DNA of 40,307 nucleotides, taken from NCBI GenBank assembly GCA_023261445.1, contig JAHFOX010000001.1, positions 1 through 40,307 on the forward strand. The letters run 5' to 3'. Shown here piece after piece: positions 1-40,307 of the stretch. Source of the stretch: Planctomycetota bacterium. Its GTDB lineage: Bacteria; Planctomycetota; Brocadiia; Brocadiales; Brocadiaceae. Positions within the stretch are counted from its first letter, which is position 1; every line of letters starts with the position of its first letter. A program made the translations under genes and the position numbers. Under the pieces are notes generated by a model. That model saw nothing but the letters and a program-made list of their open reading frames with translations, had not been told where the DNA came from and ran no database searches.

Positions 1-425
1 ATAGTCATCACAGTGTTACTACTGGAGTAAGCGCCAGAAGTTACTGTTCCAACTCGGCGTGCTGTACTAGAACCAGAAATGCCTTGAGACGTTGATGCTG
101 TTACTGTGACAGTGCCGGAACTAACATAACTAAGAAACGTTTGGGCATTTGGATCAAATTTCAATCCAGAGGGCGCCGTAAGCGTGATTGACGAACCGGC
201 GATCAGGTCTCCTGTATCATCAAGCGTGATCGCCACTGCCCCTACCAATTGCACCCCAGTAGAAGTCCCATTTGGAATAACCACTTGAGTACTGCTAACC
301 GCAACAGAAGGGTCTACTACTGTGGTATCAGCAAACGTGCTGATACGCCCTAAGCCGCTGATGGCAGATACTGCCACAAGGGCGAAGAGCAAAACCATAC
401 ATTTACTTCTTATAAATTTATACAT
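1..425 (-). CDS. Secreted surface protein, N-terminal part (runs off the window)
   Basis: Reading leftwards from an ATG at 425, the frame stays open for 141 codons to the window edge. Residues 1 to about 33 form a signal peptide: a basic start with KFIRSK, a hydrophobic core MVLLFALVAVSAISGLG, and a likely cleavage site after STFA. The mature part is rich in Thr, Ser, Val and Gly and poor in Cys, with beta-strand-like segments, as in S-layer, cell-surface or adhesin domains. A ribosome-binding site (AAAAGGAG, 434-441) lies 8 bases before the ATG. A strong promoter and a long leader with mini-ORFs precede it. I do not recognise the family. An S-layer or other abundant envelope protein is an inference from composition and from the promoter. 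The C-terminal remainder is outside the window. Confidence 0.75.
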   Translation of the reverse strand, partial: MYKFIRSKCMVLLFALVAVSAISGLGRISTFADTTVVDPSVAVSSTQVVIPNGTSTGVQLVGAVAITLDDTGDLIAGSSITLTAPSGLKFDPNAQTFLSYVSSGTVTVTASTSQGISGSSTARRVGTVTSGAYSSSNTVMT

Positions 426-465
426 TCTTTAATCTCCTTTTCCATAAATCTCCCAATTTAAAAAC

Positions 466-552
466 CTAAATGTTTGTAATTCTCGGATACAACGTTTCAT
501 CTGTTTCTTCGATGATGTCAGACGAGGACGCCCAACCTGCTTTTACTTTTAT
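466..552 (-). CDS. Possible 28-residue peptide with an AUA start
   Basis: A very strong Shine-Dalgarno sequence (GAGGAGGTG, 560-568) lies 7 bases before an ATA codon at 552. That codon opens a 28-residue frame ending in TAG at 466, just before the ribosome-binding site of the surface-protein gene. The peptide reads roughly KVKAGWASSSDIIEETDETL and then YPRITNI; it is acidic in the middle. AUA is a very rare initiator, so this could equally be a regulatory leader, a decayed gene or an accident. GTG inside the Shine-Dalgarno sequence opens an alternative 14-codon frame in another phase. I do not recognise the peptide. Confidence 0.25.
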   Translation of the reverse strand: MKVKAGWASSSDIIEETDETLYPRITNI

Positions 553-648
553 AGCTTTTCACCTCCTCTTTCAAAGATTTCAGATGAGATTGTATAGGGA
601 AAAAATACATTAAAAACTTTTTTAGTAAACACACAAGAACGAATATCT

Positions 649-687
649 TTAAAATCTCCCAAATCGCCTTCGACCCCTTTTCACCAT
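649..687 (-). other. Possible 12-codon leader peptide (MVKRGRRRFGRF)
   Basis: An extended Shine-Dalgarno sequence (AAGGAGGTG, 693-701) sits 5 bases before an ATG at 687, followed by 12 codons and TAA. The product would be extremely basic, with six Arg or Lys in 12 residues. It lies in the same transcript as the mini-ORFs on either side. It may be a translated leader or a decoy ribosome-binding site. The length is too small to claim a functional protein. Confidence 0.2.
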
Positions 688-745
688 TCCTTCACCTCCT
701 TCTTGAATAAACGGCAGACCAGAGATGGGAAAACCAAGGGTTGAT

Positions 746-853
746 TTACTGCAAAGTCCGCTTGTTCACGCCTGTATCCAACAACTGCTTTCTGATACAA
801 AAAAACGCCAACAACCACACCGCCCCTTGCAGGAGAACCAAGTTTTTTCCCGT
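746..853 (-). CDS. Possible 35-residue membrane peptide with an ACG start
   Basis: AAAGGAGG (860-867) lies 6 bases before an ACG codon at 853. This opens a 35-codon frame ending in TAA at 746. The product has a hydrophobic stretch (LVLLQGAVWLLAFFCI) followed by a basic, polar tail, like a small single-pass membrane peptide. It is the first mini-ORF after the promoter at 933-961. ACG initiation is rare, and the next plausible start is TTG at codon 5. The well-placed ribosome-binding site is the main support. No homologue is recognised. Confidence 0.25.
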   Translation of the reverse strand, partial: TGKNLVLLQGAVWLLAFFCIRKQLLDTGVNKRTLQ

Positions 854-932
854 AATTTTCCTCCTTTCTTGATGAATAGTTTATAATGATTTACACTGAA
901 AATTGTTATAAATGCTACGTTGCAGTTGGTGG

Positions 933-961
933 AATATAACACGCAAGCAACATCTAGTCAA
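933..961 (-). promoter_or_regulatory. Sigma-70-type promoter for the surface-protein transcript
   Basis: On the minus strand TTGACT (961-956) is followed by a 17-base spacer and TATATT (938-933), close to the sigma-70 consensus with ideal spacing. The predicted start is near 926. The leader to the surface-protein ATG at 425 would then be about 500 bases and would include all the mini-ORFs. No other gene on this strand could use it. Confidence 0.6.
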
Positions 962-1140
962 TAAAAAAATTAAAATTTTTTAAACTTTTCGCGGCAAATA
1001 AAATACAGCAAAATACACAAGGGTTTTTTCATGTATGTGCCGATGGTTATTCGTTAAACATAAACCACTAATAATTTTGCAGCATTATACACTTGTGTTT
1101 CCATAAGCGCAAGAAATATTTTATCTAAATTCTGCAAATA

Positions 1141-1226
1141 GGACACAGATGAATGCAGATAAACACGGCCTGGCACTGCCACAATCAAAAAACAGGACAC
1201 AGATTAAGCAGATTTACACGGATTTT
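1141..1226. repeat. Two copies of a GGACACAGAT dispersed repeat
   Basis: Positions 1141-1168 and 1195-1226 share GGACACAGAT, then an A/G-rich stretch with GCAGAT, then ACACGG. A related inverted piece (ATTAATCCGTGTCC) occurs near 1422-1436 and another relative lies at 10797-10840. They look like non-coding dispersed repeats rather than genes. Confidence 0.55.
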
Positions 1227-1266
1227 GTTATGTTATAAGATCAACAAAATGATTAAACGCCTTGTC

Positions 1267-1352
1267 GGGTTCAAGTTTGTAACTTGAACCCAAATAGCCA
1301 AAAACGTTTGTAACAAATCAAAATCAGGGGTTCGGGTTGCAAGCCCGAACCC
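1267..1352. repeat. Pair of 25-base palindromes with the same architecture
   Basis: At 1267-1291 a perfect 11-base stem (GGGTTCAAGTT paired with AACTTGAACCC) encloses the 3-base loop TGT. At 1328-1352 a sibling (GGGTTCGGGTT paired with AAGCCCGAACCC, one G-T wobble) has the same total length and a GCA loop. The shared GGGTTC ends and identical size suggest two copies of one mobile or REP-like palindrome that diverged in the stem while keeping pairing. Confidence 0.7.
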
Positions 1353-1620
1353 GCAGTGAGGGTTTTTCGTCAGAAAAGCGATGTAACAGCGTGCGGTGGC
1401 GGCTTTCTAACCCGTCCCCACAATTAATCCGTGTCCAAATGCGGTTTTTTAGGTGTCATTTATTTTTGGTTTGACTTCTATTGCCCTTCTTGTTATTATC
1501 CCTGCCTTAAATGTCCGGGAAATTTCAAGGCTGCCACAAAGCCGCCGAAGGCAGCCCAATTTGATTTCACCGCACACTTGAAACCAAGCGAAATTCGTGC
1601 TTCCGCATACCCTAAAAATT

Positions 1621-3012
1621 ATGAAACAAACTACGGCCAAGATAGAGAATCCCGCACGAAACGCAGCAGTTTCCACGTTAGATAAAGATTTTGTTTTAGC
1701 CCGATTTCTTTCTGAAATTAAAAAAACTGTTACTGCGCAGCAATTTGACGCCTGGTTTCCCGACCTCAGAATCCTGTCTATTACCGACAATGCCCTCACG
1801 TTTGCCGTACCAAACAACTTTATAAGGGAGTGGCTCCGCAGTAATTACACAGACCTTTTCGCCAGTATTGCATATAAGGTGCTGAACTCTTCGCGCGAAG
1901 TGGTTCTTACTACCGAAAGCGAGATTCTCGGGCCAATACCCTCGCCATCTTTTTTCAACAGGAAGGATGTTTCCGATAGCAATGGAGCGCTGTTGGCATT
2001 TGATAAACCGCCAGCAAACAAACACTATGGTTTTGAAAATTTTATAGTTGGGTCGTGCAATAGGCTGGCGCATGCGGCTTCCGTCGCGGTCTCTGAGGCC
2101 CCCGGGCAGGCATATAATCCCCTGTTCATACATGGCGCCTCGGGATTGGGGAAAACGCATCTTCTGCACGCGATAAGCAACTGCTTGCTTTCGAGATATG
2201 ATATGAATGTGCTCTATTTGCCCTGCAATCAGTTTATAAACCACTACGTTTCTACGATTCGGTTTAATGACTGGGAACCCTTTAGAAATTTTTACAAAAA
2301 TGTAGATGCGCTTTTGTTGGACGACGTTCAGTTTTTCGAAAACGTGCAAGGCTGCAGGGAAGAATTCTTTCATATCTTTAATATGCTTTACAACGCCAAA
2401 AAGCAAATCGTGATTACCAGTGATTGTCCGCCGGACTCTTTGAGCACAATAGAAGACCGCCTTATCTCGCGGTTTAAGTGGGGGCTTTTATGCAGTATAG
2501 ACAGCCCTGATATAGAAACACGCATCGCTATCTTGGGGAAGAAGGCTGGGCTGCTTGGTTTTGACCTTCCTTATGAAATCGCTAAATTTACAGCGGGAAA
2601 TATACCCGGAAACATCCGCGAACTGGAGGGCTTTATCATAAGATTGTATAAAGAAACAATGACTGTACGGTGTAATATTACTCTTGATACTGTCAGACGA
2701 GTAATCCAGGAATTAGCAAGCGGCAAAAGAACTGTTAGTATAGAGGCCATTCTAAAGGCCGTCTCTGAGAAATTTGATATAGGCGTAACAAAACTTCAAT
2801 CAAAATGCAGAGAGAGAAGCCTTATTTTACCCAGACAAATAGTAATGTACCTCTCAAGGAAGTTAACTAATATGTCGCTTACTGAAATCGGGGGATACAT
2901 CGGCGGAAGAGATCACTCCACAGTAATTCATGCGGATGAGAAAATAAGAAAATTATCAAAGAAAGATAAAAATCTTTTATTTGTTTTACAAAGACTAGAA
3001 AGTAAGTTATAA
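1621..3012 (+). CDS. dnaA: Chromosomal replication initiator protein DnaA
   Basis: The 463-residue product is the AAA+ ATPase that binds DnaA boxes and opens the origin. Domain I is about residues 22-95. The AAA+ core shows Walker A (GASGLGKTH, 172-180), Walker B (LLLDDVQF, 231-238), an arginine-finger region (EDRLISRFKWGL) and sensor II (GNIRELEG). Domain IV carries the DnaA signature GGRDHSTVIHA from 428. I chose the ATG at 1621; a GTG eight codons upstream is possible, and neither has a clear ribosome-binding site. Length is normal for the family. It begins a cluster with dnaN, dciA and gyrB on the same strand, which supports chromosomal dnaA. Domain II (about 96-130) is short. Confidence 0.97.
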   Translation: MKQTTAKIENPARNAAVSTLDKDFVLARFLSEIKKTVTAQQFDAWFPDLRILSITDNALTFAVPNNFIREWLRSNYTDLFASIAYKVLNSSREVVLTTESEILGPIPSPSFFNRKDVSDSNGALLAFDKPPANKHYGFENFIVGSCNRLAHAASVAVSEAPGQAYNPLFIHGASGLGKTHLLHAISNCLLSRYDMNVLYLPCNQFINHYVSTIRFNDWEPFRNFYKNVDALLLDDVQFFENVQGCREEFFHIFNMLYNAKKQIVITSDCPPDSLSTIEDRLISRFKWGLLCSIDSPDIETRIAILGKKAGLLGFDLPYEIAKFTAGNIPGNIRELEGFIIRLYKETMTVRCNITLDTVRRVIQELASGKRTVSIEAILKAVSEKFDIGVTKLQSKCRERSLILPRQIVMYLSRKLTNMSLTEIGGYIGGRDHSTVIHADEKIRKLSKKDKNLLFVLQRLESKL

Positions 3013-3234
3013 AGTAAATATGTATAAAACGTGTAGATAAATTGTGTTTTTTTTAAATTTTTGTTTTACTTTTAAAAAAAAGTGACTTTTCTATAACACA
3101 ATCTACAGTCTTTCTACAAACCAGAAACTGACGTACCCTATTAACTAATAAACACTTAGTTGATATATGTTATAGAATGCAGTTAACATATTACTTTTAT
3201 TAACCTTAATTTTAAAATATATATAATAATACCT
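3013..3234. promoter_or_regulatory. AT-rich dnaA-dnaN spacer, candidate origin region
   Basis: This 222-base spacer is very AT-rich. It holds a one-mismatch DnaA box (TTATCTACA on the minus strand, 3032-3040) and an interrupted inverted repeat: TGTAGATAAATTGTGTT at 3032-3048 against AACACAATCTACA at 3095-3107. Between the arms are T-runs and A-runs that could act as an unwinding element or terminator. Many bacterial origins flank dnaA, so oriC is plausible. The box number is low, so this is tentative. Confidence 0.35.
3222..3227 (+). promoter_or_regulatory. Candidate -10 element directly before dnaN
   Basis: A perfect TATAAT lies 7 bases before the dnaN ATG, so transcription would start at or within a base or two of the start codon. 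Together with the absence of any Shine-Dalgarno sequence this suggests a leaderless mRNA. The -35 match is weak (TTTATT, 19-base spacer). Confidence 0.4.
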
Positions 3235-4332
3235 ATGAATATAACTTTTAGCAGTAATGATATATGTAAGACTTTTGGTCTGGTGGCGAGTATTGTTCCG
3301 TCTTCTTCGCTGAAGCATATATTGCAGGGAGTGAAGGTTGAAATTAAAAATGGGGCGGTGGAACTGGTGGCTACAGATTTGGAAGTCTTGGTTAAATGTG
3401 TGCCTTCTCCAAAAGCGTGTACAGGAGAGGGTGGTATAGTTTTACCAGCAGGTCGTGTTAATAATATATTGAGGGAGTGGGCTAATTGCGGTGAAGTTTT
3501 GTTAAATGGCGATGGGAGTTCATGTGTGCTGAAATCAAAAATTGGATATTTTAAATTGCAGGGAGAGGATTATAAACAGTTTCCCGTAATAAATGTATCA
3601 GATATAAAGGAGTTTGTGAAGGTAGACGGGGAGATTATTAGCGGTATGATAGGAAAGGTTGTTCATGCAGTATCAACAATGAAAGCGAGGAGTACACTTT
3701 GCGGCGTGTTTGTGAAGATTGATAAGGAAGAATTAGTGATGGTTGCAGCGGACGGGAACAGATTATCAATTGTAAAAAGAAAGGTGGATGTATGTGAGGC
3801 GCCAACGAGCGGAATAGTAACAGTAAAATGTTTGACTTACTTGCAGCGTTTTGTATCAGAATGTAAAGGCGTTTTGAAGGTTGGAATCGGCGAATCGCAA
3901 ATACAATTTGTCGGAGAAAGAGGGGAAGTTTTGTCTCAGTTAATAGACGGACATTATCCGAAATATGAGGATGTGATACCAAAGGGGAACGACAAGAAGA
4001 TTTCAGCAAACAAAGACGAACTGCTATCTGCGGTAAGAATGGCTTCATTTATGACAAGTGAGGGCTATAGGGTAGTGAAATTCCTTTTAACGAAGGGAAG
4101 GCTTACACTCTCCGCAAAGACAGCAGACGTCGGAGAGGCTGAGCTGGGAATTGACGTTGAATATGATGGCCCAGACTTTGAAATTAGCTTTAACCCAGAT
4201 TATGTCCTGGACGCCTTAAAGGTTTCTGATAACGATACGGTCTTAATGGAATTTGGCGACAGCAACAGCGCAACCATATTTAGGACGGGACACGAACAAC
4301 TAGACGTCATCATGCCGGTAGATATAAAGTAA
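3235..4332 (+). CDS. dnaN: DNA polymerase III beta sliding clamp
   Basis: The 365-residue product is the ring-shaped processivity clamp of the replicase. Length and the three-domain pattern fit the family. Recognisable stretches are the N-terminal domain ending near GYFKLQGEDYKQFPVI, the middle domain with STLCGVFVKID and VAADGNRLSIVKRKV, and a third domain ending in GHEQLDVIMPVDIK (canonical ending close to VIMPMR). It follows dnaA on the same strand. No ribosome-binding site is visible before the ATG, and a TATAAT sits just upstream, so a leaderless transcript is possible. A strong hairpin terminator follows at 4404. Confidence 0.96.
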   Translation: MNITFSSNDICKTFGLVASIVPSSSLKHILQGVKVEIKNGAVELVATDLEVLVKCVPSPKACTGEGGIVLPAGRVNNILREWANCGEVLLNGDGSSCVLKSKIGYFKLQGEDYKQFPVINVSDIKEFVKVDGEIISGMIGKVVHAVSTMKARSTLCGVFVKIDKEELVMVAADGNRLSIVKRKVDVCEAPTSGIVTVKCLTYLQRFVSECKGVLKVGIGESQIQFVGERGEVLSQLIDGHYPKYEDVIPKGNDKKISANKDELLSAVRMASFMTSEGYRVVKFLLTKGRLTLSAKTADVGEAELGIDVEYDGPDFEISFNPDYVLDALKVSDNDTVLMEFGDSNSATIFRTGHEQLDVIMPVDIK

Positions 4333-4370
4333 CAAATAGTAAATAACTTAAATAAGCAGACATGTAGTAG

Positions 4371-4395
4371 TCGTTGCGAGCGATAGCAAAGCAAC
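4371..4395. repeat. TCGTTGCGAGCGATAGCAAAGC dispersed-repeat fragment
   Basis: TCGTTGCGAGCGATAGCAAA followed by GCAAC matches the widely seen bacterial intergenic repeat of the type CATTGCGAGCGAAGCGAAGC. It abuts the terminator hairpin and occupies the place where recF often lies. Confidence 0.45.
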
Positions 4396-4403
4396 CCCCC
4401 ATT

Positions 4404-4427
4404 CCCCCTTTTATAAAGGGGGTTTTT
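4404..4427 (+). terminator. Intrinsic terminator after dnaN
   Basis: A perfect 8-base stem (CCCCCTTT with AAAGGGGG), a 3-base loop and a T5 run form a textbook rho-independent terminator. It would separate dnaN from dciA. The same hairpin core recurs at 30190-30208 and, in altered form, near 25745, so it may derive from a dispersed repeat. Confidence 0.7.
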
Positions 4428-4446
4428 AAGAGCGCAAAAAGCAGAT

Positions 4447-7234
<2,788 letters not shown>

Positions 7235-7264
7235 TTTTTTACAATCAGGAAGTTAGGTAATTTT

Positions 7265-7750
7265 ATGCAAAAAAAGGAATTGAAACAAACGGAGAACATC
7301 CTCTTGGCAAGAAAAAACGTGCTAATAAACGAGGTTGAAAAAAGGTTTAAAAAATATCAGGAAACAAACAGCGGAAAGCTGACAGACATTGCCGATATTG
7401 CCGCCAGCGTTTTGAATGGAGACATGGAGATACTGGTTGCAGCGGACGACGCCAGAGAGCTGCGGCAGATTGAGGGCGCACTTGCCCGCATCAAAGCGGG
7501 ACATTATGGAATATGTGAGCAGTGCGGCAGACCAATCAAAAAGGCACGATTAAAGGCGATCCCTTTCGCCGCACTCTGTGTAAGCTGTAAGGAAAAAGAG
7601 GAACGAGAGCTTGGCACGGACAACACAAAAGCAGAATACGAATGGGCGAATGCTATGAGCAGCACAGAAAATGGCGACGCAGAAGACGCAGACAAGAGAC
7701 GTTTGAGAAACAAGAAAATTGAATTGGAATACGATGACGGTAAAAATTAA
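7265..7750 (+). CDS. DksA/TraR-family C4 zinc-finger protein
   Basis: The 161-residue product has a long N-terminal coiled coil (about residues 5-80) followed by a C4 zinc finger, C84-x2-C87 and C105-x2-C108, with the typical GICEQCGRPI pattern. That is the layout of DksA/TraR proteins, which bind the RNA polymerase secondary channel and modulate transcription, often with ppGpp. A charged tail after residue 115 (EYEWANAMSS, then acidic and basic residues) is longer than in short family members. AGGAAG lies upstream of the ATG. It sits 30 bases after gyrB, possibly in the same transcript. Whether it is true DksA or a related regulator cannot be told from the motif alone. Confidence 0.85.
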   Translation: MQKKELKQTENILLARKNVLINEVEKRFKKYQETNSGKLTDIADIAASVLNGDMEILVAADDARELRQIEGALARIKAGHYGICEQCGRPIKKARLKAIPFAALCVSCKEKEERELGTDNTKAEYEWANAMSSTENGDAEDADKRRLRNKKIELEYDDGKN

Positions 7751-7813
7751 GGAATAGCCAATCGCGATGACACAAGGATTGCATCCAGTCCATTTTACAG
7801 GAGGCAAGGAGGA

Positions 7814-7828
7814 ATGTTTGTGTTATGA
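7814..7828 (+). other. Four-codon mini-ORF (MFVL) coupled to the ligase start
   Basis: AAGGAGG at 7806-7812 is adjacent to an ATG at 7814 that encodes Met-Phe-Val-Leu and stops at TGA. That stop overlaps the ATG of the ligase gene at 7825 (TTATGA). The ribosome-binding site is only about 12 bases from the real start, so initiation could be direct or by termination-reinitiation. Confidence 0.3.
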
Positions 7829-9273
7829 CGCTTGTAAGAACTTTTTTACACACATGCAAAAAACACGCCCAGAAAACCGCGGTTATTGATCAAAGCGGAG
7901 AAACTACCTACGACAATCTTCTGCGGGAAGCCCAGGATTATACGGCGAAACTGTTGTCGGAAGAAACAGGCGGCAGCATAGGGATACTTCTTCCAAATTG
8001 CAAGGAGTTTGTAGCAACTTTTTATGGAATCCTGATGGCGGGGAAGACGCCTGTGCCGCTGAATTTCCTGCTCTCGCCAGAGCAACTGATGTATGTAATC
8101 AAGAATGCGGATATAAGCACCATCTTTACAAATAGCCTGTTCGGGCCGCAGATAAAAAATCACATAAGACATACATTTTCTGTAGAAGGTAAACGTTCAC
8201 ACATATCGCTTGAAGAGTCAAAAATTAGATTGGGGGACGCAGAGGACATGGCTGCCTTGCTTTATACCTCCGGCACTAGTGCCAACCCCAAAGGCGTGAT
8301 TTTAACGCACAAGAATTTTATAAGTAATCTGGAGGGGTGCATATACGCTTTTAATTTTACCGAAAGAGATATTTTGCTTGGCATCTTACCGCTTTTTCAT
8401 ACATACGCATTGACTACCACATTGATACTGCCAATTTCCATGGGCGCAACGACGGTCTATCTTGTGCGATTTTCAGCGCCAAAGGTATTGGAAACAATCG
8501 AAAAATATAAAATTACATCTTTGTTTGCCATTCCTTCTATGTATAGGGTGCTTCTAAAAACTGCCCAATCGGCAAAACACGACATAAGCACGTTGAGAAT
8601 TTGTACATCGGGCGGAGAATTACTGCCGGGCGATGTTCTCGATGCATTCAATAGAACATTTCCAGTTCCTTTAACAGAGGGGTACGGACTGACAGAATCT
8701 ACGGCAATAGTTTCTGTGAATTTGCCAAAAAAGTGCAAACCGGGCAGTATTGGTCCTCCCTTGAGGAATCTCGAAGTAAAGATAATGGACGATGACGGCA
8801 AACGCCTGCCTTTAAACAAGGAAGGGGAAATGTGGGTGAGGGGGCCAAACGTAATGAAGGGATATTATAAACTGCCAAAGGAAACAGCAGAGACCATTAC
8901 GTCGGACGGCTGGCTAAAAACCGGAGATTATGGCAGGCTGGACGAGGAAGGATTCCTATGGATTACGGGAAGAAAAAAGGAGCTGATTATCATTAGTGGA
9001 GAAAACGTATCTCCGAACGAGATTGAACGCGTCATCAGCGGACACGAAAAGATTTTTGAGGTTGCCGTTATTGGAGTGCCAGACAAGGTTCGGGGCGAAG
9101 TTCCTAAGGCATTTATAGCATTGCGTGAAAATATGACATGCAGTGAAGAAGAAATGAAAGACTACTGTACGCAGAGACTGCCCCATTACAAAGTTCCCAG
9201 ATATTTTGAATTCCTCAAAGAACTACCCCACGGCCCGACTGGCAAGGTACTGAAAAGGGCATTGAAAAAATAG
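7825..9273 (+). CDS. AMP-dependent acyl-CoA synthetase/ligase
   Basis: The 482-residue product belongs to the ANL adenylating family, which activates a carboxylate as acyl-AMP and transfers it to CoA or a carrier. The P-loop-like motif is YTSGTSANPKG (147-157), with Ser-Ala in place of the usual Thr-Gly. Further motifs are EGYGLTES, the hinge motif GWLKTGDYGRLDEEGFLWITG followed by RKKELIIISGENVSP, and a C-terminal PTGKVLKR that supplies the catalytic Lys. The length is shorter than typical long-chain fatty acyl-CoA ligases (about 550) and nearer to medium-chain or carrier-loading members, so the substrate is open. It converges on folC with a 36-base gap. Confidence 0.88.
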   Translation: MTLVRTFLHTCKKHAQKTAVIDQSGETTYDNLLREAQDYTAKLLSEETGGSIGILLPNCKEFVATFYGILMAGKTPVPLNFLLSPEQLMYVIKNADISTIFTNSLFGPQIKNHIRHTFSVEGKRSHISLEESKIRLGDAEDMAALLYTSGTSANPKGVILTHKNFISNLEGCIYAFNFTERDILLGILPLFHTYALTTTLILPISMGATTVYLVRFSAPKVLETIEKYKITSLFAIPSMYRVLLKTAQSAKHDISTLRICTSGGELLPGDVLDAFNRTFPVPLTEGYGLTESTAIVSVNLPKKCKPGSIGPPLRNLEVKIMDDDGKRLPLNKEGEMWVRGPNVMKGYYKLPKETAETITSDGWLKTGDYGRLDEEGFLWITGRKKELIIISGENVSPNEIERVISGHEKIFEVAVIGVPDKVRGEVPKAFIALRENMTCSEEEMKDYCTQRLPHYKVPRYFEFLKELPHGPTGKVLKRALKK

Positions 9274-9309
9274 ATTTTTAACTTGGCAGCGAGACGCTTT
9301 CATAAAGGC

Positions 9310-10728
9310 TCACGAAGCGGCATTCGCCTTTAATATTTTCATAGCTTCTCCCGCAACATAGGCAGAGCCTGTAATGCATATCAAATCATTTTTGTTGGCA
9401 ATCCTTTTCGCCGCAATTATTGCGTTCTGGGTGTTATCAAATATTTCCGATTGTTTGCCGCATAATGTTTCTATCCTCTGGTGCAAATATTCGGGTAAAG
9501 CGGCGCGGGGATTTTTGCTTTTAGTTACAATAATTGAACCGCCTATCGCAACAATTTCCTTCAAAATATTGTCCAAATCCTTGTCCTGCGAGAACCCCAG
9601 AATCAGGATTATCCTATTAAATTTGAAATTTTCCAACAAGCTCTCTCTCAGAAATTTCATCGAATCAACGGTATGGGCATAATCCAATATAATCAGGGGA
9701 TTCTCCCCAATTACCTCAATGCGCGCAGGACAATGCAGATTAGCAAGGGCGTGTCGGATTGTTTCGTCGTCTATTGCAATGTCGCCCCGTTCTCGTAAGA
9801 TATCTAGCGTGCCAAGAACAAGTGCGCAGTTTTTGACTTGATGAGTGCCGATAATGGGCAGGAAGATATTGTTGTAGGTATGCCGCCGGGTCCTTATTTT
9901 GCACAACAAACCTCTTTCAGATTTTGGATTTAAAACTTGAAATTGAGGATTAAGCGCAGAACTATTTTCATTAATATTTTGTATTTCCTCAACCCAGATA
10001 TCCCTTCCAAGCAAATACAGCCTGGTGTTCTTTTCCCTGCACGTTTTCTCTATTACAGAAAGGGCTTCTGGCGCTTCTACGGCTGACACAACAGGTACGC
10101 CCTGCTTAATAATCCCGGCCTTTTCATAGGCAATATTTGAGAGGGTATTACCCAGAATAGCCGTATGATCAAACCCTATATTGGTGATGATGGATGCCTG
10201 CGGTATAACGACATTTGTGGAGTCAAGGCGTCCGCCCAATCCCACCTCCAGAACTGCCATCTCTACCTGTTTTGTTTTGAAATAAAGCATCGCTATAGCG
10301 GTGAGTATCTCAAAAAATGTAGGCGAGGCAGGCAGCTCTGTATCGCGTAAATGCTGAATATAAGGCCGAAGCTCATTGAGGATACCGGCGAACTCCTGTT
10401 CGGCTATATTCTGATGATTTATCTGGATGCGCTCTCTTAAATCAATAAGATGGGGGGAGGTAAAGAGACCAGTTTTGATGCCTGCATGTTCCAGAACGGT
10501 TGACATCATAATCGCTGTTGATCCCTTCCCTTTTGTGCCTGTGATATGAATACTGGGAAATGCCTTGTGTGGATTCCCCACGTATTCAAGCATTTTTACC
10601 ATCCTGTCCAGACTGAACGTTGATGCGTTGTATTGATAACTAATCAATTTCTCGTAATCAATTGCTTTGTAGAGAAACGACAGCGCCTCCTCGTATGTAT
10701 GAAACCCATGTTCGCTTTTTTTGTCCAA
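9310..10728 (-). CDS. folC: Bifunctional folylpolyglutamate/dihydrofolate synthase
   Basis: The 472-residue product is a Mur-ligase-like ATPase that adds glutamate to dihydropteroate or folates in the cytoplasm. The P-loop is HITGTKGKGSTA (61-72). Further family signatures are TSPHLIDLRERIQIN, EVGLGGRLDSTNV and ITNIGFDHTAILGNTLSNIA followed by YEKAGIIK. The C-terminal domain has ILDYAHTVDSM. The start codon is TTG (10728) with GAGGT six bases upstream. Length is slightly above the usual 420-440 residues. It diverges from aroB across a spacer containing dispersed repeats. FolC activity is a confident family assignment; whether both glutamylation steps are performed is not visible. Confidence 0.93.
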   Translation of the reverse strand: MDKKSEHGFHTYEEALSFLYKAIDYEKLISYQYNASTFSLDRMVKMLEYVGNPHKAFPSIHITGTKGKGSTAIMMSTVLEHAGIKTGLFTSPHLIDLRERIQINHQNIAEQEFAGILNELRPYIQHLRDTELPASPTFFEILTAIAMLYFKTKQVEMAVLEVGLGGRLDSTNVVIPQASIITNIGFDHTAILGNTLSNIAYEKAGIIKQGVPVVSAVEAPEALSVIEKTCREKNTRLYLLGRDIWVEEIQNINENSSALNPQFQVLNPKSERGLLCKIRTRRHTYNNIFLPIIGTHQVKNCALVLGTLDILRERGDIAIDDETIRHALANLHCPARIEVIGENPLIILDYAHTVDSMKFLRESLLENFKFNRIILILGFSQDKDLDNILKEIVAIGGSIIVTKSKNPRAALPEYLHQRIETLCGKQSEIFDNTQNAIIAAKRIANKNDLICITGSAYVAGEAMKILKANAAS

Positions 10729-10796
10729 GAATTACCTCGATTTAATTAACCATAATGTTCTGGGTAATAGTCATCGCGTCTGTTTCATAGTTAGTG

Positions 10797-10917
10797 CAAC
10801 TCAGATTTTTTTCTGTGAAATCTGTGAAATCTGTGGTAAATATTCTTTTGTTTATTAAACGGCACTTTTTTGATAAGATGTTTTTGTTGTTCCTGCTTTC
10901 GCGGGAACGAAAAAGAC
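10797..10917. repeat. Dispersed repeats in the folC-aroB spacer
   Basis: At 10809-10837 TCTGTGAAA recurs in tandem (TCTGTGAAATCTGTGAAATC then TGTGGT), related to the ACACAGATT repeats at 1141-1226. At 10888-10917 CCTGCTTTCGCGGGAACG forms a short palindrome like the tail of many REP-type elements. A 60-codon minus frame here (10742-10924) is an artefact of these repeats. Confidence 0.5.
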
Positions 10918-10935
10918 CGAGCAAATAGATATTTT

Positions 10936-12015
10936 ATGAAAACTATACGAATTAATTTATCCGCCAATAGTTACAATATCTATATAGACAGAGGTCTCCT
11001 TGAAAAAGTTGGGGATACCTTAGTCAAAGAAAAAACGCCCTGCAAGACACTCCTAATTACAGATAAAAATATTGAAAAGGTGTATGGCAATATTGTATCT
11101 GAGAGTTTGCAAAGAAACAAGTTTGATGTCAGGCTTGTCTCGATAAAACCCGGCGAAGAACAAAAGACACTCGAAACGGCATTGACACTCTACGACGCCT
11201 GTTTTGATCATAAACTGGACAGGAATTCCCTTATTGTCGCCCTTGGCGGCGGTGTCGTGGGCGATATTAGCGGTTTTGTGGCTGCAACCTTTATGAGGGG
11301 CGTTCCTTTTGTTCAAGTGCCTACTTCACTCCTTGCGCAGGTTGATAGCAGTATCGGCGGCAAAGTGGCGGTGAACCATACAAGAGGGAAAAACATGATC
11401 GGGAGTTTTTACCAGCCAAAAGCTGTTTTTATAGATGCCGATACACTCTCAACACTGCCTGCAATAGAACTCGTGGTTGGGCTTGTAGAGGTTATTAAAT
11501 ATGGGGTTATTAAGGATGCAGAATTATTTGAATATCTTGAGAAACACCTCTATGACGTACTGCAATTAGACCGCGAAGCGCTTCTTAAAATTATTGCCAC
11601 GTCCTGTCAGATTAAGGCAAAAGTTGTGGAAGAAGACGAAAAAGAAAAGCACCTGCGCGCAATATTAAATTATGGGCATACTATAGGGCATGCCATCGAG
11701 GCGGTTACCAATTATAAAAAATACAGGCATGGGGAGGCTGTCGCCATTGGTATGATTTATGCCGCCGGGATTGCCATAGAAATGGGATTAACTAATAATG
11801 CTGTGCTGGAACGACAGCGTTCGTTAATCAAAAGATTGGGATTGTCTCTTAAAACAGGGCTAAAACCGGAAAATATTGTAAAAACATTATATGCTGATAA
11901 AAAGGTTATTGCTGGCAGGCTTCGTTTTATATTACCTGTAAAAATAGGAGAGGTAGTTATATCAGATCACGTAACCGAGGAAATTCTTTATCGCGTATTG
12001 AGCAAGCCTCTTTAA
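10936..12015 (+). CDS. aroB: 3-Dehydroquinate synthase
   Basis: The 359-residue product converts DAHP to 3-dehydroquinate, the second step of the shikimate pathway, using NAD and a divalent metal. The length is that of the family. The NAD-binding GGGVVGD is at 104-110, followed by FVAATFMRGVPFVQVPTSLL and QVDSSIGGKVAVNH. Metal ligands lie in NYGHTIGHAIE and in RHGEAVAIGM. I chose the ATG at 10936 because AroB proteins begin directly with the first strand (MKTIRINL). A longer frame from 10870 would add 22 residues read from a repeat. No strong ribosome-binding site is present. It is followed by the HD-GYP gene after 15 bases. Confidence 0.95.
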   Translation: MKTIRINLSANSYNIYIDRGLLEKVGDTLVKEKTPCKTLLITDKNIEKVYGNIVSESLQRNKFDVRLVSIKPGEEQKTLETALTLYDACFDHKLDRNSLIVALGGGVVGDISGFVAATFMRGVPFVQVPTSLLAQVDSSIGGKVAVNHTRGKNMIGSFYQPKAVFIDADTLSTLPAIELVVGLVEVIKYGVIKDAELFEYLEKHLYDVLQLDREALLKIIATSCQIKAKVVEEDEKEKHLRAILNYGHTIGHAIEAVTNYKKYRHGEAVAIGMIYAAGIAIEMGLTNNAVLERQRSLIKRLGLSLKTGLKPENIVKTLYADKKVIAGRLRFILPVKIGEVVISDHVTEEILYRVLSKPL

Positions 12016-12030
12016 GAAAGGACATTAACA

Positions 12031-13173
12031 ATGACAAATACTCCTACGGTCGGCGAAAAGAGCAAAGACCTATCCAGACTTCTGGACATTTCCCAAACCA
12101 TGATTGAAAAAACCGATCTGAGTTCCTTGCTCGGTCTTATTATGGAAGAAGCTACAAAGACAATGCATGCCGACAGAAGCACCCTTTATCTTATAGATCG
12201 CGATCGGAATGAACTGGTCAGCTTTATTGCCCAGCAATCTGGAGTTAAAGAAATCCGGCTTCCCATAGGCGTGGGTATTGCTGGATATGTTGCCCAATCA
12301 GGAAATGCGGTAAATATTGAAGACGCTTATAAAAATACTTTATTCAATAAAGAGACAGATATCCAAACAGGTTATACCACGAAGACAGTTCTCTGTGTGC
12401 CTATGAGGAACCGCGAAGGTGAGATTGTTGGCGTACTTCAGGTACTGAATAAAAAGGAAGGACTGTTCGGTGAATATGACGAGTGGCTCTTCAAAACTTA
12501 TGCTGATTATGCCGCTACTGCCATTGAAAATACCCGCTTGCACGAAGAGAGAGAAAAGACCTTTATGAGCGCTATCAAGGCCCTTGCGGCAGCGATTGAC
12601 CGCCGCGACCCTGCTACGGCTGGACATTCCGAGCGCGTTGCCAAACTATCAGTTGACATAGGGAAAGCACTCGGTTTGACAAAAAACGAGCTCAAAAAGC
12701 TCAATTATGCGGCGACCCTTCATGATGTAGGCAAGATCGGTGTGCGGGATAATGTGTTGTTAAAACCAGACAAGCTGACCCCCGATGAAAGAAATGAGAT
12801 GAATAGGCATTCCCAATATACGAAAGAGATACTTGAAGAAGTCTACTTTTCAGTAGAATACAAAAGTATTCCCACCATTGCAGCCATGCATCATGAACGA
12901 CTTGATGGAACAGGGTATCCCTACGGCTTGAAAGCAGAACAGCTAAATACATTTGGACGCATTATTGCTGTTGCAGATATTTTCGACGCCCTCGTGTCAT
13001 TCGACAGGCCTTACAAAAAAGCTGTTTCATTAACAGAAACACTGGAAATCATAAAAAACGAGGCAGAGAAAAATCATCTCGATCCAAATATAGTCAAAAT
13101 ATTTATTGAGAAAAAGCCGTATCTTAATACCTTTCCAGAAATTGAAAGTCCGGATTATCATCACAAGAGGTAA
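12031..13173 (+). CDS. GAF domain/HD-GYP phosphodiesterase
   Basis: The 380-residue product combines an N-terminal GAF sensor domain (about 20-170, with STLYLIDRDRN and GVGIAGYVAQSG) and an HD-GYP domain (about 178-365). The HD pair is at 231-232 in LHDVGKIGV, and the GYP motif is HHERLDGTGYPYG (287-299). HD-GYP proteins hydrolyse cyclic di-GMP, or in some cases related dinucleotides; the GAF domain probably binds a small ligand or reports redox state. No signal peptide or membrane segment is present, so it is cytoplasmic. AAAGGA lies before the ATG. It is sandwiched between aroB and dprA with short gaps, suggesting co-transcription. Confidence 0.92.
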   Translation: MTNTPTVGEKSKDLSRLLDISQTMIEKTDLSSLLGLIMEEATKTMHADRSTLYLIDRDRNELVSFIAQQSGVKEIRLPIGVGIAGYVAQSGNAVNIEDAYKNTLFNKETDIQTGYTTKTVLCVPMRNREGEIVGVLQVLNKKEGLFGEYDEWLFKTYADYAATAIENTRLHEEREKTFMSAIKALAAAIDRRDPATAGHSERVAKLSVDIGKALGLTKNELKKLNYAATLHDVGKIGVRDNVLLKPDKLTPDERNEMNRHSQYTKEILEEVYFSVEYKSIPTIAAMHHERLDGTGYPYGLKAEQLNTFGRIIAVADIFDALVSFDRPYKKAVSLTETLEIIKNEAEKNHLDPNIVKIFIEKKPYLNTFPEIESPDYHHKR

Positions 13174-13176
13174 GCA

Positions 13177-14277
13177 TTGACAGAATTTGAGGCCCTCCTG
13201 CGGTTGCACATGACCAGAGGGCTTGGAACGAAGACATACGAGACGCTTATAGAACGCTTCGGTTCTTCAGAGGCAATTCTTAATGCCCCCAGAGCAGAAT
13301 TGGAGTCTTTGTCGGGAATAGGACCAAAGCTCGCCACTGCCATCATTGAAACATCCAGAACAATTGATATTGCCTCTGAAATTAGTTTGGCAAAAGAAAA
13401 GAATGTTCAAATTATACCGTATACAAGCGATCAATATCCAAAGCACCTGAAAGCCATCTACGACCCGCCGCTCGTCCTTTACGTCAAAGGCGAAATCCTT
13501 GAAACCGATGTTATAGCCCTTGCTATTGTTGGTGCGCGGCGTTGCACTTATTATGGCATTTCGCAGGCAGAGCGTTTTAGCCGACTGCTTGCACAGAAAG
13601 GACTTTGTATAATAAGCGGTATGGCACGCGGAATAGATGCGGCAGCGCATCGCAGCGCAATCAATGCCAACGGGCGCACCATCGCAGTGCTCGGTTGCGG
13701 TCTTGGGGTTGTTTACCCTAGAGAAAATATTGAACTAGCAGAAAAAATTGTGCAACACGGCGCCATTGTCTCAGAACTTCCAATGAATACGCCGCCCGAT
13801 TTTCGCAACTTTCCACCAAGAAACAGGCTGATTAGCGGTTTATCGTTGGGCGTGCTTGTGGTTGAATCAGCATTAAATAGCGGCTCTCTGATAACTGCAC
13901 AGTGGGCACTGGAGCAGGGCAAAGAGGTTTTTGCCATACCGGGCAATATTGACAGTATTTATAGCCGCGGTACGCACAAGCTGATTAAGGAAGGCGCGAA
14001 ACTTGTCGAGGACGTTATTGACATTATTCAGGAGCTAGGACCTGTTGCCGAAGCTTTGAGTCCGTGCGATGAGTCTGAAACAAGCGACCCTCGAAGTCTT
14101 GCGCTGAACTCTCAGGAAAAAAGGATATTTTCGTTTTTATCAAGCAATCCCAAAGACATTGATGAAATCATACAAAACACCAAACTTCCCACCTCTGTCG
14201 TAACAAGCACATTAATGATCCTTGAAATAAAAAAACTTGTAAAGCAGCTTTCGGGGAAAAGGTTTGTCAAGGTGTAA
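13177..14277 (+). CDS. dprA: DNA processing protein DprA
   Basis: The 366-residue product loads RecA on incoming single-stranded DNA during natural transformation, and the gene is widely conserved also in non-competent bacteria. An N-terminal helix-hairpin-helix region (ESLSGIGPKLATAI) is followed by the Rossmann-like domain, with YPKHLKAIYDPPLVLYVKG, VGARRCTYYG, SGMARGIDAAAHRSAI, LGCGLGVVYPREN, FPPRNRLISGLS and GSLITAQWALEQGKEVFAIP. A winged-helix domain ends the protein (about 305-366). The start is TTG at 13177 with AAGAGG eight bases upstream, three bases after the preceding stop. No competence genes are visible next to it. Confidence 0.94.
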   Translation: MTEFEALLRLHMTRGLGTKTYETLIERFGSSEAILNAPRAELESLSGIGPKLATAIIETSRTIDIASEISLAKEKNVQIIPYTSDQYPKHLKAIYDPPLVLYVKGEILETDVIALAIVGARRCTYYGISQAERFSRLLAQKGLCIISGMARGIDAAAHRSAINANGRTIAVLGCGLGVVYPRENIELAEKIVQHGAIVSELPMNTPPDFRNFPPRNRLISGLSLGVLVVESALNSGSLITAQWALEQGKEVFAIPGNIDSIYSRGTHKLIKEGAKLVEDVIDIIQELGPVAEALSPCDESETSDPRSLALNSQEKRIFSFLSSNPKDIDEIIQNTKLPTSVVTSTLMILEIKKLVKQLSGKRFVKV

Positions 14278-14306
14278 GAATTTGCCTTTTATATATAAAT
14301 ATTGTT

Positions 14307-14341
14307 TGGCACCCTCACGCTGTTATTGGCACTTTTATTGC
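14307..14341 (+). promoter_or_regulatory. Sigma-54-type promoter ahead of the Hsp20 operon
   Basis: TGGCAC (14327-14332), five bases, then TTGC (14338-14341) matches the -24/-12 sigma-54 consensus exactly. A second TGGCAC lies 20 bases upstream (14307). The start would be near 14353, about 230 bases before the first hsp20 gene. The rest of the 305-base gap (14278-14582) is AT-rich. It holds only a weak 32-codon frame (14427-14525) without a ribosome-binding site. Sigma-54 promoters need an activator ATPase, and no such gene is in the window. Confidence 0.55.
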
Positions 14342-14582
14342 GTAATCTCATAAATAGATATTTAAATTATTGATGATTGTTTTTGAGTTTACAGGCAATT
14401 TGTAAAAAATATTTTTATAAAGTAGTATGGCTACAAGAGAAATGATTGTAAGCAATATAATGGCAGCGAATTTCAGAAACAATAGAAATACAAACGAATC
14501 TAGGAGTATAGAATGGATCGTCTAAAATCTTGGATAAATTTAGAAAAGGTAGGAGGGTTTTTAAATAAGAGGAGGTGAAGAA

Positions 14583-15032
14583 ATGGGTTTAATAAAATGG
14601 GATAAAACGGGTCATTTAGATAATCTTAGTCATATACAGCGTGAAATGAGCGAATTGTTTGATTTCCTGAGTTCTACTCCTCAAGCAGAAGGATATACAA
14701 ACGTTGAATATCCACCAATTATCGTATCTACGAATGAGGAGAACGTGTTTGTCCGTGCAGAGCTGCCCGGCATAAAAGTCAGCGATCTGGACGTTCGGGT
14801 AGTGAATGACATATTAACCATCAAAGGGGAAAGAAAATTCACGCTGGATACTGCGAAAGTAACCTATTTGCGCAGAGAAAGGGACTACGGCACATTTGCA
14901 CGCTCTCTTGTATTGCCTGAAAAAGTTGATGCTGAAAAAGTAACAGCCTCTTATAAAAACGGTGTTTTGACGGTAAGGCTGCCTAAGGCGCCGGAATCGA
15001 AGCCAAAACAAGTCATAATAAAGAAATCATAG
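14583..15032 (+). CDS. Small heat-shock protein, Hsp20/alpha-crystallin family
   Basis: The 149-residue product is an ATP-independent holdase chaperone. The alpha-crystallin domain spans about residues 43-135 (VFVRAELPGIKVSDLDVRVV, then ILTIKGERK) and ends with the family signature KNGVLTVRLPK. The C-terminal VII tripeptide in KQVIIKKS is the oligomerisation motif. GAGGAGGTG lies 6 bases before the ATG, a very strong ribosome-binding site. It is the first gene after the sigma-54-like promoter and is followed after 19 bases by a second, divergent hsp20. Pairs of Hsp20 proteins often co-assemble. Confidence 0.95.
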   Translation: MGLIKWDKTGHLDNLSHIQREMSELFDFLSSTPQAEGYTNVEYPPIIVSTNEENVFVRAELPGIKVSDLDVRVVNDILTIKGERKFTLDTAKVTYLRRERDYGTFARSLVLPEKVDAEKVTASYKNGVLTVRLPKAPESKPKQVIIKKS

Positions 15033-15051
15033 CAGAGAGGAGAGTCTTAAT

Positions 15052-15456
15052 ATGGAGAAAAAAGAACTTCCAGTTGTTGGGAAAAAAAAGATTTCGTCTG
15101 ATAGATGTGTCGTAACAGGAAAGGGGAACTGGTACTTCCCTTTGTCTGATATTTACGAAACGCCGGATAATTTCACAATATTGATAGACATGCCGGGGGT
15201 GGGCAGTGAAAATATAAACATCGAGCTGCAAGACAACGAATTAATCGTTAATGGCGAGATTTCTCAAGAGGCGTATACCGATGAGAAGGTAATTTATAAC
15301 GAATATAATATCGGACACTATCATCGGCATTTTGTAATCTCAGATGCTATCAATCGTGATAAGATTGAGGCAAAGATGTCCGATGGTATTTTGGCCATTA
15401 TCTTGTCAAAGGCAGAGCATGTAAAACCGAGAAAGATTGAAGTCAAGGCAGAATGA
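15052..15456 (+). CDS. Second small heat-shock protein, Hsp20 family
   Basis: The 134-residue product has an alpha-crystallin domain at about 35-125 (FTILIDMPGVGSENINIELQ then ELIVNGEI), the signature DGILAIILSK, and a C-terminal IEV tripeptide in RKIEVKAE. The N-terminal arm is short and basic (KKELPVVGKKK). It is clearly diverged from the preceding Hsp20 (for example a His-rich IGHYHRHF loop), so it is an old paralogue rather than a recent duplicate. GAGAGGAGA precedes the ATG. Same operon as its neighbour. Confidence 0.93.
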   Translation: MEKKELPVVGKKKISSDRCVVTGKGNWYFPLSDIYETPDNFTILIDMPGVGSENINIELQDNELIVNGEISQEAYTDEKVIYNEYNIGHYHRHFVISDAINRDKIEAKMSDGILAIILSKAEHVKPRKIEVKAE

Positions 15457-15511
15457 CCGGCGCGGGGGCATCAGAGGCGAAGGAGTTTGGTTAAGGAAAG
15501 GCATATAAACA

Positions 15512-15709
15512 ATGATTGTCGTGGATAAGCAAGAATGTGTTGGTTGTGAGGAATGTCTGCATGTGTGTCCCGCGGAAGCTATTGTTATGAAAATCGAAAA
15601 GGCGGAGATTATCCAGAACAGGTGCGACCAGTGCGAGCGATGTATTCCAGTATGTCCTGTAAAAGCAATCAAAGATGTATCTGCGCAATTGAATAATAGG
15701 TGTGTTTAA
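15512..15709 (+). CDS. Small 2[4Fe-4S] ferredoxin
   Basis: The 65-residue product has two complete cluster motifs: C9-x2-C12-x2-C15-x3-C19-P and C38-x2-C41-x2-C44-x3-C48-P. It is a bacterial-type low-potential ferredoxin of normal size for the family, soluble and cytoplasmic. AAGGAAAGG lies upstream of the ATG. It lies directly before superoxide reductase, so it may supply electrons to that enzyme or to nearby flavoproteins. No rubredoxin is encoded nearby. An extra Cys64 at the C-terminus is not part of a cluster motif. Confidence 0.93.
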   Translation: MIVVDKQECVGCEECLHVCPAEAIVMKIEKAEIIQNRCDQCERCIPVCPVKAIKDVSAQLNNRCV

Positions 15710-15744
15710 TTCAAAAAAACATTTTTAATAAAGGAGTACGAAAT

Positions 15745-16110
15745 ATGGCAGAACCAAGTTTATTTTGTCAGGTCAATACATCGGCAACAGGACCGGCAGA
15801 AACGGCAAAGAAGCATGTGCCTGTAATTACAGTGCCAAGCGTGATAAAGGTTGGACAGCCTTTTACGGTGAACATAAAAGTGGGGGAGGCGCCTCATGTA
15901 ATGGAAAACGGGCATTTCATCCAATTTATTGACCTTTATAGCGGGCACATTTATATTTCTCGGGTGGACTTCACTGCGGAACTCAACAAACCCGAAGCAA
16001 CAGTTACCATCGTTCTTCCTCACGAGGGGAAAAGGTTGCTCAGGGCATTTAGCCGTTGTAATCTCCATGGTATCTGGGAAGGAAAAAAGGAAATAGACGT
16101 TGCCAAATAA
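15745..16110 (+). CDS. Superoxide reductase (neelaredoxin type)
   Basis: The 121-residue product reduces superoxide to hydrogen peroxide at a mononuclear Fe(His)4Cys centre. The expected ligands are present: His24 (KKHVPVI), His51 and His57 (APHVMENGHF), Cys105 and His108 (CNLHG). The desulforedoxin-type N-terminal Cys4 domain is absent, so it is a one-iron enzyme. The usual Glu of the EKHxP motif is Lys22. I chose the ATG at 15745 with AAAGGAG upstream; a longer frame from 15700 lacks support. No signal peptide, so cytoplasmic. Ferredoxin upstream and the flavoprotein at 18485 are possible electron donors. Confidence 0.9.
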   Translation: MAEPSLFCQVNTSATGPAETAKKHVPVITVPSVIKVGQPFTVNIKVGEAPHVMENGHFIQFIDLYSGHIYISRVDFTAELNKPEATVTIVLPHEGKRLLRAFSRCNLHGIWEGKKEIDVAK

Positions 16111-16146
16111 ATTGTTTTGTTTATAAAAACAGCCAGAAGCCCCGCA

Positions 16147-16177
16147 GTCGTTAGGCTTGGCAGGCGGCTTAATTTAA
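16147..16177. repeat. Fragment of the GGCxTAATTTAA dispersed repeat
   Basis: GGCAGGCGGCTTAATTTAA (16159-16177) resembles the repeat seen in full at 28183-28225 and in part at 22593-22613 and 31055-31081. Here it directly precedes the ribosome-binding site of the 64-residue protein. Confidence 0.35.
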
Positions 16178-16188
16178 GGAGTATATTC

Positions 16189-16383
16189 ATGGTGAAAGTC
16201 AAAACCTTTACGGCATCTCTGAAAATTTTTCACGTACACAATGAACTTATGTCGTTAGATAAGGAGGTGAACGATTTTTTGCAGAAAGGGAAAATAAAAA
16301 AGGTGATTTCTGTTTCTGATAGTACCACCAATATTGATGGTGGTACTATGGGCGTTATTCGTGTCATTGCCTACGAAGAATAG
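16189..16383 (+). CDS. 64-residue protein of unknown function
   Basis: I do not recognise this protein. The ATG at 16189 has AAGGAG seven bases upstream, better than the in-frame start at 16117, which would read through a dispersed repeat. The sequence alternates strand, helix, strand: VKVKTFTASLKIF, then NELMSLDKEVNDFLQKGK, then KKVISVSDSTTN and TMGVIRVIAYEE. It lacks Cys, a signal peptide and membrane segments. Its size and pattern suggest a small alpha/beta fold. It lies between superoxide reductase and two cytochromes c in an oxygen-defence context. The coding region contains a 12-base perfect palindrome at 16319-16349. Confidence 0.75.
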   Translation: MVKVKTFTASLKIFHVHNELMSLDKEVNDFLQKGKIKKVISVSDSTTNIDGGTMGVIRVIAYEE

Positions 16384-16446
16384 TAATCAATTTTTACGTT
16401 ATCTTATCGTTAGGCTCTATAAATTTTTTGTAAGGAGGGGGAAAAT

Positions 16447-16794
16447 ATGTATAAGGCTGGAATTTTTGCGGTTACATCGTTTGCAGTTGTTGCCGGTATG
16501 GCTACTTTTTTTATCGGAACGTCTGCTTCAAAAGCCGATATTGACGCAAATAAATTGTATATGACACATTGCAAAACATGTCATGGTGAGGATGGAAAAA
16601 CTACAGAATTGGGGGCTGGATTGGGTGCCCGTGATTTTACTGATACAGCCTGGCAGGCTAAAGTAACTGACGAAAAGATCCTCAAGCAAATTAATGATGG
16701 AACGCCGGAAAAGATGATGCCGTTTAAAGAAAAACTAAGTCAGGACGAAGTTAAAGCGTTGGTTCCTGTAGTTAGGGGTTTTGGTAAGAAATAA
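16447..16794 (+). CDS. Exported monoheme cytochrome c
   Basis: The 115-residue product has a signal peptide (about 1-30, AGIFAVTSFAVVAGMATFF, then SASKA) and one heme motif, C42-KT-C45-H46, with a likely axial Met in EKMMPF (about 91). It is a small class I electron carrier outside the cytoplasm. A strong GGAGGGGG ribosome-binding site precedes the ATG. It is a close paralogue of the next gene: both share CHGxDGK, DWQ or AWQ, the K(V/T)TDE(K/Q)IL pattern and a final KK. Possible partners are the diheme peroxidase at 20936 and the membrane diheme protein at 19720. Confidence 0.93.
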   Translation: MYKAGIFAVTSFAVVAGMATFFIGTSASKADIDANKLYMTHCKTCHGEDGKTTELGAGLGARDFTDTAWQAKVTDEKILKQINDGTPEKMMPFKEKLSQDEVKALVPVVRGFGKK

Positions 16795-16841
16795 ATTCAT
16801 ATTTGAGTGCTACAAATTTTTTTAAGGAGGAATAATAGTTT

Positions 16842-17207
16842 ATGAGAAATACAAGAAACCCACTCATTTATGCGATATCCATTTTTGCTGTATTGGGCTT
16901 ACATACTGGCTTTTCAGCCGTATATGGACAGGAGGGCGAACAGCAAATTAACGCAAAAAGTTTGTTTGAGTATCATTGCGCTACCTGCCATGGCTCCGAT
17001 GGCAAAGGGACAAAAAGGGGGCACGAGTTAAAAGCCCGAAGTTTTGCTGATGCAGACTGGCAGTCAAAGACAACAGATGAGCAGATTTTAAATTCCATTA
17101 CAAATGGTAAAAATAAGATGCCTAGATGGAGTGAAAAGTTGAAACCGGAAGAGATACAAGCCCTGTCTAAATACGTGCGAAAACTAGCCCCTAAAAAAAG
17201 ATCGTAA
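16842..17207 (+). CDS. Exported monoheme cytochrome c, paralogue
   Basis: The 121-residue product has a signal peptide (1 to about 29, ending SAVYGQ), one heme motif C46-AT-C49-H50 and a likely axial Met93 in KNKMPRW. TAAGGAGGAA precedes the ATG. It aligns along its length with the preceding cytochrome. A Gly-rich loop (GSDGKGTKRG) is longer, and it ends with a basic KKRS tail. The pair probably arose by tandem duplication. Periplasmic or anammoxosome-type location cannot be distinguished from the signal alone. Confidence 0.93.
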   Translation: MRNTRNPLIYAISIFAVLGLHTGFSAVYGQEGEQQINAKSLFEYHCATCHGSDGKGTKRGHELKARSFADADWQSKTTDEQILNSITNGKNKMPRWSEKLKPEEIQALSKYVRKLAPKKRS

Positions 17208-17370
17208 AATCCGTGATTTTTGTGTATAAGCGTGTGATGGCGGTACACTTCGCCCTGCGTGTGTATTTAGCAGGAGTTTTTGATATCGTTTTCCGAAGAT
17301 TAACAGAATCAGTTATCAAATACTTATCGGCTCCTTTGTAAGCAAGTCCAGAGAAAGGATGCAGTGTTTA

Positions 17371-18456
17371 ATGAGGAGAATTGGTGTATTAACCGGCGGT
17401 GGTGATTGCCCGGGGTTAAATGCCGTTATCCGCGGTGTCGTAAAGTCAGCGTCAACAAAGTATAACTGCGAAGTGATTGGAATCGAAGACGGCTTCGACG
17501 GCCTCGTTCTGCCAGATAAAACGCGGAATTTAACGCCTTTAAATGTTCGTGGAATCCTCCCTATCGGGGGAACAATTCTGGGCACATCCAACAGGGCGAA
17601 TCCCTTTCAATACAAAGTTACAATAGATGGCAAACCTGAAGTAAGGGATGTTTCTGGCGATGTAATCAAAAAAATTCAATCATTAGGGCTGGATTCTCTC
17701 GTTGTTATCGGAGGCGACGGCTCTCTTAAGATTGCCTACGAACTATTCAAAAAGGGCTGTCCTGTTGTTGGCGTTCCAAAGACCATTGATAACGACATCA
17801 TGGCAACGGACGTTACCTTTGGGTTTAACACCGCAGTGCAAACAGCCTCAGAGGCACTGGATCGGCTTCACACAACCGCCGAGAGCCATCACAGGGTCAT
17901 GGTCGTAGAGGTAATGGGGCGTTATGTAGGATGGATCGCATTGGAAACGGGAATCGGGGGAGGCGCTGATGTGATCCTTATCCCTGAAATCCCGTTTGAT
18001 ATTGCTAAAGTATGCCAGAAGATTATTGACCGTAAAAAAAGTGGCAGCAAGGCAAGCATTGCGGTCGTCTCCGAGGGAGCAAAACCGATAGGTGGTGCGG
18101 TGTCGATACTGTGTGCCCCCGAGGAGGGTGGCAGTGCCGAACGTCTCGGTGGTATTGGAAACAAGGTTGGCGCTGATATTAGCAGGTGCACAGAGATGGA
18201 GGTGCGCGTAACCGTGCTTGGGCATTTACAGCGAGGAGGTACGCCTTGTGCCTTTGATCGTATTCTTTCAACCCGGTTTGGGGTGGCTGTGGTGGACTTG
18301 ATAGCCGACAAGAGATTTGGCGAGATGGTTTGTTTAAAAGGGCAAGAGATTGAATCGGTTCCACTGAGCGAAGCCATTAAAGGGCAAAAAAAAGTGCCAA
18401 CGGAGGAAGGATTAGTAAAAACAGCCGAATCAATAGGCGTTTGTTTTGGGCGGTAA
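17371..18456 (+). CDS. 6-Phosphofructokinase
   Basis: The product phosphorylates fructose 6-phosphate in glycolysis. The N-terminal phosphate-binding loop is LTGGGDCPGLN (7-17). The donor-discriminating motif is GGDGS (114-118), with Gly rather than the Asp of PPi-dependent enzymes, which favours ATP. The second position is VPKTIDNDI (135-143), with Lys where classic ATP enzymes have Gly, as in the mixed group III family. Later motifs are AETGIGGGADVILIPEIPF without the first residue (LETG) and GHLQRGGTP. I chose the ATG at 17371, 4 codons inside the longest frame, where the family start fits. AAAGG lies upstream. Confidence 0.9.
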   Translation: MRRIGVLTGGGDCPGLNAVIRGVVKSASTKYNCEVIGIEDGFDGLVLPDKTRNLTPLNVRGILPIGGTILGTSNRANPFQYKVTIDGKPEVRDVSGDVIKKIQSLGLDSLVVIGGDGSLKIAYELFKKGCPVVGVPKTIDNDIMATDVTFGFNTAVQTASEALDRLHTTAESHHRVMVVEVMGRYVGWIALETGIGGGADVILIPEIPFDIAKVCQKIIDRKKSGSKASIAVVSEGAKPIGGAVSILCAPEEGGSAERLGGIGNKVGADISRCTEMEVRVTVLGHLQRGGTPCAFDRILSTRFGVAVVDLIADKRFGEMVCLKGQEIESVPLSEAIKGQKKVPTEEGLVKTAESIGVCFGR

Positions 18457-18484
18457 AGATTTTTAGTGTTAGGAGGTTTTTGTT

Positions 18485-19702
18485 TTGAATGGGGAATATG
18501 TTGTTATTGGAAACGGGGTCGCTGGCACAGAGGCGGCAAAGACGATTCGTCAAAAAGATTCGTTGGCAGATATAAAAATTCTTACGAAGGATTATTATCC
18601 ATTTTATTCAAGGCCCAGACTGCCTGAGTTATTGGCTAAAGAGGTTTCTGCAGAAGAGGTTTTTATACATAATTACGAATGGTATCATAAAAATAAGATT
18701 CAATTGTACCTGAACTGTACAGTAAAAAGTATTGATACGAAGAATCAAAAAATAACACTTACTGATAAATCTAATTTTCACTACGACAAACTTTTATTGG
18801 CTGTAGGCAGCAGTAGCGCCCTGCCGCCGATTGATGGAATCAATACTACGGAAGGGGTTTTTACTTTACGGTCAGTAGAAGATGTATTAATTATTACAAG
18901 GCGTGCGGTTTTATCTAAGACGGTTACTCTGATTGGTGGGGGACTGCTTGGTATTGAAGCGGGAAATGGGCTCAGAAAATTAGGGCTTTCTGTTACGGTT
19001 GTTGAATTCTTTGACCGCCTGCTTCCCAGACAATTGGACGGCGAAGGCTCTGTAATTTTACAGAAACAAATGGAGGACATTGGTTTTAAATTCTTTCTCG
19101 GAGCCCAATCAAAATCCATAAAAGATTCAGGCAACACAAAGATAGTGGAATTGAAGGACGGGAAGGTCATTGGGGGCGATTTTATATTAGTCTCGGCGGG
19201 GATTAAACCTAATATAAAATTGGCGCAAGAAACAGGCGCGACTGTAAATAAAGGTATTATTGTGAACGACCGTATGGAAACTAATATTCCACATGTTTAT
19301 GCCGCCGGTGATGCAGCAGAACATAAAGGCAGGATATACGGTATCTGGCCAGCCGCACAAAGACAAGGGGTGATTGCAGGCTCCAATATGGCAGGAGGAA
19401 GCGAAGTGTATACAGGCACTGTTCCGTCCACGAGCTTGAAGGTTGCGGGCATACATCTTACCTCAATGGGTGATATTCTGACAGAGGACAAAACTATAGA
19501 GCAAGTCAAAATAAAGAATACCAGTAAGAATACATACAAAAAGCTTTTTATCAAGGATGGAAAACTTGTAGGCGCTATTTTTCTGGGAGACACGAAGAAT
19601 GCTTACGAGATGGGACAACTTATGGAAAAGAAGGTGGATGTGACTAAGTGCAAAGAAAGGATATTGGAAGCAGATTTTGACGTTAAGGCGCTGTTCAAAT
19701 AA
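18485..19702 (+). CDS. FAD-dependent NAD(P)H oxidoreductase, rubredoxin-reductase-like
   Basis: The 405-residue product has the two-dinucleotide-domain fold. The FAD motif is VIGNGVAGTEAA (7-18), the NAD(P)H motif IGGGLLGIEAGNGLRKLGL lies in the middle, and VYAAGDAAE is the second FAD motif. No redox-active CxxC is present, so it is not a disulfide reductase. It resembles NADH:rubredoxin oxidoreductases and the N-terminal part of NirB-type nitrite reductases. It starts with TTG; AGGAGG lies upstream. Context suggests an electron donor for superoxide reductase, ferredoxin or the diiron proteins, but no rubredoxin is in the window. Substrate is therefore inferred. Confidence 0.88.
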   Translation: MNGEYVVIGNGVAGTEAAKTIRQKDSLADIKILTKDYYPFYSRPRLPELLAKEVSAEEVFIHNYEWYHKNKIQLYLNCTVKSIDTKNQKITLTDKSNFHYDKLLLAVGSSSALPPIDGINTTEGVFTLRSVEDVLIITRRAVLSKTVTLIGGGLLGIEAGNGLRKLGLSVTVVEFFDRLLPRQLDGEGSVILQKQMEDIGFKFFLGAQSKSIKDSGNTKIVELKDGKVIGGDFILVSAGIKPNIKLAQETGATVNKGIIVNDRMETNIPHVYAAGDAAEHKGRIYGIWPAAQRQGVIAGSNMAGGSEVYTGTVPSTSLKVAGIHLTSMGDILTEDKTIEQVKIKNTSKNTYKKLFIKDGKLVGAIFLGDTKNAYEMGQLMEKKVDVTKCKERILEADFDVKALFK

Positions 19703-19719
19703 TCCGAAGATGAAATTTT

Positions 19720-20595
19720 ATGAGCCCGATTGAAACTTCTATTGCGGCGTTTAGTTTACTTGGTATAGGGATTGTTGCCGTTACGCTTATCTTCATCCTG
19801 CTTGGCAGAAATGAACCTGCAGGGCATCAAAAGTTTTTAAGATGGGCGCATCGCATCACAGGGTATATTTTTATTATTTTGTATTTGTTTATTTGTGTGG
19901 TTATGCTGCGAAGGTTAACTGTCAACTCCGCAGCCCTGTCCGCAAATGATGCCCTTCATGCGTATTTTGGGATTGTCATTTTTCCCATGATAGTTGCAAA
20001 GATATGCATCGTCAGGTTCTACAAAAAGTATTGTAATCGTCTGCCGATTTATGGAATGATAATTATGACTGCCGTTTACATGACGGTTACTTTGAGCGCC
20101 GGATATTACGTACTTTCAATGGCCAAAAGCCAATATGTCTTTTTACTGGATAAAGGGAGACTTGTAAAAGTTAACATAAATATAGGCCGAAAGGTTGTTC
20201 GGCAGAAATGTTCTACCTGCCATTCTCTTGAGAGGGTTTATGCCTATGTCAAGACGGAGGCCGACTGGCAGAATTATGTAATGCGCATGCGGGCAAAGGA
20301 TCCGCTAATCATGAGCGATCTCGAGGCATTGCAGGCAGTAGGATATTTGGTAAAAAATCTGGGGATTGACGACACGAAATTAGATGTGCAGTTAGGTATG
20401 AGAATTATTTTAGAGAAGTGCCATAAGTGCCATACTCTTGAACGCATATTTACATTTAAAAAGACACGAGCAGAATGGGCGCAAACCTTGGAGTTGATGA
20501 GGTCGTTCGATCCCTATTTATTAAATGATTCAGAGGCGCGTCAGGTTAATTATTACCTTGGTAAAATCCTTGCCAAACAACAAGCGGGGCAATAA
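19720..20595 (+). CDS. Membrane-anchored diheme cytochrome (4 TM plus two c hemes)
   Basis: The 291-residue product has four membrane helices (about 5-28, 47-66, 80-99, 108-133) and a soluble C-terminal part with two heme c motifs, C164-ST-C167-H168 and C234-HK-C237-H238. The two heme units are tandem repeats of about 70 residues (CHxLERxxxxxKTxAxW...DP), so the region arose by duplication. His44 and His80 at membrane edges could bind a heme b, giving an electron path from the membrane to the exported c hemes; that is inference. It follows the flavoprotein by 17 bases. No ribosome-binding site is obvious. Possible role: feeding the peroxidase at 20936. Confidence 0.85.
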   Translation: MSPIETSIAAFSLLGIGIVAVTLIFILLGRNEPAGHQKFLRWAHRITGYIFIILYLFICVVMLRRLTVNSAALSANDALHAYFGIVIFPMIVAKICIVRFYKKYCNRLPIYGMIIMTAVYMTVTLSAGYYVLSMAKSQYVFLLDKGRLVKVNINIGRKVVRQKCSTCHSLERVYAYVKTEADWQNYVMRMRAKDPLIMSDLEALQAVGYLVKNLGIDDTKLDVQLGMRIILEKCHKCHTLERIFTFKKTRAEWAQTLELMRSFDPYLLNDSEARQVNYYLGKILAKQQAGQ

Positions 20596-20603
20596 CGAAT
20601 GCA

Positions 20604-20894
20604 TATTGTGCCAGCAAGGGCGGGGTAGTACAGCTAACAAGGGCTTTGGCAATTGAGTGGGCAAAATACAACATCAATGTGAATTCTATTGCCCCTTATG
20701 CTATGGAGACAGAGATGACTAGGACTATGTTGGAGGATGAAAAGACCAAGAAGACAATAATTTCAAAGATACCAATGCGGCGGATTGGTAAGCCCGGCGA
20801 CCTTTCCGGCAAAGTAGTTTTCCTTGCATCAAAGGCGTCTGATTATATTACAGGGCAGGTAATATTTGTTGATGGTGGTTTTTCCGTGCAATAA
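20604..20894 (+). pseudogene. C-terminal remnant of a short-chain dehydrogenase (SDR)
   Basis: Directly after the diheme gene stop at 20595, the frame from 20604 reads YCASKGGVVQLTRALAIEWA, beginning exactly at the catalytic YxxxK motif of classical SDRs such as 3-oxoacyl-ACP reductases. It continues through VNSIAPYAMETEM and GKPGDLSGKVVFLASKASDY and ends DGGFSVQ. About 97 residues remain. The N-terminal Rossmann half (about 150 residues, with TGxxxGxG and the catalytic Ser) is absent. No start codon with a ribosome-binding site is present; the TTG at 20646 would lose the Tyr. A gene decayed by deletion, or a joint left by rearrangement, is likely. Confidence 0.8.
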
Positions 20895-20935
20895 AAATGT
20901 AAATTTGTACTGTATTTTATAGGAGATTTATAACT

Positions 20936-21982
20936 GTGAATAGAATTATAAAATCTATTTTTGGATGCGGTATTTTTCTGTTTTTGACAATTAAAGTGAT
21001 TTTTGGCGCTGATTTTCCATTGTATCCCCCAATTGGACCCCTTCCGCCAGTAACAATTCCAGCGGATAATCCGCAAACTACAGCAAAAATAGAATTGGGC
21101 AAGAAACTGTATTTTGACCCGAGACTCTCAGGGAATAACTGGATTAGTTGCGCTACATGTCATAACCCGGCATTGGGGTTTACAGACGGCTTGCCAAGAA
21201 TGCTGGGAGGGCCGACATCCAAGGAGGGAGGCAGGAATTCTCCTACAATAATAAACAGCACATATAATGAATACCAATTTTGGGATGGGCGCGCCGTTAC
21301 TTTGGAAGAACAAGCTCTTGGTCCTATCCAGAACCCTAATGAAATGTTTGAAACGTTGGACAATGTCGTGAAAAAATTGAGCGGTATCCCTGATTATGCC
21401 AAGGCATTTAAAGAAGTCTTTGGAACAGGGGTGACTGCCGATGGTATAGCGAAGGCTATTGCTGCGTTTGAACGCACGATTGTATTTGCAAATTCCCAGT
21501 TTGACAAGTACATGATGGGGGATGGAAATGCCATGAGTGAATCTGCAAAACGAGGAATGTATCTGTTTGATACAAAAGCGGAATGTGTTAAATGTCATAA
21601 CGGTCCAAACTTTACAGACAATAAATTTCACAACATTGGCGTGCCAGCAGATGGGCCGCTCAAAGAAGATTTAGGACGGCTTAACGTTACAAAGAAGGAT
21701 ACAGATAAGGGGGCATTCAAGACGCCTACCCTGCGGAATATTACTGATACCAGTCCTTATATGCATAATGGATTTTTCCCCACGCTGTTTGAAGTAGTGC
21801 AGTTTTACAATGGAGGAGGCGGGCGGAGTGAAAATAAAAGTCCTGACATTCATGGTTTGAATTTGACTGGGGAAGAGGTCAACGACCTCATTGAATTCAT
21901 GAAGGCATTGACCGGGGAGCTGGTCCAAGTCAAATACGATGTCGTTCCCCTTGTATATCCCAATTTGCCAAAGGGATTTTAA
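20936..21982 (+). CDS. Diheme cytochrome c peroxidase (CCP/MauG family)
   Basis: The 348-residue product reduces hydrogen peroxide to water with electrons from small cytochromes c, outside the cytoplasm. A signal peptide (1 to about 25, FGCGIFLFLTIKVIFGA) is followed by two heme motifs, C72-AT-C75-H76 and C217-VK-C220-H221. The family segments GKKLYFDPRLSG, NSPTIINSTY, QFWDGRA and TPTLRNITDTSPYMHNGFF are present. The start is GTG, with AGGAG about 11 bases upstream. Upstream tandem cytochromes are natural donors. MauG-like members oxidise proteins, but length and motifs fit ordinary CCP. Confidence 0.93.
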   Translation: MNRIIKSIFGCGIFLFLTIKVIFGADFPLYPPIGPLPPVTIPADNPQTTAKIELGKKLYFDPRLSGNNWISCATCHNPALGFTDGLPRMLGGPTSKEGGRNSPTIINSTYNEYQFWDGRAVTLEEQALGPIQNPNEMFETLDNVVKKLSGIPDYAKAFKEVFGTGVTADGIAKAIAAFERTIVFANSQFDKYMMGDGNAMSESAKRGMYLFDTKAECVKCHNGPNFTDNKFHNIGVPADGPLKEDLGRLNVTKKDTDKGAFKTPTLRNITDTSPYMHNGFFPTLFEVVQFYNGGGGRSENKSPDIHGLNLTGEEVNDLIEFMKALTGELVQVKYDVVPLVYPNLPKGF

Positions 21983-21985
21983 TGT

Positions 21986-22507
21986 ATGGATATCATTTTA
22001 AGATCGTTTATTAATCGCCTGGAAGCATTACCAGATAAATTATCTGTAGACGTGCTTCGAAAATTTTTACTGGAGAATGATGGAAGACAACTGCCGGCAG
22101 ATGAATATATCAGTTTTTCAGATAAGGACTATAAAAGGAATATCGTGCATGTCAGCAGTAAGTGTGAGTTCACGGTGCTGTGCTTTAAGAAAGGACAGAT
22201 TACCCCGATACACGATCACGGCGGTTCCCTTGGGATTACAATCATACGAAAAGGCACCTTTACAGAGGAATTATTCAATAAACTGCCTACTGGTATGATC
22301 GCACCTACATTTACCCGCAGGTTTCATATGAGCGAACTGTCCTACATAAACCTCGCAACCATCCACCGTGTTTCAAATGCCCACAACGGGAATCTGGTCA
22401 CTATGAACATCTACTTTCCTCCATTGACTTTGATGAACATCTATAACCTCGAAAATACGCAGGTGGGAAAATGGACTGCTGATTACTCTAATACAAAGAG
22501 TATGTAA
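21986..22507 (+). CDS. Cysteine-dioxygenase-type cupin protein
   Basis: The 173-residue product matches the cysteine dioxygenase family: non-heme iron, three-His site made of His76 and His78 (TPIHDHGGS) and His127 (TIHRVSN). These enzymes oxidise cysteine, or related thiols such as 3-mercaptopropionate, to sulfinic acids with O2. It starts 4 bases after the peroxidase stop, so it is probably co-transcribed. The length is close to bacterial CDOs (about 170-200). The exact thiol is not determined. An O2-using enzyme in this defence island could scavenge oxygen or thiols; that is inference. Confidence 0.85.
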   Translation: MDIILRSFINRLEALPDKLSVDVLRKFLLENDGRQLPADEYISFSDKDYKRNIVHVSSKCEFTVLCFKKGQITPIHDHGGSLGITIIRKGTFTEELFNKLPTGMIAPTFTRRFHMSELSYINLATIHRVSNAHNGNLVTMNIYFPPLTLMNIYNLENTQVGKWTADYSNTKSM

Positions 22508-22552
22508 ATTAAGGAGCATGTTCAGGTAAAGCTGGACGTTTCTCCTCCCTTG

Positions 22553-22575
22553 GTCCCTCCCATCAAGTGAGGGAC
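22553..22575 (+). terminator. Hairpin after the peroxidase/dioxygenase genes
   Basis: A 7-base stem (GTCCCTC with GAGGGAC) with a 9-base loop is followed by TATTTGT, a weak T-run. It may end the transcript, and a partial dispersed repeat (22593-22613, GTCACCGAAGGCCTAATTTA) lies just beyond. The remaining spacer holds nothing else. Confidence 0.35.
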
Positions 22576-22661
22576 TATTTGTAATTCATATAGTCACCGA
22601 AGGCCTAATTTAAATATCATTCCATTACTGATAGTATCTTAATCCCGAAGAGGAGGTTTGA

Positions 22662-23921
22662 GTGCCCGAAAAGACAAAAATAACTAGCGCATGGCAAACG
22701 GCGTTAACGCAGCTCGATAATGTAGCAAAGATCATGATGCTTACTGAGGACGTCCATCAACTGCTCAGAAATTTCGAGCGCATATTGACCGTCTCCATTC
22801 CTATACGGATGGATAACGGCTCGCTAAGAGTTTTCAACGGATTTCGTGTACAGCACAACTCGGCGCGTGGTCCCTATAAAGGTGGTGTCAGGTATCACCC
22901 TGAACTTACCCTCGATGATTTGAAGGCGCTGGCAATGGAAATGACGTGGAAGTGCTCTCTGGTAGGTGTACCATTTGGAGGTGCAAAAGGTGGTATTATC
23001 TGCAATTCCAAGACACTTTCCAAAGGCGAATTAGAAAGACTTACGCGCCGTTATACATATGCCATTATGCCCATCATCGGTATCGGAAAAGACATCCCTG
23101 CCCCCGATGTAAATACCAATGAACAGATCATGGCATGGATGATGGATACTTACAGTATGAATAATGGTTATTGCACGCCGGGGATTGTCACAGGTAAACC
23201 CGTTAATATCGGCGGTTCTCTGGGACGAACAGACGCAACCGGTCTTGGTATTACCTTTACCATCGCCAACGCCATCAAATCGAAGAAAATGAATTTTAAG
23301 GGTCTCAAAGTAGTGATTCAGGGTTACGGCAACGTGGGCTCGACCGTGGGAAAATTGCTCAGCGAAATGGGCTGCAAGATAGTCGCCGTGAGCAGCTCGA
23401 AGGGGGGAGTCTATAATCCAAAGGGATTGAACCACAATGCCCTCATGAAGTATTATAAAGAACATGGTTCTTTCGAAAATTTTCCCAATGCTGAAAGTAT
23501 AACGAATGCATCTCTGCTGGAACTCCCGTGCGATGTGCTGGTGCCGGCAGCAATGGGTAATCAGGTTACCAAAGAGAATGCTGATAAGATAAGGGCAAGG
23601 CTAATCGTTGAAGGAGCCAATGGTCCAATCACACCGGAGGCGGACCAGATTTTGAAAGAGCGCAAGATACCCGTGATCCCTGATATCCTTGCCAATGCAG
23701 GGGGAGTCATTGTTTCTTATTTTGAGTGGGTGCAAGACGTACAGTGCTATTTTTGGTGTGAACACGAAGTAAATGCAAAACTTAACAACATCCTGGATCG
23801 TTCTTACGAAGAGGTCTTTCAACTTTCACAAGAAAAGAAAACCAACTTACGTACCGCAGCCATGATATTAGCCGTAAAAAAGGTAGTAGACGCAATTCAG
23901 GTGCGAGGCTTGTATCCCTGA
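22662..23921 (+). CDS. gdhA: Glutamate dehydrogenase (Glu/Leu/Phe/Val family)
   Basis: The 419-residue product interconverts glutamate with 2-oxoglutarate and ammonium using NAD(P)H. The length is that of hexameric small-subunit GDHs. The substrate-binding segment is GPYKGGVRYHPELT and the catalytic Lys lies in VGVPFGGAKGG. The NAD(P) domain has VVIQGYGNVGSTVGKLL. Pocket residues DVNTNEQIMAWMMDTYS match GDH rather than the amino-acid-specific branches. The start is GTG with GAGGAGG 6 bases upstream. It may feed ammonium into assimilation. Cofactor specificity (NADH or NADPH) is not determined. Confidence 0.92.
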   Translation: MPEKTKITSAWQTALTQLDNVAKIMMLTEDVHQLLRNFERILTVSIPIRMDNGSLRVFNGFRVQHNSARGPYKGGVRYHPELTLDDLKALAMEMTWKCSLVGVPFGGAKGGIICNSKTLSKGELERLTRRYTYAIMPIIGIGKDIPAPDVNTNEQIMAWMMDTYSMNNGYCTPGIVTGKPVNIGGSLGRTDATGLGITFTIANAIKSKKMNFKGLKVVIQGYGNVGSTVGKLLSEMGCKIVAVSSSKGGVYNPKGLNHNALMKYYKEHGSFENFPNAESITNASLLELPCDVLVPAAMGNQVTKENADKIRARLIVEGANGPITPEADQILKERKIPVIPDILANAGGVIVSYFEWVQDVQCYFWCEHEVNAKLNNILDRSYEEVFQLSQEKKTNLRTAAMILAVKKVVDAIQVRGLYP

Positions 23922-23940
23922 ACATTTTTAAGAAAAATAA

Positions 23941-23992
23941 ACCATGGAGGTCGCAGAGAAATCCTTATAAATTTCTCTGCGACCTCTGTGGT
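23941..23992. repeat. Large inverted repeat after gdhA
   Basis: Two 22-base arms (starting ACCATGGAGGTCGCAGAG) pair with 2 mismatches around an 8-base loop, and a short T-run follows at 23997. The arms belong to the GACCTCTGTGGT family of dispersed repeats. It could act as a bidirectional terminator between gdhA and the ferritin-like gene. Confidence 0.65.
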
Positions 23993-24023
23993 AAGGTTTT
24001 TATAACATGGAGAATAATACAAT

Positions 24024-24518
24024 ATGAAATATGAAAATTTTAACGATGCAGAAGCACTGAAGATAGCTGTAAATATTGAGGAAGAGGGGCAGGAATTTTA
24101 TTCTATATTGACGAAAAATGCTAGAGATCCAAAGGTAAAAGAAGTATTTTCTAAACTTGCCGCAGACGAGAAAGAGCACCTTGCCCGTTTTCAAAAGGCA
24201 TATATCGAAATAACCTCTCCTAATAGTTTAGCGGAGGGTTGCGAGGCTTACACAGTAGATTTGTATTTAAAATATCTGGTTGATACAGGCGTATTTGCTC
24301 AAAAGGGCAATGCCAAGAGGATTGCCGCAGAGGTAAAAACGGACATAGACGCCTTGAAAATCGGCATTCAGGCTGAGAAAGATTCTATACTTTACTATAA
24401 TGAAGCCGCACGTAATACCAGACATCGTTCAGGGAAAATGGTATTTGAACAATTGTTAAGCGAAGAAAAAAAACATCTCAAATTGTTGGCAGAGAAACTT
24501 AAAGGATTAAAATCATAA
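24024..24518 (+). CDS. Ferritin-like diiron protein, rubrerythrin family
   Basis: The 164-residue product has two four-helix halves, each with a Glu helix and an ExxH: E20-E21-G-x2-F followed by DEKEHL (E51, H52), then QAEKDSILYY followed by SEEKKHL. This is the ferritin-like diiron fold of rubrerythrins, which reduce peroxide or store iron. The C-terminal rubredoxin Fe(Cys)4 domain is missing. It lies in a defence island with superoxide reductase. No signal peptide, so cytoplasmic. The ATG has no strong ribosome-binding site (ATGGAGAATAATA upstream). Confidence 0.87.
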   Translation: MKYENFNDAEALKIAVNIEEEGQEFYSILTKNARDPKVKEVFSKLAADEKEHLARFQKAYIEITSPNSLAEGCEAYTVDLYLKYLVDTGVFAQKGNAKRIAAEVKTDIDALKIGIQAEKDSILYYNEAARNTRHRSGKMVFEQLLSEEKKHLKLLAEKLKGLKS

Positions 24519-24599
24519 TAGCCTATCGTGTTTGAAAATTATACATGGATAAAAATGCTTATATATTAAAGATACAATTAAATAGAAAGGAGTTGTACA

Positions 24600-25085
24600 A
24601 TGTCTGGGAAAGAATGGAGCAGCCCGCCTGCAATGCAGATTGATTCTAAAAAGAATTATCGTGCAAAGATTGAAACAAAAAAGGGCGAAATTGAAATAGA
24701 GTTTTATCCACAATACGCCCCAAAAACAGTCAATAATTTTGTTTTTCTTGTCCGTGAGGGATTCTATAATGGCATATCATTTCACCGTGTGATTAGTGAT
24801 TTTATGATTCAGGGCGGCGACCCAACAGGCACAGGCAGGGGCGGTCCGGGCTATAAGTTTGAGGATGAAGTCATGGGCAATCCGTTGACCCACGATACCG
24901 GCGTAATCTCTATGGCTAATGCCGGTCTGAACACTAATGGCAGTCAATTTTTTATCACTCACTCGCCACAGCCTCATCTCAACGGCAAACATACGGTATT
25001 TGGCAAAGTAATCAACGGTATGGATGTGGTCAGTGCAATCAGGCAAGGCGATGTAATGACGCAGGTAATGATTAGCGAGAATTAA
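24600..25085 (+). CDS. Peptidyl-prolyl cis-trans isomerase, cyclophilin type
   Basis: The 161-residue product is a single cyclophilin domain with the catalytic segment [19 protein letters not shown] (Arg63, Phe68, Gln71), [17 protein letters not shown] and [12 protein letters not shown]. It accelerates proline isomerisation in folding. The Trp that binds cyclosporin in the eukaryotic enzymes is His126 here. No signal peptide, so cytoplasmic. AAAGGAG precedes the ATG by 7 bases. It lies between two redox genes in the stress island, consistent with a folding role. Confidence 0.95.
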
Positions 25086-25130
25086 AACTCTAAGGTATTT
25101 AAAAAACCACTGAAATGTTGGAGAATATTA

Positions 25131-25697
25131 ATGAAAAAATCTTTAGGAGCGAAAACTATTGTTTATCCGACGCCTGTTTTTATTGTAGGAACGTATGATA
25201 AGGCTGGAAAACCAAACGCAATGAATGTTGCATGGGGAGGACTCTGCTGTTCCCGTCCGCCTTGTATTGCGATTTCTCTAAGGAAGGCCACGTATACCTA
25301 CGGAAATATCGTGGAACGAAAGGCGTTTACGGTAAACATTCCTTCTGAAAATTATGTCAAGGAGGCGGATCATTTTGGAATTACATCTGGGAAAAATGAA
25401 GATAAGTTTTCCGCCACAAAACTTACCCCAGTGAAAAGCGATAAAATAGATGCCCCTTTTATTAAGGAGTTCCCTTTGATTTTGGAGTGCAAGTTGAAGC
25501 ACACTGTTGAAATAGGACTGCACACTCAGTTTATTGGTGAAATTGTGGATGTTAAGATTGAAGAATCTATGCTTGGGGGAAATGGGGTTCCTGATATTGT
25601 AAAAATAAAACCATTTTTGTATGCCCCGGAAATTCGCGCTTATTATGGAATCGGGAAATGCCTTGGCAGTGCGTTTTCCATTGGTAAGCAGATTTAA
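25131..25697 (+). CDS. Flavoredoxin-like FMN-binding protein (flavin reductase fold)
   Basis: The 188-residue product is a split-barrel FMN protein of the flavoredoxin/flavin-reductase group. It has the typical opening [20 protein letters not shown], then [20 protein letters not shown], and an [14 protein letters not shown] core. These cytoplasmic proteins carry electrons or reduce flavins; flavoredoxins of anaerobes act in sulfur and redox metabolism. Two adjacent Cys (CC) lie in the flavin loop. TTGGAG precedes the ATG. It is next to the cyclophilin and a ferritin-like gene, suggesting redox defence. Confidence 0.87.
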
Positions 25698-25740
25698 GAA
25701 GATTGAAATACACCCGTAAGACGGTTTAGACGAAAATGTA

Positions 25741-25777
25741 AAATCCCCATTTTCTAAAGGGGGACTAAGGGGGATTA
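25741..25777. repeat. CCCCATTTTCTAAAGGGGGACT dispersed palindrome
   Basis: AAATCCCCATTTTCTAAAGG, then GGGACTAAGGGGGATTA, belongs to the same family as 30176-30220 (opposite orientation) and the dnaN terminator core. The upstream half of the long frame at 25777 reads into this repeat, which argues against that early start. Confidence 0.55.
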
Positions 25778-25845
25778 TGTTAGGTACGCCTCCCCCATCA
25801 ACCTACGTTCTGAACTTGTGTGAATATTTAAGAGTCAGTTGCTTT

Positions 25846-26331
25846 ATGTCAAACGAAATCAAAGATATTTTGGAAACGGCTATTTCTGAAGAGAAGAAGG
25901 CAAGCCGATTTTACTCCAATCTGGCATTGCAAATGGAGGATAAAGGGGCGCGCTTGAAGTTTGAAATCATGGCTGATATTGAATTAAAACACTACGAATT
26001 TCTACTATCATATTATAAGGAAAAATTTAAGCAGACACCTCTAGTGAAGGAAGGTGGAGAAAGCAGGATTGTAAGACCTGAAACACCTGCAAAAACGGCA
26101 TCATTCGCAGATGCCATCAGGGTTATTATGGATACAGAACAAAGAGCATGCGATTTTTATAGAAAGGCATCCGAATCCTCAGCCGATGAAAAAGATCGCA
26201 AGATTTTTAATATGCTTGCCGGTATGGAACAATCTCACTTTGAACAGTTCAGGACGGAATATAACTACATGACGGAAACCACTATCCGCTTTGCCAGCGA
26301 AGATATCCCATGGATGATGGAGGTGTACTGA
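25846..26331 (+). CDS. Ferritin-like diiron protein, second copy
   Basis: The 161-residue product has two ferritin-like helical halves with E15-E16 and an ExxH (E46, H49; IELKHYEF) in the first, and DTEQRACDFY plus MEQSHFEQF in the second. It is a diverged relative of the protein at 24024, without a rubredoxin domain. I chose the ATG at 25846; the longer frame from 25777 would translate a dispersed repeat. No ribosome-binding site is obvious. Its C-terminal IRFASEDIPWMMEVY is not recognised. A role in peroxide or iron handling is inferred from the fold. Confidence 0.82.
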   Translation: MSNEIKDILETAISEEKKASRFYSNLALQMEDKGARLKFEIMADIELKHYEFLLSYYKEKFKQTPLVKEGGESRIVRPETPAKTASFADAIRVIMDTEQRACDFYRKASESSADEKDRKIFNMLAGMEQSHFEQFRTEYNYMTETTIRFASEDIPWMMEVY

Positions 26332-26465
26332 GGCGTCAGCAAAAAGAAGACTGTGGTCCGTCGAGGTTGCAGCGGCTTAAAATTAAAAATCAAAGATAAA
26401 AAATTAAACATACGTGTTCTCTGTGGTGGGGTTTTATTAATTCTGGAATTTCCCGGGGTATTTAT

Positions 26466-27161
26466 ATGACAACAAAACTAAATCTTTTTACTATTGGCGG
26501 CATTTCGGCATTTGTGTATGCCGTTGTTACATTTAGCCTTTATGTCTATCTGTGGAATCGCTGGAGTGTTATAAGAGGCAGCGATGTCAGTCAGATATTG
26601 ATGACAGTTGATCGGAAACATGGCGAGTGGAAGACGCTTTGGTGGGGTATTACCATTATTCCGTATGCCATGATTCCAGTGTTTCTTGCCGTCTTGAATG
26701 CCTTCTGGAAAGACGATGCGGCGCTCGCCTCGATGGCATTCGTTGCCGGTATGATAGCGCTTATACTGGGGATTATAGGTCCTTTGAGAAGCGCAACAAC
26801 CACAGGAACCTTGGCGCATATCTTTGCTACTGGAGATGAGGCGCAAAGAGTCGCGGCGCAGGTGTTATACAAGACTGGCGAATCGTATGGCAAGGGACTT
26901 TTCTGCCTCTTCGGCGCCACCTGACTGCTGGGCTGGGTAGGCCTGTCAGGCCTGACAATTGTGCGTACCACGGCATTTCCAGAATGGCTAGGGTGGTTAG
27001 GTATTGTTGTTGCATTACTTTATATTTTGGGCTTGATAGGGCGTTTTTTATGGAATCCTCTGTCAACGGCCCAGATAGTCGCATTCTTCATCTTTCTGTC
27101 TTACGTTCCGCTGATTGGTTTGCATCTGCTAAAAAGCAATACAAATGGAATCCACTGGTGA
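26466..27161 (+). pseudogene. Multi-pass membrane protein interrupted by an in-frame TGA
   Basis: The frame from ATG 26466 encodes a hydrophobic protein with several helices (ISAFVYAVVTFSLYVYLW, WGITIIPYAMIPVFLAVL, MAFVAGMIALILGIIG). It stops at TGA 26922-26924, codon 153. The same frame then runs on for 78 codons with two or three further helices (LLGWVGLSGLTIV, WLGIVVALLYILGLIGRFL, IVAFFIFLSYVPLIGLHLL) to TGA at 27159. The intact downstream frame suggests a full protein of about 231 residues. The stop could be a nonsense mutation (for example Trp TGG), a sequencing error or recoding. The family is not recognised; it looks like a small DUF-type membrane protein. Its end overlaps the next gene by 17 bases. 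Confidence 0.75.
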
Positions 27162-28065
27162 ATTAGATGTTGTAACGGGCGCTTTCGGTTACACAGGTAA
27201 ATATATTGCCCAAAAACTTCTTTCAATGGGGGAAAAGGTCAAAACCATTACCGATCATCCCGACCGTCCAAATCCTTTTGGCGACAAGATAAGTGTTGCC
27301 CCCTTCAATTTCGATAATCCTGATAAACTGATTAATAGCCTGAAAGGCGTCACAACCCTTTACAACACCTATTGGGTGCGCTTCCCGTATGGGCAAGTCA
27401 CATTCGATAAGGCTGTAGAGAACACAAAAACTCTTATCAAGGCGGCTGAAGAAGCAGGCGTACGCAGGATTGTGCATGTCAGCATCACTAACGCCGGCGA
27501 GACATCTCCTTTTCCATATTTCAGAGGAAAGGCAGTAGTTGAAAAGGCTATAAGCAAGTCAAGGCTATCCTATGCCATCATCAGACCAACAGTACTTTTC
27601 GGGCATGAGGATATCCTTATCAATAATATTGCATGGTTGCTAAGAAGATTTCCAGTATTTGCAATTGCGGGAGAGGGCGACTATAAACTGCAGCCGGTCT
27701 TTGTGGAGGATTTGGCAGAGATAGCCGTGAAAGCTGGTCAAGGTGAGGAAAATATGGTCATTGATGCGGTTGGACCTGAAATTTACACCTTTGAAGAAAT
27801 GGTCAGGCTAATAGCTGACAAGATACACAGGAGGACAAAGGTCATGCACTTCAAGCCCGGATTGGCGCTCCTTCTTTCAAAATTGGTTGGCTGTTTTGTC
27901 AATGATGTTGTGTTAACAAGAGACGAAGTTTATGGCTTGATGTCAAATCTTTTAGTATCAGAAAATACTCCGACAGGACATACCCGACTGAGCGACTGGC
28001 TGACTCACAACGCCGACAATATTGGAATTAAATACGCGTCCGAGTTGAAGAGGCACTATTGTTAA
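27145..28065 (+). CDS. NAD(P)-binding atypical SDR, NDUFA9/NmrA-like
   Basis: The 306-residue product has an N-terminal Rossmann fold with the glycine motif TGAFGYTGKYIA (about 12-23), a middle segment VRRIVHVSITNAGETSPFPY and then FRGKAVVEKAI. It continues with RPTVLFG, LQPVFVEDLAE and a C-terminal helical part. The pattern fits NAD(P)-dependent atypical short-chain dehydrogenases, like NDUFA9, NmrA or quinone-linked epimerases. The classical YxxxK is altered (YFRGK). Function is open: redox sensing, sugar epimerisation or quinone chemistry. It overlaps the upstream membrane-protein frame by 17 bases, suggesting coupling. Confidence 0.85.
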   Translation: MESTGELDVVTGAFGYTGKYIAQKLLSMGEKVKTITDHPDRPNPFGDKISVAPFNFDNPDKLINSLKGVTTLYNTYWVRFPYGQVTFDKAVENTKTLIKAAEEAGVRRIVHVSITNAGETSPFPYFRGKAVVEKAISKSRLSYAIIRPTVLFGHEDILINNIAWLLRRFPVFAIAGEGDYKLQPVFVEDLAEIAVKAGQGEENMVIDAVGPEIYTFEEMVRLIADKIHRRTKVMHFKPGLALLLSKLVGCFVNDVVLTRDEVYGLMSNLLVSENTPTGHTRLSDWLTHNADNIGIKYASELKRHYC

Positions 28066-28124
28066 GAAACGCAAAACCAATAGTAAAAATTTAGCCTAAC
28101 TTGATGTATAGGAATTTCAAAGTT

Positions 28125-28177
28125 GTAGCCGCAACCTTCAGGTTGCGCAGTTTACGCAGGTTAAAACCTGCGGCTAC
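28125..28177. repeat. Cloverleaf-like palindromic repeat
   Basis: The ends GTAGCCGC and GCGGCTAC pair. Inside lie two short hairpins, GCAACC-TTCA-GGTTGC and GCAGGTTAAAACCTGC. The three-way folded shape is typical of dispersed REP/MITE-type elements. It is flanked by two copies of another repeat unit. Confidence 0.7.
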
Positions 28178-28234
28178 CTGATGTCATCGCTGAAGGCGGC
28201 CTAATTTAATGTTCAGGAATTTCAACCCTCCCCT

Positions 28235-28276
28235 TTTATTATTCCCATGAAAATGGGAATCCATGGGAATAATAAA
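28235..28276. repeat. Palindrome with 15-base perfect arms
   Basis: The arm starting TTTATTATTCCCATG (28235-28249) pairs perfectly with CATGGGAATAATAAA (28262-28276) around a 12-base loop (AAAATGGGAATC). It may act as a bidirectional terminator between the convergent transcripts. Confidence 0.65.
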
Positions 28277-28280
28277 TAAA

Positions 28281-28316
28281 GGACTGGATTCCCGCTAAAA
28301 ACATGCAGGAATGACA
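28281..28316. repeat. GGATTCCCGCT...GCAGGAATGACA dispersed repeat
   Basis: GGACTGGATTCCCGCT and ATGCAGGAATGACA at the ends match a repeat type very common in bacterial genomes (ends roughly GGATTCCCGC and GCGGGAATGAC). It is the last unit of the repeat hub. Confidence 0.5.
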
Positions 28317-28343
28317 TATAAGAAGGTCTCTTTATTGCCGTTA

Positions 28344-28517
28344 CTATAGTATTATTTTCCCCTGTTCAGCTGGACGCAACTGTGGAAAGCCAACTAATTC
28401 CAGAGTGAATTCCTTAGCTTTTCTACAAAAACCATTGATAATAGTAGTTACCGGAACTATTACTGCGGCTGTAATTAGTGCCACAACTATCGGTCTATTC
28501 CATTGTGTTTTTTCCAT
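28344..28517 (-). CDS. Possible 57-residue single-pass membrane protein
   Basis: From ATG at 28517 a 57-codon minus frame ends in TAG at 28344. A hydrophobic helix (IVVALITAAVIVPVTTII) follows a short start MEKTQWNRP; the remainder (NGFCRKAKEFTLELVGFP...) is soluble with one Cys. This layout resembles a real small membrane protein. No ribosome-binding site is visible, and the TAG lies just before repeat DNA. It is on the same strand as the genes upstream (GNAT onward). Unrecognised. Confidence 0.4.
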   Translation of the reverse strand: MEKTQWNRPIVVALITAAVIVPVTTIINGFCRKAKEFTLELVGFPQLRPAEQGKIIL

Positions 28518-28583
28518 AATAAAATTTTACGTAAATATTCTGTCGTTTTGCAAAGACAATTAAAATTTGTCTAAAAAGGATCT

Positions 28584-29012
28584 TTATTGCTCTGAATCAT
28601 TACGAATCATCAAATAGTGATCAATGCCAGCCTCTTTAAACATATCTCCAACGATTTCAAATCTGTGTTTTTTGTAAAAGTCTGCGAGATAAGCCTGGGC
28701 ATGCACCTTAAACTTCTTAAAGCCCTGCTCCTTTGCAACCTTTATCATGAACTCCGTGAGCTTGTGGCTAAGCCCCTTTCCTCGATACGATTTCCGAATC
28801 GCTATGCGTTCCAGTTTTGCATACTCCCCGACGGCGCGTATGCGGCCTGCGCCCAAAGGCGCTCCGTTTTCTTCCCCAAGGATGTGTATTGCCGTTGAAT
28901 CGTGGGCGTCATGTTCGATGTTGTACGGGACACCCTGTTCTTCAATGAATACGATAGCGCGCACGGTGAATACCTTGATTAGGTCGTCGGGATTAGTGGC
29001 TACTTTAAACAT
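28584..29012 (-). CDS. GNAT-family N-acetyltransferase (ElaA/YjcF-like)
   Basis: The 142-residue product has the GNAT core: V(R)AIVFIEEQGVPYNIEHD at the start, LGAGRIRAVGEYAKLERIAI, and the acetyl-CoA loop RKSYRGKGLSHKLTEFM. The strand and ending FKVHAQAYLADFYKKHRFEI with a final hydrophobic DHYLMIRN follow. It most resembles small ElaA/YjcF-type acetyltransferases. Substrate unknown. The start region overlaps the ACTTTAAACATATAGGAATT copy of the dispersed repeat, so the promoter and first codons derive from, or share, repeat DNA. Confidence 0.88.
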   Translation of the reverse strand: MFKVATNPDDLIKVFTVRAIVFIEEQGVPYNIEHDAHDSTAIHILGEENGAPLGAGRIRAVGEYAKLERIAIRKSYRGKGLSHKLTEFMIKVAKEQGFKKFKVHAQAYLADFYKKHRFEIVGDMFKEAGIDHYLMIRNDSEQ

Positions 29013-29036
29013 ATAGGAATTTCAAAGTTGTTTAAG

Positions 29037-29112
29037 CCCACGAAATACGCGAAAAAACACGAAAGAATACTTTCCGAACTTACCAGAAACAGTTTTCGTA
29101 ATCTTTCGTAAA
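29037..29112. repeat. CACGAAATACGCGAAA imperfect inverted repeat
   Basis: CCCACGAAATACGCGAAA at 29037-29054 and TTTCGTAAATTTCGCGGG at about 29095-29112 form imperfect inverted arms around AACACGAAAG and CAGAAACAG sequences. It lies between the GNAT and radical SAM genes and looks like one more dispersed element. Confidence 0.5.
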
Positions 29113-29153
29113 TTTCGCGGGATATAGAAAAAGCTGCCGAATGCGTAATTTAA

Positions 29154-30140
29154 TCATCCCCCATGCAGAAAGCCGCTGTTTTTGCACGTGTGGCAAATTG
29201 TTTTTTTTTCGTTTTTCATCCCAAGTATTTCTTTCCGTGCCGCAACGTACATCTCGTTATTCCATATTTCTGCAAAAGAATTTTCAAGGATGTTTCCAAA
29301 TGAGTGCCTTTCGCTGTAAACTGCACAGCAGGGCAGTACGCTGCCGTCCCAGTTAATCATGGTTTCCGTCCATGGCAACATACAACCTATTCGCTTTTGC
29401 TGTTTCGTTGAAGTTACGGTGTATGCTGGGTTGTCAGGTATCCACGCCTTGTCTCTTTCTAATGCCTTTTGAGTCGTTTCAAAGATTTCCGTGCCCATAT
29501 CGGGTCTCATTCTTGATATTTTGATTTTTATACCGATTTTCTCAGCCAGTTTCCGCGCTTCAATTATTTCATGTTCATTGTGTTTGAAGACGTGAAATAG
29601 CCAAACGAGTTTTGTATGGCAATGGGGCAACTCTTTTTTCTTTTGAACCAGCCGTTTCATGTTATCCATAACCAGCTCAAAATCACCGCCGACATGGTAT
29701 TTTATGTAGGTTAACGGACTTGCGCCATTGCAAGAAATATATATCTTTTCCAATCCGGATTTTAATAGTTCCCTTAGTTGGTCATCTTCCATTTTCATGG
29801 AAAGGTTTGTGCTGATTTTTAAATCAATGCCGCGTTCTTTTGCGTAACGAATCATCCTGAGTATATCCTTATTAAGCAGTGGTTCGCCCCAGTTATACAA
29901 TCTGATTAGCGTAAGGTTTTTGCCCATTTCATCAGTAACCTTTTTGAATACATCGAAAGAGATAAATCCCTTCTGGGCGCTTTTGTCCTGCTGTCCGGTA
30001 GGACACAATGGACAGCGCAGGTTGCATAAGTTTCCGGATTCTATAGATATTTTTGAAGGATAATACGGAAGCCGTGTCTTTCCGAGATATGCGTAAATAT
30101 GAGGTATGATGGATGCGTAGAATTTTCTAATTGTAGACAT
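29154..30140 (-). CDS. Radical SAM protein with SPASM-type C-terminus
   Basis: The 328-residue product has the radical SAM motif C39-NLR-C43-PL-C46 in ESGNLCNLRCPLCPTGQ, and a C-terminal SPASM-like Cys-rich part: GCMLPWTETMINWDGSVLPC followed by CAVY, and CHTCKNSGFLHGG at the end. SPASM radical SAM enzymes bind auxiliary [4Fe-4S] clusters and modify peptides, proteins or other small substrates. No RiPP precursor is seen nearby. It neighbours a glycosyltransferase, so sugar, lipid or surface-polymer modification is possible. The substrate is unknown. Confidence 0.9.
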   Translation of the reverse strand: MSTIRKFYASIIPHIYAYLGKTRLPYYPSKISIESGNLCNLRCPLCPTGQQDKSAQKGFISFDVFKKVTDEMGKNLTLIRLYNWGEPLLNKDILRMIRYAKERGIDLKISTNLSMKMEDDQLRELLKSGLEKIYISCNGASPLTYIKYHVGGDFELVMDNMKRLVQKKKELPHCHTKLVWLFHVFKHNEHEIIEARKLAEKIGIKIKISRMRPDMGTEIFETTQKALERDKAWIPDNPAYTVTSTKQQKRIGCMLPWTETMINWDGSVLPCCAVYSERHSFGNILENSFAEIWNNEMYVAARKEILGMKNEKKTICHTCKNSGFLHGG

Positions 30141-30175
30141 TGCGTGGGTTTTTAATAAGTATTTATTATCAATTC

Positions 30176-30220
30176 AAATCTCCCTTAATCCCCCTTTGCT
30201 AAAGGGGGAATAGGGGATTA
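30176..30220. repeat. CCCCCTTTGCTAAAGGGGG dispersed palindrome
   Basis: CCCCCTTT, loop GCT and AAAGGGGG at 30190-30208 form a perfect 8-base stem, flanked by TCCCTTAATC and AATAGGGGATTA. It has the same core as the dnaN terminator (4404) and the repeat at 25741. It lies between the glycosyltransferase and radical SAM genes. Confidence 0.6.
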
Positions 30221-30231
30221 TGTAGTTTAAA

Positions 30232-30996
30232 TTACTTGTCTTTAATACGCGTTTTTTCCCAGAGTTTTACATACTTTACAAAAATGTAGAAGGCATTCGA
30301 GGTCGCAAGGACAAAGCCCTGAAGTCCGTCCAGAAACCCCATCTTTATAAAATATACCTTTATAAACTTGTAAAGGGGACGGAAGATTAGTTGAAATAGA
30401 CTAAACCCCTTTCCTCGCTCAACCATAATATCGGCAAAGATGTTTGAATAATTGTCTATCGTCTTTAATTGATGAGAAAGATTTTTGTAGTTGAGGTGAA
30501 GAATATCATGTTTCATATATTGGGTTTTGCCTTTAACATGAATACGTCCGTGTGGATTTGTGCCCTGCCAATGTCCGCAGCCCTTCTTAAATAGCCGAAG
30601 TTGGTAATCAGGATACCAGTCTCCATGATTAATCCAGCGCCCCAGATAGAAACTGCGTCTTGGGAAAAAGAATCCTATGACATTGCGAGGATTGCGAACA
30701 GCATCCTGGATTTCCTTAATAAGCTCAGGAGACAACCTTTCGTCAGCATCCAGGCAAAGTATCCAGTCGTTCTTTGCCAGACTAATGGCATAGTTTTTTT
30801 GCTCTACATTGCCAGGCCATGCCCGTTGATAAATACGGTCGGTATATTCTTTGCAAATGTCAACAGTCTTATCAGCGCTGAATGAATCTACTACAACAAT
30901 CTCGCCTGCCCACTTTACGCTTTCGAGGCAGTCACGTATGCGGGATTCTTCGTTTAATGTGATTATACAAGCTGATATTGGATATTTTTGGTTCAT
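30232..30996 (-). CDS. Glycosyltransferase family 2, LPS-core-type
   Basis: The 254-residue product is a GT-A glycosyltransferase. The N-terminal nucleotide-binding region is SACIITLNEESRIRDCLESV, followed by GEIVVVDSFSADKTVDIC and the metal-binding ILCLDADERLS. NYAISLAKNDW and FYLGRWINHGDWYPDYQLRL are typical of WaaE/KdtX-like heptosyl or glucosyl transferases of LPS core synthesis. The C-terminal part has a hydrophobic helix (FVLATSNAFYIFVKY), so membrane association is likely. The sugar is unknown. It may act with the downstream radical SAM gene. Confidence 0.9.
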   Translation of the reverse strand: MNQKYPISACIITLNEESRIRDCLESVKWAGEIVVVDSFSADKTVDICKEYTDRIYQRAWPGNVEQKNYAISLAKNDWILCLDADERLSPELIKEIQDAVRNPRNVIGFFFPRRSFYLGRWINHGDWYPDYQLRLFKKGCGHWQGTNPHGRIHVKGKTQYMKHDILHLNYKNLSHQLKTIDNYSNIFADIMVERGKGFSLFQLIFRPLYKFIKVYFIKMGFLDGLQGFVLATSNAFYIFVKYVKLWEKTRIKDK

Positions 30997-31019
30997 TAAT
31001 TTTTGGGAATGATAAATTC

Positions 31020-31081
31020 GTAGGGGCGAACGGCCGTTTGCCCCTACTACTTACGTCATTGCCGAAAGCAGCCTAATTTAA
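31020..31081. repeat. GTAGGGGC palindrome and partial GCCTAATTTAA repeat
   Basis: At 31020-31047 GTAGGGGC and GCCCCTAC pair around GAACGGCCGTTT, a common dispersed repeat. It is followed at 31055-31081 by GTCATTGCCGAAAGCAGCC and then TAATTTAA, the same unit as in 28183-28209. The gyrA stop lies just beyond. Confidence 0.65.
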
Positions 31082-31093
31082 CTGTTCTAAGCC

Positions 31094-33610
31094 TTACTCT
31101 TCAGCTTCCTCTTGTGTATTTTCTTTTGCAGCTTCTACTTCATCGGTTTCTATGTCAGAGAGGGCATCTGTAACGCCTTCGCCTTTTGTGTCTTCTGGAA
31201 TAACACGCGCAACTGAAACCAGTTTGTCTCCCTCTTCTACGGAGAAAAGTTTTACGCCTTGTGTGTTTCTTCCGATGGCGCGAATGGTGTTTACAGGTGT
31301 GCGGATAATCATCCCCTTGGCAGTAATCATGATTAGCTCGTCTTCGTCTCTGACATCAATCAGCGCTACGACATTTCCGTTTCTTTCGGTGGTTTTAATG
31401 TTAATGACGCCCTGTCCGCCTCTGCGATGTGCTGTATACTCAGAAAAATCTGTGCGTTTTCCGTAGCCATTCTCACAAACAGTAAGCATAGAGGCGTTCT
31501 CGTCAACAACCACCATACCAACAACCTTGTCTTTGTCTTTGAGTTTGATTCCTTTTACACCATGCGTTACGCGCCCCATGGTTCTTACATCTTCTTCAGA
31601 GAAACGCATTGCCTTTCCATGTTCGGTTCCAAGTATGATGTCTTGTTTGCCGTTTGTTAATTTCACACCGATCAGTTTATCCCCTTCATCCAGATTAATG
31701 GCAATAATGCCGCCTTTTTTGGGGTTGCCATAGGCGCTTAGCTCCGTTTTCTTAATAATTCCAAGGCTGGTTGCCATTACCAATTGCCGGGTGTCAAAGT
31801 CGCGCGCGGGGATCAGCGAGGTTACATTTTCCCCTTCTTTTAATTCCAGTAAATTGATTAGCGCCCGTCCTTTGGACGTCCGCCCCATTTGTGGAATGTC
31901 ATAAACCTTTTGCCAGTAAACACGCCCCTGGTCAGTAAAGAACAGGATGTAATCATGCGTCAATGCGACAAACAAATGTTCTATAAAATCCCCTTCTTTC
32001 GTTTCGGCGCCTGTAATGCCCTTGCCGCCGCGATGCTGTTTTCTGTAAGACGCAAGCGGGGACCTTTTGATATATCCTTCGTGACTGATAGTAACGACGA
32101 CGTTCTCCTCTGCAATAAGGTCTTCCATATTTAATTCTGTGACTGCGCCCACGATTTCCGTACGCCTTTTATCGCCAAAGCGGTCTTTAACCTCTTCAAC
32201 ATCTTTTTTAATAATATTCAGCACCAGCTTTTCGCTGGCTAGAATAGCCTGGTATTCTTTAATATCGGCGCATACTTTTTTATATTCTTCGTCAATTTTC
32301 CCCTGCTCAAGACCAGTCAATCTCTGTAGTTTCATGTCCAGGATTGCGTTTGCCTGAATCTCGGAAAGGGAAAATTTATCCATAAGCCCCTGTCGGGCGT
32401 CTTCGACAGAAGCGGAAGATTTAATCAGCTTAATTATCTTGTCTATGTTTTGGAGGGCGATTCTCAAGCCTTCCAGGATATGCGCCCTGGCTTGTGCCTT
32501 TTCCAGCAAATATTGGGTTCTGCGGATAATAACAACTTTTCGGTGTTCGATATAATAAACCAGCATCTGCTTCAGGTTGAGTGTTTCAGGTCTATTATTG
32601 ATTAGTCCAATCATGATAATACTGAAACTATCCTGGAGCTTTGTGTGTTTATAAAGCTGATTTAAAATAACCTCCTCGTCTTCTCCCTTCTTTAAATCAA
32701 TAACGAGACGGCTGCCTTCGCGATCGCTTTCATTGCGAATATCCGCAATGCCTTTGATATGGTCTTCTCGCACCAATTCAGCAATCCGCTCTAAAATGTT
32801 ATCTCTATTGAGTTGATAAGGTATTTCGGTTACAACGATGCTCTTTTTCCCGCTCTTTGAAGTTTCCGTATGTGCCCGTGCCCTGACAATGACCGTTCCA
32901 CGCCCCGTTAAATACCCTTCTTTGATTCCTTCAGTACCGCAAATTAACGCACCTGTGGGGAAATCAGGCCCCTTAATGACCTTCATTAATTCTTCAATGG
33001 TTACATCGGGTTTATCAATGACCATAGTGATTCCATCACAGATTTCATTGGCATTATGCGGAGGGATACTTGTTGCCATACCAACCGCAATACCGGAGCA
33101 ACCGTTACAAAGCAGGTTTGGAAATTTTGATGGAAGGACAGCAGGTTCCGTACGTGTATCGTCATAATTGGGTACATAGTTAACGGTGTCTCTTTCGATA
33201 TCTTCCATGAGAATCATGGTGACTTCTGTCATGCGCGCTTCTGTGTAACGCATAGCGGCTGGCGGGTCTCCGTCAATCGAACCAAAGTTTCCCTGCCCTT
33301 CTATAAGCGGGTATCTGTAATTGAAATCCTGCGCCATACGGACAAGGGTTGGATAAACCACCTGCTCTCCATGGGGATGATAATTACCTGTCGTGTCGCC
33401 GGCAATCTTGGCGCATTTCCTGAATTTTGAGCGGGGTCCCAAACCGAGGTCGTTCATGGCAACCAGGATGCGTCTCTGGGATGGTTTTAAGCCGTCCCTC
33501 ACATCTGGAAGTGCGCGGCTCATGATGACACTCATGGCGTAGCTCAGGTACGAATCCTTCATTTCTTCTTCAATGAATAGCTCTTTTATATTTTCTCTTC
33601 TTTCAACCAT
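31094..33610 (-). CDS. gyrA: DNA gyrase subunit A
   Basis: The 838-residue product cuts and rejoins DNA in gyrase. The catalytic Tyr122 lies in AAMRYTEARMT, in the same position as in E. coli. The C-terminal beta-pinwheel has a GyrA box (QHRGGKG, canonical QRRGGKG), which marks gyrase rather than topoisomerase IV. In the quinolone-determining region the sequence is NYHPHGEQVVYPTLVRMAQ, so position 83 is Gln and 87 is Pro instead of the usual Ser and Asp or Glu. CAGAGG lies upstream of the ATG. The acidic C-terminus (EAAKENTQEEAEE) is unusual but plausible. Confidence 0.97.
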   Translation of the reverse strand: MVERRENIKELFIEEEMKDSYLSYAMSVIMSRALPDVRDGLKPSQRRILVAMNDLGLGPRSKFRKCAKIAGDTTGNYHPHGEQVVYPTLVRMAQDFNYRYPLIEGQGNFGSIDGDPPAAMRYTEARMTEVTMILMEDIERDTVNYVPNYDDTRTEPAVLPSKFPNLLCNGCSGIAVGMATSIPPHNANEICDGITMVIDKPDVTIEELMKVIKGPDFPTGALICGTEGIKEGYLTGRGTVIVRARAHTETSKSGKKSIVVTEIPYQLNRDNILERIAELVREDHIKGIADIRNESDREGSRLVIDLKKGEDEEVILNQLYKHTKLQDSFSIIMIGLINNRPETLNLKQMLVYYIEHRKVVIIRRTQYLLEKAQARAHILEGLRIALQNIDKIIKLIKSSASVEDARQGLMDKFSLSEIQANAILDMKLQRLTGLEQGKIDEEYKKVCADIKEYQAILASEKLVLNIIKKDVEEVKDRFGDKRRTEIVGAVTELNMEDLIAEENVVVTISHEGYIKRSPLASYRKQHRGGKGITGAETKEGDFIEHLFVALTHDYILFFTDQGRVYWQKVYDIPQMGRTSKGRALINLLELKEGENVTSLIPARDFDTRQLVMATSLGIIKKTELSAYGNPKKGGIIAINLDEGDKLIGVKLTNGKQDIILGTEHGKAMRFSEEDVRTMGRVTHGVKGIKLKDKDKVVGMVVVDENASMLTVCENGYGKRTDFSEYTAHRRGGQGVINIKTTERNGNVVALIDVRDEDELIMITAKGMIIRTPVNTIRAIGRNTQGVKLFSVEEGDKLVSVARVIPEDTKGEGVTDALSDIETDEVEAAKENTQEEAEE

Positions 33611-33736
33611 GTATGATTACCTCTGATATCTCAAAATTTCTTCTGTATTGCTATTATTAAAACTTTTGTATAACTTGAAGATTTTTTTCTTTTATTATTC
33701 ATCTTTTGAACTACCGATATTTTATATCATTAAATA

Positions 33737-34396
33737 TTAAGCATTAACAAATGGATTATTTTTCTTTTCTTCTGCGATGGTTGTTGATGGGCCATGGCCG
33801 GGATAAACAATTGTCTTTTCATCAAGCACGAATAATCGCTCCTTAATTGCCCTGACCAGTTTTTTTTGGCTGCAACCGGGAAAGTCTGTGCGTCCAATGC
33901 CTTCTTTGAAAAGCGTGTCTCCTGAAAATAAAACAGGAGGCAGTCCGTTTTCCTGATTTTTACTGTATAAACATATCCCGCCGGGGGTGTGTCCCGGGGT
34001 GTGAATTATTTCAAACGTGTATTTATCCACAGCAATTGTATCGCCATCCTTAAGCAGTCTGTCTGCCGAGGGAGAGCGCACTGTTCTGCCTCCGTAAAAT
34101 GCCGCAAGGATAGAAAGATTTTTTGCAGGATAAGGAAGCATGTCCTGATCGTCTTCATGCACACAGATTTGAATATCCGGAAATGTTTCTTTGATCGTAC
34201 CATTGGCGCCAATATGGTCGCCGTGCCCGTGTGTTAAGACAATGATTTTGGGAATTAGTTGTTTGTCTTTTAAAAAAGCAATTACAATTTCTGCGTCAGC
34301 GCCCGGGTCAATAATCATAGCTTCTTGCGAAGCATTACCATTAACAACGTAACAGCATACATGCAAAGGCCCAACATTTATTTTCTTTATTTGCAT
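33737..34396 (-). CDS. Metallo-beta-lactamase-fold hydrolase (glyoxalase II-like)
   Basis: The 219-residue product has the metal motif H56-G-H58-G-D60-H61 (LTHGHGDHIGANG), HTPGHTPGGICLY, FSGDTLF and VYPGHGPSTTI, giving all the ligands for two metals. It resembles glyoxalase II-like thioesterases and persulfide dioxygenases, cytoplasmic. No C-terminal GloB domain is present, so substrate is open. It begins 4 bases after the stop of the NDK-like gene upstream, so the two are co-transcribed. Confidence 0.92.
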   Translation of the reverse strand: MQIKKINVGPLHVCCYVVNGNASQEAMIIDPGADAEIVIAFLKDKQLIPKIIVLTHGHGDHIGANGTIKETFPDIQICVHEDDQDMLPYPAKNLSILAAFYGGRTVRSPSADRLLKDGDTIAVDKYTFEIIHTPGHTPGGICLYSKNQENGLPPVLFSGDTLFKEGIGRTDFPGCSQKKLVRAIKERLFVLDEKTIVYPGHGPSTTIAEEKKNNPFVNA

Positions 34397-34400
34397 GCCT

Positions 34401-35591
34401 CTACTTTCTTTTCAGATAGCCTTCAATTAATTCTTTAAGCTCACAAGGACCTTTGTTGTCCCACAGTCCAATAATCTTTCGTTCTCTTTCTGCGTTTTCT
34501 ACCGCATCGGAGGCGTGAGCGGCGTTCTTCATTATATCCTCTCCGTAAATGCGGCGCACCTTGCCGGGTTCGCCCTTTTTTGAATCGGTAGGACCCAGAA
34601 TGTTTCTGATTTTGCGGATAGCATCAGGTCCTTTATAAATCAGGGCAAAACATCGGGCAGTTCCTGGTTTTTTCTTATCGGCCGGGCTTGTTTTCTCGGG
34701 GTTTAATCCTGTCATATATTGCACAATCTTGTTAAATTCATTCATTGCATTTACGTCTTTTAGCTGTTCTGACAGTTGTTCTGCATGACTGTTAACGATT
34801 GTGTTTGGCACTTCAAATGTAAATAATGATTGGAACCCTTCTTTTAATTTTTCTGCAATTTTTTCGGGTTTGGGTTTTAACTTTTCCCTGAAGATGTTTA
34901 TGAGAGGTCCGTAAAAGTCTTCGGCTTGTGCGATACTCATTCTGAGGAGTTTTATTCCCACAATAAATAAACCCGTTCTGGAAAACATGTCTATTATGTT
35001 TCCCGGCAGTGGGCTTTGTTCCTCAAATGGTTTCAGGATGACCAATGTTGTTTCAGTTTTAACCCCTTCTGGAAATTTGATAATATCTTCAAGAACTCCG
35101 CCGTCTTTTGGTAAGTACTCTGCAAAAAGGGAAAGTTGCTTATCGTTTGTGGCACTATCCGCTGAAGATATTACTGAAGGTTCAAAGTATTCAATTGTGC
35201 CATCCGACCTTTCTATGTAATCTCCGAAACTTCCTCGAATAGTATGTCCCTGGAAGCTGGAAATAGGACCAATTACATCGTCCTTTAATTTTTCAATGGA
35301 CTGGGGGCCTTTAAAGAAGAGCAAGACCGTTCGGTTGGTGATTCCGAATTTATTCTGTTTGCGAAAGTTGCTGTTGATGTAGTTGATCATGACCTTTTTC
35401 CAAGTAGACTTGGTGTCTTGTTCTTCAATAGTGGCACAATATTTATCAACAAAGGCATCGCTTGGCGCAAACATTGTTGCCCCCACAAGGTCAAGATTTG
35501 TGAGCGAAAGCAGGCGTCCCAGAATACCGCCGGTACGGCTTTTTAAAAGGCTATAAGGAGTAACTAATGCATAAGTAAGTTCATCCGCCAT
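34401..35591 (-). CDS. Tandem nucleoside-diphosphate-kinase-like protein
   Basis: The 396-residue product contains two NDK-like domains. Domain 1 (about 1-180) starts ELTYALVTPYSLLKSRTGGI. Its active-site motif, usually NxxHxSDS, reads SVISSADS (139-146) with Ser at the His position, so it is degenerate. Domain 2 (about 180-396) has TTLVILKPFEE, GPDAIRKIRNILGPTD, and NAAHASDAVENAERE, in which His359 is the likely phospho-His. A helical insertion of about 80 residues (230-310) separates its two halves. The ATG at 35591 fits the family start (GGAG upstream). It lies in an operon with the MBL gene. Classic NDK activity (NTP synthesis) may or may not be kept. Confidence 0.85.
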   Translation of the reverse strand: MADELTYALVTPYSLLKSRTGGILGRLLSLTNLDLVGATMFAPSDAFVDKYCATIEEQDTKSTWKKVMINYINSNFRKQNKFGITNRTVLLFFKGPQSIEKLKDDVIGPISSFQGHTIRGSFGDYIERSDGTIEYFEPSVISSADSATNDKQLSLFAEYLPKDGGVLEDIIKFPEGVKTETTLVILKPFEEQSPLPGNIIDMFSRTGLFIVGIKLLRMSIAQAEDFYGPLINIFREKLKPKPEKIAEKLKEGFQSLFTFEVPNTIVNSHAEQLSEQLKDVNAMNEFNKIVQYMTGLNPEKTSPADKKKPGTARCFALIYKGPDAIRKIRNILGPTDSKKGEPGKVRRIYGEDIMKNAAHASDAVENAERERKIIGLWDNKGPCELKELIEGYLKRK

Positions 35592-35659
35592 AAGTTTGTT
35601 TTTCTCCAAAGACAGCGTAATTAGCAAGATAAATACACAGCAAAAACACAAAAAAGATT

Positions 35660-35727
35660 AAGGAGAAAGGGAGAAACGGAGAAGTTTCTTAAGTTGTTTA
35701 CTCTTCCCCCCTTCACCCTTTCTCCTT
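35660..35727. repeat. Interrupted inverted repeat between dnaE and the NDK-like gene
   Basis: AAGGAGAAAGGG (35660-35671) pairs with CCCTTTCTCCTT (35716-35727). The interior is polypurine on the left and polypyrimidine on the right, as in dispersed GGAGAAAGG repeats. It could act as a terminator for dnaE, which ends at 35775 on the minus strand. Confidence 0.55.
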
Positions 35728-35774
35728 CTTTACATAAGAATTTTAGCACAACAAATGGTGTAGGTCAAACAATT

Positions 35775-38700
35775 TCAAACAATTGCTAGCATTTCAGGTT
35801 GGTTGATTTGTAGCACTTCCGAAACAAATAATTCTTTGATTTTTGACAAGAAAGCATCTGTTGCCGATACGAAATATTGAGATGAAGTCTTGATTTGAAC
35901 AATATCTTGATTCTGGGTGACAATTTCAAAGAAAAGCGGACACGTACCGCTGTGTTTTTTAATGGTATCCTTTAGCTGAGTCAATTTTTCTTCGTCGAAA
36001 TGGGCTGCATCAAGACGGACAGTTACACATTTTACCAGATGCTTTAGTGCGTCTTTTTCTGCAATAATTTCTTTTACCCTTAGGGTGGGCGTTGTGCTCT
36101 GGAAACCAACCTGCCCTTTTACAAAAACAACCTCCTCAATGTTTAATAAAGACTGAAATGTCTTTATCTCTTTGCTAAATGCAATACATTCAACCGCGCC
36201 TTTCATGTCTTCCAGTGTGATATACATCATGGGGTCGCCCCGCTTGGTCGTGGTTTGTTTGAGATTTGTAATAATACCGCCGACGACTACCTCTTTTCCC
36301 TCAGGCAGTTCAGAGATATCTGCAGAAGAAGCACTGGATAATTGTTTGATTTTTTGCTTATAGGCGGTTAAAGGATTCGAGCTCATATAGAACCCCAGGC
36401 TTTCCTTTTCTGCCTGACGCAGTTCTTTTTCAGACCACTCTGGCGTTTCTATATCCGTTCCAGAATCTCCATTTATAAACATATTTTTTGTGTCGCTTTC
36501 TATGTTGAATAGAGATTTTTGCCCTGTACGCCTGTCCTTATTTGCTATACTGCCCAACTGCATTGCCGTATCGAGTCCGGATAGAAGTCTTGTCCGGCTG
36601 TCATGCAGTGAATCGAAACATCCGGATTTTATGAGACACTCTATTACCTGTTTATTAACAACACGCATATCTACACGTTTGCAAAGATCCAGGATGGAAG
36701 TGAATCGCCCCGTTTTGTTTCTGGATTCAATTATGGATTCAATAGCCTTATTGCCCACGTTCTTTATTGCGCCAAGCCCAAACCGTATCTTGTTTCCATC
36801 AGAAATAGTAAAGTCATCTTGACTTTCATTAACATCAGGTTTGATTACTTCGATGCCCATGCGACGGCAATCTTCAATATATTCCACAATTTTGTCGGTG
36901 TTCTCTTTTTCGCAACTCAACTGAGCAACCATGTACTGAACGGTGTAATTTGCTTTCAAATAGGCGGTTTGGTATGTAATTACTGCATAAGCGGCGGAAT
37001 GTGATTTGTTGAAACCATACCCTGCAAAATATTCCATCAATTCAAATATACTCTGGGCGGTTTCCTTCGGGATTCCATTTGCAATGGCACCGTTTACAAA
37101 CTGGTCTTTGAATTTTGCCATAATTTCCGGCTTCTTCTTTCCCATTGCCTTACGGAGATTATCTGCCTGGTTTAGGGAAAAGCCAGCCAAACGATTGGCA
37201 ATACGCATGACCTGTTCTTGGTATAGGATTACTCCGTGTGTCTCTTTTAATATAGGCTCGAGAAGGGGATGGAGATACGTTACTTCCTCTTTTCCATGTT
37301 TTCGATTAATAAAGGAATCCACCATGCCGCTCTGCAGGGGGCCAGGTCTGTATAACGCCACAAGAGGCAAAATATCTGCAAATTTATCTGGTTTTAGTTT
37401 CTTTAAAAGTTCCCGGAAGCCTCGGCTGGTTTCTACTTGAAAAATGCCTTTTACATCACCGCGGGATAACAAATCGTATGTAGCCCTGTCATCCATAGGG
37501 ATTTTTGCAAGGTCAATATCTTTTCCTGTGGTTTCGCGAATTAATTTGAGCGCTTTGTCAATGACTGTTAACTTCCTAACGCCGAGAAAATCTGCTTTTA
37601 ACAGTCCAATTTTGTCAACCAGGATTTCATCATAGAATTGTGTTGTGACCACATCGCCACTTTTCGCCAACGGAACGTATTCCGTTAGCGGTTCGTCTGA
37701 GATTACAATGCCCGCCGCATGCACCGATGCATGGCGACACAGCCCCTCCAGCTTTTTAGAAATGTCAAATAGTTCGTGAATATGTTTTTCGCTCTCGTAC
37801 AAAGCCTTTAAAGAAGGCTCTTGCTCCAAAGCTTCTTTTAAGGTGATGTTTAAGGTGTAGGGGATAAGCTTGGCAACCTTATCTACTTCAGATAATGGGA
37901 TATTCATTACTCTGCCCACATCCCGAATGACTGCCTTTGCCTTCATTGTTCCAAACGTGATAATCTGGGCTACGTTGCTATTTCCGCCATATTTTTCTCT
38001 GACATACTGGATAACCTTCTCTCTGCCTTCTGCACAGAAGTCAATATCAAGATCAGGCATGGAAATTCTTTCGGCGTTTAGAAACCTCTCAAACAGCAAA
38101 TCGTTTTCGATGGGGTCTATGTTAGTGATATTCAACACAAAGGCAACAAGACTGCCGGCGCCTGAGCCGCGTCCTGTTGCAGGGATGTGGTGTTGTATGG
38201 CAAAATGAATGAAATCCCAGACAATCAAAAAATAGTCAACAAAACCCGTATTTTCAATAACTTTAAGTTCGTGGTCAAGGCGGTTGCGTATATTCTGTGT
38301 AATTGAGCCATATTTTTGAATTGCGCCTTCTTCGCAGAGTTTTCTGAGATAGGCGCCATTTGTGAATCCTTGTGGCGGAGTAAATTTGGGTAAATGAAGC
38401 TTCCCGAAAGTCATTTCCAAATTACAGCGGTCGGCAATTTTTGAAGTATTTTCAAGGGATTCTGGGATATGTTTGAAAATAGCGTACATTTCCTGAAAAT
38501 TTTTAAAATAAAATTCGCTGGTTCCAAACCGCAGCCTTTGTACGTCTGCCAGGTGTTTTCCTGTATTTATGCATAATAGGGCATCGTGCGCCAGGGCGTC
38601 GTCCGCATTCATATAATGAATATCATTCGTTGCAACCAACGGGATGTTTAATTTCTTCCCTATTTCACACGCTTCTGATACCAATCTTGCCTGTTGTTCG

Positions 38701-39248
38701 AGATTGTTGTTTTGAATTTCTAAGTAAAAATGGTCTGAACCGAATATATCTTTGTATTCCTTCGCTACAGCTACGGCATCATCAAAGCGGTTGTTCATCA
38801 AATAGCGGTTGATTTCCGAGGTCATACAGCCGCTCATGCAAACGAGTCCTTTGGAATGGGTTTTAAGAAGCGCTTTATCAATTCTGGGTTTATAGTAGAA
38901 TCCCTCAAGGTATGCTGAAGTGGAGAGTTTTAAGAGATTGCGATAGCCTTCGTTATTTTCTACAAGAAGGGTTATATGGTTAAGGGTTTCTTTTCCATTT
39001 TTAGATTCTTTATCTAAACGGCTGCCCGGCGCTACATACGCCTCGTAGCCCAGAATGGGTTTTATTCCTTTTGATTTTGCTGTTTCATAGAATTCAATAG
39101 CGCCAAAGAGGTTTCCGTGATCGGTCAGGGCAAGGGCAGGCATCTTGAGCTGAACTGCTTTATCCACAAGGTCGTGAATTTTGCAAGCGCCGTCAAGAAG
39201 GCTATACTCACTGTGGACATGGAGGTGGACAAAATTATCTTTATTCAT
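35775..39248 (-). CDS. dnaE: DNA polymerase III alpha subunit
   Basis: The 1157-residue product is the replicative polymerase. The PHP domain begins at VHLHVHSEYSLLDGACKI (1 to about 240). The polymerase palm has GRGSGAGSLVAFVLN (359-373) and MPDLDIDFC (397-405; D399, D401, D403), giving the catalytic Asp set. The finger domain contains RPGPLQSGMVDSFI. A helix-hairpin-helix region and an OB-fold with VVVGGIITNLKQTTTKRGDP follow. Size and order match the DnaE group 1 type. The ATG at 39248 is the natural start. It lies far from dnaN but on the same segment, followed by NDK-like, MBL and gyrA. Confidence 0.98.
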   Translation of the reverse strand: MNKDNFVHLHVHSEYSLLDGACKIHDLVDKAVQLKMPALALTDHGNLFGAIEFYETAKSKGIKPILGYEAYVAPGSRLDKESKNGKETLNHITLLVENNEGYRNLLKLSTSAYLEGFYYKPRIDKALLKTHSKGLVCMSGCMTSEINRYLMNNRFDDAVAVAKEYKDIFGSDHFYLEIQNNNLEQQARLVSEACEIGKKLNIPLVATNDIHYMNADDALAHDALLCINTGKHLADVQRLRFGTSEFYFKNFQEMYAIFKHIPESLENTSKIADRCNLEMTFGKLHLPKFTPPQGFTNGAYLRKLCEEGAIQKYGSITQNIRNRLDHELKVIENTGFVDYFLIVWDFIHFAIQHHIPATGRGSGAGSLVAFVLNITNIDPIENDLLFERFLNAERISMPDLDIDFCAEGREKVIQYVREKYGGNSNVAQIITFGTMKAKAVIRDVGRVMNIPLSEVDKVAKLIPYTLNITLKEALEQEPSLKALYESEKHIHELFDISKKLEGLCRHASVHAAGIVISDEPLTEYVPLAKSGDVVTTQFYDEILVDKIGLLKADFLGVRKLTVIDKALKLIRETTGKDIDLAKIPMDDRATYDLLSRGDVKGIFQVETSRGFRELLKKLKPDKFADILPLVALYRPGPLQSGMVDSFINRKHGKEEVTYLHPLLEPILKETHGVILYQEQVMRIANRLAGFSLNQADNLRKAMGKKKPEIMAKFKDQFVNGAIANGIPKETAQSIFELMEYFAGYGFNKSHSAAYAVITYQTAYLKANYTVQYMVAQLSCEKENTDKIVEYIEDCRRMGIEVIKPDVNESQDDFTISDGNKIRFGLGAIKNVGNKAIESIIESRNKTGRFTSILDLCKRVDMRVVNKQVIECLIKSGCFDSLHDSRTRLLSGLDTAMQLGSIANKDRRTGQKSLFNIESDTKNMFINGDSGTDIETPEWSEKELRQAEKESLGFYMSSNPLTAYKQKIKQLSSASSADISELPEGKEVVVGGIITNLKQTTTKRGDPMMYITLEDMKGAVECIAFSKEIKTFQSLLNIEEVVFVKGQVGFQSTTPTLRVKEIIAEKDALKHLVKCVTVRLDAAHFDEEKLTQLKDTIKKHSGTCPLFFEIVTQNQDIVQIKTSSQYFVSATDAFLSKIKELFVSEVLQINQPEMLAIV

Positions 39249-39687
39249 AACAGTTTCAAATTATTCCAATTCCATTTTTATAGAAAGGAATATGTTGTAT
39301 AAGGATTGCTTTTTGTTTAATATTAAGCAATGCTTGGCAAGTAATACAAGAACGAAGTTGCAAACCAAACAAATCCTACGCAGTTTTTGGTGATAAGTAA
39401 GTTCAAATTCAGGATTTATACTTTATATGCTTTTGCTAAAAAAATTTTTACAATAGTTATGGTATTATGTAAATGTATTGTTTAAAAAATCAAGTTCAAT
39501 TTTACGACAATTTTTTCACAACAATTTTACTTGAAACTTGATTTATATTTTGCTATTATCCTCAAACTACGTTTTAGTCAACAGGGGGCGTTTTAGATTT
39601 TCAGGTTTATTTAGTTTTTAAATTAAGCATTTCAATAAATAACAGGCAATTAAAAAGTAAAATTGTTTAAGTAAAAGGGGGTATCCA
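39249..39687. other. Gene-free AT-rich spacer between divergent genes
   Basis: This 439-base spacer holds no plausible coding frame; the 60- to 70-codon frames at 39117 and 39181 overlap dnaE and lack support. From 39487 it contains the inverted repeat and near-consensus promoter described separately. It is the shared upstream region of dnaE (leftwards) and the coiled-coil gene (rightwards). Confidence 0.6.
39531..39559 (+). promoter_or_regulatory. Sigma-70-type promoter for the coiled-coil gene, with an inverted repeat
   Basis: TTGAAA (39531-39536), a 17-base spacer and TATTAT (39554-39559) form a near-consensus promoter about 130 bases before the ATG at 39688. An inverted repeat, AAATCAAGTTCAA (39487-39499) against TTGAAACTTGATTT (39531-39544), covers the -35 box, so it may be an operator. 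Confidence 0.5.
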
Positions 39688-40307
39688 ATGTCTAGCTGTA
39701 ACATGAAAACAAAGGCAATTATGGTGGTATTGGTAGGTCTTTTTGGACTGCTGTGTGTTGGTTTTGGGATATCAGTTACGCAGAAATACAAATTGCAAAA
39801 GGAGCGGGTACACGGTCTTGAGAGACAGCTTGCTGCGGGACGTAAGGAGGTTTTGAAGGTTCCCGAAATGATTGAAAATTTAGATAAGGCAAACGTTGCA
39901 AAGAAAGAGGTTGAGGATAAGTTTACCGCATGTGCCGCAGAAAAGGATGGTTTGGCTGCAAAAGCGGCAGAATTACAGAAGGAAGTGGATACCTTTGGCG
40001 CTATCAAGGTGGCTGTTGGTGTGCAGATCGGTGGTTTACAGACCACGATTCAGGAACAGCAAAACAAAATTAATACATTAGAAGAAGCGAAGAATAAATT
40101 AGCGCAACAAATGGCTTCTATCGAGGAAGAAGGTAAAAAGATTACCGAAAAAGCCGAATTGCAGATTGCGGATGTTAAGAGGGGTCGGGAAGATGTAAAA
40201 AACCAAATTGTTTATTACACAGAGGCTAAGAAGATAGCTGATCAGGAGCTTGCAGAAAAGCAAAAGGTTATTTCAGACCTCCAGAAGGCAAAAGAGGCTT
40301 TAGAGAA
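39688..40307 (+). CDS. Membrane-anchored coiled-coil protein (runs off the window)
   Basis: The 206 codons in the window begin MSSCNMKTKA, with a membrane helix at about 10-30 (IMVVLVGLFGLLCVGFGISV), and continue into long, highly charged heptad-like sequence (EKDGLAAKAAELQKEVDTFG, then IQEQQNKINTLEEAKNKLAQ). This is a coiled coil. AAAGGGGG lies upstream of the ATG. Membrane-anchored coiled-coil proteins act in envelope structure, division or transport scaffolding; no more can be said. The C-terminus is outside the window. Confidence 0.8.
   Translation, partial: MSSCNMKTKAIMVVLVGLFGLLCVGFGISVTQKYKLQKERVHGLERQLAAGRKEVLKVPEMIENLDKANVAKKEVEDKFTACAAEKDGLAAKAAELQKEVDTFGAIKVAVGVQIGGLQTTIQEQQNKINTLEEAKNKLAQQMASIEEEGKKITEKAELQIADVKRGREDVKNQIVYYTEAKKIADQELAEKQKVISDLQKAKEALE

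Follow-up and report, generated by a model that had tools for sequence, protein, structure and literature searches.

A candidate conserved structured leader with a non-initiating Shine-Dalgarno-like sequence upstream of S-layer genes in anammox bacteria

The window analyzed here is the whole 40,307-nucleotide stretch of contig JAHFOX010000001.1 (positions 1 to 40,307) from the Planctomycetota genome assembly GCA_023261445.1, and it lies at the contig start. Pfam searches place dnaA (1597..3012, plus strand; Bac_DnaA, E 8e-61), dnaN, and gyrB in a rightward run, and a surface gene runs leftward from position 425. The gene is truncated at the contig end, leaving the N-terminal 141 amino acids of a secreted S-layer-type surface protein (3..425, minus strand). 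All features of the leader of this gene described below are on the minus strand. Between dnaA and the leader, at ∼1150-1250, there are repeated intergenic phrases, ATCTGTGTCC and ATCTGCNT; repeat-like insertions resembling them enlarge the leaders of two related genomes, G015 (L065) and G020 (L035).

The original prediction had placed a strong promoter and four Shine-Dalgarno (SD)-like sites upstream of the surface gene, and re-reading of the sequence found the promoter and all four sites at the predicted positions. The promoter consists of an UP-like A/T tract joined to the -35 hexamer (TTTAAAAAATTTTAATTTTTTTA-TTGACT, 956..984, with TTGACT at 961-956), a spacer of 17 nt, and an extended -10 element (TGT-TATATT, 933..941, with TATATT at 938-933), giving a predicted transcript start at ∼926. 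Both elements were recognized by a promoter scan and by leader alignments, in which the UP-like tract and -35 hexamer are nearly invariant. The scan returned 6 promoter-like sites in the window versus 5.7 in shuffled sequence, so the match alone is unexceptional. What makes the promoter convincing is that its motif, TTTTTT(T/A)RTTGAC-N18-TATATT, is conserved 5' of the matching leader in relatives, and the promoter call is thus upheld by conservation, not by the window-only score.

The SD-like sites are SD1 (AGAAAGGAGG, 860..869, with AAAGGAGG at 867-860), SD2 (AAGGAGGTGA, 692..701, with AAGGAGGTG at 701-693), SD3 (GAGGAGGTG, 560..568), and SD4 (AAAAGGAG, 434..441), the last being the surface gene's own ribosome-binding site, 8 nt before the ATG at 425. 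SD1 and SD2 are each a 10-nt complement of the 16S rRNA tail, which reads GGATCACCTCCTTTCT (four genomes read). In the 507-nt leader, four sites match the complement of this tail over at least 7 nt, versus a mean of 0.53 in dinucleotide shuffles (P 0.0005), and three do so over at least 8 nt, versus 0.15. This excess over chance agrees with the earlier claim that such sites would be rare in random DNA. The same claim had stressed their regular spacing, in which no meaning was found; successive sites are separated by 166, 133, and 127 nt.

A DNA search of 59 relatives with the leader matched many members of the window's family in two blocks, at 68-82% identity. A covariance model, R1, detected the leader in 19 of the 33 genomes of the family, including 4 that were outside its building set, with one good core copy per genome and a leader length of ∼300-550 nt. 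No R1 match was found in other families of the order or, outside the window's family, among 392 sampled genomes of the phylum. A named pattern scan returned 17 stretches, of which 12 were taken as anammox relatives and 5, from unrelated taxa, as chance; the carriers include Ca. Brocadia pituitae and several Ca. Brocadia MAGs, with other Planctomycetota besides, and Kuenenia is probably also among them. These named members are the basis on which the family is called Brocadiaceae here. None of 4227 Rfam families, riboswitches included, matched the leader, and a literature search on leaders or transcript starts in anammox bacteria, covering few subscription papers, returned nothing on this element. 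The search of related genomes for the same leader 5' of surface genes, which the original prediction had proposed as a check, thus found it conserved in 19 genomes rather than absent. We regard it as very probable that the region is a real, conserved, structured S-layer leader of anammox bacteria.

The SD1 motif GAAAGGAGG is present in all 19 leaders and is complementary to the 16S tail over 9-11 nt in each of them. As judged by sequence, no reading frame of more than three codons starts 3-14 nt after SD1 in any of the 19; in three of them SD1 is trailed by a start codon with an immediate stop. SD1 usually lies 64-77 nt past the -10 element (farther in at least three leaders), and in the window it is ∼58 nt into the predicted transcript, not at the 5' end. 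SD2 is complementary to the 16S tail over 8-13 nt in 14 of the 19 leaders, and mini-ORFs of 4-16 codons follow it in 14 of the genomes, a partly different set. The possible mini-ORF of the window (MVKRGRRRFGRF, 649..687) has 12 codons at a spacing of 7 nt from SD2. The start codon, spacing, frame, length, and sequence of the mini-ORFs are all unconserved in relatives, and five genomes have no start there. Mini-ORFs as the conserved feature of the leader were ruled out by this lack of conservation after SD1 and SD2. The suggestion that the sites belong to translation-coupled mini-ORFs is therefore contradicted at the first site and finds no conservation at the second.

Across the carriers the elements follow a set order: UP-like tract, TTGAC, extended TATATT, usually 64-77 nt, AGAAAGGAGG, ∼8 nt, two hairpins that we label P1 and P2, and AUUGGGAG. 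A spacer, often containing TTTTTAAAGAATAG, and then the true ribosome-binding site lie 3' of AUUGGGAG. P1 (727..851), which begins ∼75 nt past the predicted transcript start in the window, is a long hairpin of the form GGGAAAA...UUCUCCUGC / UGCAGUAAAUCAA...UUUUCCC, whose outer helix is GGGAAAA/UUUUCCC and whose middle helix is UUGAUU/AAUCAA, with a variable tip of 0 to ∼250 nt. In two genomes, G001 and G018, the interior of P1 is deleted and the hairpin is reduced to its outer helix, with SD1 retained. P2 (673..726, AUCUCU...GGGGU) carries SD2 within its 3' arm. Immediately 3' of P2 is the conserved element GAUUUGGGAGAU (654..668), near-invariant in alignments, for which relatives read AUUGGGAG.

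P1 is supported by duplex energies, co-variation of its arms, and the covariance model, and P2 by pairing and co-varying arms. Relative to shuffled sequences, the duplex z-score of P1 is -2.6 in the window and as low as -7.2 in relatives, and it is -2.5 or lower in 15 of 16 long forms (G019 not yet included). Native arms pair better than arms swapped between genomes, both for P1 (P 0.0002 with 16 genomes; 0.003 with ten divergent ones) and for P2 (P 0.002; 0.004 with ten divergent ones), P values that can be inflated by shared ancestry. RNAalifold applied to a MAFFT alignment gave a weak consensus of -3.5 kcal/mol, and column-wise covariation on MAFFT or model alignments was modest, weaker than in the arm-swap tests, because P1 is misaligned in the Kuenenia-like genomes; the alignment-free duplex and arm-swap tests were used for this reason. 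Folded by itself, the window core has an unremarkable minimum free energy (z -0.94), and base-pair probabilities over the whole leader are ambiguous. Free folding of several genomes, the window included, left SD1 partly paired with the CUCC of P1, and folding models indicate that the AUUGGGAG element may pair with UUUUCCC in place of P1. An alternative UUUCCC/GGGAGA helix, 92% paired, was set aside; it shows no covariation and is broken where CCC is changed to CCA or GCC.

The surface protein of the window was found in only 3 others of the 59 relatives, and the leader is thus more widespread than the protein. In most of the 19 genomes the leader is followed by a gene for a secreted protein of 1430-1630 amino acids starting MKRPK. 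We identify this protein as the S-layer protein of the Kuenenia stuttgartiensis kustd1514 type (PMC5088730, PMC7709395) from its size, its N terminus, and the 1591-amino acid copy in the Kuenenia-like genome G010, the likeness to kustd1514 being one of size and N terminus, not of sequence comparison. The window and G032 differ in having a different surface gene behind the leader, encoding a protein that starts MYKF, and no gene of the MKRPK type was found in either genome. The window protein shares 41% identity with the protein that occupies the S-layer position in G032 (L031 2241-5795). This G032 protein has a CarboxypepD_reg domain, like the usual S-layer protein, and lies between the leader and a pseudopilin-like gene, as the usual protein does in other genomes. 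From the matching position behind the same leader we conclude that the surface gene has been exchanged behind a constant leader. In two further cases the S-layer gene is apparently split by a frameshift near the N terminus (L038 2319-2700 in G031; L061/L068, G015:C85).

It is this replacement of the usual S-layer gene in the window's lineage that makes a gene remnant possible at SD3. The idea that the SD-like sites are remnants of deleted genes does not hold for SD1 and SD2; at SD3 the resemblance to the start of the usual S-layer gene is slight (P 0.01-0.7), and SD3 as a relic of that start is unconvincing. The window has no well-placed start codon after SD3, which has a counterpart in one relative only, G032. 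In that genome a frame of ∼40 codons begins at the counterpart, AAAGGAGGTGTATG, in the interval that separates the leader core from the surface gene (L031 ∼2090-2240).

A dnaA-like ORF is the divergent neighbor of the leader in at least 16 of the 19 genomes, as scored by eye with the Pfam test made on the window's copy only. In G010, a single contig of 4.41 Mb, the leader and the 1591-amino acid S-layer gene lie away from dnaA and are still together. PMC7709395 locates the S-layer gene of Kuenenia at 0.91 Mb in CSTR1, counting from ori dnaA, and ranks the S-layer protein 8th in the CSTR1 proteome. In the parts of PMC7709395 and PMC5088730 covered by a text search there was nothing on the leader of the S-layer gene. 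G007 carries a second copy of the promoter, P1, and flanks before an unrelated gene (L034 1985-2240, G007:C167). In this duplicate SD1 reads AAAGAAGG, everything 3' of UUUUCCC has diverged, and P2 and the GGGAG element are lost. As a natural control, the comparison of the two G007 copies suggests that SD1, P2, and GGGAG are constrained only before an S-layer gene. It is the S-layer gene that the leader accompanies, not dnaA and not any one protein sequence.

Neither the leader nor the MKRPK protein is present in the genus of G006 and G017. In these genomes AGAAAGGAGG is found ∼90-100 nt before the gene for a 1530-amino acid secreted protein with CBM9 and sortilin-like repeats (L042 ∼8330-8440, L039 ∼9000-9100). 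The genome of the window has 27 GAAAGGAGG sites versus 30 for the reversed pattern, and the motif is thus not enriched genome-wide; about half of the 27 are ordinary ribosome-binding sites and several are inside genes. Five further leaders in this genome (L084/L083, G000:C57:16157 and 16058; L073, C24:5415; L069, C8:14520; L076, C29:242; L094, C117:18514) carry GAAAGGAGG ∼95-190 nt 5' of the start codon, in addition to a second, normally spaced SD. The genes behind them are mostly for secreted, membrane, or transport proteins, and the stabilizer idea discussed below possibly extends to them.

Long untranslated leaders also precede S-layer genes of other bacteria; compared by description, the anammox leader is likewise long and untranslated, with a motif that is confined to one anammox family among the genomes searched. 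In the ompA 5'-untranslated region of Escherichia coli, an organism with RNase E, a structured leader and a ribosome-binding element protect the mRNA for an abundant envelope protein, with a hairpin at the very 5' end and the gene's own SD in the leader. The anammox hairpins differ in lying 3' of a separate non-initiating SD, and the likeness to ompA is one of description. A third comparison is with the STAB-SD leaders of Bacillus thuringiensis cry3A and other Gram-positive genes, long 5' leaders likewise containing a non-initiating SD-like sequence complementary to 16S rRNA (PMC4113751). The cry3A STAB-SD is defined by such a sequence in the long leader of an abundant protein, and the bound 30S subunit blocks RNase J1 (PMC4113751). 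The cry3A gene, too, encodes a massively made, crystal-forming protein. The anammox case differs in that SD1 sits within the predicted transcript, ∼58 nt from its start, in combination with two conserved hairpins, and in that the hosts are Planctomycetota with RNase E/G and no recognizable RNase J.

The most likely reading, to which we give about even odds, is that the leader is an mRNA 5' stabilizer working like the Bacillus STAB-SD. The strong promoter, with its UP-like tract and extended -10 element, would start the transcript near 926, and a 30S subunit would dock on SD1, GAAAGGAGG, ∼55-75 nt into the transcript, without starting translation. Directly after SD1 the putative transcript has P1, P2 with the second SD, and the fixed AUUGGGAG, and, beyond a spacer, the surface gene's actual ribosome-binding site. 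The docked 30S subunit and the hairpins would together shield the leader from RNase E/G-type attack, and an mRNA of great length and abundance would be protected from decay in its 5' part. With its message so protected, a slow-growing cell could make its surface coat from long-lived messages. A stabilizing leader is the best supported of the three readings that the original prediction had offered; conservation of the leader is in keeping with it, and stabilization itself is what we propose. RNase E/G was found in all 8 genomes examined, and no TIGR00649 (RNase J) match above the cut-off was found in 8 genomes. The known STAB-SD mechanism therefore cannot be copied exactly, and we do not file the leader as a STAB-SD system. 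Further points count against a stabilizer: SD1 is set back ∼58 nt from the predicted 5' end, the modeled SD1/CUCC pairing would hinder 30S docking unless it were regulated, and a plain stabilizer does not obviously need the fixed AUUGGGAG element.

The reading that we rank second, tentatively and as a doubtful one, makes the leader a regulatory RNA switch. SD1-CUCC and UUUCCC-GGGAGA would form in one state, and P1 would form with SD1 free in the other, the state being chosen by a ligand, a protein, or ribosome supply and so setting S-layer synthesis. RNAalifold and the minimum-energy fold of the window both choose the alternative pairings, UUUCCC/GGGAGA is highly paired, and AUUGGGAG is fixed without an obvious partner in P1 or P2. 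However, the pairs of the switch show no covariation and are missing from some genomes, which is why it ranks below the stabilizer: UUUCCC/GGGAGA is disrupted by the CCA and GCC changes, several Brocadia genomes no longer have the SD1/CUCC pairing, and two genomes keep SD1 with the interior of P1 deleted. In addition, no terminator-like platform was recognized, and no Rfam riboswitch matched. A broader proposal, which we consider improbable, is a new regulatory RNA class in which SD1 would toggle between a docking form and CUCC pairing and in this way sense unoccupied 30S subunits (or some other ligand), so that S-layer synthesis follows the supply of ribosomes, with GAAAGGAGG leaders as a general anammox strategy for envelope genes.

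A translated leader, in which mini-ORFs driven by SD1 and SD2 would couple to or regulate the surface gene, could explain the ATG 7 nt after SD2 and its 12 codons in the window and the M(N/K)RGRS-like mini-ORFs after SD2 in several relatives. We think it quite improbable in view of the missing frames of more than three codons after SD1 (0 of 19), the five genomes with no start after SD2, and the variable start codon, spacing, frame, and length elsewhere; moreover, the letters conserved after SD2 double as hairpin letters. The leader also has many GGA motifs (in SD1, GGGAAAA, SD2, and UUGGGAG), and csrA genes were found in 8 of 11 genomes, as would suit control of S-layer mRNA translation or stability by CsrA bound to these repeats. 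Yet three draft genomes, those of the window (G000, 91% complete), its congener G001, and G007, yielded no csrA, and all three retain SD1 and at least the outer P1 helix. That no csrA turned up in the window's genus, as far as drafts can show, argues against a conserved partnership with CsrA, and we hold this explanation to be very unlikely. Equally hard to credit is an independent small RNA that is transcribed from the leader promoter and acts at other sites, the S-layer gene just happening to lie 3' of it. The compact structured core with its single good copy per genome would fit such an RNA, but the core was relocated together with the S-layer gene in the Kuenenia-like genome, the G007 copy without an S-layer gene has decayed, and no terminator was recognized between core and gene.

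The literature covered gave nothing on how expression of anammox S-layer proteins is set. S-layer proteins are among the most abundant proteins in anammox bacteria, and these organisms account for a large share of both nitrogen cycling and present-day wastewater treatment. The leader provides a specific element for mutational testing in reporters, and it accounts for the exchange of one surface gene for another within a single expression cassette. With its full-length but non-initiating SD inside a conserved, structured leader, this element would carry the STAB-SD idea beyond the Gram-positive bacteria and into a lineage without a recognizable RNase J.
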